A stretch of 64,000 nt of DNA from Zarea fungicola (Eukaryota > Ascomycota > Sordariomycetes > Hypocreales > Cordycipitaceae): positions 248,001-312,000 of the forward strand of contig FWCC01000094.1 in NCBI GenBank assembly GCA_900169235.1, in the 5' to 3' direction. Position numbers and translations under genes: made by a program. Positions 1-64,000 of this stretch are shown here, in pieces. The first letter of the stretch is position 1, and every line of letters starts with the position of its first letter. The notes beneath the pieces were generated by a model, which was not told where the DNA came from, ran no database searches, and worked only from the letters and a program-made list of their open reading frames with translations.

Positions 1-32
1 ATCTAATTGGCAATACTCATAAACCTGACAAC

Positions 33-1334
33 ATGGTGGCCAATCTCTCAGGATACAGGGTGCCTGGTGTGCCGCACTATGAACCAGGTGCTATGAGAAG
101 ATGGATTATTCTTTCTACGTCATGGACAACAACATTCGCCGTCACCTCAGTTTGCCTCCGTCTTCTCAGTCGACGCATGAGAAAGCAAGCATTATGGTGG
201 GATGACTATCTCATCATGTTTTCCATGGTACATGCTGTCGAATAAAAACAAAATAACTGCAGAAGCTAACGGTCTAGATATGGAATTGGGTCGTCCTAGG
301 CATCGGATTTGCCATGTATATAGAGGGTGTTGGTAATCACGTCGATCAACTCTCCGAACATGCTGTGCAAAACATCTCCAAGTGGCTACTCATCACCGAA
401 ATTATCTACATTTGGAATCTCTGCTGGACAAAGCTGAGTCTCCTGCTCATGTATTACCGAATCTTCCACTATGCCGGCTTCAAGAAGCAGGTGGTTGTTG
501 TTGGTTCATTCGTCGTCATTTGGGCCATCACCATCTCCTTTCTTTTCACCTTTATCTGCAAGCCAGTAGAGAAGCTTTGGATTCCTGATCTACCTGGAAG
601 ATGCATCAACGAGGTGGGTGTTTGGCTTGCCAATGCCAGCAGCACCATCTTTAGCGACATTGTGATTCTACTCTTGCCTATTCCCCAGATCTGGCGGCTG
701 CACCTCAAAAAGAATGAAAAAGTCGGCTTGACGGTTGTATTCGGTCTCGGCTTCTTGTAAGTTTCCCTAGGGTTATTCTGGACCCCTTTGATCAGTAATT
801 GACAGCGAATGCAGTGCTGTCTTTACATCCTCCTACCGAACATGGGTTTTATTCAACTACGACAAAAACGATATTCCATATTCCTTGGCTCCGCTTCTCG
901 TCTGGTCTGATGTAGAAATGTGTGCCGGCATCATATCAGCGTGCCTGCCTACCCTTCGGCCAGTCCTGAACGCCGCCGCCAGCAAAATGGGCATCAGCCT
1001 CCGAATGACACGCTCGACCACTTCAGCCCCGCCGGATGCCACCATCGCAACAATTTCAAACATTAGCAGCAGAAAGCCACACGTTTCCGTCATGTCGACA
1101 CATCACGATCCGAGCGATAATAACCTCGATCGGAATCCGTTCTACAGATTGAATGACGAGTCCGACGCAGATGTCATGCTCGCTGCGACGGAAACGAGCT
1201 CGATTGGGAAATCGAGGCGAACCGAGTCCAAGGCAAGCTGCTATGAGCTACAGGCCATTGAGACGGCAGGATTTAGTGAGGAGTCTATTGAAAAGGCGTT
1301 TCAAACGCAACGCATGAACCATTCACGTGTCTGA
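33..1334 (+). CDS. SAT4-family / rhodopsin-domain integral membrane protein
   Basis: Three exons, 33-227, 278-756 and 815-1334, joined by short introns (donors GTACAT and GTAAGT; acceptors TAG and CAG) give 397 residues. The N-terminal two thirds is a series of hydrophobic segments ending in a characteristic stretch around residues 245-275 with 'SSYRTWVLFNYD' and 'APLLVWSDVEMCAG', typical of the fungal rhodopsin-domain (SAT4) family, followed by 'CLPTLRPVL'. The last 130 residues are hydrophilic and Ser/Thr/Glu-rich, a probable cytoplasmic tail. No N-terminal CFEM cysteine domain is visible, so it is not a full Pth11-type receptor. Family members are seven-TM proteins of mostly unknown function, found at plasma or internal membranes. 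The first ATG in the frame was used; an upstream exon beyond the window edge cannot be excluded. Confidence 0.85.
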
Positions 1335-1985
1335 GAACGACTTTGCACACGGGCGTGAGCAGAGCTGATGAAAATGCCACGCGGCAAAAGCCGAGTCTAC
1401 TTTCGAAGAGAAAAAAAAAAGAGCAGGAAGTTTGGTCCCCTTTAGCGCTTGTTGGACAGATAATGATTGAACGATTGGGCGGCGTTCGTGTTTCTGTTTA
1501 TCGATTTATGGTATTCTCCTTGTATACTAGTTGGAGGACTTGATCTGGCGGCATGCAGAAATAATTGCATACATTTTAAAAATATCGATTCCAAAGATAA
1601 ATTAGCTTGGCAAAGCTCCATTCATCCGAGTTAAATCGATCGAGTGACTAGATCAAAAAGGCCGATGCCGAGGGAGCTGTTTCGGGAGAACAGTCTTTGC
1701 CGCGCTAACCCAAGACATGGTCCATTCAGCCAAGCAAGCATCGATGACGGCATACCACTGAGTGGCATCGACGCTTGTGGCCGAGCTGCCAAAAGCCAAA
1801 AGCAGGATTTCGCGCTTTACGAGACGATTAGACTGGCATTTTCTCTTTTAACAACCAAACTCGAAACGGCTACGGGTAAAGGTTTTAATTGCCGATATCG
1901 TTCCTTCTTGTGGCTTTCCGCTCAACGACAGCATCACAGGCTACAAATTCGCTCGAGGCTTCAAGACTTCAGAAAATAGTTCGCA
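1335..1985. other. intergenic, no gene seen
   Basis: Downstream of the SAT4-family gene and upstream of the Rrt8-like gene. It contains an open frame at 1644-1979 without recognisable protein character. I see no RNA gene or repeat. Confidence 0.6.
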
Positions 1986-3331
1986 ATGAGCTCTGGCACT
2001 TCCTCCGGCGCGGCTGCTGGCAGCGACGGCAAGAAACAGGAAGCCAAGTCCCGCTCACGACGTGCCATGGATTCCGTCGGTGAAATGGCCGGCGACGTTC
2101 TGTAAGGCAATTCTCTACAAGGAATTGCGCAAAATTGTCAAGTTGCCAGCGCACACACCGCTAACGTCTATGGTGGTCGTACACAGCAAGGATGATCTGG
2201 GGGCGGCCCGCAAGGTTGCCATTGAGGCCATGAAGAGCCGGGCGTATCTGTATCCTTTCAAGGTATGCTTTCGCTGTGCAGTCGTTATTGTACGGTCGCT
2301 TAACACATGGACATTTTTGGTTCGTACAGGGCATGGTCTACTTCATCAGCCATCGCTCGCTCTGGCAGCCATTCCTTTCGCGCCTCGGCCCATACCTGAC
2401 ACTTTCGGCCGGCGTCGTCAGCGCCATGTTCGCTTTTACCTACCTGCCGCAGCTCGCCGTCCTCGTCTTTGTCAACGGGCCCTTTGCCGTCGTGTCCACG
2501 GTGCTGCTCGTGCTCAACGAGAGCTCTGCCATTATCAACACCATATCGCGTGGCTGGATGCTCCAGGAGCCTCTCCTCGACACATTCGACGGAACCCTGG
2601 TGGCACGCAACGAGATGGCTATAGTGCAAGAGGGTCGCGAGATCCGGTCTGGCAGTGACCCAGTGAAGCGCCTGGGCAGGGTGCTCAAGAACCCGTTTGA
2701 AAGATTTGGCCCGAAAGCCATGATTCGATATTTGATGTATCTGCCGCTCAACTTTATCCCCATTGTGGGCACGATTGCCTTTGTGGGCTTGCAGGGTGAG
2801 TACATACGGCTTCTGGCGTGTCACTGCCACTGGGCTGACTGGGATGATATAGGTCGGATCCGAGGGCGCTCGGTTCATGAGCGGGTAAGAAGAAAACCGG
2901 CCGTGATGCGGTTCTTTATCCGGGCACTAATCCTGGGAATAGTATTTCCAACTGAAGAAGTGGTCACAGTCGCAAAGAAAGAGCTGGGTGGACAAGCACG
3001 TGGGAGCGTATACTTCGTGAGTCGAGCCGACTGCATAAGATTTCCGCACAGAAGACTAATGTCGTGACAGTTTTGGGCTAGTTGCAACCGTCCTGGAAAT
3101 GATTCCCCTTGCCAACATGTTCTTCACATATACAAACACAGGTAAATTGCGGGTAGAACTGCGGGTAGAAGCGTTTGACAATGCGGCTAATAAAATTTGA
3201 TTTGTATTCTAGTTGGCGCGGCGTTGTGGGCGGCAGATATTGAGGCGCACGGCACATCGCTAACAAGGGAGACGGCACCGAATCTGCGCGCGGCTGCCGA
3301 AAGGGCAACGGGGGAGAAGGCGGAGCTGTAG
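1986..3331 (+). CDS. Rrt8/EI24-like multispanning membrane protein
   Basis: Seven exons (1986-2101, 2187-2262, 2330-2795, 2853-2884, 2943-3016, 3071-3141, 3213-3331) give 317 residues in one frame. The pattern fits the fungal Rrt8/EI24-like family: 'YFISHRSLW' before the first hydrophobic block, 'FAFTYLPQLAVL', a long segment ending 'RYLMYLPLNFIPIVGT', then 'RYFQLKKW', 'WVDKHVGAYTSFG' and 'TNTVGAALWAADIE' near the C-terminus. In yeast Rrt8 is linked to outer spore wall assembly and lipid droplets; here only a membrane role in lipid or wall biology can be inferred. The fourth exon is only 32 nt. Intron 2796-2852 carries no in-frame stop, so a plain open-frame view fuses it into the protein; splicing restores the conserved sequence on both sides. 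Confidence 0.82.
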
Positions 3332-4679
3332 AAATAATGAAAAGGACAACAATGCTGTTGGAAGTGCGTGGGTAGCTGCCTCGTCTCTCCTCGTCTCCCT
3401 TATATTTTGGTCGTCGTATATTTACGACGGTAGAGGCACGGAGTAGTAGGCTATTACGATTTACCTAGGGTCCCAGCAAGCAGCAAGAAACTTTGGAAAC
3501 CCAATGATCCAACCACTAGGTACCTTGGCAAGTAGTCATTAAATTCGGAATCCTCGGGCTGTTTTTCTTTCTTCAGCTCATGCTTGACGGTGTGTCGAGG
3601 AATTTGGTGCAGAGTTCGCCGGAGATGTCGTCCAAAGCTGCGACACTCATCGCCGCCACTAGTTTGCTCCTGGACCGCGCGTCGCGACTGAAAAACGTTG
3701 TAGAATGCGGAATGGCCGTGTTGGAAGAAACCGGAGATGCCTCGACGGGATTGCCACCAAGGAAGGGCGAGGTAGGCCGTGCACTCTGATTTGTGGAGAT
3801 TTTCTGTCACGAATGGAATCGAGTTTTCTGGCGGTTGCCCAGCAGCTATTCGCCTACCAGCCCAACCAAACTACCTATATAAGTTTTTAGTTAGTGTCTT
3901 GGTGTCGTACCAAACGCGGCGGGGGTCACCCAGTTCCGCTCCGGCTATCGAGGCAGGCCAATGGAGGCGAATAAAAGGTTAACCTTGTGGCACCTGGTGG
4001 GCTGGTGAGCATTTAACAGGTTGATTGAATTGGATAGATAGCGAATTGGTTTCGTTGGGTTCGGGGCAGGTCCAGAAAATGTACTCCAGTATGAAGTAAT
4101 CGGCGGTGCATGTAAATGAGCTTTGTCTTTCTTTCTTTCTCTCTTTTTTTTGGCAAGGCAAATTAGACGAGGACTAGTGGGTGAAAATTGTCTTTTTCTT
4201 ATTCCATTACTTGGTAAATTAAACCCCGAGTAGTAAATGAATCAGGTGCATACTGCCGCCCATGCCCCGTTCTTGTGGTAGGTTGAAGTCCTCAACACTA
4301 CTAGGTACTAACGGAGTACAAGTTACAGGTATCGGGGTATCAGCCTCCCCTGCCTAGGTACGAACCCCGCTGAAGCCACTCAAGCTTCCCACCGGCCGCC
4401 CCCACCATCTCTTCCAACGACACTGGGCTACAGCGTCATTACAGCGGCGTTCAGTGCCATTCTCCCCGAGCGACTACCCAGCTGGCAGCTCCCTCAGGAT
4501 ATGCAGGCATCAGATTTGGCATTCTCTCATAAGCGCTCCGTCATCCGTAGCCCGCCCGCCCAACCTATTTCTCTTCCCTTTCCTTCCCCATCTATTTACC
4601 TCATTTCTCTTCTTGTCACATCCTCCGGACAAGAACTTCAACTTTTTCATTCTCGATACCCCAGAATACTTCATTCACA
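3332..4679. other. intergenic region and transaldolase promoter
   Basis: No convincing gene. A minus-strand open frame at 3454-3810 lacks protein-like composition. CTAGGTAC-type palindromic words occur near 3516, 4301 and 4356. The last 150 bases are strongly pyrimidine-rich. Confidence 0.6.
4545..4650 (+). promoter_or_regulatory. CT-rich tract upstream of transaldolase
   Basis: A C+T-dominated stretch (blocks such as CTCTTCCCTTTCCTTCCCC) ends about 30 bases before the start codon. Such tracts are common just upstream of the start in highly expressed filamentous-fungal genes. The regulatory role is inferred. Confidence 0.45.
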
Positions 4680-6253
4680 ATGGCCAACTCTCTCGAGCAA
4701 CTCAAGGCCAGCGGCACTGTAAGTCTTCTCTGTGGCAAACTAACTGACTGCATCTACCCCGCCATGGAATTGTTGCCCCTCGCCTGCCGCCGTCGCCGTC
4801 GCCTTGCACCAACCCGTTGCCTCATGCCAATCGGTGTAGGGACCTGCATTGGTGACCGCCGCACGATTGAGTAGGCAGAGGAACATGTACATCTTATCCA
4901 TCCTGTCAATTTCTTCATAGTCCGGATACTGCGTCATTTCTTACTTATCCCATCCGCTACCACATCCATGAATTCAAAGCTTCGAACCCCGCTGACATCA
5001 TTTCTCATTAGGTTGTCGTTTGCGACTCTGGTAAATTCCCGCAGCTGCAACCAGCAACAATTCAACCTAAACTAACCCCTACTTCTGTTTTCTAGGTGAT
5101 TTCGCTAGTTAGTGATCCTCCCTCGACATCATTTTTTTTATGTTGCGGCCGATTCTGAGAAAAGCACTCGCAATCGGCTCTCAGCGCGACTCCACCCCTT
5201 GCCGAGTCTCAACAAAACAAATGCTAACCATCTCGGCAGCCATCGACAAGTACAAGCCCCAGGATGCCACCACCAACCCTTCGCTTATCCTCGCTGCTTC
5301 CAAGAAGGCTGAGTACGCCAAGCTGATCGATGATGCCGTTGCCTTCGCCAAGAAGAAGGGTGGCGACGTCGACGCTCAGGTTGACGCTGCTCTTGACCGT
5401 CTCCTGGTTGAGTTCGGCCAGGAGATCCTCAAGATCATTCCCGGCCGTGTCTCCACCGAAGTTGACGCCCAGCTCTCTTTTGATACCCAGGGCTCCGTTG
5501 ACAAGGCCCTCCACATTATTAACGTATGTGCTTCGACCCAATGGGCTATTTCGCAGAGCTAACCACCCAAAACAGCTCTACAAGGAGCAGGGCATCTCCA
5601 AGGACCGTGTTCTGATCAAGATTGCCTCCACCTGGGAGGGAATCAAGGCCGCCGAGATCCTTCAGCGCGACCACGCCATCAACTGCAACCTAACCCTCAT
5701 GTTCTCTCTTCCTCAGGCCATTGCCGCTGCTGAGGCCGACGCCTTCCTCATCTCCCCCTTTGTCGGCCGTATTCTTGACTGGTACAAGGCCGCCACCAAG
5801 CAGGAGTACACCAAGGAGAACGACCCTGGTGTGAGCTCCGTCAAGGCAATCTTCGACTACTACAAGAAGTTTGGCTACAAGACCATTGTCATGGGTGCCT
5901 CTTTCCGCAACACTGGCGAGATCACTGAACTTGCTGGTTGTGACTACCTCACCATCTCTGTATGCTTTATCCTATATCCTTCTTGACATACAAACCAACT
6001 AACCGATCCTTTTTAGCCTGGTCTGCTCGAGGATCTCCTAAACAGCTCCGAGGCTGTGCCCAAGAAGCTCGACGCTGCTTCCGCAGCTTCGCTCAACATC
6101 GAGCGCAAGACTTACATCAAGAATGAGGCTGCCTTCCGCTTCGACTTCAACGAGGAGCAGATGGCCGTCGAGAAGCTCCGTGAGGGTATCAGCAAGTTTG
6201 CTGCCGACACTGTCACACTCAAGAAGATCATTAAGGACAAGGTTGTTGCCTAA
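4680..6253 (+). CDS. TAL1: transaldolase
   Basis: Six exons (4680-4718, 5012-5030, 5096-5107, 5240-5523, 5576-5959, 6017-6253) give 324 residues, close to the usual 320-335. It transfers a dihydroxyacetone unit between sugar phosphates in the non-oxidative pentose phosphate pathway, in the cytosol. Diagnostic stretches are 'VVVCDSGDF' near the N-terminus, '[10 protein letters not shown]', and '[11 protein letters not shown]', which holds the Schiff-base lysine, followed by '[11 protein letters not shown]' and 'GCDYLTIS'. The N-terminus is split over three tiny exons of 39, 19 and 12 nt; all are needed to rebuild the conserved 'DSGDFATIDKY' region. Intron 1 is long (293 bp) for this window. 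The start is supported by in-frame continuity and a CT-rich leader. Identification is secure; the 12-nt exon rests on splice signals plus family conservation. Confidence 0.95.
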
Positions 6254-7402
6254 AAGTGCAACTAAAAATGGCGGGGTTCGTGTGTGGGTTGCACAGCGTT
6301 TCTACAGGACTGGTTAAAATTGTATAAGCAGGAACGCGCCTTGCTTTGGCCAATAATTATGTGTCCTAAATTGCAATGAATGAGAAAAAACTAATGAATT
6401 CAATTATGATTATCAAGAACAACATTTGCCCGTATAAATGCTGTATGCAACTCTATGTTTTCATGGTTTATTAATCTAGTAGCTCCGGAGCTCGCACCTG
6501 ATGGCATCTTACGGCTGCGCCTGAGTTATTTTTGCGTCTATTTGCTTGCTTGGCAAGTTGACAGATCAGCTAAATTGTCTGTGCCGCTCGGAGATGTTGT
6601 ACCAGACTTGGGGGGCATTACGTGCAATTCATCGTTGAGTTTGAGCCATTGCCTGCCCCAACAAGACATCTGGCTAGTTGGTTCCTTCAACAAGGAAATT
6701 CTCCAGGTCGATTGGCAACTCCCTGGTCAACAGCAGGATGGCCATCGCAGTGCCAGCTCCTTGTGGACCATCCGTAGATTTAACCTATGATGACCAGAGT
6801 CGTCAACGCCGAATCCCAAAACGTGGTGCAGGGGTCGCTTTCCAGTCTACCCTGGCTTCACATGGTTGTTGAAGCCAGAAATGTCTCAGACGGCGGTTGC
6901 TTGAATGGCCAGCTTGCTCTGCCCACCTCTTCAGGCCGTCTTCTGTGCGACATTGGTCGCTACAATTTCCATCGTAGGGCTGTACTGGTAGGCAAGGCAA
7001 ACACGCACAGAGCTCGAGACAACTTGAGCTTAAGTTCTCATCCTCAACTAATGAATGTGCACTGTGAAAACGGGGAAGGTGATATTACACATATTTACAC
7101 ACCTTTACACACAACAGTACTGTTCCGTATGCAAACTTCCCAGTCACACAATGAATGGCCAAAGACGCTCAAGTCACTGCTCCTCTTAGGGGCAAAAATT
7201 ATTGAGGAAGACGAGAAAGAGAGGGTAGATTTAAAGCCAAGCACTGGCGTAAATACGAGGGTCTATCATGATGTGGTATCTATAATAATATCTAGTGCAA
7301 TAAACAAATTGGTATCGTAGAAATCAAGCCAAATTAACAGTAAAGTACTTGGCCAAACAAAGAAGACGATGAAGACAACAAACCAACCCAAAAGAAAATC
7401 GC
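6254..7402. other. convergent intergenic region
   Basis: Lies between the 3' ends of transaldolase and the Ppn2-like gene. It contains an open frame at 6787-7320 of low-complexity composition with no family resemblance. No RNA gene seen. Confidence 0.6.
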
Positions 7403-8533
7403 TCATCGCTTATACTTCTTGCAAGAAACTTGACGAATCTTGTGCGTCAGATCTCCTTTCTTATTCAGCTGCACAATCAGCGCAGTAAGCTCGCCGCCAT
7501 TCACGCAGGCCGAGTCGAGCCCAAACGTATACTTGCCCACCGTCAGTCCACGTTTGGCATCGTGGCCGTACACGACGGTGCGGCGACTGGCCTTGCGGAT
7601 ACGGGACTGGCGGCGGTCCCACAGCCGAGCCCATTTCAGGCCCTCATGGGTGTCGACGGGGATAAGTTCCGCGGGCGCGATATCAGCCTGTGCGTCGTCG
7701 CCGTCATCGTTGTCGTCGTAGTCCTCATCATCTAAATTAGACTCCTCGTCGAAAAAATCATCCTCTTCTGGAACTGGCAAGGCAAGCGCCAGTGGCGGCG
7801 GCTCGATGAGAGAGCGCATATTCATGACAGCCCAGGGGTCTTGCTTGGCGGGGCGGATACCAGGAACAAGGCCGGCATGGACGACGTACATGGCCAGCGC
7901 ATCGGCAGAGAGAATCAGCGGCCGCTGTGCAAGCCACTTGATTTGCTCCCGTGAGAGCTGGCGCGCCGTCTCCAAGTCAGGCTTTGAGCTGCGGCGGACC
8001 TGGTAGTCTGGGTAGGTGACATTCAGGCCGGCCGCTTCCTGCTCGTCATGCGAGGCAAGCGCCAGCAGGATACGGTCCTCATGGTTGCCGCGCACGGCCG
8101 ACGCACCGAGTTCCATGAGGCGAGCAATGACCCTGCTCGAGTGCGGTCCCTTGTTGACCATATCGCCGGCGGCCACAATGTGATCTGTGGCGCCGTCGTA
8201 GGAGATGTGCTTGAGCAGCTTCTCAAACGACTTGTCCATGCCATGGATATCGCCCACAATGATCAGTCGTCGTCCGTTTTGCGCGGTGGGGATCACCTCG
8301 CTGGGCAGCTGCTCCAGCATGGTGAGGCCGTCGAGTTTTCGGTGCCTGCCGGAGGAGTTGACGTCATCCTCACCGCCCCAAGATTTTATCCTCCAGGCAC
8401 CCAGCGACATAATAGGGACTTCTGAAAATTGGGCGACAGCAATGAGAGATATGGTCACAAACACGGCAATAATCATGATTGTAGCAACTCGTCGGCGCCT
8501 CGACGGCTGAGCGTTGCTTCGAAGGCGAGGCAT
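7403..8533 (-). CDS. PPN2: Ppn2-like metallophosphatase (vacuolar endopolyphosphatase type)
   Basis: Single exon, 376 residues. A basic N-terminus precedes one membrane segment at about residues 17-36, a type II topology. The rest is a PPP/calcineurin-like metallophosphoesterase: GDIHG at 94-98, GDMVNKGP from 123, GNHED at 149-153, then 'HAGLVPGI' and 'YGHDA' supplying later metal-binding histidines. An acidic Asp/Glu insert (about residues 255-285) interrupts the region between them. This matches yeast Ppn2, a zinc-dependent vacuolar endopolyphosphatase that enters the vacuole through the MVB pathway; cleavage of polyphosphate chains is therefore inferred. All catalytic motifs are present. 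The first ATG is used; a GT microsatellite lies just upstream. Confidence 0.85.
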   Translation of the reverse strand: MPRLRSNAQPSRRRRVATIMIIAVFVTISLIAVAQFSEVPIMSLGAWRIKSWGGEDDVNSSGRHRKLDGLTMLEQLPSEVIPTAQNGRRLIIVGDIHGMDKSFEKLLKHISYDGATDHIVAAGDMVNKGPHSSRVIARLMELGASAVRGNHEDRILLALASHDEQEAAGLNVTYPDYQVRRSSKPDLETARQLSREQIKWLAQRPLILSADALAMYVVHAGLVPGIRPAKQDPWAVMNMRSLIEPPPLALALPVPEEDDFFDEESNLDDEDYDDNDDGDDAQADIAPAELIPVDTHEGLKWARLWDRRQSRIRKASRRTVVYGHDAKRGLTVGKYTFGLDSACVNGGELTALIVQLNKKGDLTHKIRQVSCKKYKR

Positions 8534-8551
8534 AGTGGGTTGTTGGCGTGG

Positions 8552-8579
8552 ATGTGTGTGAGTGTGTGTGTGTGTGTGT
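8552..8579. repeat. (GT)n microsatellite
   Basis: An almost perfect GT run with one GA interruption, 20-50 bases upstream of the Ppn2-like start codon, probably in its 5' leader. Confidence 0.9.
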
Positions 8580-9689
8580 ACCTGACGCTAATGTTGTGTT
8601 GCTGTAGATCGCTGCGAGGGGCCGAATGTACCTTGTACGAATGCATGTAGGCAGGCCCGGCAGAGTAGATCGGCCTGAGGGACAGGATAAGAAATCAGAA
8701 AAAGGGCAATGTGCCTACAATGATATAAAGAACAGGAAGATTGGCAAAGCAACCGGCACGAAGACGTCACAGAAAAGAATTAGCTGGCCCGGTTCAGGCA
8801 GCAAGCTAAATGACCCTGAGGGTCAGGAGGCTGTTTTCCGCGTTGGCATTTGCCTGTCTCACTTCTCTAGGAAGCCCCGTTGGATTCTTTCAGTGCCTGT
8901 TTTTTTAGAGGGTTTTAGTGGCGTCATGGCGGCCATGATGTGGCTTTAGTGGGCTTTTATGTCCCTTGTTTACGTTGACGGGATGCTTTCGGTATTGGAC
9001 AAGGTTTTAGTGCTAAAATTGTTGATGTGAGTCGGCAGTAGCTAATGGCATGGCCAGAGCGAATGCCACATGCAGTCCAAGTCGTCACAGCTTATTGTAT
9101 TGCCTTCCTGAGATGAAACGGACTTGTAAATTAAAATAATAATAATAATAATAATAATAAATTCATGGTTCAAACAGAACGGGCCATGGGTCCGTGTTTC
9201 TCTCCCGAACCTCTACTGCACCAGTCTATGCTAGGTACTCTGTAGCATCAACATGGCAAGGTTCAGCACTAGTTTAACCGTACAGCTATGCGTTTTCACA
9301 TCAAATTCAAAAACGACTCGCCCGTAATTTCGGGTTCGAAGGCTGTGCGGCCCACTCCGTGCCTTTGGTTGTTGGAGCCACACGAATCCTCCAGCCATGC
9401 AACCAAACAATCATAGAGTTGTGAATATGAATGTCATTTGGACTGGAATAATTTCAAATGCGAAATGATGCTCATAGCCGGTCAGGTATTTGGCCAGCCA
9501 ACTCCGTATATCGTACACGGCCTGCCCATCACAGCAGCCAGAACAAGATAACCCCAACCAAACGCCAAGATACAATGCCTTATCAAGAGAATCGTATACA
9601 CAGAAGCAGAAGCAAGTGATGGCTTCGACCTCTTCCCGTTGCGAAATCCGTGCCCAATCGATCAGCAGGTTTTTCTCCTATTTTTTCTT
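8580..9689. other. intergenic, no gene seen
   Basis: Between the Ppn2-like promoter and the 3' end of PET191. Apart from the trinucleotide run at 9135-9160 nothing is recognisable. Confidence 0.6.
9135..9160. repeat. (AAT)n microsatellite
   Basis: Eight uninterrupted AAT units in gene-free DNA. Confidence 0.9.
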
Positions 9690-10165
9690 TCACTTTTGAT
9701 TCGCCGCCGCAATCGCCGCCTGCTCGGCTCGGTATCGCTCGTTTTCGAGATCTCTCCAATCAGGCGCCACCGGCTCGTTACCACTCGTCTCTTTGACCAC
9801 GCCGCCAAAAGCCGACGAACCTGCATAAAGCTGGTACCCCTTGTCCGTGTCCCGGGGGCCGTTGGTCGACTCGCTCTTGTACGCCACAGGCATGTTGCCA
9901 CGGAAGCGCTTGCGCATGTCAACCATGCCGCGCTTGCAGTCACCGAAGCCCTTCTTCAGTTGTTGGCATTTGGTCGGTAATGTGGAAGAGAGTGGTTCGC
10001 GCAGACAATCGGCCGCTCGGTTGCGCTGGACCATGACACAGTCGGATTCTTGGAGGCATTGTGCCAGTGCCTCTCCTATTGAGTCAGACTCGTGGTTAGC
10101 GCGCACAGGGATTTTCAACAACAATTCTGCCTCCACATACGCAATTCTTGGCATGAGCTTGGCAT
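9690..10165 (-). CDS. PET191: cytochrome c oxidase assembly protein Pet191 (COA5 family)
   Basis: Two exons on the minus strand, 10165-10141 and 10075-9690, give 136 residues. The first exon supplies only eight codons plus one base ('MPSSCQEL'); the 65-bp intron has a GTATGT donor, GCTAAC branch site and TAG acceptor. The joined N-terminus 'SCQELREALAQCLQESDCVM' followed by 'DCLREPL', 'LPTKCQQLKKGFGDCKRGMVDMRKRFRGN' (in shorter pieces: CX-spaced cysteines, RKRFRGN) is the Pet191 twin-CX9C core. These proteins enter the mitochondrial intermembrane space by the Mia40 route and are required for assembly of complex IV. The tail ('LYAGSSAFGGV', 'SGNEP') is the usual filamentous-fungal extension. 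The unspliced frame would give a wrong, longer N-terminus. Confidence 0.93.
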
Positions 10166-10602
10166 TGTGAATTTTCAAGACTCCTTCGATGTAGCTCACG
10201 AAACAAAGCTGCTGCAGAATCGATGATGACTTGAGCGAATCTGCTCCCACTAACTAGTTCGATTCTGGAAAGCTTTCGTGGTCGTCTGATTGGTCATCTA
10301 GACCCGCCACAGTATCTGAGCTGAGCCACAATTTGCATGCCACGCTAACACTAATTAGGGGGCGCCTCTCTCGCCATGTTCTTGCACCTGACTGCAGCCA
10401 CAGTGACACAACATTCTAGTGAGAGCTTCACAAGCATGTGACATCATTCTCTTTCCCGTTACTACTTGTATACCTATGCTTTCTCAACTTGCGATACGCC
10501 GCTAGAGCTTCGTTCCTCTATTTCCTTCCAAGTTGATTCTAGCAACTGCCATGTCGCCATCTACACCTGGGTGCATTTAATTCTTCGAAAACTCGCGCCG
10601 CA
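10166..10602. promoter_or_regulatory. divergent promoter region, PET191 / lipase
   Basis: 437 bases between two divergent start codons. No specific site could be named. Confidence 0.5.
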
Positions 10603-12744
10603 ATGCCAGTTCCCTTCATCGGGCGCCTCCATCCGTAAGTTTGCAATCATTTTGCATGGAGCATCCCTCACTTCGTCGCACAGTTTTTCTGTGTACTAAT
10701 CTATGTGTTGCAGTATGGAGTACATTGCGCTCGTTGTTTCGTTCGTCCTCGTTTCACTCGAGGCCATCATTCGCATTTGCACCTTGGCGCTGCGTAAGTA
10801 GCCAGCCTCGCCAAGTTCTTACAACACATGTGTAATAACATGTCGCAGCTTCATTCCTTGTCTCCTACTTCTATCGCGCATCCAGAAGACTTTTTATTAG
10901 ATTCTCATCTCCCGAAGACAAGCGCGTACATCGCAAGATCAAATGTAAGTCGCTCTCTCCTACTCTGCAGTCTGCACAAAACTGACCATCAAAGGCGTCT
11001 CTGATTCTGTGCGTGACGCTGCCGATTTTGTTGAGCTGTGTCAGCTCTGGGGGCATCAAGCAGAGGAGCATATTGTACAGACCAAAGATGGCTATCTTCT
11101 TGGCCTCCATCGTTTGCAATGGAGACGTGGCGAGGAGGGTCGGAGAGTCAACTCTGGCCCAAACAGCATCAAGAAGCGCGTCATTTACCTGCACCATGGT
11201 TTGCTCATGAACTCTGAGGTTTGGGTCTGCCAAACGGACGAGAAGCGGTGTTTGGCATTTGAGCTTGCTGAGCGAGGATTCGATGTCTGGGTAAGGATGC
11301 AGCAAGACCCGGAACGATCAGCATTTACTGACTGTTCTAGTTTGGCAACAATCGCGGAAACAAGTACTCCAAAAAGTCTATTCACAGCTCACCTAACTCC
11401 ACCCGCTTCTGGGACTTTTCCATCGATGAGTTTGCTTTTCATGATATCCCTGATAGTATCGAGTACATCCTGGATATTACTCAACAAGAAAGTCTCTCAT
11501 ATATTGGCTTCTCACAAGGAACCGCCCAAGCCTTTGCGACGCTCGCCATTCACCCCAAGCTTAACTACCAAGTCAATGTCTTCATCGCTCTAGCACCAGC
11601 CATGGCACCAGCTGGCCTATCAAATGGCGTTGTTGACTCGCTCATGAAGGCCTCGCCCTCAGCACTCTTCCTCATGTTTGGTCGACGCTCGATCCTCAGC
11701 TCTGCCACCACCTGGGAGGCCATCTTGTACCCGCCTCTCTTTGCCCGTGCCATTGATATGGGCTTGTCTTTTCTTTTCAACTGGAAGACGCTCAACATCT
11801 CGGCCACTCAGAAACTCGCCGCCTACCCGCATCTGTATTCCTTTACCAGCACGAAGTCCGTCGTCCACTGGTTTCAAGTCATTCGCAATCGCTCCTTCCA
11901 GCTCTATGACGACGACATTCATCAGCCAATCAGCGTCTCCACTACACGCAAGTTCTCCAAGGTAGCCAAGTATCCGACACGCAACATTCGTACGCCAATC
12001 GTGCTCGTCTACGGCGGCAGCGACTCCCTCGTCGACATCAACAGCATGCTGCGCGAGCTGCCACCGCAGACCGTCGCGACGGAGATTCCTCACTACGAGC
12101 ACCTAGACTTTCTCTGGGCCCGTGACGTCGACGTTCAAGTTTTCCAGCACGTCTTTGACGCGCTCGACAGCTTCACCGATGCCGAACACACCGCCGAGGA
12201 GTATGATCACTATCACATTGCCCGCTCTGAGAGTCTCATGGGCTCCGGCTTCCTCGTGAATCCACACAGCGGAACGGATAGCGATACATCGGTTATCGGC
12301 CGCAAAGGGAGCGACTTTCTGCCTACACCCCAACCGCACCGTGCGCGTGAGCCTCTAGTCCGCTCGCGCGCCGCCACGATTGGCACGCCACCGTCACGCA
12401 TCCTCAAGGATGGAAAATTTGAGCCCCTAACAGCAGCTGTTCAAAAGGACGAAGTAGCCACGAAAACGGCGATGGCCACGACGACGCCGACAGGACAGGG
12501 AGCTGCCTCTACCGCTTTAACCCCCAATCCTTCGGAGAGTCTCCGCGGCGTAGGTGTTCGCAGGGAGCCCTCGCTTACTGGGCTCAATGTCTCTGTGATG
12601 CGTGACGGCCGCGGGATAAGTCTCGGACAGGCCAACGCCGTCGGCGGAGTCATAACGGACACGGAGGGTGTAGAGCGCGCAGACGTCGTCTCATCAGGAG
12701 AGGAGATCAAGGCTGAGAAGAAGGCGACTAAAAAACGTCGCTAG
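10603..12744 (+). CDS. steryl ester / acylglycerol lipase (Tgl1-Yeh family)
   Basis: Five exons (10603-10634, 10714-10793, 10849-10944, 10995-11290, 11341-12744) give 635 residues. An N-terminal membrane hairpin ('YIALVVSFVLVSLEAII' and 'FLVSYFY') is followed by an alpha/beta-hydrolase lipase domain: 'HIVQTKDGYLLGLHR', 'YLHHGLLMNSEVWV', 'DVWFGNNRG', nucleophile serine in GFSQGT, aspartate in 'VYGGSDSLVDI' and histidine in 'IPHYEHLDFLWA'. This is the acid-lipase-like architecture of yeast Tgl1, Yeh1 and Yeh2, which hydrolyse steryl esters at lipid droplets or the plasma membrane. About 200 C-terminal residues are low complexity and probably disordered. The catalytic triad is complete. Which of the three yeast paralogues it matches cannot be decided from sequence alone. 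Confidence 0.9.
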
Positions 12745-13547
12745 GAGACTCTTGCTGCCAACGTGTCAAACTATTGTTGTATTTTGTCTCGAAATTCTGT
12801 CTGCATCTGGTGGAAATGCGGTGCCTCTCGGTCTTTTTTTTTTTGATGCTTTGTTTCTCAGCCAAAAAAGATTGCACATCTTATTACACAACTGTTGCGC
12901 CTTTGTCTACTGTTAGCCTGTTATACCCTGCATAGTTTGCCCAAAGAGTATTCAATCATACAATGCAATTCATCTTGAGAAACGGCCAACCAAGTAAGAA
13001 GATATGATGATGATTATATTCGTATGTTCACGCCATTCAAAAGGCCCAGATAATATATATATAAAGTCTTTACGCCTCTCCCCTTGCTGGAAACCCACGT
13101 TTCCTTTTCTTCTTTTCGCATTACTCCTTTCTTCTTTGACTTTTTGTTTGTTTCTTCCGGTAATGCTTCTTGTGCAGCATAAAACGCTAATCTTTCTGTC
13201 TTCGTACTGCATTACGTCTGCCTCCGGGAAGCACTATTTACCAGCCACCAAGCGCTGGTCATTTCAGAAAGGTAGAGATGAAAGAAAATATATAAAAGGG
13301 TTGCGAAAATGCACGGAGAAAATGAAAGGGTATCATATCGCGTACACATCATCGTCCATGTTATGCAGATGAGGAAAATCCCCTGTGCCAAAAGGACAAG
13401 AAAAACGCTTTCAACGCTGGTAATACGGCAGACTACAAGTTTCGGCTCAGAAACTTGGGGTGCCCCGAGAGTGATGACTACGAATGGGGCAGGGTGTGGG
13501 AATGGGCAGCGGGGGGGAGCCTTGCTTGGTTCTCTGCCCTCGCCTCT
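12745..13547. other. convergent intergenic region
   Basis: AT-rich DNA between the 3' ends of the lipase and the zinc-finger gene. A T-run lies at about 12834. No gene seen. Confidence 0.6.
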
Positions 13548-16500
13548 TCAGAGTGAAACTGCGCCCAGAGGGAGAACCTTACTGGCATCGCCATGGAACT
13601 TGGCTCGGTATTCTATGATGCCCTGACTGATTGTCTTGAAATCTTTCACTTTGCGGTTTCGGTAGTCGGTGAGCAAGCCTCGAAGTCCTGCTATGTACTC
13701 TTGCTGTCGTGATTCTTCGCAATTCGTATACGCACCCAGTTGAAGTAGGATTTGGTCATCTGCAAGTTAAACAGACTCAGTTAGGTTCTTTTTGTGTTTC
13801 CACAAGCCTGGCAGTCCTTTGATCTCTGACCTGCCTGTAAGCATCGTTGGAAAGAAGCGAAAACGTACCAGGCACATGCATTTCCACAAAGTGCTGAAAA
13901 TGGCAGTTTTTCCCCCGAGGGCATTCTCTGCCTGCCATCTCATCTGGACAAAACGGCTGCTTGACGTCAATCTTGTTACTGTACGTGGCAGACCGCAGGC
14001 CACCAGCAACGGATTTGCTAAAATCAGGGTGGAATCGGTACGAGTGAAAATAACGTAGCGGGGAGTCGTATGGCAGAAAGCTCGACTTGCCGGGGACAGC
14101 TTCTGGATTCTCGGATGTATGCTCTTGCTCCTAAAGATGCTTCGTTAGTCTGCGCCACTCTGCAGTGCAAAGAGGCGGGCACTACTTCTCTCTCCGACTC
14201 CAAGACCGGACTGGAGCCCTGCCGACCTGCAGATAGTAGCTCGGCGCTGAGTGCCGCAGCAGCTGGATCCTTGTCAGTAAGCTCAGGTGCAAGTTCGGCC
14301 ATCTTAAGATTAGGTGATGATAGTCGCGATTCGAGAGGGCTAGCGTCTGCCGGTTCGTAGCCATCAGAACCACCGTCCGCTTCTTCTCCACTGCTGTCTG
14401 CCTCGTCCATAACAGCATCCTCGTTATGCTCAGAGTCTTCTCCACTGCTGTCTGCCTCATCCATAACAGCATCCACGTTACGCTCGGAGTCTGTGTCATG
14501 AAGTGCCTCAAGATCTACTGTTTGCTGCGGTTCCAAGACAGGTCGGGTCGTGCCAACGGCGTGTTCTGGGGGAATCGAGGCCCTGACGTCCTCCGGTGTT
14601 GACCGTGAACTTGACTCAGTAGCGATATCATCAGAGCTGAGTATGTCGATTGGATTCGGGAGATTTTGTCGAGGAGCAGTTGGAACGGCGGCATTCTCTA
14701 TCGCTGGTTGCGCTGTCATCATCTGCGCAGCAGCTAGTTCTGGTGCCGTAGGCATGGTAACATCGTCATCGGAAATATAGTCCAAGTCTTCTCTCAGCTT
14801 TTGCTCTTCTTCAAAGCCTTCCTTGAGCTCTTTCTCGATATTGGCGACCTGTGACTGTAACACCTTGAGCCTCAATAGCTGCTCCTTGCGGCGAGACTCC
14901 AACATTGGAAGGCGTTCACTTGCCGCGCGAGACCGGTTCATTTTTGGTGATGCGGGTGAGGTCATCTGTGGCTCTGCCTCCTTTTTCACCCGACTATATG
15001 TAGTGCTCTGTGTTGCCAATGCAGAGTTGTCTGGGGAACTAGACTTTGTCTCGTAAATATCATAGGCCTTTGGACGTGGCGATGCAGCTGGCGAGGCAGG
15101 TGCCGATAGCTTGAGCTTCTTCTTTGCTTCCGCCATGGCGATTTTGCGCTTCATAGCCTCGATCTTCTTGTTCATATTCTCCAGATCATATTGGCGGGAA
15201 GGGGGCGTGGCTAAAGACCCAGGGCTTTGTGTCAGTGATGGGGCAGGTGCTTGCACTCTGCCAGGGCTATTTAGCGCATGCAGTGAGGATAGGCGCTGCT
15301 CGGGGGATTCAATTTCCATATCTGTATCTTCTTCATCATCGCTAACGTCGATAAGAAATGGTCCAGTGTGCCCAAACGATTTCTGAAACGGTCCATCTGA
15401 CGCACTACTGCTACCAGTTTGCGTCCAGACTAATACTTTTTCTGGAGATGAGGCGGATGTAACACCTTCTGTTGATGGTCTTGCAGCTTCATCGTTTGTC
15501 GCAGTCACAGGAAGAGCGAACGATGTGGCTATCGCATCAACTGAATCGCTGCCGAGAGAATCAGGGATACTCTTCGGCTGCATATTTGATTCCGCCACTG
15601 TAACCTGTCGTTCAATTTGCTTTTGCTTTTCTTCGCGCGCTTTGAGCAGAGCTTCCATCTTTTGTTGTAAAAGTTTCGATTTTTCAGAGTTGACCTTAGC
15701 ATTTGATGCCTTGCCAATTTTGCCGACCACGGTCACACTGCCAGCCTTGGGCGCCTTGGATCCTTTAGCAGCTAGGAGTCGTGCTATGCGATCTTTGCGT
15801 TCCTCCGACTTGTCTGTTGATGTACTTGCTTCAAGAATTGGCTCATGGGACGTTGTTGTAGGGATATCAGACTCGGTTGATAGTGAGCCAGAGTTAACTG
15901 CAGTCTTAGTTACTGGCTCATTTGATGACTTATCGAGTCCCAGATCAGTGAAGAGTTGATCCAGAACAGCTTTGTCAATTCCTTCGTTGAGAAAGTCTTG
16001 GTATCGGATGTTGACACCTCGTAGGCGTAATATCGCCTCCTTTGCTTTATTTTTCGCTTCTTCAAGAACGTCCACGGGTTTTGTCAGTTCTTTAAAAGTT
16101 TCATGCACAGTGGCGGTCTTAGAGTGGTCCGCGCTCTGCGGCGCCAATTCTGCAGGCAAAACATCAATCTCTCGCTCTGAGAGAAACGGCGAATATGAGC
16201 CAGATCGATCGCGCTCCTCGTCACTCATTTCAACGTAGCTGGCATTGATTTCCGGTGCGATCTTCGCTCCTTCGGTCACAGCGACTGAGCCTTGTGGTTC
16301 GTAGAGATCCTCGAATTCATCTTCAGACACTTCGCCTTCTTCGGCAGAGTCGTCAATGGCATGGTTTGTAACAGTCGGGTTTCCCTTCTCACTCAACGTC
16401 ATTTGACTCGGTGCCGATGTTTCGGCTTTGCCGAAGAATCCCAAGCCGAGACCAGGAATCGTCTGCCGATTTTGGTCAAACGAGTTCTGAGATGCTTGAG

Positions 16501-16594
16501 AATGGTTTGCGCCGGTGCAACTGTCACCAAGTGAGCCTGTATGAAGTGATGGGATGCCTGGTCCATTCCCAAGGCTGTATCCTGATTGTGCCAT
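13548..16594 (-). CDS. C3H1-type putative zinc-finger protein (ZFC3H1/Red1-like)
   Basis: Three exons on the minus strand (16594-14186, 14130-13869, 13759-13548) give 960 residues. Most of the protein is acidic, Ser/Pro-rich and disordered, with helical segments at about 470-500 and 560-610. The C-terminus holds a CCCH finger: 'FCPDEMAGRECPRGKNCHFQH', with Cys864, Cys873, Cys879 and His883 (C-x8-C-x5-C-x3-H), followed by a helical tail. That is the 'putative zinc finger' of ZFC3H1/Red1-like proteins, which link nuclear RNA decay factors to the exosome; that function is inferred from the family. The 55-bp intron at 14131-14185 must be removed to reach the finger; reading straight through gives an 856-residue frame that lacks it. 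The protein includes a tandem 18-residue acidic duplication. A further upstream exon is possible. Confidence 0.78.
14384..14491 (-). repeat. tandem duplication inside the zinc-finger gene
   Basis: Two adjacent 54-bp units encode 'DSERNVDAVMDEADSSGE' and a near copy with H and E at the fourth and sixth positions. Boundaries are approximate. Confidence 0.8.
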
Positions 16595-17291
16595 TCGTCC
16601 AGAACGAGGTGATGCAGACCCTCAGGCTGGCGGTATGTTAATTCGCTGTCATAGACAGGAGGCGGTTCCGAAGTTCAAGCAAGGGGCAAAGGAATAGCGG
16701 CAGATCACGTGCAAAAGACACAAAAAGACACCAGTCTACGTCCCATGCAGCGTATGGATAAGAGGAGGTATCGATAGTTCCCACGTCGCGAAAGCAACAT
16801 AAAGGTCGCATAAAGAGAGGGCGATGGACCAGGCGCGGGAATGAAAGATCGGGATTTTGCAAATTAGAGCTTCGCATCGCGCGCTGTGGGACAAGAAACT
16901 GCTTATCGCAGATTGTCCAAATGGAGGCTAGCGTAGACTTGATGAACAGTTGGTTGATGAGTAAGGTCTACTCACGTGATTGGCATTGTTTACTTCGGTG
17001 GGGGTTTACCCCAGCAACGAGCCTCTGGATGGTCAATGAATTGAAGCATCCGACAGCGGCATGGATACAAACGCCTTGTCTTGACAAATCAACACGAGAA
17101 TTCGCGACGTCTCTCTTGTACACTGGCACAGGTTTGGTGCTTTTTTCTTCTCATTTTTTGTGTTTCTTGTTTCAATTGTTCCGCCTAGTCGTGCGGCAAG
17201 TTTTACCGAGCTAAGTGACGCGCTTGTTGATACGCGTCCATGATCTGAATCTGAATGCACCAGCAGTGGTTGATGTAAATGCAAAGGTACA
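16595..17291. promoter_or_regulatory. divergent promoter region, zinc-finger protein / myosin II
   Basis: About 0.7 kb between two divergent start codons. It contains short open stretches on both strands but none with protein character. Confidence 0.5.
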
Positions 17292-20200
17292 ATGTCTTTC
17301 TCTAATAATATGCCGCCACAACGGCGAAATCCTTTTTCGAGAACAGGCTCTCCGGCTCCTGTGCAGGCCAACAACGGCCGGCCGAAGTCTGCGCTATTCT
17401 CCCCTCATGCACCAACGAGTCCTGCACATAGCCGATCTCAGTCCAGTAATCCTTTGGGAGTAGTTTTGACTCCTCCTGCAGTAGTGCAGTCACGACGAGA
17501 CTCGAGAAGTGGCACGCCAACATCAGGGACCTTTGCTCCCGCATTTATCAAGACGGAAGAAATGATGCGGGGCTACGATGCTGTCAAGGGTATCGAAGGC
17601 GAGAACGATTTTTCTGGCAAGCGCTATGTCTGGCTTAAAGATCCAGAGGAAGCCTTTGTCAAGGGGTGGGTAATTGAAGAAAAGACAGGCGGGATTCTTC
17701 TAGTCCAGACTGATGACGGCAATGTATGTACAACAGTCTGCTATTGGTCACCTAGGATATATACTAACAGCAAGCAGCAACGGGAACTGGATCCTGAGAG
17801 TGTTGACAAGGTCAATCCTGCAAAGTTCGACAAGGCTAACGACATGGCTGAGCTCACACATCTAAACGAAGCTTCCGTCGTACACAATCTCCGGATCCGA
17901 TACCAATCTGACTTGATATATACATACTCTGGGCTCTTTTTGGTCACAGTCAACCCTTATTGCCCGTTGCCGATATACACAAATGAATACATTAATATGT
18001 ACCGAGGTAGAAGTCGGGAGGACACCAAACCGCATATTTTTGCAGTTGCGGACGAGGCGTTTCGCAATTTAGTCGAGGAGGGTGCCAATCAGAGTATTCT
18101 TGTTACAGGAGAGTCTGGCGCTGGCAAGACTGAGAACACCAAAAAAGTCATTCAATACCTCGCAGCTGTCGCACAGTCCGACTCATCAACCCGAACTCGT
18201 GTGCAGCATACCAATCTCTCACAGCAAATCCTCCGTGCCAATCCTATCCTAGAGGCTTTCGGCAATGCGCAGACTGTTCGCAACCACAATTCTTCGCGTT
18301 TTGGCAAATTTATTCGAATCGAGTTCAACCGCAACGGTGCCATTACGGGTGCTCACATCAATTGGTATCTGCTCGAAAAGTCGAGAGTGGTTCGTATCAA
18401 TGGCCAGGAGCGCAACTACCACATCTTTTACCAGCTTCTCAAGGGAGCGAGCAGTCGCATAAAACGAGAGTTTATGCTTGATGGGTGCGACACGGCCTAC
18501 TTTGCATACACCCGCAACGGCAACGACAGCATTGTCGGAGTCTCTGATAAAGAAGAATGGGATCTTCTTATGGAGGCTTTTGAAGTTATGGGCTTCTCCG
18601 ACTCAGACCAGCTGTCTATTTTGCGGACTATCGCTGCTGTTTTGCATCTCGGCAATGTCGAAGTCGTGAAGGAGAGTCGAAGTGCGGATCAGGCGTCTCT
18701 CTCAGCTGATGCAAAAGCACAGGTTACCAAGGTGTGTAAGCTCCTGGGTGTGCCTGCGGAACCCTTCATTCGTGGTCTGTTACACCCCAGAGTCAAGGCT
18801 GGGCGCGAATGGGTCGAGAAAGTGCAGACACCAGAGCAAGTCCGTCTAGCATTGGATGCACTTGCGAAGGGTATCTACGAACGTGGGTTTAGTGATCTGG
18901 TGTCTCGCATCAATCATCAACTTCACAGTTCCGGTATGGGACCTGATGAGTCGCATTTTATTGGAGTTCTGGACATCGCCGGCTTCGAAATTTTTGAACG
19001 AAACAGCTTTGAGCAACTCTGCATCAATTATACCAACGAAAAACTGCAACAGTTTTTTAATCATCACATGTTTGTGCTTGAACAAGAGGAGTACGCCAGG
19101 GAACAGATTGAGTGGCAGTTTATTGACTTCGGCCGTGATTTGCAACCAACTATCGACCTGATCGAGCTCTCCAACCCTATTGGTATATTTTCATGCTTGG
19201 ACGAGGACAGCGTCATGCCCAAGGCAACCGACAAAACTTTCACGGAAAAACTCAACTCGCTATGGGAGAAGAAAACGCCAAAGTACCGCCCATCAAGACT
19301 CGGTGCTGGCTTCATTCTCACCCACTACGCTGCCGAGGTCGAATACGACACCACTGGCTGGCTTGAGAAGAACAAGGATCCTCTGAATGATAATATTACT
19401 CGACTACTTGCTTCCTCCAGTGATAGGCACATTGCTACACTGTTTGCAGACTGCACTGACCCAGATGATGAGGTCGGCGGGGGCCGCAACCGGGTCAAGA
19501 AGGGATTGTTCCGAACGGTTGCCCAACGCCACAAAGAGCAGCTTCACAACCTCATGAGCAAGTTGCACTCGACTCATCCTCACTTTGTGCGCTGTATTCT
19601 ACCGAACCACAAAAAGCGTCCCAAAATGTTCAACAATCTACTTGTATTAGATCAGCTGCGATGCAATGGCGTGCTTGAAGGTATTCGAATTGCTCGAACC
19701 GGCTTCCCGAACCGTCTCTCTTTTGACGAGTTGCGACAAAGATACGAGGTTTTGTGCTCCAACATGCCCAAGGGACACCTTGATGGGCAAGCTGCGGCTA
19801 CCATTATGCTTGAAAGACTTGCCCTGGACAAGGCTCTCTATCGCGTTGGTCTTACCAAAGTCTTCTTCCGAGCTGGCGTTCTCGCTGAGCTTGAGGAGCA
19901 GCGTGACGCACTTATTACCGAGATAATGTCTCGGTTCCAGTCTGTTGCTCGTGGCTTCGTTCAGCGCCGTGCTGCTTACAAGAGGCTTTTCCGAACAGAG
20001 GCTACAAGAATCATTCAGAAGAATTTTAATGTCTATCTCGATCTTGTGGAGAACCCATGGTGGCATCTTATTGTCAAGATGAAGCCCATGCTTGGATCTA
20101 CAAGAACTGCCTCCGAGGTCAAGAAGCGAGATATAATGATTCAGCAGCTCAATGAGAAGATGCGTATTGAGCTGGAGACTAAGCAGAAGCTTGAAGAGGA

Positions 20201-23200
20201 GCGCCGCAGTTGCTACACAGAGATTGCACGCGTACAGCAAACGTTAGAAAGCGAGCGTGCTCTGGCATTGGACAAAGAGGAGATTTTTAAACGGCTTCAG
20301 CAAAGAGAAGCTGAGCTTGAGGAGAAGCTATCCGGTGCCTTAGAAGATCAAGAGCGTTTAGAAGACGAGCTTGATGAAATCATGGAGGCCAAGGAGCGCG
20401 CCGAGCAAGATCTTGAGAAGCATCGTACTCAGCTTGCCCAGGCTGCTGGCTTGATTGCGAAGCTGGAAGATGAAAAGAAAACTCTGCTAAGCAAAGCCGC
20501 TGAGCTTGAGCAATCCTTCAACGACGTTTCACAAAAGCAATCTGAGCGTTCGAAACAGGAAGAGGGGTTGGAGCGTGAAATCAAGATGCTCCAGAGTCAG
20601 CTTTCGCTCAAGGATCGCAAGGCGCAAGACCTAGAAAGTAAGCTTCTCAGGGCTGACCAGGAAGTCCAGGTCAAGCTCCACGAGACGCAAAAAGAGTTGG
20701 ATTTAACCAAAGCCCGTGAGTTGCGAGTGACAAAGGAGAATCAAGACATTCAATTGCAGCTTGCACAACTGTCAAAGACGTCAACTGAATACGAGGATCT
20801 TGTGCGCAACAAGGAAAGCGAATTGTCCCTTCTTCGGAGTGATAAGCGACAACTCGAGTCTGAGCGTCGTGGCTTTGAGGGTCAGAAGAAGGCCCTTACT
20901 GAAGATATTGAGAAGACGACAACTAAATTCCGTGAGATCCAAGCCGAGCTCGTGGCTTTGAAATCGAAGCATTCTCAGCTCATGAGGGAAGCAGAAGACG
21001 CCAAGAACCTCCTCGAAGCGCGACTCTCCCAGGATGCTCAGGCTGACAAGACGCGTCAGCAGCTTGAATCTCAGATCAAAGATCTCAAAGAAGAGCTATA
21101 TCAGACGCAGATGGATCTCAGTCGGGAAAGACAATCTCGTGACGATGTTCTCCTCCTAGGGGAGCACAAATACCAGGCCCTCAAGGACGAATTCGACAAC
21201 CTCAACGAGTCCAAGATCATCATTGAGAAAGAGCTTTATGTTCAACAAGACTCTCTACGAAGACACATGGAGACTCGTAAGGTAGTTGAACAGGAACGAG
21301 ATGAGGCTCGCACTGAAATCCGCAAACTACGCGCAGCCAAGGCAGAGATTGAGGAGGCACGCGTGATTGCGGAAGAAAATCGAGAGCGTCAGGCATCAAA
21401 GGCAGCCAAGGACCGTGAAGCTAGCCTGCAAAGAGATCTCGAAGCTGCCGAAACTCGCCTCCATTGGTTTGATGGAGAGTGCGCGAAGCTTAACCGCCAT
21501 ATTGAGGATCTAAACAAGACAATGCTCGCCTCTGGTGATTTTGGCCTGAAGAATGACCAGGCTAAGGAGCGCATGGAACGTGAGCTCAACACAGTCAAGA
21601 GCCGACTCACGGCCTCTGAGAATGACAACCGGTCACTGCTGAACAAGCTGCAACACAAGAGTCTCGAGATTGCCCGTTCCACCTCCAAGGCGACAGATGC
21701 TTCACGCGGTCAGGTTCTGTCTCTTCAAAAGGAAAAGAATAGGCTTGAGGAGCATAATGCTGTTCTCGACAGACAATTAGGTGAGGCTCAAATTACAATT
21801 GCCTCTCTCGAGAAGAGAACAGAGAAACTGCAGCTGGACATGGAAGATCTCAACCACGAGGTTGCCCGGGAAGTTAAGTCGAGCCGCAACGCAGAGAAAG
21901 CTTCATCCAACTTTACCGCCCAGCTTGCTGAAGCAAATCGAACAGTCGAGTCAGAGCGCCAGCTCCGCACACAAGCCCAGTCGACTGTGAGAACACTGCA
22001 GGCGACTCTATCATCACGCGACCGTGAACTCGAGGACCTCCGTGATCAAATGCTCAAAATCCTTAAGACGGTTGACCCCGATGCTGCGCCTCCTGTGGTA
22101 GACGATGCTAACGACCGTGGCTTAGTGGCCAACTTTGACCTGGTTCGTAAGGTCGAAGAGTTGCAACAAGACCTGCGCGCCCAAACGGCGGCACGCTCAA
22201 ACGCTGAGTCTCAGCTTTCTGAACTTCGTAGCTCAAGGAGCGACTCAAATCGCCCCAAGTTGGAGGAGATTCATCTCAATGAGGCACCCTTTAATGGCTC
22301 CCCGACGCAGAGGAAGACAAAGGCGCGACGTCTCTCCAATACATCAACGCCAACTCGTCGCAATCAACCACCAGAGTATGAGCTGCTAGACTCTGCTCGT
22401 TCGGACAAAACGGCCGACACTGTTGCCCTAAACAAGCGTATGGATTTCAAGGCAGAGATGGAGGAGCTCCAGAACCAGCTTCAACTCAAGGATATGCAGA
22501 ACCGCCATCTGCAGAGCCAGCTCGATCGTGTGACCCCTGGTCCAGACAGTGCCTATGATGAGCAGAGCCCGTCTCTGCGCCGGATGCAGAAGCTTGAAAA
22601 AGTCAACAGCCGCCTGCACGATCTCCTGGATGACTCTGCGCGCAAGGTATCAACTCTTGAGAAGAATATTCGGACTGGCGAGTTGTCCCTGCGCGATATC
22701 CAGGCCCGATCCCATGAGGAGCTTCTTGATGCGTTCAACAATCAGGAGGAGTCTCGCCGTTCACTGCTTCACAGCCATAAGGATGCTGTGGCAGAGCTCA
22801 CCGACGTTAAGTCGCATTTTGACAAGATGCGACATGACCGTGCCAAGCTGGAGGTGGAGGTCCGCGATGCCAAGTCAGACCTCCATGAGATGACACAAGC
22901 CCGTGAGCAGGAATCGCAGAGCCGCAGCCAGCTGCTCCAAGAATACACTGATCTTCAGATTCGACTTGATGCAGAAACAGCCAGGCTTGCAGACGTTACT
23001 TCTAGTCTTGAAACTTACAAGTCTCGCGCCGATGAATACTTTGGCAAGCTGGAGCAAGCAGAGATTACCGTGCTCAAGGCCACTCGTGCTGAACAATTTG
23101 CTAAATCGCAGGCCAAGGAGGCTGAAGACACTCTAGCCGAGACCATGTCGGAGCGTGAGAAGCTGGACAATCAGATAGAGGATTTGCAGAGACAGAACCA

Positions 23201-24519
23201 ACGGCTGGACGAAAAGGTTGAGGACATTTCAACTGATTTAGAAGCAGCACTGCAGTCCAAGAAGCGTCTGCAACATGAGCTCGAGGACTATCGTAGCCAG
23301 CGTGCCATGGATATTGAGGACAAGGAATCCAGCATGGAGCAGACACGGAAAAAGTACCAGGCAGAGTTTACCACGTTGACAAAGGAGCTCGACCTCGCTC
23401 GTGAGGAGAAGCTTTACAAGCAAACGGAGATTACTCGACTACGTGAGGAGTTGGATGACCTCCGATCCAAGTGGGACGATGAGGTGCTCAACAGCTCGAC
23501 ATGGTCCAAAGAAAAGGCACGCATGGAAGCAACGCTAGCGGACGTCTCGGCGTCGCGCGAGGAGGCTGCTAATGCGCACAGCGAAGCCCAAGGCAAGGTT
23601 GTATCGCTGCTATCACAGGTCCGCGCTTTGCGAACCAGTGTCGACGAAATTACTGCGGAACGCGATCGTCTAATGCGTGAGAAGCGTAGCGTGGAGAGCC
23701 GTCTTGAGGAGGCCAAGGCTGGACTAGACGGACTGGCCCGAGGTGACAGCGCATCGCTGCGTGATGCAGCCAACATGGACAAGACGGTGCTTGAGCTCAA
23801 GTCAAGCTTGGCTAAACACGAGGACATTGCCACGGCAGCAGTGGAAAAGATGCGCCGATCAGAGGCCCTCGTGGCTGAGATGCAGAAGGAGGTTGTGACG
23901 GAGCGTGAGAACAATGCTGCCGTACTCGCCCAAAAGGCCGCCGTGGAGCGCTCACTCAACGAGGCACAATTGCGGCTGGTGGATCTTGAGACCAAGGGAT
24001 TCTCGAGTGCCAGCCAGGATATCAAGTTTTTGCATAAGCGAATTCAAGAGGTGTGTAACCCAAAGCCCGTGCAAGTTTTGATGTATCTAACAAATTTAGC
24101 TTGAATCACAACTCGAAAAACACGAGACGGAAAGGTCGCAATCGCAACGATCAACACGGAACGTGGATCGAACCGTCAAGGATTTGCAGAGCCAGATTGA
24201 GCGCAAGGACAGACAAAACATGCAGCTCTCGGAGGACGTCAGCCGCATGCGCGAAAAGGTCGACAAGCTTCTGAAGACGATTGACGAGCTGCAGGCGTCC
24301 GAGTCGTCTACCCAGTTGTCGACACGGCGGGTAGAGCGCGACTTGAGGGAAGAAAAGGAGAGGACATTGCGCCTGGAGCGCGAGGTCGACAGCCTCAAGA
24401 CATTCAAGGCTGGTGGTGGGAGCATCCGCAACCGCATTTCTGCGCTGGGGGTGATTGAGGATGAAGGAAGCGATTCGAGCTTGAGCCGCGCGCCAAGCAT
24501 GACCAAGGGCTTCATCTAA
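17292..24519 (+). CDS. MYO2: class II myosin heavy chain
   Basis: Three exons (17292-17723, 17778-24050, 24100-24519) give 2,374 residues. After an N-terminal Ser/Pro-rich extension and an SH3-like region the motor shows the P-loop GESGAGKT at about 255-262, switch I 'NSSRFGKF' at about 315, switch II 'DIAGFEIF' at about 543 and the actin-binding 'PHFVRCILPN'. An IQ-like segment ('FQSVARGFVQRR') follows at about 860, and the remainder is a very long coiled-coil tail broken by a Pro-rich linker around residue 1660. This is the filamentous-fungal conventional myosin that drives contractile actin ring formation at septa. Intron 17724-17777 is 54 bp, has GTATGT, ACTAAC and CAG signals and no in-frame stop; keeping it would add 18 residues just before 'QRELDPESVDK'. 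Ser/Thr-Pro sites occur at the N-terminus. Identification is secure. Confidence 0.96.
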
Positions 24520-25326
24520 TTGTATTTTATGACGAGGACTGTCTGGTGAGGGTAGATTAGGACGGGCGTTGTGTATTTATGGGTTATGAATTTATTCTAC
24601 ATGTTAATACGATCAATTCTTATGACTCCAGACCTGCCACCACCCCAAGACGTTGAACATGGCATTCACAAAGTGCCAATATGTGTTTTCCAATGTGAGG
24701 TTCTTGCCCATTGGATCACCGACCTCTACGATTTGCGCGCGGACTGTTAGTAAATCGATTCTGTTGTCTATGGCTCTGGCCGTTGGCGGACTTGAGTTTA
24801 CTCTGAACATGTTGAAGCACCTGTCGCCATTGAAGGCCGGCCACACGACGGACGCAACATGCGACTGAAGATGGTAATGAATTCGAAAATTTCAAAGAGA
24901 GTCCGGGGTTGTTTAGGGCCTTGGTGTGTTGAAGGTTGGAGGTTAACAAAAAAGAGTAAGGATAAGCAGGCATTGCACGATTGCGTTATACCTCTCTCTC
25001 TTTACTTGCCTCAAATCACTTCGATACCAAGCACATACATCATAGTACACTCCAAAAAGAAGAAGGGAGAGAGACACTCCAAACAACATAAAGATGGCCA
25101 ACTAGATAATCCCAAGACAAAAAAACCTGAACAGACTCTAAGCGCTGCTTAAAATCAAAGCTTCAGGGTAGCTGTTCAGATGCGTCCCTCTTGGAATCTA
25201 CTAGTTACCGCTGCCTTTCCAATCTTGACGGGAGACCCCCATAGACCCACACAAATGGAGTCAGATTAGCAATAAAAAGAGGGAAAAAAAAGACAACTTC
25301 AAAATAAAATATGTCCAAAAAAGGAA
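24520..25326. other. intergenic, no gene seen
   Basis: Between the myosin 3' end and tRNA-Pro. No protein-like frame or RNA fold recognised. An A6 run at 25317-25322 (T6 on the minus strand) is the likely terminator of the tRNA gene. Confidence 0.6.
25317..25322 (-). terminator. RNA polymerase III terminator of tRNA-Pro
   Basis: Six consecutive T on the minus strand, four bases after the discriminator base. Confidence 0.75.
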
Positions 25327-25473
25327 GGGTCTGGCCGGGGATTGAACCCGGGACCTCTCGCATATTGACTCAGGGTATTCCCTAAGCGAGAATCATACCG
25401 CTCTGAGGAGATGTTAGAATTACTGTAAATGTTGATGTGGATCCATTGTGAGATACTTACAGACCACCAAACC
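25327..25473 (-). tRNA. tRNA-Pro(AGG) with two interruptions
   Basis: Minus strand. The acceptor arms GGTTTGG (25473-25467) and CCAGACC (25334-25328) pair over seven positions with one G-T; the discriminator is C. The T arm CCGGG-TTCAATC-CCCGG and anticodon arm CTCGC-TTAGGGT-GCGAG are intact, anticodon AGG. A 17-nt intron (25379-25363) lies between positions 37 and 38 and its CCCT can pair with AGGG, as for a normal tRNA intron. A second insertion of 58 nt (25460-25403) follows nucleotide 13: the 5' part ends GGTCT, the insertion starts GTAAGT, has CTAAC and ends CAG, and the tRNA resumes AGCGGTATGATT. Removing both gives a 72-nt tRNA with an unbroken D arm. The insertion splits box A; box B (GGTTCAATCCC) is intact. 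Transcription and maturation are unproven. Confidence 0.85.
25403..25460 (-). other. spliceosomal-intron-like insertion in the tRNA D arm
   Basis: 58 nt with donor GTAAGT, branch-like TTCTAACAT and acceptor CTCAG, the same signals used by the protein-gene introns of this window. Precise removal rebuilds GGTCT-AGCGGT of the D arm. Short complementary words TCTG and CAGA straddle the two junctions. Confidence 0.75.
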
Positions 25474-26050
25474 ATATTCCATTTGTTGAAAACGGCACAC
25501 TTATTTATTACTATGTTGGCTTGCCTGATGCAAACACTATTATTTCGCGTATAGAACCATGCCTTAGGTATGACGTAGCTTTAATAAAGGTAAAAGCCTA
25601 TCTTAAAGCTAAATTTATATATTAGAATAAATAGACTATGTATTTTAACGCAAGGCTATGGAAGGCCAAACCATGTTCCGATAGTTGAAACGCTTGCTAC
25701 TAGGGTGGCTTAAGCAAATGTTAAGACAACTATTTCGCGTTTAGAATCGGGTTTTAACTGTTACGTAGGTTAAATATGTGCATATGGTCTATCGTAAGAG
25801 CTGTAAATATAAAATAGAATGAATAGACTCTACATCATAATGTAAGGCTGTGGAAGGCTATTGCTTGAAACGGCGGCCATGTTTGCTACAATTGTGGCTT
25901 ATGCATGACCAAAGACTATTATTTCAATTTACAGTCGTGTTTCAGCAGTTGTGTAGTTTTGATGAGGGCAAAAGCCCATTTCAAGAGCCATAAATATATA
26001 ACAGAGCACACAGGCTGCATGTTGTGACGCAAGGCCGCGGAAGGCTGTGC
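25467..26050. repeat. array of three diverged ~190-bp tandem units
   Basis: Three head-to-tail units begin at about 25467, 25661 and 25853 and end near 26045. Shared landmarks in order: CCAAACCATRTTCC with GTTGAAA, a GGCTT(A/G) word, ACTATT(A)TTTC with CGCGT, a C/T-rich core, TAAATATA, GAATAGACT, and GCAAGGC-TGGAAGGC at the end. Spacing is 187-199 bp. The first unit starts inside the acceptor stem of tRNA-Pro. The units are AT-rich and full of transitions. They carry no open frame. Confidence 0.75.
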
Positions 26051-26614
26051 AAGTTGGTGAGCTCCTGTAAAGGTCCAACAACTACGTGATGACAGCTTTG
26101 CAAGATCAAAGGGTAGCGTCAGTGGCCTCCACCATACGCGTGCAGACCTGCATTGATAAAATTAATTTCCATGGCCAAGGCTAGTAATTTACCCCATTTC
26201 TCGAAACCATCTCGCACGGTTTGAAATGTATGCACAGCAGATTGGACGAGAAAGACATGAGAGCCACAGGTCGTTTGTACGTTAAATTGATGCTCAAGGA
26301 GATGCACAATAATCACGACAATACGAACCTATGACAATATTGGCATACGCAGCCATCAAGTTACTCTTGGCCAGTTAATATACTCAGTGCCAGGTAATAT
26401 GTTACAGATCCCCCCGGTCTGTGTACGTTGCATACTGCTTCCGCAAAACGCCGAGTCTCTCGTTCTAGGCTTTGCTCCGTACATCATATGTAACATGGCT
26501 GCAAAAAGCATACAGCTACTCCAATTCAAATCTTCTTGTGGCCAGCCCACTGTCTCCTTTCAAGCTTGCTTCGTTTTGGTACATCCAGGTATTCTTGCAG
26601 GCGGAACAGCGCTT
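26051..26614. other. intergenic, no gene seen
   Basis: Between the repeat array and the 3' end of the UCH gene. Nothing recognised. Confidence 0.6.
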
Positions 26615-27424
26615 CTAGTCGAAACCACCGGCCAGCGCCACGGCACTGAACCGCAGGTCCGCGCCGCCCCTCTCCAGGAACTTGAGTGCGCCAAGCGCCA
26701 AGCCCTTGTCGCTCAAAACATCCTCGTCCGGTCTGAGCTCGCCGAGTCGAATGGGACCCCTGCGACGGCCGTCCAGCTCCCACAACGCGCCGTCGCTTCC
26801 CTTGACGAAACAGACATAGTGCAAGTCAACATCGTCCTGGGCATCCGGGGCTGATGTCGCGCCCTGCGTGGCAGCGTCCTTGTGCGCATCGGCGAGCTCG
26901 GGTGTCTGTTCAAGAAGTTGGGCCCGTTGGGCGGGGTCGAGAGGGATTGATTGCTGAACGAGCTTGTCAAGGATTGAACCAGATTCTAGATAGATCAGCG
27001 GATGATTCCAGAGTTTTTTTTCTAGACAATAACAGTTCATGGACAACTTACCAATAAACTCCTTGGCCGGCCCGTTGGATACGGCATGCAGCAGCCCCAT
27101 CATGCCGCAAGCGTTCCGAATCGTCTGTCGCCACCAGACGACGGGTTCGTTAGGGCCGGAGCCTGTATATTCAGTGACCAGACTGTCTGCCGATAACCGA
27201 TGGCTCTCGTACTCGGCACTTATGGGGAAAACGAGCAGAAGCGCCAGAGCTGGGCGGGGGAGAAACGCCAGCATGTCGGCCTCTGTGAGCGAGTAGACAT
27301 CATGTATGGCCAGTGCGTGCGACACTCCGAGCTTGTGGATCAGGTCTGTAAGGACCGGCGGGTTGGCCTCGAGGGGGATAAAGGCAGGCGCCTTGTGGTC
27401 GGGATCTGGGTTTACATTAGACAT
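26615..27424 (-). CDS. ubiquitin C-terminal hydrolase (UCH/Yuh1 family, peptidase C12)
   Basis: Two exons on the minus strand, 27424-27052 and 26985-26615, give 247 residues, near the 230-240 usual for Yuh1/UCHL3. The oxyanion glutamine (Gln100) and catalytic cysteine (Cys106) lie in 'WRQTIRNACGMMGLLHAV'; the catalytic histidine is in 'DLHYVCFV' and the aspartate in 'WELDGRRRGP'. The enzyme releases small adducts from the ubiquitin or Rub1/Nedd8 C-terminus in the cytosol. The 66-bp intron 27051-26986 (GTAAGT donor, TAG acceptor) has no in-frame stop, so it would add 22 residues in the crossover-loop region if retained; splicing yields the expected 'KEFIESGSILDKL'. All catalytic residues are present. 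Confidence 0.92.
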   Translation of the reverse strand: MSNVNPDPDHKAPAFIPLEANPPVLTDLIHKLGVSHALAIHDVYSLTEADMLAFLPRPALALLLVFPISAEYESHRLSADSLVTEYTGSGPNEPVVWWRQTIRNACGMMGLLHAVSNGPAKEFIGKLSMNCYCLEKKLWNHPLIYLESGSILDKLVQQSIPLDPAQRAQLLEQTPELADAHKDAATQGATSAPDAQDDVDLHYVCFVKGSDGALWELDGRRRGPIRLGELRPDEDVLSDKGLALGALKFLERGGADLRFSAVALAGGFD

Positions 27425-27882
27425 GGTGAAACTGAATGTGATGGTGTTGAAGGAGCTTCAGTAGCCGGAGCTTTGTTTGGAAAGCTTGCAGCCTGAAGCT
27501 CTACGGCATGGTGGGGCAGTGACGTGGGTTGAATGAAGGATGAAGTGCGACTAACTCCCTACCGTTACTAGTAGCGACACCACTGCAAAGACGATTCCTT
27601 GGCTATTTGCAAGTATGAAAATGAAAAGGTTGTTTTATTTTGGTAAGTAGTACAGCAGCAGCGTAAAGCAATTAAAGTCCAGTAGAAGGCTTCAAGACAA
27701 TAAGCAAGAAGCCATTCCATCACGGTAATCTACACGCCAACGGAGTAAAAATACAACCAAAATACCCTTGGCCAAACTGTCAGCAACTAAGAATATACTG
27801 CTTCATGAAAACAATTCATCTCAACATATCATCAAGACTTGCGACATATATGAGTGCCACCAGAAACCCACACTAGTTTACA
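27425..27882. other. intergenic, no gene seen
   Basis: UCH promoter side and 3' flank of the zinc-finger/AT-hook gene. No sites recognised. Confidence 0.6.
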
Positions 27883-29077
27883 CTAAGCCTTGGAAGGACG
27901 GCCACGGCGTTTGGGCTTAGGCTTTTCCTCCTCAGACTCCTCGTGAGCAGTCTTGGGCTTTCTGCCTCTTTTAGCAGGTGCGCTGTCCGCGGCGGCAGCT
28001 GTCTTGGGCGCTGCCTTGTGGGCTGCCTTGTGGGCTGCCTTGTGGGCTGCCTTGGGCGCTGCCTTGGCTCTTTTAGCAGGAGGGCCATCGCTTTCATCGT
28101 CTTCTTCCTCCTCGACCTTGGCCGCCTTTGCCTTTCTTCCAGCGACAGCAGTGGCCTTCTTGGTAGCAGCCTTTGCCTTCTTCACAGGAGCAGCTTCAGC
28201 TTCATCGGCTCCTCCCTCTTCCTCCGCCTTGGCCTTGCTGGCCTTCTTCGTGGGAGCCTTGGTCGTCTTTACGGGACGAGCCGCCTCCTCTGCCTCGTCC
28301 TCGTCTTCGCTGTCCTCAGCCTTAGCTTTCTTTGCTCTGCCCTTTGCCTTGGTCTCTCGGCCTCTCTTCTTGGTCTTGGGCTCATCGTCCTACAATGGTC
28401 AGTATAATATCTACGCCATCACGATTTGGAACAAGTACCTCGTCGTCAGCCTTGTCCGCCAAAGCCGCAGCCTTCTCCAATTCAGCCTTCTGTTTGAGCG
28501 TGAGATGGATGCCCTTTTCTCCAGGCTTGTTCTTCTCAGGATCCTATCACGAATTAGATTGAGTAGAATGGGTTAAATCGAGAAACCATACACCCTTGAA
28601 ATCTTCCGCATCAATGTGCGCCTGCTTCACACAGCGGCGAATCTTTTCCTGCACCTCGGTATTTGACCTATAAGACAATTAGCTTAGCCTCATACATAGT
28701 AGCAAACACATACACTAGCTCGTCATAGCCATCAATCTGGTCAAAGTCCCACTCGTTGGCACCCTTGTCGCACTCCTCGCGCAGGCGGAGCATCTGGTCT
28801 CCTGATACACAACCCCTATTCAAATCTTGTTCAGCAATTCCACAACATCCAAAGAAGCAAAAGACTTACCAATGCTTCCAGGACCAACTGCCGCGCCCTT
28901 CAATTTCGACCCAGGTACCAAAGCGAATCTCGCCCTTGGTAATCTTGACAGCCGCCTTTTTGCAGAAGGTGTCCTTGCACCCGGCGCGGTTGTTGGGGGA
29001 AATTTCTAAACGATTAGCTGAACGGCCGCATATTTGAGTTGCCAATAAGCATATTTACCGATGCGATATTGCGGCAT
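27883..29077 (-). CDS. PARP-type zinc-finger protein with AT-hook tail
   Basis: Six exons on the minus strand (29077-29059, 29005-28870, 28815-28714, 28667-28592, 28543-28439, 28389-27883) give 314 residues. The first 85 form a zf-PARP domain: 'NRAGCKDTFCKKAAVKI', 'GEIRFGTWVE', 'SWSWKHWGCVS', the pattern of Cys and His ligands that recognises DNA breaks or nicks. No PARP catalytic domain follows. The rest is Lys/Ala/Glu-rich with AT-hook-like cores (KKRGRET, KRGRKPK, KRRGRPSK) and a short AAHK repeat. Members of this fungal class are presumed nuclear DNA-binding proteins; the exact role is not known to me. Exon joins were set by splice signals and all phases agree, including a 19-nt first exon. 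Confidence 0.85.
28008..28056 (-). repeat. 12-bp tandem repeat coding for AAHK units
   Basis: Four units of about 12 bp (TGGGCTGCCTTG-like on the plus strand) inside the AT-hook protein; the last is slightly changed. Confidence 0.85.
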
Positions 29078-30679
29078 TTTGGCTATGGCGATGACGGTAT
29101 CAAAACGGTGTCAAATTGAAACGGTCCCAGGACCAAAAGTTGCTCTGAATGTGGAACCTAATCAGTTGACACGCGCAACAGTGCACGTCCAAGAATGCGA
29201 CACAGCTTACAGGAAGAAAGGTATATACGCGACAGATTCAAATCGGACACTTGCGCTGGATTTGTTGATGAAAGGGACAGAGTATTTGAGAAAAATGAAT
29301 GTAGAATGCGAAGGAAGAGTTTACGTTAGGCGCTGCAACGCCCCGCGTGCATGCCAACGCAGCCAACGCGTGACGACCAGTAAATTGCGTGAGCAGCCTG
29401 CCTGATGCGCTGCACTGGCTGAGCTGCAGCAGCATTAAATTTTTAAAAATTTTTTTTGTTTCACTCTCTCGTATCTTTTGCTGGAATTGCGTAATTCAAT
29501 TACAGTGAAAGCCAACCGAAGGGAATTCTTGCTACGGCATTGCCACACGTTGCTCATCTCTGCTTGTGCATTGGAGTCTGCTCTGTGCAGGGGTGCTCTG
29601 GACAAACCGTCTCTACCTGGTTAGCGTAGCGGCTTCCTGCAATATATGGCAGGTAAATATTATCGAAAACTAGATTAAAAGATGGGAATGATTCATTAAC
29701 AAGCACACAATGATGGGCAAAATTGGGCTCAAGCAAGCTACCACTCAGACTCTTGATTCGCCCTTGCTACGCAACAACATCAATTAGACGAAGCAACTGA
29801 ACAGAGATCCATTCAAAATGACTATCCTAAGTTTGTCAGGATCTTGGCTTGACTTGAGACTCTTGAATTCAAGATAAATGGGCTGCTCTGCATGATCTCG
29901 AGTTAGAACAGGCTGTATACAATTCGAACATGAGGCAGATGCTTGAGTCTTGGTCGCTAGAACTTGTTCCCTGACTAATACTGCCCAAGAAGATTCTTGA
30001 AAAAAAAAAAAAACAGCAAGCGGTGAGCAAGGCTGGAAATTGAGCAAATAGGCGACGGGCTTTGTATTGATGAAACGTAATAAGCAAGGTAAGTAAGTGG
30101 TGTCAGACAGGGTGTCCTGCTCGTAAAGCCTCGGGAATGTTTGGTGTAGGTGTCTCCTCAAAGCTTTGGAGCATGAATGAATGATGGATCTGATAAGATG
30201 GGCTGCAGGTTGTGAAGTTATTGCAGAGACAAGAAACTGTGTGCAATTTAATTATAACCAAGTTGGCCGACAATCACACCATCTAGAGAGACTATAGGCG
30301 CCAATAGTTTCTAGGTCGAAGAAAACGTCACAATCAACCGGCTACCGGTGTGAACCGATTTCAGAACTCCTGGGGTAATAAATAAGTATGAGACCTTGTC
30401 ACTAGCAAATTTACATTAGATACGTACATGCAACGTCGACTAACACATCTCGGCCTGGTCGAATGGTTGTTTTTCCTGCTGATGGAAGAGAGTACGTCTT
30501 GTGCCACTTGATACCTAGAAAGATTTACCATTTTGAAAAAAAAAAGAGAAAAAAAAAAAAGAAATCGCGTCCAGGCTTTTCCGGATAGTATGTGTAGGTG
30601 GGATGAAGGGAAAGGAACAATAAATAAAAAGGAACAGAAAGACAACAAAAAAAGAATCGCGACTTGTCGCGACTCGGGC
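29078..30679. other. gene-poor intergenic stretch
   Basis: 1.6 kb without a convincing frame on either strand. Poly-A and poly-T runs occur at about 30000 and 30537-30560. Minus-strand frames at 29784-30161 and 30361-30648 are not protein-like. A T7 run (minus strand) at about 30648 may end tRNA-Thr transcription. Confidence 0.55.
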
Positions 30680-30764
30680 TGCCCAGTATGAGAATCGAAC
30701 TCATGATCTTCTCATTTCACCGTATAAATACTAGTGAGACGCTATACCACTTAGCCAACCGGGC
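30680..30764 (-). tRNA. tRNA-Thr(AGT) with a 13-nt intron
   Basis: Minus strand. The acceptor stem GCCCGGT/ACTGGGC is paired and the discriminator is A. Box A (TGGCTAAGTGG) and box B (GAGTTCGATTC) are intact. The anticodon arm TCTCA-CTAGTA-A-TGAGA carries anticodon AGT, and a 13-nt intron lies between positions 37 and 38. Unlike tRNA-Pro nearby, the D arm is uninterrupted. Confidence 0.93.
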
Positions 30765-31314
30765 TAACTTGTCAATTGCAGCGCAATTTTAGTTTATTAG
30801 CCGGACAAGTAGCTCTTTTGATCTGGCAAATATTTGCCTTGTAAAAAATGCCAGGTAACAATTTCTCGCTGATCTTTCTGGTACCACCCACACCAACGAT
30901 CTCAGCCGTCACGCTAGCCAGCCCATGATCGGATATTTTCTTGTCAGCGGTCACGCTGTATCATTTCGCATTGCATAGCAGATCGTCAGCAATCTGTTCA
31001 ACATTTTCTTACATTCCCGCGTATCGGCCCACTCGGAAGAAAGCCTGCGCCATATTTAAAAATTACAAAGCGTGTTCTAGTATGGCGACTTCCGAGCTAA
31101 ACCGTTATCAGGTGGTGATAGTTAAAACATCCCACCCTGACGGCCCCGCCATCTGCTGAGTCGCAGGGGGGATTTTGATTTCCTGCCGCCTACAAGCTAC
31201 CGGTTGTCTTTCTATCGTCAACCCTTTTACTGGACAGGTGAGAGTGGATTCAAGTGCCAGCTTGAGTGTAATAAAAAAAAGATAGGGAGAAGGAAGAGGA
31301 AGAAACGGCCCAGA
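30765..31314. other. intergenic / lactone oxidase 5' region
   Basis: No separate gene. The lactone oxidase frame is open upstream to 31204, but its sequence there is Lys/Arg-rich and not family-like. Confidence 0.55.
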
Positions 31315-32862
31315 ATGCACCCTCATGTCGTTGCCGCAATGCAGGGCCAAACCGAGGACGGCATTGCGTTTCGCGCTCGACCGAACCATCTTCACCAGAC
31401 ATGGGCGCGTACCTTTTCCTCGCTGCCTGAGCTCTACATCCAGCCGCAGACGCTCGAAGAAGTCGAAAAAGTTGTCAATCTCGCCCGGTTATGCCGCCGG
31501 CGCATTGTCACCACTGGCTGTGGTCATTCCCCTTCCAGCATAACCTGCACCTCGAGCTGGATGGTCAATCTGGACGATTTCAACAAAATCCGCTCCGTTG
31601 ACACTGAAAATGGTATCGTCGTGATGGAGAGTGGCATACGTCTCTATGCGCTCTGCGAGGAGCTCGATCGCCACGGTCTTGCTATGCCCAACCTCGGCAG
31701 CATCAACGAGCAATCGATTGCCGGTGCCATCTCGACGGGGACGCACGGCAGCAGCGCTCGCCACGGCCTCATGTCCGAGGACATTCTCTCTCTCAAAATA
31801 ACGCTCGCCGATGGAAAGACGGAGCCCTGTTCGCCGACAGTCAACAGCGACCTGTTCCGTGCGGCACTGCTGTCACTTGGCGCATTGGGCGTCATCACCG
31901 AAGTGACGCTCCGCGCTGTTCCTGCTTTCACTCTGCGGTGGCAGCAGACGATCGATACCGACTATAAAATGCTAGAGTCTTGGAACAGCGAGTTGTGGAA
32001 ACAAACGGAGTTTGTGCGCGTCTGGTGGTTCCCGTATACACGACGTGCCGTCGTCTGGAAGGCCGAGCAAACCGACGAGCCGGTTCGCGATCCGCCTGTG
32101 AGCTACTATGACGGTGTGCTGGGCTACTATGTATACCACAATTTGCTCTATCTTGCGCAATTTACACCACGCATCCTGCCGTGGGTGGAATGGTTTGTTT
32201 TTGGCATGCAGTACGGCTTCGCAAATGGCGCGACAACAGGCGCAGTGCAGCCAAGCCGCAAGGCGCTTCTCATGAACTGCCTGTATTCGCAATTCGTCAA
32301 CGAATGGGCTATTCCGCTTTCCAAGGGCCCGGAGGCATTGCGAAGACTGAGCTCGTGGCTCAACCACCTCACGCCAGACGACCCAGACTACGTAGAACAC
32401 AACATACCTTTCTCCGCCAAAGGACTCTACGTCCATGCACCTGTCGAGGTTCGTGTAAGCGATACCAGCATTACTAAAAACGTGCGACCATTCCTCGACC
32501 CGACGGTGGAGGACGGGCCAACCTTGTACCTCAACGCGACGCTGTATCGTCCATACTGGCGTGATCCCCCGTGTCGCCGGCGATACTACGAGGCGTTTGA
32601 GTGGCTGATGAAGGACATGGGAGGACGGCCGCACTGGGCCAAGAACTTTGACACCAAGCGGGATAATGTGGAGGCCTTTTACGGTGATAGGCTTGAGCAG
32701 TTCCGGCGAGTACGTAACGAAGCGGACCCGGAGGGCATGTTTGTCGGTGCCTGGCACCGTGAGAAGATTCTTGCCGAAGGGGACAAACTGACTCTAGAGG
32801 AGGTGGAACTGTCGAGGACAAAGAGTGTTGGTGGTGGTCTGATGACTCATGGACAAATATAG
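31315..32862 (+). CDS. ALO1: D-arabinono-1,4-lactone oxidase
   Basis: Single exon, 515 residues from the ATG at 31315; an ATG 111 bases upstream would add a low-complexity basic leader. The N-terminal FAD-binding (VAO) domain has 'VTTGCGHSPS', whose His71 is the covalent flavin site, 'NLGSINEQSIAGAISTGTHG', and 'LGALGVITEVTLRAVP'. The C-terminal ALO domain ends with 'PHWAKNFD' (the HWxK motif) and 'DPEGMFVGAWHREK'. The enzyme oxidises D-arabinono-1,4-lactone to D-erythroascorbate with release of H2O2, at the outer mitochondrial membrane in yeast. Length agrees with yeast Alo1 (526). No truncation or missing residue seen. Confidence 0.94.
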   Translation: MHPHVVAAMQGQTEDGIAFRARPNHLHQTWARTFSSLPELYIQPQTLEEVEKVVNLARLCRRRIVTTGCGHSPSSITCTSSWMVNLDDFNKIRSVDTENGIVVMESGIRLYALCEELDRHGLAMPNLGSINEQSIAGAISTGTHGSSARHGLMSEDILSLKITLADGKTEPCSPTVNSDLFRAALLSLGALGVITEVTLRAVPAFTLRWQQTIDTDYKMLESWNSELWKQTEFVRVWWFPYTRRAVVWKAEQTDEPVRDPPVSYYDGVLGYYVYHNLLYLAQFTPRILPWVEWFVFGMQYGFANGATTGAVQPSRKALLMNCLYSQFVNEWAIPLSKGPEALRRLSSWLNHLTPDDPDYVEHNIPFSAKGLYVHAPVEVRVSDTSITKNVRPFLDPTVEDGPTLYLNATLYRPYWRDPPCRRRYYEAFEWLMKDMGGRPHWAKNFDTKRDNVEAFYGDRLEQFRRVRNEADPEGMFVGAWHREKILAEGDKLTLEEVELSRTKSVGGGLMTHGQI

Positions 32863-33523
32863 ATGTTACTTTCCCGTCTTCGTTTCTCTAGACTGTAGTA
32901 CTTTCAGGCTGGTTATATTGTATACATCTTAGCGGGCGCTTAAAACAATCGTTGATGGCGAAACTTTTGCATTCAGTCTGCACTGTTGGGCTATTCTAAA
33001 AGCACAATCCCCATATAGTTTCCATTCTCTTGCCTTTGCAAAAAAAAAAATGGGAACAGACTCATGGCGCAGCCAGACAAACCATAGCAAAGGAAGCCAA
33101 TCGAACTGTATACCAACCTTGCCAACAGTCGGGTGGTCTTCAAACAACGAAAAGCAGAACGCCTGGTTTAGTCCTTTATATCACGTTTAACGGACCTCGG
33201 GCGACGTTCCTCGTCCAAACAACGTCGATTTAGTGCAGTGATTTGGTCAGGACTAACCATACGCGCCGTCCTTGTAGTTGAGCTGACAAGCCACACACAG
33301 TCTTTACAGACAGGTGAAAAGCAAAATGTGTCAACTCCACATGACTTAACATTCGTTTAACATTGAGGAACACGTTACATCGAACGATGGGGGAAGTGGC
33401 CTTGTTGAGCTGAAGAGCTGTCCTGACCTATCATCACTAGCTCGACGAAAGCCGCCGAGGAAACGTCCTAGAGTAAGGAATTGGTCTTCTAAATCCACAT
33501 ATTGTCTACTCGGCCATCTTCTT
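32863..33523. other. intergenic, no gene seen
   Basis: Between the lactone oxidase and a broken reading frame on the other strand. Nothing recognised. Confidence 0.6.
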
Positions 33524-35005
33524 TTACCCCTCGGTCTGCTGTACAGCAACTCTCTGGCTTCGTCTCTCTTGGACAGTATTGCGTGTGCGCTTCTGTCCCT
33601 TGTCCAGCGTTCCCTTAATCTTCTTGCTTTGCGCGAGAGTAGCTTCTGCACCCTTCCCGGCCTTGACCTGTGGCTTTGAATTTGGCCTTGTGTTTAGCGT
33701 TGTCTTTGCACGACCCAGACCCTTTCTCCCTCTACTCCCTCGTTCGGTCGATCGCCTTGGGGCAGATGCTCCAGGCTCATCAATGCCGTCCTGACTGGCA
33801 GCTGAATCGACGGCCGCGTTCGCCTCCTCAAATAACTCCTTCACCGTCGGACCTCTACCAATTTCGTGGGGCTTCTTCTGCCTGAGACCTTGCCGGGTGG
33901 CGGCAAGGGTATCTGGTGGAGCGTTATCAATTGCTTCGAGCTCCTCCTGCGTGAAGCCGGCCGCCGCGATGTTGACGAAATCGTATAAATCCTCTGGCTC
34001 CGGAGATGGGCTCTCGTCACGCCACCTCCACCCAGGTCTGCCAGGTCTGAAAATCAGAGGGAGAGTAGAAGGGTCCCACGTCTCCTTCCAGAGGCCATTC
34101 GCTTCCCACCTCTCACGGACTGCCCAGTACTCCGAGTGGTAATTCATGCACTTTTCATAGTAGAAAGTCGCCTTCCAACGCTCGTGGATTGAAGCATATT
34201 TTGGGTTGGGCTTCAAGTGCGTGTCAAGCCCCAGGGCCTTTAGCCGCTCCTTCCTACATTTCTCCTCAAGCATTTCAAGTTCAAATTGAAACCATGGGCG
34301 CGATATGATGAAAGATTCTCCTTCACTTTGTGAGCAGAGAGCAGTAGGAATGCTCTGAGGCGATGGCTTGACGAACTCGCCGCGACGAAGCCCAGCCCGT
34401 TGGAGGACAGCTCGCTGATTAGGATTCGACTCGTCCTCCATCAGTTCTCGGTTCTCACCCCAGCTCCAATCCCACATCCTGGGCTGCGTTAAACAATCAA
34501 ATTCGTTGACCCTGTCGTTAGTCCCCCCAATTTGCGGCTCGATACCCCAATCCTTGTTCCAGATGCCCAGCTTCTGCCAGCGCCTTCTGATGATGGCGCG
34601 AACGAGAATGCGCTCACGCTTCAGGCCAAGACGATTTAGAAATATGCCAAACGGTGTTGACTCGCCCTGCGCGAATAGATAGCGTTGCTCTCTCACATCT
34701 GCCTTCACAATTCTAAACTCGTCCTGGTAACGCAGCCAAGAGCTGGTGCGGTTACCGTATTCATCATAGGTGCTTAATCAGTTGCTGATCTTATTCATCT
34801 CCGAATCGTCAAGTGGTCGCTCAATAATGGACAAAATTTCATCTTGGTGCTCAGGGCCGATTTCTATCTCACCCTCAGACTCGGATAGGCAATGTGAGGG
34901 CAGGTTCTCCTGGGAGCCCTCGTCAAACTTGTCGTTCGACCATCCACAAGATTCTTGGATGCCCTGTTTTGAACAGCCTGTGGTTGAATTTTTGACGAAA
35001 TACAT
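33524..35005 (-). pseudogene. unknown protein frame broken by one in-frame TGA
   Basis: On the minus strand one reading frame runs from an ATG at 35005 to a stop at 33524, about 493 codons, interrupted only by TGA at 34780-34778. The 75 codons before it are acidic; the frame then continues 'LSTYDEYGNRTSSWLRYQDEFRI' (given here as its key features: WLRYQ, DEF) and through 'FGIFLNRLGLKRERI', 'RRRWQKLGIW', 'PRMWDWSWG' and 'GRPGWRWRDE' to a Lys/Arg-rich tail. There is no GT donor near the stop that would let an intron remove it. Trp-rich blocks recur but I do not recognise the family. Either a recent nonsense mutation (CGA to TGA is one route), a shorter 395-residue protein beginning at 34708, or a sequencing error. 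It faces another broken gene. Confidence 0.55.
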
Positions 35006-35859
35006 TGTGTGTCCTGTTTAAAGATATGAATAAGTTCAAGCGAGTTTGAGTGTAAGGGTGTTTGTCGGTCTTTATGGTCTGGCTAGTTTGATGTTAAACC
35101 TTGTTTGTTTCTTTTGTCTTTGTTTCTTTTGCTTGCCCCTTTGGTTCAATAGTTATTTCTTCAGTTAGCCTGTCTCCTTTGTTGGCATGCTTCCTTTGTT
35201 GGCATGCTTCCTTTGTTGACATGCTCCTTTTGTTTGCCTGTTTGTGTTAGTGACAGACTCTTTTACTTCCCTCCTTGTTTTTCTGGTCATATCTGGCCGT
35301 TGCCGAGCTTATTTGACCTTTGTTAACGTTTGTTGATCCTTATTGGTGTTTGTCAAACTTTTTCATTTGCCGTTCTCAACCGCTGACTATTACTACACCT
35401 CCTCCGTACTCGATTCAGAAACACTTGTCTCCCATGTTTTACTTGCATGAATGAGCGATGGATCTTGCCCGGAAATGGGTTCAAAACAGATTTTGTTTGG
35501 AAGCCTTCTCGCATTCGTTTCAGCTCTCAGAATCAATCCCTAGTCGGCGGGCTCTCCGTTTTCAGGCCAGTGGAACATATCTTGTTACCAAATATTCATT
35601 TTTGCACCCGTTTCCGGAAAGTGTGTAATCCATTCCGCCAATATCACCCGTAAATTAGCACAACGAAGACAATGGAGGGATCTTCTTATTATGTTGGCAC
35701 TCATGGCCTGATAGAAATAGTATCTTATATATATTTTTGGTAAATGCCGATTTGTACTCTTAACTGAAAGTCTCTTGACGGCCATTCTTAACAATTATTT
35801 ATGGGCTGGAAAATCACGACGAAAAATCAGACAACCCGCTCACCCAACTTCGATAAGGC
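35006..35859. other. intergenic, T-rich on the plus strand
   Basis: Separates two divergent broken frames. Contains a 17-bp tandem repeat and many CTTTGTT words. No gene seen. Confidence 0.6.
35175..35225. repeat. 17-bp tandem repeat, three units
   Basis: TCCTTTGTTGGCATGCT twice and once with a single change (GACATGCT), head to tail. Confidence 0.95.
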
Positions 35860-37311
35860 ATGATGGCGGAGCCAAAGGAACAAACTATTTTTCATCTAGT
35901 GCCCTGCAGTTCAAAAGCCCTTGAAGCACTTGAATACGATAAGAATAAAAAGTTCGTATCCAAATCCTCTATTGGAGTGCTGGGGCTCGAGATTGGCTAT
36001 CATTTGACGAGGGTTGCAGAACCAGATGTCATCGCTACGGTTGGTTGGAATGGAAATTTGATCATCGAAAACGAGTCCTCGAGACACATAGCTTTCAAAG
36101 TCCACCGAGAGACTCACGTTGTTATGCTGTCTATGGGACAAGGAAAGGTCGGCAATGTCTCCGTCGCCGTCGATATTCTCAATGCTCGGCCCGAGAGCGT
36201 TGAAGACAAATACGTTCTAGGGTGGGGCATTAACTATGTTGTCGACATTGATCTGCACAAGTTATCTCTGGTATGGTACCCGACCAAGGACATTGCCGAG
36301 AAAGTCTCACAGCAGTATTATGATGCTGTCAGTGCCTGACGTGAGAAGTATCCCTTCTACAACTGGCCACCCCCCTCCTTGAAACCCAGAAATGATGATT
36401 CCAGGTCATCGGTAATCCAGGAGGCCACTGAGTTCCGGGTACCCATTGGCCCGAGAGGATCTGCTCGTGTCTTTTGTACTATTCACAGGCGAACTGGTGC
36501 GGCAATCGCTGTCAAGGAGGTGCATGAACACGATGGTACAAGGGCGGCTCCCGCATTAAGAAATTTACAGCATGCAAGCTTGCCCTCCAATCTTTGTTCT
36601 TATTCTAGATTTACTTGCTAATGGGCAAAGGCCAATCTTGTGCAGCTTCTCCATACAGCAAACTCGCCAATCCCAGGTATCCGCCTTTATTACGTGCCTT
36701 CGCTTGCAGGCTCCCTTGCTAGTCTGGCAGGACCGGGTCTGCAAGACTATGTTTGCGATCGATTTATCTCTCAAACACTTGATGGGCTTGACTATCTAGC
36801 ATCCAAGGTGTTATATCATGGTGCTGTGAAACCCGAAAACATATTGTTCAAGATTGTTGCTGGAGACTACCACTTTCCGCTAGCAGATTTTGGCCTTTCA
36901 CAGTCCCAATTCCAGAGCTCAGGTCGCGAAGCAACGGCATTCACGGCACCTGAACTCGTCATGAGCGGATATCCGCCGCCTTTCTGGACCCCTAAGGTGG
37001 ATATCTGGTCGCTCTTCGTTACCATCGCCAGCGTCCATCCGGAAGTACCTTTCTCACCTCGCTTGACCGATTCATACGAGCGCGACGCTCTACCAGCGAT
37101 TCGCTACACAGCAGAGAGAATACTTTGCAAATATGACATTATGGCCCGAGAAGATCCAGTGGACCGGGCCAGTGCGGCCCAGTGCTTACTTGCCCTGTAC
37201 GCTGGGAAGGGAATTTGCTCGCCAGGCCCAATTACACCTGTGCGCCGAAGGGCGCACCGCTTGGCGTTGCAAGCTGCTGCCCGGCGCCAGGAGCTGGGTC
37301 ACCGCGGGTAG
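35860..37311 (+). pseudogene. FHA-like plus protein-kinase-like frame with two in-frame stops
   Basis: One plus-strand frame from the ATG at 35860 to the stop at 37311 (about 484 codons) is interrupted by TGA at 36337-36339 and TAA at 36619-36621, with homologous-looking sequence continuing in the same frame after each. Part 1 resembles an FHA domain ('ATVGWNGNLIIENESSRHIAF'; key: GWNGN, ESSRHIAF). Part 2 starts a kinase lobe ('VPIGPRGSARVF', 'AAIAVKEV' with the VIAK-type lysine). Part 3 holds 'HGAVKPENIL' where HRD-type catalytic Asp is Ala, an intact 'DFGLS', 'TAPEL' and 'VDIWSL'. So even if read through it would be a pseudokinase. No splice sites bracket the stops. Best read as a decaying FHA-kinase gene. 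Confidence 0.7.
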
Positions 37312-37854
37312 ACGAGTTACAGAATGATGGCAATGGCACGAATCGCGAATAGTCGTGGAGATTGGTTCAGATTCCTGGGCACGAAGCAATTGCCCTGCCA
37401 GGTTTCCTCCCTAGCCTGGGAATCTCATCAAACGCCGTTGCAGGCGTACATATTCTCCCATTCTTAAGAGCCGGACGAATAAAGGCGATAGCAGACTTCA
37501 ATTTTGCTATCCACTCTTGTGGCACTTTTTCCCTTTCCAGGTTTTTTTTTTTCAATGGTATTAAATCTGCGTTCGATCATCAAATAGACTAGCTTTTGGG
37601 TTTAGTATGAATAGAGGTAAAGAAAAAAAACCAAGTTCATTAAATTAGAACTGCCCTGTGAGTAGTTCCCGGACCCATCGATGTACTGGCTTGGGAGTAT
37701 CTCATGAACAGAAAACACATGACTGGTAGTGGTATCAATTGGACTGGATGATGTTTGTTGATATATGTATGCTATAGAGGGAATAAAAGAGAAGACAGTA
37801 AGATAAGCACCAGAAATGCTAGCCTTAAAGGACCATGCTTTGTTGTTTCAAGGA
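37312..37854. other. intergenic, no gene seen
   Basis: Between the broken kinase and the 3' end of LIP2. Confidence 0.6.
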
Positions 37855-38895
37855 TCAAACGACGCGTTTCTCGACATGCAATAGCCCTTCCTCAAATCTT
37901 GACGCCCACTGAGCAGCAAGGTCATCCATATCCCACGCGCCGCCACCACCGCCGCCACCACCGCCGCCGTCCTCTCTCAACGCCGTCCTCTCAGCTGCCA
38001 CCGAGGTGACTAGCTTCCCCTGCAGTCCGCAGGGCACAAACCGTGCCCACGGATTCTGGCTCTCGTCGTGGCCAGAAACCGGCAGGTGTATGTTGAGCGC
38101 AACACCCAGCGCCGTGACGTAACGCCTGTGATGTACACCCAGCGCAGCGATCTTGCGCTCCGGCTGCTGCTCCTGGCCGCCGTCTCTCGAGGACTTGGCC
38201 CAGACACCTGGCTCGTCAGGGTTGGTGTATGTCTGGAGTGCAAACAGGTCCCAGAGGAGACGCTGCGTGGTGGCTTCGAGGTGACGAGCGTAGGAAGCGA
38301 CGCCAAAGCGCGCGTAGAGCGGAGAGTGCATGTCGATGACGGGCCAGAAGACGAGCTGCCCGGGGCCGTGGTAGGTGGTGAGTCCGCCGCGGTTTGTCTT
38401 TTTGATGTGGGGCGTATAGGATATACGACTCGCTCCCTCATGGCTGCTTCTGCTGCTTCTGCTGCTACGTAACAGGGAAACCGTCAGAGGCTGGGCGAGG
38501 CGCTCTGCCTGGGCGGGCGTGAGCTCGTCTTGCCGTCGGCCGAGGGTGTATGTCGGCGTGGACTGGAAGCTGATGAGCTGTGGTGCGGGGGGTTGCACAC
38601 CTGACCCCCCCGCCGCTTTCCACGCAAGAAAATGAGCGCGATGCTCTTCTTGCAGCGCCTCGGCAGTGTCGTACTGCACAAAGGGCGGTTCAGCCAACGA
38701 GGGGGGTTTCAAGTGATGATGCTGGAGAAGATGCAGTCTCCTGGGTGGGGTGGCACAGCATTGACCGGGGACGGTAACGACTGGGGATTGGTGAGTGAGT
38801 TGGGTTTGCAGGAGCACATTGCTGCTTCTACTTCGTGGTAACAGCCGTTGCGCACAATGAGCTCGTCCCATCATCGTCGTGGGCGATAGGCGCAA
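37855..38895 (-). CDS. LIP2: octanoyl-[acyl-carrier] protein N-octanoyltransferase (lipoyl synthesis)
   Basis: Single exon, 346 residues. A basic Arg/Ser/Gln-rich N-terminus looks like a mitochondrial presequence. The LipB fold motifs are present: 'TYTLGRRQDEL', 'RGGLTTYHGPGQLVFWPV', 'KIAALGVHHRRYVTALGVALN' with the conserved lysine, and 'FVPCGLQGKLVTSV' with the acyl-accepting cysteine. It moves octanoyl groups from mitochondrial acyl-carrier protein to lipoyl domains (H protein, dehydrogenase E2s). It is longer than bacterial LipB because of the leader, Ser/Arg-rich and Gln/Glu inserts, and a run of ten or so glycines near the C-terminus. No defect seen in catalytic motifs, although it sits beside two broken genes. 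Confidence 0.9.
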   Translation of the reverse strand: MRLSPTTMMGRAHCAQRLLPRSRSSNVLLQTQLTHQSPVVTVPGQCCATPPRRLHLLQHHHLKPPSLAEPPFVQYDTAEALQEEHRAHFLAWKAAGGSGVQPPAPQLISFQSTPTYTLGRRQDELTPAQAERLAQPLTVSLLRSSRSSRSSHEGASRISYTPHIKKTNRGGLTTYHGPGQLVFWPVIDMHSPLYARFGVASYARHLEATTQRLLWDLFALQTYTNPDEPGVWAKSSRDGGQEQQPERKIAALGVHHRRYVTALGVALNIHLPVSGHDESQNPWARFVPCGLQGKLVTSVAAERTALREDGGGGGGGGGGAWDMDDLAAQWASRFEEGLLHVEKRVV

Positions 38896-41018
38896 AAATG
38901 GAAAAAAGGAACTGCAAGTCAGTAACCGGAGCGATCCCCGGACATCTTTTGGGAGCGGGTCCAGCTAGGCGCCGAGCTGGGCCGGGGTTCGGCACCGTGC
39001 GTTTGAAGTAGCAACGGCAGTACATCCAAAATTGACTACAGAGCAGTGGCGAGCGAAACATTAACAGTAGATTGGAGTTACGTCGTCTTTCTACCCCTGC
39101 TGGTTCTTCTATTAACCAATGTTGAAGTCAGATCCCCAGTCTGGCCAGCGTCATAGTAGTGGTCCAGCTGGAGACCGTACGGCCGCGTTTCCATAGAAGC
39201 TCGGGTGAAGAGAGCGTTTTTGCTTCGAATAATTTAACATTCCGCTGAATTCTCTATTTGTGGGGCTAGCCATCCCGTTTTATTCTTTAAGCTTCTAAGT
39301 TATAAGGGGAGCATAAGCTACCTCATATTTGTCGATTAAAAAATATGAAATGACCGACTATTCTATGGACGAGCGCATTGGATTATTACAGAAGCCGAAA
39401 TGTTACTCACGCCAAAATGAATCGTATACTGTCAAGTAACTAGGTCTTAGGAATGGACGAATTATGAAAGTTGCAGCGATTTACTATTCCGCTACAACGC
39501 CACTGGAATAATCCAGCAAATAGCTGCTGCGCTTAGTTTGGACTGTAGCCTTGATACAAAAGCTTACAAGCGTACATGACATGACAAAGGAAGGGCCACG
39601 AAGCCATTGTTGCAGCCACCGCATCCATACTGGGTTGACTGGCTTTTGGCACCATAACCTCACGTAGGCAAGGTAATTAAGGTCCAGAATCAGGGAAATG
39701 TGTCAGGGCTCGGAGAACTCGCCGCTGCGGGTAGTGGGAGACTACGGAGAGAATGTAACAAGATGACATCAAGCGCCTGTTCCAGAGCCATTGCGGCAAA
39801 CCCGACCCGGAAAGATGTAAACTAAAGTTTAAAGGAGAGTATGACGCCAAACACTTACAAACGTTGGCTTTCAATAATTTTTCATCTGTGACATGAGCTA
39901 GTTTATTAGCATGATGGTCATGGAATCAGTCTTAAACGAGTCGGTGAGCAAGGGTTGAGTAGAACCGCCTTTAGTACAAGAGGAATTTCACCTTCACTTT
40001 TCGGATTCGATTCGGCGTATACTGGCAGTATTTCTTTACTATTTTCGCTGGTTGTCTCGCGGAGGGACACGCTAAGGAAAGTTGGTGGAGGCTGATGATT
40101 TTTAACTCGGCATTGAGTGCCGTAGATTTTCGACTGATGCTGGAAACTGAAAAATGAAATGGGTGACGTTTCTCAGACGGCTGCTGTGCCTTGATGAATG
40201 TCGACAACTTTTCTTAGCGCAGAGGGGTCTCCATACCCTTGGCTTTTATTTTATTTTTTTTGGTGCAAGATGCGCAAGATGTATGGGACAAGCTGGATCC
40301 AGAGCTACAAAGCTGCCAGTAGATGTCGACAACCCATTTCTCTTGGTGGTGGCTCAGCTTCAGCGTGCTAGGCTATGAATGATGGCGCAGCGAAGCTTTG
40401 GATGGGCGTTGGCGTTTGTTACAATGGCGGCGGACTGACCCGGCAGTTAATATCGGGACCATGGCCACCATCGTCGTAAGTTGTCTTGGGTGCTTTTGTT
40501 ACTATGAATATCCCCTCCCTTGTTGCTGCACATCGCGCGACAACTTGACCGAAAAGAGCTTAGTAGATGGTGGTGGCTGGTTTACGATATGGCAGACTCC
40601 ATGGGGATGCGTGTCAGCACATCGTGAGGCAGTCTGAGCTTATACGGCTTGATAATGCAACTGGATTTTCATGTAGTCTTGTGGTTTGAGGAGTGAGACT
40701 GGTGAACCGGGACAAGTTGGTAGGTTGCGGGCTACGGGCATCCGGAGCTGTTATTTGTGCTGCTGATTTCCGGTCTGTTCCTTGACGGGAGAGATTTATG
40801 GATCTGTGTCCATATCTGCAAAGCCTAGCAAAAATTCTGTCACGCGATGGAATGACCGAATCATTTGAGATTTAGTCGACAGCAGCAAAAGTCGCACGGA
40901 TGCTGTTTTAGCAGCCAAGCAAGTACAAATGCCAAGATGGCCAGACAGGACAGGACAGGACTCGATGACATCACTGGCGAGCTTTGGGCATGGGGAGACA
41001 ATCTCCCATGTAAGCTCA

Positions 41019-41042
41019 GGCGCTAGCTCTGAGGCTAGCGCC
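41019..41042. repeat. perfect inverted repeat (hairpin)
   Basis: GGCGCTAGC at 41019-41027 and its reverse complement GCTAGCGCC at 41034-41042, with a 6-base loop. Confidence 0.95.
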
Positions 41043-41262
41043 GTTTTGGGAATTACCTTTGCACCAACCAAGTGGTTAGCTCAGAGTACAAATTGTGAGG
41101 GCTTGTATTCAGGGTCAAGGTTAGTTGCGCAAATATATACAAGTGGAAGCAACTTGCTCGAGTATGCTTGAAGAATGGCGGCTAATTCTGCAGGCTAGAT
41201 ACATGTGTTGAAAGGATGATGGCCAAGGCGCCATGGCAGCTCCGTCAAGAAAAAAACTTTTC

Positions 41263-42423
41263 CATACTGGTGGTTATACTGGTTATACTGGTTACTGGTT
41301 GGACAGCTTGTCACCAGGCATCGGACAGGGCGAGAGTTGGGCTTGTGTCGTCATGGTACCAGTTTGCCAGTACAGGTTGTAAGTTGCCCCACAAGTCACG
41401 AACGGAAAGAAGTGAAAAGGCAAAGTTTAAGTACAGTAGCAGAAGAGTACCTGATGCTTGCGGCTACGCGCTACGCACCTATGACACCATCAAGCATAAT
41501 GTTGAGTAGGGGTAGCAAAGACTCTTGCGAGAGATTTCCTCCCAAGGAGGAAGAAAAAAAGTGAGAAAAAAAGGAGCAAAAGTAGGAAAAAGGGCGCAAC
41601 TAGGACAGCGTACTGGCAACGGAATTGCAATTAATCTGCGGGCGGTACGGAGTGCAAACCCTTTGTCCAAGCCCAACGCTAATTTTGAAACCGACAGAAG
41701 CCCATACCCGTACCAGTACATAATACCAGGAATACTGGTAGGGAGCTCTCCAAAGTTAGTGGGGAGCTATGGATTTTTTCTTGGGAAAATCAGGAAAACT
41801 CCAGTACAACGGGGCCACGGCCCACTCTTCATGCCCCGTTGAAGTTTAGCGGCCACGGCTTGGGAGCAAGTCGATCGAGTGGCTTGCCATGTACCAGTAC
41901 AGTTGAACAAGCTGTTGGAGGAAGGAGCACTGGTGTGTGGAAGCCACCACCGACTGCGCGTTGTGAAGAACTGCGATTGCCCGCCGGTTACCGAACACCC
42001 ATCACACTTTCGATTCTTCTCTTGTTGCTGAGTACAGCACTCAGGTTCGCCAAACTATCAACAGAGACAAGAAAAACTACTCCTGCGGGAACCTGTTCAT
42101 GTCGCTTACCCTACTCGCCTAGAGGCCCAGTGCACCAGCTCAGATCCTGCTTTTGGTCGCTACTTTCCCTTCATCTCATGTCCCGCTAACTCGGGCGGTC
42201 CACCCACTAAAAGTCAAACTGGCAAGCTGGCAAGCTGGCAAGCTGGCAATGGAAGCTGCCCAGCCGACTCAAGGCTAGTCCAAGTCACCCCACTCTGCCA
42301 CCTGCAATATATCTGCCCACTTTGTCCACTGCGGCTTGGCACTCACTCTGCCAACAGTCAAGTCATTGGCACTGCCCGCCCAGCGACCCTCCATCCTCAT
42401 ACGGATACTACTGGTACAGTACA
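41263..42423. promoter_or_regulatory. cluster of GTACCAGTAC / TACTGGTA words
   Basis: At least ten occurrences of TACCAG, CCAGTAC or their complements, including exact GTACCAGTAC at 41710-41719 and 41891-41900, three tandem TTATACTGG-like units at 41263-41300 and CTACTGGTACAGTAC at 42409-42423. All lie upstream of the SUR7-like start. A regulatory role is a guess. Confidence 0.35.
42219..42250. repeat. 8-bp tandem repeat CTGGCAAG, four units
   Basis: Head-to-tail CTGGCAAG copies about 300 bases upstream of the SUR7-like gene. Confidence 0.95.
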
Positions 42424-42551
42424 AAAACAAACCCACCACCCTCCTTTCCCCATCCTCTCTCCCTTGTCCATTCACACAACTACCCCCGGTTAGAATCCGT
42501 GAAACAAAAACATAAACCTATCGAGGTTGACGTTTACTTTCACATCCAGCC

Positions 42552-43674
42552 ATGGCAAAGAGTAAGTATACCAACACACACACTACCTTGATATTTCTCC
42601 CGCTCTGCCCGACGACATGGTTTTCGGTTGAATTGCGAAGGACGCTCCCGCGCACATGTATGCACAATGACGCATGTGTACACGCGAGGTACCTAGCCAT
42701 TGCTATTGCGAAGCTGCTTGTCAGCCATGCCTCAGCTACGCCAATCGCCTTCGAAACCAATCGTTGCAAAATTCATTTGCGCAAAAGAAACAATGCTGTC
42801 GGGCATTGGCAAGGACTGACAAAAAAAAAAAGACGCTTCACTAACATGTCCTTCACTCTCAGACGCCGCCCTCGGCCTAGTCGGCCTCGTCCTCATGGCC
42901 GCATCCCTCCTCCTCCTCTTCTTCATCATCCTCGCCGGCGTCACCGACAGCTCCCCGCTCAACAAGACGTACTTTCTTCAAGCCGATACATCGGGCATCG
43001 ACGGCGCCCACGACATTAGCCAGTGGACCTACTTCTACGTCTGCGGCCCTGGCAACAAGGACTGTGGCAAGGCCAAGGCCGCCCTCCCCTTTGGCCATGC
43101 CTGGAACAGCGACGCCTCCCACGTCCCCTCGGGCATCGCCGGCTCTCACTCGGGTACCAGCAGCAAATTTTACCTACTCTCCCGCTTCGGTTGGGTCTTC
43201 CTTCTCCTCGCCCTCTTCTTCGGCATCCTCACCTTCTTCAGCAGCTTCATCGCCTGCTGTGGTCGCCTGGGCTCCTTCATCGCCACCTTTGTCAGCTTCT
43301 TTGCTCTACTCTGTCACGCTGTAGCATCATCACTTCTTACGTACGTTCTCCAATCACTACTGTACTGTGTGCAAGGTGTCAGATTGCTTGTACGTTTTGT
43401 ATACTAACCACCCATCGCCTTGAATAGTGCCCTCTACGTGATTGCCCAGAATAAGTTCAAGGACGACAACCGTGACGCACGCCTTGGCCGTTACGGATTC
43501 GGCTTCCTCTGGGGTTCCTTTGCTGCTCTGCTCCTCGCTGTGTTTGTCTTCTCTGCCGGTACCAAAAAGGACCACGCCGCCGGTGGTGGCGGTGGCGGCC
43601 GCGGCCGTCGCTTCTGGCGCCGCCAAAGCACTCGCAGCTACGAGGGCCGCCGTGTTAAGGACGACTACAGCTAA
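42552..43674 (+). CDS. SUR7/PalI-family plasma-membrane protein
   Basis: Three exons (42552-42561, 42863-43340, 43428-43674) give 244 residues. Exon 1 codes only 'MAK' plus one base; intron 1 is 301 bp. Four membrane segments are visible: one near the N-terminus ('LGLVGLVLMAASLLLLFFIIL'; key: Leu-rich, residues 6-27), three more after residue 115. The large extracellular loop holds 'DISQWTYFYVCG' with a paired Cys further on (C-x-G-x7-C), as in the Sur7/Pun1/Fmp45 claudin-like family, and the tail is Gly/Arg-rich. Such proteins mark eisosomes (MCC domains) and affect wall integrity and stress tolerance. Which subfamily is unclear. The start is supported by the splice phase and by the family's short cytoplasmic N-terminus. 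Confidence 0.88.
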
Positions 43675-44955
43675 AAGTGTCCACTCGAACAATTTTGGCA
43701 ATGTGTACCCGCCGACTGTTTAGCTGGCGGCTGCTCTTGCAAAAAAGAATCAAGGCTACACTTGACTGAAGATCAGAGCCAACGATACCAATGTTTTAAT
43801 CCACGACAAACGGCGATAGAGAACGATTATGCTTCGAACCCCTCTTTTTCTACATTTTATTTTGCGGCTGAGTCCCGGTTGCACCTTTCACCCCATGGAG
43901 AGGAGTCCGGCCCAGGAAATCGGCCAGTTTTACCTTTAATTCCGTTTATTCATGCATATATCAAGAGATGGTCGAACCGAATCAGATACCACCTGTTTTC
44001 GCTGTGGGGAGTTTTGGGACCTGAAACGTTGTTTTAACGTTTTCTTTTTGGGTAATGTTACAAGAGGCGCCGGTATTTGCTGGTTACCTGTTGTGGGAGA
44101 GGGAGGCATTTACGGCGAAAGGAGAGGTGATGGAAAGGACAGTGGGGGATATATGTTACCTTTAGCTATGAGAGTCTTGTCATGGTTACCCTTTTTCTGA
44201 GGAGTTAAAGTCTGCGCATTCCGTTGCGCAATGAGGAGCTAATTTTGCAATGTAATACGAGTTTTAATTTTAGAATTTATATTGGACTTTGAAATGCAAT
44301 ACACAAAATGCAATTTGTATATGCCAAGTGCACTTGGGAAAAATGAGGTTTGACGGAAAACCTGCGAATGAAAGACTTATGGCCTGCGGATGCTGCCTCA
44401 ACAAGATCCTATCACGACTGCTCAAAACAAAAATGTGAAATGTAAGTATATAATGGTTCTGTCATCTTCACGTGTTTTGCAGCGGTGCTCTATCTTGTGC
44501 TATATAGTCTTACAGAGAAAGAAAAAAGAGAGAAATACTAAACAGATAGTCTGCTGATGGATGCTGATGCAAATGGTGATTTGTTGGTTGTAGTCTGGAG
44601 AGTGTTGTCGGCAAAAAAGGGAGAACGTATGGCGGATCAAGCAGGATCGGAAAACAAAAGGGTAGAGCAAAATAAGCAAAATAAAAAAAACAAAAAAAAA
44701 TTGAAAGTGAAAATGAAATGTGTAAGACTTTCTGTCCGGGTTCCTCGCAAGGCCAGTCCAGACTCCCCATGCTGATGATTGATTTTGCTCTGCAAATCCT
44801 TGCCTACAACCTTCCCCCCGGTTCCTTTTCCCCAATTGCATCCCGTATCCCGACTTCCAATACCAGTCATTTCCCATTGCCTCCTCTCTTCTTTCTTCTT
44901 GCATCATAATTCTCCCCCAATGATCCCCTCGCGTCTCAGTTTTCCATTCCATTCT
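43675..44955. other. convergent intergenic region
   Basis: 1.3 kb between the 3' ends of the SUR7-like gene and PBS2. A-rich in 44620-44720. No gene seen; the minus-strand frames at 44500-44952 are composition artefacts. Confidence 0.6.
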
Positions 44956-46971
44956 TCATACAGGACTCGCCAGGGGACTCACGCTGTCCAGCGGCGCCGC
45001 GTGCAGAGCCGGCCGCCCAGATGACGACGATGACGCCGCCGCCGCCGTCGTCGCCTTCTTGAGCAGCACGCCCTTGACCCAGTCCGCGACCTCATCGTCC
45101 TCGGTGCCCGAGTGGAGCGAAATCCTACCGACCTGCTCCGCCACCTTGTCGGCGGCCTCGCCCTCCTCCTCCTCCTCGGCCACCTCTGCTATCGTAATTG
45201 GCTTGGAGAGGGACGCGAGCCATGGGTGCTGCAAAAGTGCCGCATACGTCGGCCGCTTCGCGGGGATCTTGTTTGTGCACCCTCGCACAAAGTCTTTGGC
45301 CACGTCCGAGTAGCCTTCTTCAGGCAGCGTTGGGGGTTCACCTTCGACAATGGCCTAGAAAGAAAAGAAAAAGAATTGGCTGTTAGTAACATGATGAATC
45401 TTTTTTTAATAAAAAAAAAAAAAGATGCGGCCACTCACATTTAGTTGACCAAAAATCGTAGACGACACCTCGGGCGGATATGGATAGCGGCCCAAGGCAC
45501 ATTCAATCACCGTCAGCCCAAGACTCCATACATCACTCTGCACGCTGTACGTGCCCTCCGCGTTGCCCGATTGCGCCATGCCGCCGCCAGATATACGCTC
45601 GGGTGCCATGTAGCTCTGGCATCCTATGTTGGTCTTGGCAATGCTCGCGACGAGGTTGCCGCTGACGCCGAAATCGCAAATCTTGATCTGCCCGCGCGTG
45701 TTGACGAGGATGTTGGTGGGCTTGACGTCGCGGTGGATGATGTTGTGGTCATCCTTGAGGCACTTGAGGCCCATGACCGTCGAGTTGGTAATCTTGCGCA
45801 GGATGCTCTCGGGGATGCCGCCGCTGTAGACCTTGTCGATGGAGCCGCCGTCCATGTACTCGATGCACATGTAGACGGCGCCTTCCTGGTAAAACGCGCC
45901 GTAAAAGTCGATAATGTAGGGCGATACGCACTCGTGTAGAATCACAAGCTCCTTGAGTATGGTTGTGAACTTGGCGTCGTCGAGCTCCAGCCGAATCTCC
46001 TTCATGGCCATGAGCTTGCCCGTGGTGCCTGTGCCTGTGCCTGCGCCGTCGCCGTTCTGCGTCGGCGTCTCATCACCATCACGGGGCTGGTGCGCCTTGA
46101 AGCCCGAGAGACCCTGGCCGAAGCGAGGTGCCCTAGGCTTGGTGTGCCGGACCTTGTATACGGTGCCGTAGTTGCCCTTGCCAAGCTCACCAACGGTTTC
46201 CACCTCGTCGAGCGAAATCTTGAACGCCTGGCCATTGGCAAAATTGACACCCGATCTGGTAATCGTGGCCGCGCCGTCGAATGTGATCCAGCCCTTTTCC
46301 GCGTCAATGTACTTCTTAAAGTCATCGAGCTTGGAGCCTTGGGTGGAGGTGCTCGTGTTTGTGCTCGTGGTACTCGGCGGGCCAGACATATCGGACAGCT
46401 TGGGAGCGCCAGCGCGTCGCATGCTGGGAGCGGGGCTGGGGGAGGAGACACCACCGGTGCCGCCGCCCATGTCGGAGAGTTTGAGGCCGGCACCGCGGCG
46501 ATCCATGAGGGACGGCCGCGTAACAGCCGGGGCCGAGTTGTGGTGGATGCCAGGACCGGGACGGGCCATGTTGGTGGGCATGCGCGGCATAAAGGCGCCG
46601 TTGGGGCTCGCACCCAAGGGGGACATGGCGGGCGAGGCGGGCGAGCTGGCGCCGCTTGCCTGGCTGGGGAGCTTCATGCGCTCCTGCTGAAGGCGGCGGG
46701 CCTTGGCCAGCAAGTCGGCATCTAGAGAGCCCAATCGTCCAGCGAGGGGCCCGGAGGCGGCACCGCCGAGGCGCGCGGGGTTTCTGGCGTCGTCGAGGAG
46801 ACCGCGGGCAGTTGAGTTGGGATTCCGGCTGCGGGGGTCAGAGACGGAGCGGAGAGAGGGCAATCGCTTGGGAGGGTCGGCAGTGCCGTCGTTGATGGGC
46901 ATTCCGTCACCGGAAGACACGGCAGCCTCATCTTCAACGGATCCCCTCCTGGTTTCGTCGGATTCTGCCAT
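44956..46971 (-). CDS. PBS2: MAP kinase kinase of the HOG pathway
   Basis: Two exons on the minus strand, 46971-45439 and 45354-44956, give 643 residues. About 270 N-terminal residues are Ser/Pro/Gly-rich and likely hold docking sites. The kinase domain shows 'VGELGKGNYGTVYKV', the VAMK-type lysine in 'LMAMKEIRLE', 'IIHRDVKPTNILV', 'IKICDFGVSGNLVASIAKTNIGCQSYMAPERI' (key: DFG, the S-x3-T activation sites SIAKT, MAPER) and 'SVQSDVWSLGLT'. The activation-loop text is Pbs2-specific rather than Ste7- or Mkk1-like. It relays osmotic and oxidative stress from Ssk2-type MAPKKKs to Hog1. A Gly/Thr-rich insert sits after the P-loop. The frame is open 132 bases upstream of the chosen ATG; the inner ATG was preferred because the added residues are not conserved-looking. 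Confidence 0.93.
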
Positions 46972-49900
46972 GATGTCGGCGGCGTAGATCGCAGAAGAGG
47001 ATTTCTTTCTTCTCTGCTGCAGGTTGCCTCTTTGCGTCAGGGTATGTCGTTGGGCTGCGGTTGGAGGAGCCAGCCAAATCGAAGGCGGGGTATGACAACA
47101 CAAATTGTAGCTTTTTTGTTGCGTGGGGAGGTGGTGGGAGAGAAGGAGGAGACAAAGACCCCCGTTAGCTAGCGCGGCAGCATGTGATGATGTATCTGAA
47201 GAGAGTATGCGCTGATATGGGTGCGCTGGCGAAGGGCAGCAAGTAGCAGTCTATTGGGTTCGTATCGTCGTCTGGTGTCGTCGGAGACGCTGTGAGGCGG
47301 CGGGATGTTCGAGACCGGGGTCGCACAGAACCTCTTGGGTTGGGCCACTCTGGGGCGACTAGGCGGCAGTAGTCAATTTTTCTGCTTGGGCACCAGAGCA
47401 CTTTGTTGGGAGCCTCAACAGAGGGCAAAGGCGAAGAAGAAATGGTGTTGGGCGAAGGTGTACTTTTCAGCGGTGTTGAAGTTGAGGTTAGCTGTGGACC
47501 GGGAAGAGGGAATTAAAAAAAAAAAAAAAATTGGGTGAAGAACAATGGGCTTGGTGTCTTCAGATGTCACCTCGTCTCATTGATTGATTGAGGGGCTGTT
47601 TTGTTGGAGGAGACGTACCAGGTACAGCCACACCAAATGGGTACCCAGCAACAAGGTAGGTAGGTACCTCTAGTTAATAGAGACTGCGGGGCCTGTGTTC
47701 ACTGTAAAGCACCATGTCTGAGTCTGTGACAGCGATGGGCTCCAGGTGCAGAGGTACCATTTACAGGCAGAAAAAGGCTACATTTTACGCGGGCATGTAT
47801 GTACCATTCCCTACGTGCCACTGGTATTTAAAATGTGTCGACATGCTGACTCAATGATGCCTGATATTTAATTTGGTGGGACGTGGCTCATCCTGTAATC
47901 TCCTACAAGAGTACACTGCCTAGACAATAATTCCGTACCGCTGTTCTTACAAACACATGCAGGCCTGAGCGGAAGTTTCGTCACCCCACTGTACCTGCAA
48001 GATTGCCCTTCCTATCCTACGATGACAGCCGCAAAATCTAATTGTAATAGTTGCCAAATAAATTGTTTCACGTCGTTCATTAAACTCTGCAATCTACATG
48101 CAAAGCAAGGTCATAGATGCCCGTATCTCGTGCAATTGTGTATCTCGCGACACGCAATCTCCTCCCCCGTCTGCCCATCACAGCATCAACTACGTCATCC
48201 GCCCCAGCCATGGTATTGATTGCCTTTGTTGCCATTGGCTGGCCTTTACCTTTGGGATTGCGATGCAGCTAGCGGCCGTTGACTCAATGTGATGTATCGA
48301 ATAAATACCTGTAAGCAAGTAAGATGGGGAAATAGCTTGAATCTGTTCAATTTCGTTCACGCCATTATTACGGATCTTGCATTTTATTTATTTTATTTTT
48401 CAATTTACTTTCAAGGTGCTCGCTGAAGTGTGCCAAGCCGGTCACATCACTAGCAAGCATCTAGTTGCCCATTTCAGTTTCAAGTTGCACAATCCTACGG
48501 ACAAATTACATTGATCTATTGTAAATAGGTGACTTTTTTGGAAGAAAATTTAAACTCAGACGTGACCGGATTAGTTGCGACACTGTTGAAGCTTTGAAGC
48601 ACGAGACCGGCGACAACCCCATCCTCGCCCTGGAGAATGCTTCTTGGTATAGCACGCTACGTTTCTAATCTCCATTGTGTACGGCGCACCAGTACTTCAT
48701 TCTTTGGTAAGGGTAAAGTCTGGAGAATTTATTAAATACTATTCTGGTAACCTGTACTGTTTATGACTTCCTGCGTTTGCCTTCAATCATGTAATTGAAT
48801 GTGTCATCTACTGCCATCGAAAATACGTCAGCATTGGGTATCAAGATTTGGCGGGCAGATATCTAGATCTCGCACTCCAGTATCATGTCTCAAGTACTTT
48901 GTTGCGTTTATTTTTTTTCCACTCGTGTCAAACTGAATCGCGCCATTTCTGTTGAGTGCACTCGGCAACGCTTGGCCGCTTGGTGGCAGCGCAGGTGACA
49001 GACGGACGCGTCTTCCTCCTTGTAGTCCGGATGCCTCTCCTGCTACATTTAAATAGAAGAAAGATCCAGCAATATCTTGGTAGTTAATAACATTTTCCAT
49101 GTTTCAAAACAAAGGCCGTGATACATCTCTAATCTCCATGGTGAGCTGAATCAAGCCCCCGACTTTGCACTATATGATTCAAATTCCTCCCCGGCCCCTG
49201 TCATGGACGGCAAGCACTTTTTGAGCCGCACAGGTTCAGGTTCACTACCAAGATACTTTAGCGAAACAATTCTCCTCACACCAGATAGTGAAAATAATAG
49301 CATCACCTATTCGCACTCTCATTTCCTAATCTACCAAGCGTTCCACTTCTTTCTCCAACACCCGCCGCAATAGTAGTAACATAGGGTAGCAATGTCTCGA
49401 TACCAGATTACTCTAGCTTCTACACTCCAAACATGCTTAACAAAAAGGCCTTTATTAGATTGAGCAATTGACACCAGCAAAAACAGCTTTGCCCTGCATA
49501 CCCTGCATGTCATGAAGAAGGGGCTCCGCCAAGCGAGCGGGGTGCTGCAGATACTTTCTTGGCCACCGTTACACTTGAATGCATGTAAGCAGAAGTGATG
49601 TAACACACAATAGATTTCTTAGTGGAGGAAGAATGAGGTGGCAATTTAGAATGCTGCAAGTAGAAATTCAACTTGATTGACCAGGACAACATCTACCAGC
49701 TCTGCTAGTTAATTAGTCCAAGATGGTGTGCTAGGTGCATTTATTACTGCGCGTCTTGCAGTAACCAGAATCAGCTCATTCGCGACATGTGTATAGAGGC
49801 TTATTGCTGCTTTTCAATCTCCAAATTATGTGTATCCCAATGCACCTTCTGATTAATTAGGTTGTTTTATCTCAAGAATAAGACTTGAAACCCCAAGGCT

Positions 49901-52020
49901 TGGAGGAGCTGTCGCCGAATGGACGCGATCGGGTCTCGGAAGGAAACTAAACGCCAAGGTCGATCTTGTGTCCATGTTGCTAGATCCAACTGTTCGAAAC
50001 ACGTTGCCCCTTGCCAAACTAATAGTTAATAAACTGGCCCAAAGTTAAACACACTACGACACTATCTCTCCCCGCAAAAAGCCCACACAGGCTTGATTCG
50101 CCGCGCTGTCGAATGCGCCTTGCACAACGATTTCGCATCTGCAATGCAAAGCGGCGGGATGCTTCTGAAAGTATGCATGTACATGCGGGGGAAGGCATGG
50201 AAAGCCCAAGTTCCGAGCCTAATACAGTGTCCTCTGTAGTTATCCGAAGAGCATAATGGACTGGCTGCGTTCCAGGTGAGGCGTCAAAAAGACCGCGCTA
50301 GTCTTTAGCTGAGTACATGGCGGTTGTATTTAGGGTCTGGCCTAAACCTTGTCTGCGACTTTGGCGAACCTAGCTTTTACGTCCAGTCGACATGGAGCTT
50401 TTGAATTCCTTATCAAAGTGCTGCTCGGAAATAAAGGACACCAAGGCGTTAGTCGATCAAGCCAAACAGCAGCCAGGCTACGGAACAACAGCTCAAGTAA
50501 CTGCGTGCAGGAAGGCGACATTCGCCGAGAACTGTACTTGATGCTATTTCGTCAACGGCGTAATAGTGCGTACATAGTAGTTACAATAATGTCGAGTGAG
50601 CATGCAGTATGAGTAATGGTGCAGATATGAGCTGGTGGCGAGTCAGGAAAAGCCAGCATCGTACCAGAAGAAGCCTCCCAGTTAGATTGTGGGCGGGAAA
50701 CGGAGTGGTTCTGTTGTCTGGGTGGGCTGGGGGCTGTGGGCTGTGTGTGTCACGGCGCGTGGCGCTAGAGAGAGCTCATGCTCGAATGCGCTGCATCGAT
50801 TGGTTCAATTCCAATTTCTGGAATCAGAGGGACGAAAGAAGTTGACTTTTTGCTTTTGGGAACCTGATGTTGATGGAATTCCATCTTGTCGCAGGGAGGG
50901 GCAACGAGGATTCACAGAGCTACATGTATACTTGAGAATGTGCCTAAGGAGTAATCTGGAATCTTTTTCATCTTTTTCATTTCATTTTATTTCATTCATT
51001 CATTATTCACTCGACACGCACGCCAGGCCACGAGAAGAAGCGGGCGGGCCGGGTGTTGCGTCAACATGATGCTCTATGGGTTGCGCGACCAGCAAGGTTT
51101 CTTGTGCGCCCCCTTTGTCTCAATCGGTAGGTGCGGCGAGGCTGATCGTTTCCTCGCTGCGCCGGCACTTTCAAGCTTTCGAAACAATCGAATGCGTGAT
51201 AAAGTGGCTTGTCTTGGCGGGCTGCCGTCCTGATAAGCAGCAACAGCAACCAAGGACAGGCTGGCAAGGTGGCTTTTGCTACTGCAATTGAGAGCCTATA
51301 ACAATCAGCCGTCCGAACAAGATTGGGGACTGAGTACGGAGTAGAGTTGGCTGATTTAATATTTGTACAAATACTTTTTCTGCAGGTCTAATCCAGGACA
51401 TAAAATCAAGAATGGGTTGCCATCGAAATACAGTAGGCCTCCGCTGCTAGCTCGTTTCTGCAGCTGCAAGCCTTGTCTTGGCCCGTGTCATAAGTTGAAA
51501 AGAGCTCCAGCAAAAGCCCCCAAATACCTAAAGCCTAAGCAGATCCCTTGATAGCTAATAGGAAGCTTTTCTCCCCTGTACTCCGTCCCATCCTCACCGA
51601 AGCCTACCTATTGCTAACCTAGCGGCCAGCCCAGCCCTCTAGCCTAATGCTGCCAGGCAGCAGGCACAGGGGAGGTACCTGATAACTGTTACTGGTAAAT
51701 AGCGAGAGCTCCAGAGACACCCTGTCAGAGCCTGCCTTACGCGGCTCCACACGCTATTTTCCCTGCTCTCTCTCTCACTTCCACTTCGCCACGCTTCCAC
51801 GTCTTGGTTGGTTCTTCGCCATCCGCGCTTCCATTTGTCCCATCTGCCTTTCTCTTCCCTCTTCTGTTTTCTCTTCTCTTTTAAATTCCCTACATTCCTT
51901 TCATAAAACGAAGACCATCGATTTTCTTCCTCTTGACACTTTTGAACAATTTTTGCACCCAAGTCTTATCGCAACACACACACTCCCACACTCGTCATAC
52001 AAACACACTACTATCTCGAC
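46972..52020. other. 5 kb gene-free divergent region between PBS2 and the carrier gene
   Basis: Longest gap in the window. No frame on either strand has coding character; most are under 100 codons. It contains scattered GGTACC/AGGTAGGTAGGTACC words near 47630-47680, a poly-A run near 47520 and no tRNA, rRNA or repeat array. A non-coding RNA cannot be excluded. Confidence 0.5.
51755..51905 (+). promoter_or_regulatory. CT-rich tract upstream of the carrier gene
   Basis: C/T-dominated stretch (for example CTCTCTCTCACTTCC and TCTTCCCTCTTC) in the 270 bases before the start codon; probable core promoter or leader of the transporter. Confidence 0.4.
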
Positions 52021-53818
52021 ATGGACGCTTTAGCGCCCACGCCGTACAGGCTATCGCAGTTGGCTGCCCATGCCTATGAGCTGCCTCTCAAGGTTTTTGC
52101 CAAGGATGGCGGCCAGTCATCACCCTCGCTCTCACATTTATGCCTCCTCGTCTTCGAGGCTGTTCTCGAAGTCGTGTGCGTAAGCTTGCCTGGCTACATC
52201 ATTGCGCGCCTCGGCCAGTTCGACGCCGATAAGCAAAAGTTTCTCGCCAATCTCAACGTTTCCCTATTCACACCATGCCTAAGTATGTTTCCCGCATCGG
52301 CCCTCTAATCCCAAGAAATCCCCCTCGTGTGCGTCTAACAATTCATCTTCCTGCAGTCTTTACGAAACTCGCCTCCCAACTCAGCGCCGAAAAGCTGAGC
52401 GATCTCGCCATCATCCCTGCCATCTTCGTCGTCCAGACGCTGGTCTCATGGACTGTCGCCGTTGTTGTCGCCAAGCTCTTTCGATTTAACCGCCGTGCCT
52501 CCAACTTCGTCGTTGCCATGGGCGTATTTGGAAATTCCAACTCGCTCCCCATTTCTCTTGTACTATCGCTCTCCCAGACGATCCAAGGTCTCCACTGGGA
52601 CCGCATACCGGGCGATAACGACGACGAGGTTGCCGCGCGCGGTATCCTTTACCTTCTCATCTTCCAGCAACTCGGCCAGCTTGTGCGATGGAGCTGGGGC
52701 TATCATGTACTCTTGGCCCCCAAGGAACGATACGTCGAGTATAACCAAGACCGCGCTGAAGAGGGCCAGTATCATGATGACGACGGCGCTGAAATCCCTC
52801 CCCTCATCGAAGGACTGGATGGCGATACAGAAGACGACACTGATAGTGGGGAACACTATAATCCTCCCGGGCGTACACCCGTTGGCGGCGCATCCCGTGC
52901 CTCTGTGGTAGGATCGTCCGACGATGAGGGCTCACCCAAGAAGAAGCGATCGAATGGCATCCCCCAGCAAGCCGATTTCTTTACCTTCCCCCGTGTCCGT
53001 AACAGTGACGACGAGGACAGCCAAGAAGACGACACTTGCACGACTGCCTGGGCTAAATACAAGCGAAGGGCCTGCAAGATATCTGCCCGTATCGCCACTA
53101 GCATCTCTAAACTTCGGGCCGACACTTATAAAGCTCTTCCCAGGCCCATGCAGTCGGCTCTTGACGGCCTCGTCCTGGCGGCTGGTAAGGTCTACAACTT
53201 TCTCTGGGACTTCATGAACCCGCCCCTATGGGCCATGCTCATTGCCGTCCTCATTGCCTCCATCCCCTCGCTCCAGCGCCTCTTCTTCGAAGAGGGCTCC
53301 TTTGTCAAGAACAGCGTTACGAGCGCCATCTCGTCGAGCGGCGGCGTCGCCGTTCCTCTCATCCTGGTTGTTCTCGGCGCCAACCTGGCCCGCAATACCA
53401 TGGCCAGCCCTGAGAACCTCGATGTCGAAGAGGAAGAGATTGGCACCAAGCTGCTCATTGCCTCGCTTCTGAGCCGCATGCTTCTCCCCACCGTCATCAT
53501 GACGCCCATTCTAGCAATTTTTGCCAAGTATCTCAATGTCAGCATCCTTGATGATCCCATTTTTGTCATTGTCTGCTTTCTCCTCGTTGGCGCCCCGAGC
53601 GCCCTGCAGCTTGCCCAGATTTGCCAGATCAACAATGTCTACGAAAAGACAATGGGCCGCCTGCTGTTTCAAAGCTATGTCATCTGGTTAGTACAGCACC
53701 TCTCTTCTTGTACAGTTCATGCGTCCAAATGCTAACCTTGCGTGCCAATAGGATTCTGCCCTCCACTCTTGTGCTGGTCATGCTCGCACTAGAAGTCATT
53801 GAGTGGGCTCGGCTGTAA
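52021..53818 (+). CDS. auxin-efflux-carrier-family (PIN-like) membrane transporter
   Basis: Three exons (52021-52282, 52357-53686, 53752-53818) give 552 residues. Five or so hydrophobic spans occupy residues 40-215, containing 'NLNVSLFTPCLIFTKLAS' (key: NxSLFxPCL-F-KLA) and 'GNSNSLPISL', then a 150-residue acidic hydrophilic loop, then a second membrane block from about 330 with 'NPPLWAMLIAVLIASIP' and 'LGANLA'. This two-halves layout with a long loop matches fungal AEC/PIN-like carriers (yeast Ecm3 and YNL095C type), placed in the endoplasmic reticulum or plasma membrane; substrate unknown. Splicing across intron 1 rebuilds the conserved 'PCLIFTKLA', and the short last exon supplies the final span. 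No defects seen. Confidence 0.9.
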
Positions 53819-54429
53819 ATGCTTTCTTCTTCTCTTTCCTTCCAAACAACGGCATATTTCTGTATTCTATTAGCGCGTTTGGAGTTATTCTGGTTATCGC
53901 ACGGGCCCTAGCACGCCTGTGAGCCTTTTCTTTTTGCACATGGCGTTTTGGTAGGTGCAGATGGATCCGTGAAAACGGAAGCCCAGTAATGGCTTCTACA
54001 TGTGTTGGCTTTACACACGTATTTCGATCAAACTATATCAGCATTGTAACGGCAGACTTTTGCAGCGCCGTTTTGTACCCGGTTTCTTGTTTCATTATTT
54101 CTCTTTTTATCAATTTTGGGGAACCAGTTGGAGCGAGGCCCAAAGTCACTACCAGGAGGATGAGATTGTACGGTTCTGAATAAAACCATGACGATGTCCT
54201 ACCAAATTCCGAAAAAAAAAAGGCGATTAATCGTGTATTTGTCTTGTACTCTTCCTCTTTTCTTGTGCCAATAAATTTGATCCAGATAAAAAAAAATAGT
54301 AGACTGCGTTGTGAAAACAAAAAAGGTCCCGTGCGCCGTAAACAATGAGGTAATATATCCGGAACTGCATCATCTCCTTTCCGTGTTTCTCGAGTGAGAT
54401 ACAGGCTGTCTCATATGCTCGTCCTCTTT
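53819..54429. other. convergent intergenic region
   Basis: Between 3' ends of the carrier and the FMN-binding protein gene. A-rich and T-rich runs only. Confidence 0.6.
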
Positions 54430-55278
54430 CTAGACTGCTCCATTGACAACATTGGTGGGAGGAACTAGCGCCCAGTCGCGAACGTTGCCCTTGAAGTCGC
54501 TGATGCGGACCGTCTTGATGTCGACAATGATGACACGGACGTCCTCCCCAGCGACGAAACGGCTCGTGTCCGCCTCGGCCGCCTCACCGGCAGGCGTGAA
54601 CAAGGCACTGCCGTCTTCAAAGGTGTTGTTTTCGAGGTGCTGGGCGACGTAGAACTTCTCCTCATCGGAACCCGTCGGGGCTAGGCGCGCGGCACCTCCT
54701 ATGGTGGCGCTGATACTGGACATGGCGGAGCTGTTGAGGTTGAGGAGGAGTGAAGCGAGGCTGGAGCGGTGTTCTGGTGCCGGGGAGCCGCCGGATGGGC
54801 GTCGTCCGTGCGGGCGGTGGGAGACCCCTTGTGAATTGAAGAGAGTTGGCCTTGTACCTTGCAAATTCTTTTTTTGCACTATTTTTATTACTTACAACCG
54901 TGGACTAACAGAGAAACGCTGGGGTTGCTGACAATGTTGGTCGTTTTGCGCGAAGCAGGGTTCGTGGTCATGACGATGACGGGCGCGGAGGAATGTGGCG
55001 ACGACGGCAGGTAGGTATAGTTCATCAAGGAGACCTGAGGAACATTGTCGGTACAAGTAGCGAGATGTAGCTATAAATTCAACGAGAAGAAACCGTCAAT
55101 ACATGTTAGCCGGCCAGTCCGCCCAGTTGAAAGTCAAGGTTGGGCAGCCTTTTTGGGTGGCGCTGCATACAAAACGGGCATTCTCCAAGCACTGCACAAC
55201 TTCGTGAGGGAGAGTGCTGGTCACTTGCTTGTTTGTGTCGCCTTCGGAGGCCTCGTAGTTGAGTGGTATCTTGTCCAT
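54430..55278 (-). CDS. pyridoxamine-5'-phosphate-oxidase-like FMN-binding protein
   Basis: Three exons on the minus strand (55278-55171, 55070-54896, 54827-54430) give 226 residues. The joined protein reads 'ENARFLHLATCTDNVPQVSLMNYTYL', 'VIVMTTNPASRKTTNI' and 'NPSVSLLVHGWVSHRP' (key blocks), then an alanine-rich helix and 'SISATIGGAARL'. This is the split-barrel layout of fungal PNPOx-like proteins related to yeast YLR456W and YPR172W; FMN binding is inferred and the reaction is unknown. The intron 54895-54828 is only defined by frame: GTAAGT donor with an AAG acceptor restores 'HGWVSH'. An unspliced reading would begin falsely at 54879 within intron sequence. Confidence 0.82.
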
Positions 55279-56067
55279 GGTTGCAATGAGAGAACAGCTA
55301 ACGACAATACTCGTAAACTGTGTTGATGAGGGAGTGAAGATGCGATCAGTGATGTATGAGCGGACAGATGACCCCGCCAGCGTGGTCTTTGCCTATCGTG
55401 GATGGATAAGGACAAAGCTTGGGGTGTGGCGGCGCTTTTCGACCCAGTAACCTGCTGAGGTAGAGTGGCGTGTGTGGCGCTTTATTAGGTAGTACCTAGG
55501 TACCTTCCCTACCTAAGGTAGTTACTTGACAACCCTAGCGTTTAGCCGCCTCGAGTGGCCGTTGCTTCAGGCTGGGCCTTCCCTCTTCAGTAAGTATCCA
55601 GTGCTGAGGCTCGGCTTTGGAAACTTGCCCCGAAACCCCAATCCGGGGTAACTCAACTAACTAATTGTTAGCGGGTGACTGGCCCGGCACAACGCGGCCT
55701 AGCATCTTACTCTAATAAAAGCGCAGAAGGCGGGAGTGACGGGAGACGTTTGCCGAGGAGCAAAGCTGGGCGTGACTATTCGAGTCCGGCTACTTTCGGC
55801 TCCCCACGGACGCCTTGGCTTGGTGTAGCTTCTCAATTATTAGCTGTTTACGGACGGTATCGAGACATTCTGAGTATTTTCTTTCTCTCTTCATCACATT
55901 CTCCTCCCTTCCCCACGAGCCATTGACTTTACTTTGTTTGGGGAAATTGTGCTTACCGCCTCGTGGTGGATTTCTCATCTATTTCCAACGCTGCATTGCC
56001 AATCTGGTTTATGCTTTCCTTTTGCTTGCCATCACAACACACAACTCTCACACACGCCTGAGCTACT
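55279..56067. other. divergent intergenic region
   Basis: Promoter space for the FMN-binding protein (left) and the carboxylase (right). Contains nested palindromes at 55485-55516. No gene seen. Confidence 0.6.
55485..55516. repeat. nested palindromes TTAGGTAG...CTACCTAA around TACCTAGGTA
   Basis: Arms TTAGGTAG (55485-55492) and CTACCTAA (55509-55516) enclose the perfect 10-bp palindrome TACCTAGGTA (55493-55502). Confidence 0.9.
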
Positions 56068-58305
56068 ATGCGTTCTCTCCGGGCTAATCGCCGCCTCACC
56101 CTGCGGCCCCTTCCTCGATATGCCTCCTCCGTCGCGTCGTCCACTTCGGGCATTCCCAAGACGACTGCCATTCAGTCTGTGCTAATCGCCAACCGCGGCG
56201 AGATTGCCATCCGAATCAACAAGACGGCGGAGCGCATGGGCATCCGCGCCACCACCGTCTACACTGACGTCGACGCGCATTCCTGGCATGCCAACACGGG
56301 CTTCCAATCCCTCGGCCTCGGCCATGCCAAGGGCTACCTCGACGGTGAGAAGATCATTGCTCTCGCCAAGCAAAATGGTATTCAGGCCCTTCACCCGGGA
56401 TACGGTTTCTTGTCCGAGAACCCCAAGTTCGCTGAGCGCTGTGAGCAAGAGGGCATCGTCTTCATCGGACCCCCACCCTCAGCCATGTCCGACATGGGCG
56501 ACAAGGCCCGATCCAAGGAGATTATGAACGCAGCCAACGTTCCCTGCGTGCCAGGCTATCATGGGTCCGATCAAGGTGAACAGCAGCTCCTGGAACACGC
56601 CAAACAGGTCACCTTTCCCGTCTTGCTCAAGAGTGTCCGTGGCGGCGGTGGCAAGGGCATGCGCATTGTCCTGACTGAAGATGAGTTTATGACCCAGCTC
56701 AGGAGTGCACGCGCCGAGGCCAAGGCCTCATTCGGTCCAGAGGGCGAAGTCATGCTGGTTGAAAAGTACATTGTTCGTCCTCGCCACGTCGAGGTTCAGG
56801 TCTTTGCAGATAAGCACGGCAACACCGTCGCACTCGGAGAGCGCGACTGCAGCGTACAACGCAGGCACCAAAAGGTGCTCGAGGAGTCCCCCGCCCCAGA
56901 CCTCGACTTGGCTACCCAACAGGATCTCTGGAATAAGGCCCGCATGGCTGCCTCTGCTGTCGGCTATGTCGGCGCCGGCACTGTTGAGTTCATCCTCGAC
57001 AAGGACAGCGGCAAGTTTTACTTTATGGAGATGAACACCCGCCTGCAAGTCGAGCATCCCGTTACCGAGATGGTGACCGGCGTCGACCTGGTTGAGTGGC
57101 AGTTCCGGATTGCCGCTGGCGAGAAGCTTCCCCTTGACCAAGCCCAGGTCGAGGAGCAGATGGCTCAGCGTGGTGCCGCCATTGAGGCCCGTGTCTACGC
57201 TGAGAACCCTGAGAAGGGCTTCATGCCCGACTCTGGCAAGCTCGTGCACGCCGTCTTGTCGGAAAGCTTCAAAGGTGACGAAGATGTCCGTCTGGACTGG
57301 GGGTTCGGTTCCGGTAGTGTCGTTTCGGAGGCGTACGATGGCATGATTGCCAAGCTTATTGTCCGTGGTGACACTCGCGAGACTGCTATTGCAAAGTTGG
57401 CTGGCGCTCTGCGCAAGTTTGAGATTGTTGGGTTAAGCACCAACGTAGAGTTCCTAAAGCGTCTCTGCGAATCCCCCGCATTCATCGCTGGCGATGTTGA
57501 GACTGGATTCATTGAGAAGTGGAGAGATGAGCTGTTCAAACCTAGACACATCAAAGGCGAGGTTTTCGCCCAGGCTGCGTTGGGTGTTCTGAGCTTCCAG
57601 ACTAATGAGGCTGGTCCGCATGGACTTTCCCTAGGCTTCGGTGCTCCCAATGCAACCAGTGAGCGCAAACTAGCCTTCAAAGTCCTTGACGGATACAGCG
57701 CCAATGAAGGCGAAGTCATCGAAGCCAGCGTTGCCCAAACTGGACATGACCTCTACACAATCACCATCAGCCGCAAGGGACAGGAGACACCGGATATCTT
57801 CTCCAACATTTCTGCCCAGCGCAGCACGGAGGATGCCGTTACCAAGGTCAACTCGCTTTTTTCTCACGAGCGCATCCAATCTACCATTGTCCCCAAAGAG
57901 GACGGCAACGATACCAAGGTAACCATCTTCCAGCATGGTGTCAAGACGGAGCTGTCCCTACTGCCCCCCCAGTGGTATGAAAAAGCCCTCGGCCTTAAGG
58001 ATATTACCGCTTCCGTTGCTGCCCCCATGCCCTGCAAGATCCTCAAGAACGAGGTAGAGGAAGGGCAGACTGTCACCAAAGGCACCCCGCTTGTTGTTAT
58101 CGAGTCCATGAAGATGGAGACTGTTATCCGCTCTCCTCAGGATGGTGTCATCAAGAAACTTGCCCACAAGGAAGGTGTAAGTACCCAGCCCTCTTCTCTC
58201 CAAGTTGACAGTTATCCAACGCCAGCTTCTAACGTGAATTAGGACATCTGCAAGGCCGGTACCATCCTTGTCCTCTTCGAGGAAGAGCCCAAGACAGACG
58301 AGTAA
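56068..58305 (+). CDS. methylcrotonoyl-CoA carboxylase, biotin-containing subunit
   Basis: Two exons (56068-58176, 58243-58305) give 723 residues. An Arg/Ser-rich leader of about 30 residues suggests mitochondrial import. The biotin carboxylase part has 'VLIANRGEIAIRI', 'LHPGYGFLSENP', 'LLKSVRGGGGKGMRIV' (ATP-binding Gly loop), 'ERDCSVQRRHQKVLEE' and 'EMNTRLQVEHPVTEM'. The C-terminal carrier domain has 'IESMKMET' with the biotinylated lysine near residue 682. The subunit carboxylates 3-methylcrotonoyl-CoA during leucine breakdown together with a beta subunit not in this window. Size and domain order agree with fungal MccA (about 710). A propionyl-CoA carboxylase alpha is the alternative but is not expected in ascomycetes. 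The frame happens to stay open through the single intron, so splicing is needed for the true 21-codon end. Confidence 0.9.
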
Positions 58306-58801
58306 AAATCATAAAACAACACCAAAAACAACAAAACAGAGAGAGAACGATAACATGTCGAAATTATCAGCTTTGGCGTTAGAGGGCATCATGCATGTGT
58401 GTTTATAGGTTTCTATTTGGGACGAATCATGTCACGGCTAGATTCTGCGCAGGTTTTCTTTTCTTTTTAAATCTTTAGACGATAAATACAAATGACGAAA
58501 TTATCAATACATCGATTGAAAACTTTTCACCCGTCCGCCAGTGTATCACTTTTACACTCAATACACCCGGAGGCAGTGCGTGTAATCTATTTAGTCCACG
58601 TGACCACGCGTTGACCGGGGAGCGCTTTTTCCATGAAATCGTCGCGTCTCCCGCGACCCACCATGGTGACACAACGCCAAACAGCTTAACGCCTGTAGAA
58701 TTTCGATGAAGTAGTACAATACCTCCACTCCCTGTTTCTGCTCTATATTATACAATCCTGTGATGGGGACTCAGAATAGAAAAAGATAGGTGCCATACAC
58801 G
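58306..58801. other. intergenic, ATR-kinase promoter side
   Basis: About 0.5 kb between the carboxylase 3' end and the checkpoint kinase start. Nothing recognised. Confidence 0.6.
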
Positions 58802-61800
58802 ATGGCTAGCCTCCAGGATCAACACGGCCCAGGCAACAACGGCCCGCCCCCGTCAACCCTCGCTGCGCAGCTCGTCGAAAACATCTCCGTCTCGTCCAAC
58901 AAGTCGTCGCGGTCCGACGACAATGCCGAGCTCAAAGGCCTCTTTGCCGTCATACAGCGTGTCAAAGATAACCCGGACCTTCTCCGGACCCCTGACCAGC
59001 GCCTGGAGCACAACCACATGCTCATTTATGTCTACTGCCGTGTCGTCCTCGCCGCCATCCGCCTCGACGACCCTGTGCTGAACCAGCCACACATGCGCGC
59101 CGAGTCGCTCAAGGCCCTCAACTTCCTGCGCTTCACTATCAACGAGACCCCTGCCGTGCTGTGTTATGCCTCGGAGAAGCATGGCCTCCTGTTTCGCCGT
59201 GGGGAACCTCTCTGGCTGTGGCTGCTGCCGCAGTGGTTGCGGATGCTAGGCCATCCCAAATGTGTGGAGCTGGAGAGCGCGATTGAAGGATTTTTGCAGT
59301 ATCTGCTGCTGACGGTTGCACGGATATCGAAACTGTGGCAAATGGTTGACCCTCTGAGCATGTATTTTCGCGGTTGCTTGACAGGTAAGCTTATCCCAGG
59401 GTGTATCCTGCCGAAAATAAAATAAAATATGACAGCTGGGCTAATGGCATGCTGTGTATTACAGGGCTCATCGAAAAGCTCCAAGGACCGTCGATCAACA
59501 TCTCGAAAAAGAATGCTTCGATAACTATAGAATTGCCGCCGGCGCATGTGCTCGACCAAGTGCTGGGAGGGCCGCGGAGTGTGTCACCAGCAATTTCGCT
59601 CACTTATCGTATAACACGGGCTCAGCAGGCTCTCCACCAAGCCTGCAGCTTGGCCCGAGTTCTAGCGTACCCGCTGATTTGCCAAGACTCTGCATTTGCG
59701 TCGATTGCGCCCATGTCCGAGATTGGCCCTTGGCTGCTGGATTCATGGCTGGATCTCTGGTCAGCGCAAAAGAGGTTGGAAGGCGGCGAAAAGACGTCGC
59801 CCCTCCCGCTCATAGGAATGGCAGTCGATGTAGCCAAGGCAGCAAAGAGCGATCATGCAGTTGGCCTGACTACGAAAAACAAGGCGTATACTACACTCGT
59901 TTTGCTGTGCAGCGAGATGGTTTCGGCCCCCGAGCAGCTGGCAGTGGCTGATGCTGGTGGTGATGCGGCGCGGGCCAGCTATTGCCTTGCCCTCGTTGTC
60001 ATTGTGCAGGCATCGCTGCAATCACCCACGATTGGCCGTCTAGCAGCATCGAAGCTGGTCAATGAGCTGTCTCTGTTACCAGCACAATACTCAGCGCTTG
60101 GTGAAGAGTCAGATGTTTGGGTAGGGAATTAACCATTAGCCAGTGCGGGCTCAAATTCGTACGAAGTAAGGCTAACACAGGAACGATAGAGATGTGCACT
60201 TCTTTTGCGTGAAGTGGTTAGTATGGAACCGTCGCAGACGCTGCCTTCTTCCACCCACCCATTGCTCTTCCAAAATACGGAGCTACGGCGTGCCGTCGAA
60301 AGTCTCGACCTATCACACGACCAACCAATAGTGCAAAGCTCAGTAACAAAAAGGAGGAGGTTGAATGATGCCTCTGAAACTGACCTGGCTGCGCAAGCCG
60401 TAGCAAGCCTGTATGCGGCCTTGGAAGTTGACGCATCGTCAGACTGCATCAATTCTGCGCTGGTCATGTAAGTTTACGGATCACCATGCAATTTTCAACG
60501 CTAATATCATGTAGTGAAACATTAGATAAAAGTAGTGACGCAACGCGGTGTCTTGCCATCAACATGCTTTCAAACATGTGTTGCGTCCTGGACGGCCAGA
60601 TTAATAATAGTGAAGACCGGCAATGTATCATTTGCTCTGGAAAGGTTGTTATTGGCAGAAACATACAATCACACGATATGAAGGCTATCATACGTTCAAT
60701 ATTCGCCGATTTAATTCGCCGGCCAAGTTTCCTGGAATCACGCCGGCCACGCGTCGCTGCTATGCTTGCCCTGCGCAAGATTGTCCTCCACTGCGAGGAC
60801 TCAAAATCTCTCAATTTGGAAACGTCTACCCTGGGCCAATGGTGTCTCCAATCTCTCAACAGTTCAATACGGGAGTTACGTATCGCTGCAGGCAGGGTCT
60901 TGGTCACGTTTATGCCGCCAAAAGCAACAGCGTATATAGACGAGAGTCTACTCTCTCGAAATCGGAAAAATACAATCACTCTACTGAGATCGGTATCGGC
61001 CACCGAACAAACACATCTGGTTGAGTCTCGAATCATGGTTTGGAGCCAATTAGGTAGAGTCATGCCGGACAATGAACTCAACCTCGTGTTGATTAAGCTC
61101 CTCGAATATCTCGGCAGCAGCAACAACTTTGAAGCGGCTGTTGCGTTCAACGAGCTTCTGAATCTAGCAGAATCCCGGAGCACCACCCCGCGAAGATTAC
61201 TCGAGCCGTACTGGAAAAGCCTGGCGTATATGGCGACAAAGGACATGGTTCACCGACCTCAAAGGAGCAGGGCAATAGCAGAGTTGCTGCAAATTTCGGT
61301 AAATGAACTACTCTTGCTCATCCAAACACATGCCCTCCCGTGGCTGGTTCTGGATAAGCGAACAGAGGTGATTCAAAAGTTTGCTGAGGCGCGACAAGAG
61401 ACTACGGGTTGGCAGCCGCTTATGGATAATGCAAACCTGGCTGCAATCCTGTCATTGCTTATGATTCAGGAAACGGATAACATTGAAATCTTTGTCAGGT
61501 CTCGCCTAGACGACGCGGGACTCCACCTGCATGATCGACCGATTGCTGAGCTGCTTCAAATCGAGCCGGTCCTGATTGCAATCGAGCTCTTGAAAGCCGC
61601 TGGAGAAGCAGACGGCGCAAGAAAACAAACCGTATGAAGCACCCCCACCAGCTCGGGTAGAAATCTACTAACCTTATAGATAACGGATGCTCTCCGTTGG
61701 ATGGCTATGAGTATTCTGAGTGCAAACAAAGAAACACGTCTCAGGAAAGGAAACATTATCGGCAGATTTCTACAGTCGCATATTCTCGGTTTAATGGCTC

Positions 61801-64000
61801 GCCTGACTGATGTAATAAACGACCCTGCAATGGTACACCCGGGCGAAATAGAGCAACGGAACTGTATTCGCGCGCTTGACGAAATGATCAGCTTGTGCCA
61901 GACACATGCACGCGTTGCCCGGCCGCAAATATCTGCCTGTCTTCTTGCGGCACTAGCTCAAGACGCACTCAGAGATATATCTCTGTCCTGCTGGGCCTCG
62001 ATGTTGATGAATTTCGTGGAAGAAGATATTGAAGCGCTCTTGGAGACTACCTTTTATATTGTGAAGCATTATTGGCCGTCCTTCAGTACCTTTTCTGCCG
62101 AAACTGCCAGCAACATTGTTTCTTTTTTGCTGGACCAGTACCAACCCGTCGTAGAAAGAAACATCAACAGTCTGCCCTCATTCGAAGGGATTCCTGCGTT
62201 GGCTGCATTGGAAGATAAACTGAAACAGCTACGCCCTCAACTTCTTCCCGAGGAAATGCTGTCTATTTTTGCAACTAGACTTCGTCATGAGAACTCGGGT
62301 GTCGTGCAGCAGGCACTGAACGAGCTTGTGCCCTATCTGCGAGCTAATCAAAGCGCGTTGTACACGTCTAATGTCTCCCAGACAGAAAGCGTAATCACTA
62401 CCCTGATGAGGGCTTTGTTGGACTGTGCCTGCCGGTACAACAATATCCATGGAAGCATCAGCCGCCTCTGCGTCGAATGTATGGGGCTGATTGGCTGCCT
62501 GGATTCCAACCAAGCCGAAACTGTGCGTGAACAGCGATCGATTGTGGTCCTGGACAATTTTGAGAGCCATCAAGAGACTATCGACTTTGCGCTGTTTCTT
62601 CTGGAAGAGATTTTGGTTCCCTCATTTCTGTCTGCAACAGATACACGCCTCCAGGGCTTTCTTTGCTTTGCCATGCAAGAGCTCTTAGACAGGTTTGACA
62701 TCAAAGCTGCTATTGCAATGCAGAGCACAGGAGGCGTTGCTGGTAACGACATCTACCGGAAGTGGATTGTGCTGCCAGAAAATGTTCGCGAGGTCGTGAC
62801 CCCATTTTTGACGTCCAAGTACATGGTGGCGCCCATGTTGTCTGTCAAGGTAGAGTACCCAATATTTAGCCCAGGGAAGCCCTACGGAAATTGGCTCAGG
62901 TCATTCGTCATTGAACTGCTGCGGAACGGGCAACATCCTCATGCGGATATGCTCTTTGAGCCATTGTCACGTGTAATTCGAGTCAAGGATTTGTCAACTG
63001 CGGAGTTTCTGTTGCCATATCTTGTTATCCATGTCCTCCTTGGATCGAAAAGTACAAAACAAGACAAAGACCAGATTTTACGTGAGCTTACGAGCATCCT
63101 GGAGCATAGTCCACCAGAAGAAGCGTCGTATGCTGAGAAAGAAGAGTTCAAGCGTTATTGCCATGTAAGTGAAGACGATTGCGATCGCAACCAACCATAC
63201 TAATGAGAACTCTAGGCTGTATTTCGCGTCCTCGATTATGCTATGCGTTGGGTGCATGCCAAGAAAACCTCTGGCAGGTTATCAAGTGAGAAGAAGGAGC
63301 AGGTAGCCAATATTCAAGCGATTCTGGACAGCACATCAGCGGAGCTCATCTCGCAGCGCGCAACAGACTGCAACGAGTATGCACGCGCGTTATTCCATCT
63401 GGAACAACATGTCCAGAAAATGGAGCAGCAGAAACGAGAACCTGGTGATAGGGATAGAATGCTGGAGCGGCTGCAGGATATCTACGCCAATATAGATGAA
63501 CCAGACGGCCTGGAGGGTATTTCAACGCATCTTCATGCACTTGACATAAATCAACAAATCCTAGGCCACAAGAAAGCAGGCCGATGGACTGCAGCGCAAA
63601 CCTGGTATGAGATACAGCTTGCGGAGAAGCCTGAAAATGTCGATGTACAAATCGAGCTGCTCAGCTGTTTGAAGCAAGCTGGCCAATATGGTAAGATGTA
63701 TTGGCACGTGAAATCTTCTGGTATTGAACTGACAGTGTGCAGATGTTCTTCTTAATCACATCGAGTCGATGTTTACTGATTCTTCCAGCGACACAAAGAT
63801 TATGCCATTTGCGGTTGAGGCGGCTTGGGTTACGGGTCGTTGGGAGAGCCTTGGGAAGTTTATTGAACGCTTCCAAGGCGACCTAACTCAAGATTTCAAC
63901 ATGTCTCTGGCTTCAATCTTCTCCTCCCTCTACAAAAACACTGATCGGGGTAGCCTTGCCCGAACCGTTCAAGGAATGCGAGAGAAGATTGCCGCAGCAA
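58802..64000 (+). CDS. ATR/Mec1/UVSB-type checkpoint kinase, N-terminal part (continues past the edge)
   Basis: Seven exons seen (58802-59384, 59465-60120, 60190-60467, 60515-61631, 61680-63164, 63216-63690, 63743 to edge), all phases agreeing, giving about 1,620 residues of HEAT-repeat protein. The start is the ATG at 58802. The region from about 61680 carries a UME-like segment, and from 'ISCH-AVFRVLDYAMRWV' (about 63150-63230) the sequence enters the FAT domain ('AVEAAWVTGRWESL', 'FERFQGDLTQDFN'). This layout and text fit the fungal ATR orthologue (UvsB in Aspergillus, Mec1 in yeast), the PI3K-like kinase that senses RPA-coated single-stranded DNA. The kinase domain lies beyond the window. 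Several minus-strand frames over it are shadows. Orthology is by pattern, not by alignment. Confidence 0.85.

What the first reader, a model, noticed from the sequence alone, without database searches (positions are those of the whole stretch)
25403..25460. Spliceosomal-type intron inside the D arm (box A) of a tRNA-Pro gene
Seen directly: on the minus strand the tRNA sequence GGTTTGGTGGTCT is followed by 58 nt that begin GTAAGT, contain TTCTAAC and end CTCAG, after which the tRNA resumes AGCGGTATGATT. Exact removal restores a complete tRNA-Pro(AGG) whose acceptor, D, anticodon and T arms all fit. The tRNA also keeps its ordinary 17-nt anticodon intron and a T6 terminator. Known tRNA introns in fungi are cut by the tRNA endonuclease at position 37/38; I know of ectopic tRNA introns in some red algae and archaea (bulge-helix-bulge type) but not of GT-AG, branch-site-bearing ones in a fungus. 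The insertion splits box A, so RNA polymerase III promotion should be impaired; the gene is either dead, transcribed by another polymerase and spliced, or uses a new rule.
Basis: partly seen in the sequence, partly recalled or inferred. Interest (0 to 1): 0.9.

Follow-up and report, generated by a model that had tools for sequence, protein, structure and literature searches.

The report
mRNA-type introns inside fungal tRNA genes
A fungus carries tRNA genes interrupted by introns that look like those of ordinary messenger RNAs, which suggests that the spliceosome, and not only the dedicated tRNA-splicing enzymes, is needed to make some of its tRNAs.

Summary
A tRNA-Pro(AGG) gene (window 25327-25473, minus) is split between nt 13 and 14 by 58 nt with GTAAGT, CTAAC and CAG. 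An uninterrupted copy with the same exons fixes the ends. A second locus on another contig is interrupted alike: exons 71/71 identical, D-arm insert 47/58, distal upstream DNA 108/160. That points to selection on a spliced product rather than a dead gene.

Two further finds in this genome support spliceosomal removal. The U6 gene has a 59-nt GTAAGT...CTAAC...CAG intron. The only tRNA-Leu(TAA) gene found has a 58-nt GTAAGC...CTAAC...CAG intron inside its anticodon plus a canonical 17-nt intron; ARAGORN reads Leu(taa) only after the GT-AG part is left out. UUA codons occur in the window's myosin gene, so that tRNA should be needed.

Best reading: working spliceosomal introns in nuclear tRNA genes, probably in Pol III transcripts. 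Not shown: any RNA evidence, or the polymerase. Two uninterrupted Pro(AGG) genes exist, so the window gene itself may be dispensable. The listings of my paper searches showed no report of such tRNA introns.

The parts
25461..25473 (-). tRNA-Pro(AGG) exon 1, nt 1-13
   Evidence: identical in C305 and in uninterrupted L004
25403..25460 (-). 58-nt GT-AG intron in the D arm, between tRNA nt 13 and 14
25455..25460 (-). 5' splice site GTAAGT
   Evidence: identical at C305
25413..25417 (-). branch-site-like CTAAC; 11 nt follow its branch A to the intron end
   Evidence: identical at C305
25403..25405 (-). 3' splice site CAG
   Evidence: identical at C305
25380..25402 (-). tRNA exon 2 (rest of D arm, 5' anticodon arm, anticodon AGG)
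25363..25379 (-). canonical 17-nt anticodon-loop intron
   Evidence: ARAGORN on the sequence without the D-arm insert
25327..25362 (-). tRNA exon 3 with discriminator base; box-B-like GGTTCAATCCC at 25348-25338
25317..25322 (-). T6 run, Pol III terminator-like; T5 at C305
25464..25474 (-). TGGTTTGGTGG, possible stand-in box A starting at -1
   Evidence: score 8.5 in both interrupted loci; intact sites used 10.7-14.9
25474..25665 (-). upstream repeat unit 3 (next to the tRNA); related unit at C305
25666..25857 (-). upstream repeat unit 2; ends in GGTTTGG like the tRNA start
25858..26044 (-). upstream repeat unit 1
24051..24099 (+). yardstick: 49-nt mRNA intron of the neighbouring myosin gene, GTGTGT...TCTAAC...TAG
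   Evidence: leaving it out joins the reading frame to the stop codon

Best explanation
The 58-nt insert is a genuine U2-type spliceosomal intron in a working tRNA-Pro(AGG) gene. Most likely steps: RNA polymerase III makes the precursor, using box B and a weak or shifted box A, and stops at the T-run. The spliceosome cuts out the D-arm intron. Only then can the D arm fold, after which the ordinary tRNA endonuclease and ligase remove the 17-nt anticodon intron. The same two-system splicing would apply to the tRNA-Leu(UAA) gene of this genome, whose GT-AG intron sits inside the anticodon, and the same pairing of Pol III with the spliceosome to its U6 gene. Shown by sequence: the insert and its signals, the second diverged locus with identical exons, the U6 and Leu(TAA) introns. 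Inferred: transcription, polymerase, splicing, order of steps, use of the product.
For: Intron ends fixed by an uninterrupted gene with identical exons and signals with joint chance about 8e-8. Two interrupted loci: exons 71/71 against distal upstream 108/160, Fisher p 2.7e-10, and against D intron 47/58, p 8.6e-5. 14 of 14 signal positions kept against 33 of 44 other intron positions, p 0.05. T-runs after both genes. U6 of this genome has a 59-nt GT-AG intron with the same signals; S. pombe U6 is a Pol III transcript spliced by the spliceosome (PMC8917221, passages). Leu(TAA): 58-nt GT-AG intron, no second copy found. Spliceosomes of S. cerevisiae remove a lichen rDNA spliceosomal intron from Pol I transcripts (PMC8527467, passages). 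Neighbouring mRNA intron has like signals and spacing.
Against: No RNA data at all. Two uninterrupted Pro(AGG) genes exist. Box A is broken and the stand-in scores below all 25 intact sites used; part of it is plain tRNA-Pro sequence, since uninterrupted L003 has a like site (9.1) while L004 has not (2.8). Signal conservation inside the intron is only borderline (p 0.05), and the D intron is not clearly better kept than distal upstream DNA (p 0.063). Only two loci, no other species. Gene conversion between them could also keep exons alike. For Leu(TAA) 17 GT..AG excisions of 40-80 nt are possible and ARAGORN calls a tRNA for 12 of them, among these Ser(tga) 4 times; only one gives Leu(taa), and it is the only one of the 12 with GTRNGY, CTRAC and YAG together.
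Confidence: 0.72

Rival explanations
1. The intron is spliceosomal, but the tRNA is carved out of an RNA polymerase II transcript that starts in or above the upstream repeats; box B and the T-run are leftovers or unused.
For: Box A is split. Repeat units with TATA-like stretches lie upstream of both interrupted genes and no match to them was found elsewhere in the genome.
Against: T-runs directly follow both genes. Flanking genes differ between the loci, so no shared host mRNA is seen. U6, a Pol III gene in other eukaryotes, has a like intron here, and the Leu(TAA) gene keeps an intact box A.
Confidence: 0.13
2. The two interrupted Pro genes are dead: a processed or random insertion that happens to look like an intron, never spliced.
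For: Two uninterrupted Pro(AGG) genes could supply the tRNA. Box A is broken.
Against: 71/71 exon bases kept while distal upstream DNA has drifted to 108/160; intron signals of joint chance about 8e-8 all kept in both loci. The Leu(TAA) case cannot be explained so if it is single-copy.
Confidence: 0.11
3. The D-arm insert is cut out by the tRNA endonuclease through a bulge-helix-bulge-like fold, as in red algae and archaea.
For: Ectopic tRNA introns in algae are handled so (PMC3978253, passages).
Against: Spliceosomal signals sit exactly at the ends; minimum-energy folds of the two precursors differ around the insert. My pairing scan neither supports nor excludes it: best pairing was reached by 249 and 82 of 300 shuffled inserts, and the known anticodon intron did no better (190 of 300).
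Confidence: 0.03
4. Assembly or sequencing artefact.
For: None found; the assembly is a draft of 456 contigs.
Against: Two loci on different contigs with different flanks and 11 differences inside the insert.
Confidence: 0.01

Closest known systems
Spliceosomal (mRNA-type) introns in U6 snRNA genes (S. pombe; PMC8917221 passages, which cites Tani and Ohshima 1989 and 1991, not read)
   Same: Short GT-AG intron in a small RNA gene made by Pol III; the U6 of this genome has one too
   Different: Host is a tRNA, which must fold and pass the tRNA endonuclease as well; at Pro the intron also splits the internal promoter
Spliceosomal introns in nuclear rDNA of lichen fungi (PMC8527467 passages) and an mRNA-type intron in 18S rDNA of deuteromycetes (Rogers 1993, seen only as a reference)
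   Same: Spliceosomal intron of like length (57 bp in the example used there) in a non-mRNA gene of ascomycetes
   Different: Pol I host RNA, not tRNA; rDNA of this genome could not be examined (RF01960 search did not complete)
Ectopic and permuted tRNA genes of red algae, green algae, nucleomorphs (PMC3978253 passages)
   Same: tRNA broken outside nt 37/38, also in the D loop; transcription with a displaced or broken box A
   Different: Junctions there are of bulge-helix-bulge type, though the paper says many introns of the Guillardia nucleomorph do not form a defined one; here GT-AG with a branch site
Canonical nuclear tRNA introns at 37/38
   Same: Present as a second intron in the same Pro and Leu genes

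Membership tests
U2-type spliceosomal intron | GT...AG ends with an extended 5' splice site | tested here: met
   GTAAGT and CAG in both loci, ends fixed by the uninterrupted gene
U2-type spliceosomal intron | Branch site CTRAC a short way before the 3' end | tested here: met
   CTAAC, 11 nt after its A in both loci; 13 in U6, 12 in Leu(TAA), 9 in the myosin intron
U2-type spliceosomal intron | Removed as a lariat by the spliceosome | not testable with these tools
   no RNA data
Functional nuclear tRNA gene | Complete tRNA after intron removal, right anticodon, standard arms | tested here: met
   ARAGORN Pro(agg) after removal; nothing found before
Functional nuclear tRNA gene | Intact internal box A and box B (Pol III) | tested here: not met
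   box A split, native score -2.6 against 14.8; box-B sequence intact; stand-in at -1 scores 8.5
Functional nuclear tRNA gene | Exons under purifying selection | tested here: met
   71/71 against 108/160 distal upstream, p 2.7e-10; gene conversion not excluded
Bulge-helix-bulge tRNA intron | Bulge-helix-bulge at the exon-intron junctions | tested here: inconclusive
   scan does not separate the known anticodon intron from shuffles
Introner-like mobile intron | Related copies at other places of the genome | tested here: not met
   a query holding the intron matched across it only at the two Pro loci; short diverged copies could be missed

The most novel reading that the evidence does not exclude
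In this fungal lineage the spliceosome is a second, obligatory tRNA-splicing machine. The only tRNA-Leu(UAA) gene found is split within its anticodon by a GT-AG intron and also carries a tRNA-endonuclease intron, so reading of UUA codons depends on the spliceosome acting on a small-RNA transcript; and in the Pro genes the intron takes the Pol III box A apart in the DNA while the spliced RNA regains the D arm.
Probability: 0.62. Interest if true: 0.93.

Novelty: new variant of a known kind. Interest (0 to 1): 0.87.

Why it matters
tRNA splicing and mRNA splicing are treated as separate systems; a 2026 review says so outright (PMC13149111, passages). If a tRNA needed for a sense codon passes through the spliceosome, translation in that organism is tied directly to spliceosome activity, two splicing machines act in order on one small RNA, and a Pol III promoter box can be split and the gene still be kept. 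tRNA finders also miss or misname such genes: ARAGORN returned nothing for the Pro genes and Thr(tgt) for the Leu gene, so more may lie hidden in fungal genomes.

Tried and rejected
Genome-wide tRNA census: the RF00005 search scored only 63 of 1250 candidates and does not list even the uninterrupted Pro genes, so no full count of interrupted tRNAs is possible from it. Two pattern scans for GT-AG introns at nt 13/14: TGGY form 5 hits against 9 in the reversed control, 2 of the 5 being the two Pro genes; TAGY form 3 hits against 13, 0 of 3 a tRNA by ARAGORN after leaving out the putative intron. Introns at other D-arm sites were not scanned.

Leu(TAA) single copy: the first Leu/Ser pattern was too narrow and hit only one place, on the contig I take for mitochondrial; a wider one gave 11 places against 5 in the control, 8 of which I read by eye as nuclear Leu or Ser genes, one of them Leu(TAA). 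A pattern for an uninterrupted Leu(TAA) gave 58 hits against 166 in the control; the 57 stretches that cover them hold 0 tRNAs by ARAGORN, while 3 of 3 Leu control stretches do. It covers canonical introns up to about 28 nt and a GGTTCRA box B only; the Leu(CAA) genes here have introns of 35 and 47 nt and CGTTCGA, so a second Leu(TAA) gene of that make would rest on the homology search alone.

Upstream repeat as a structured RNA: no support (one match, E 1.7, other strand; z -1.19, one unit folded; 2 of 13 pairs with changes on both sides, 4 units). Bulge-helix-bulge scan: uninformative. rRNA search for organism identity and rDNA introns: not completed. Relatives: none held for this genome; viral contigs pattern scan 0 hits and protein scan 6 pattern matches, 0 confirmed.

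Paper searches listed no title or abstract start that reports spliceosomal introns in nuclear tRNA genes. I saw listings, and passages only of PMC3978253, PMC11782384, PMC8917221, PMC5569088, PMC8527467, PMC6461891, PMC4494063, PMC13149111. Papers of subscription journals are mostly not in the library.

Full report
What is there. The minus strand at 25473-25327 holds a tRNA-Pro(AGG) gene with 58 nt between nt 13 and nt 14. ARAGORN and Rfam, run on the window, do not report it. With the 58 nt left out ARAGORN reports Pro(agg) with a 17-nt intron at the usual place. The insert starts GTAAGT, has CTAAC at positions 44-48 and ends CAG. An uninterrupted gene of the same genome (L004) has identical exons, so the ends are set by comparison, not by looking for signals. 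The joint chance of the signals in a random 58-mer of that composition is about 8e-8.

Copies in the genome. A search of the 43-Mb genome gave seven places: the window gene, a second interrupted gene on C305, two uninterrupted Pro(AGG) genes on C135 with 16-nt anticodon introns, one 49-bp fragment on C135 and two Pro(TGG) genes. So 2 of 4 full-length Pro(AGG) genes found are interrupted.

Signs of function. The two interrupted loci are old duplicates: distal upstream DNA agrees at 108 of 160 aligned positions, the D-arm intron at 47 of 58, the anticodon intron at 16 of 17 and the exons at 71 of 71. Exons against distal upstream, Fisher p 2.7e-10; exons against D intron, p 8.6e-5; D intron against distal upstream, p 0.063. 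Inside the intron the 14 signal positions are all kept and 11 of the other 44 differ (p 0.05, borderline). The 25 bp just upstream agree at 21 of 25, and T-runs follow both genes. The pattern fits a gene whose spliced product is under selection. Gene conversion could also keep exons alike; the two loci share an anticodon-intron type that the C135 genes lack, which speaks against recent conversion from those, but conversion between the two is not excluded.

Promoter. The insert splits box A. A matrix from 25 tRNA heads, picked by hand out of 44 unique ones to drop near-duplicates, scores the native site 14.8 in the uninterrupted genes and -2.6 here. TGGTTTGGTGG at -1 scores 8.5 in both interrupted loci, below all 25 intact sites used (10.7-14.9); scores of 8 or more occur at 0.00075 of the window's plus-strand positions. 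Part of it is the tRNA-Pro acceptor sequence: uninterrupted L003 has a like site (9.1), L004 has not (2.8). Three tandem units of 187-192 bp lie upstream at C299 and one at C305, and a search with them matched only these two loci. They do not look like a structured RNA. Whether they matter is unknown.

Two further GT-AG introns in small RNA genes of this genome. (1) U6, one match among the 47 of 2762 candidates scored. The Rfam alignment is good up to GGAT and then drifts; the sequence shows 59 nt GTAAGT...CACTAAC...CAG, after which GACACGCA resumes, as in U6 elsewhere (that comparison is recalled). The intron holds a box-B-like GTTCGAAACC. The SRP RNA gene matched end to end in 301 nt and so seems uninterrupted. 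(2) tRNA-Leu(TAA) on C98. ARAGORN reads the uncut gene as Thr(tgt) with a 75-nt intron, odd for a tRNA with a long variable arm. Leaving out 58 nt (C98:27513-27570, minus), GTAAGC...AACTAAC...GCGCAG, gives Leu(taa) with a canonical 17-nt intron whose ACTTGA can pair with TTAAGT of the anticodon loop. The GT-AG intron lies between nt 34 and 35, inside the anticodon. As a control I left out each of the 17 possible GT..AG stretches of 40-80 nt: ARAGORN calls a tRNA for 12, namely Ser(tga) 4, Glu(ttc) 4, and one each of SeC(tca), Leu(taa), Lys(ttt), Thr(tgt). Leu(taa) is the only one with GTRNGY, CTRAC and YAG together; Lys(ttt) has the first two but ends AAG. The base after the acceptor stem is A, where the Ser genes here have G; that A73 goes with Leu and G73 with Ser is recalled. 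A homology search found no second copy. A pattern for uninterrupted Leu(TAA) gave 58 hits (166 in the control), and the 57 stretches that cover them hold no tRNA, while 3 of 3 Leu controls were found. The window's myosin gene uses 10 TTA codons. If the gene is single, its intron has to be removed.

Mechanism. Most likely a Pol III precursor is spliced first by the spliceosome and then by the tRNA endonuclease. The order is inferred: the D arm cannot form before the first step. Pol III origin is inferred from box B, the T-runs and the U6 precedent (PMC8917221, passages). A Pol II precursor is the main rival.

Organism. In the best 120 of 1249 listed relatives of the neighbouring UCH protein the top-scoring named one is Trichoderma arundinaceum (72% identity), and the highest identities are Zarea fungicola (86% over 80% of the query) and Cordyceps militaris (75%): a hypocrealean fungus, perhaps near Cordycipitaceae; species not known.

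Novelty. Spliceosomal introns in a Pol III RNA (U6) and in rRNA are known; ectopic tRNA introns are known, mostly of the bulge-helix-bulge type (PMC3978253, passages). The listings of ten paper searches showed no spliceosomal intron in a nuclear tRNA gene. I therefore call it a new variant of a known kind: a spliceosomal intron in a new host RNA.

Noticed in passing
L064 (G000:C98:27449-27604, minus); intron C98:27513-27570: tRNA-Leu(TAA) gene with a 58-nt GT-AG intron inside the anticodon plus a canonical 17-nt intron; ARAGORN names the uncut gene Thr(tgt). The only Leu(TAA) gene found.
   Followed up: partly
L078:1568-1626 (G000:C377:4508-4566): U6 snRNA gene with a 59-nt GTAAGT...CTAAC...CAG intron that holds a box-B-like stretch.
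   Followed up: partly
window 25474-26044, minus strand: Three tandem units of 187-192 bp upstream of the tRNA, one related unit at C305, no match elsewhere in the genome; unit 2 ends in GGTTTGG like the tRNA start. Role unknown.
   Followed up: partly
L005 (G000:C135:60855-60903): 49-bp Pro(AGG) fragment that begins exactly at nt 14, the same point as the D-arm intron site, about 600 bp from the uninterrupted gene L003 and inverted; its anticodon intron is of the C135 type.
   Followed up: partly
window 25433-25452, minus strand (D-intron positions 9-28): CTCACAATGG.TCCACATCA is 19/20 identical between the two loci, while 7 of 15 positions differ at 29-43; reason unknown.
   Followed up: no
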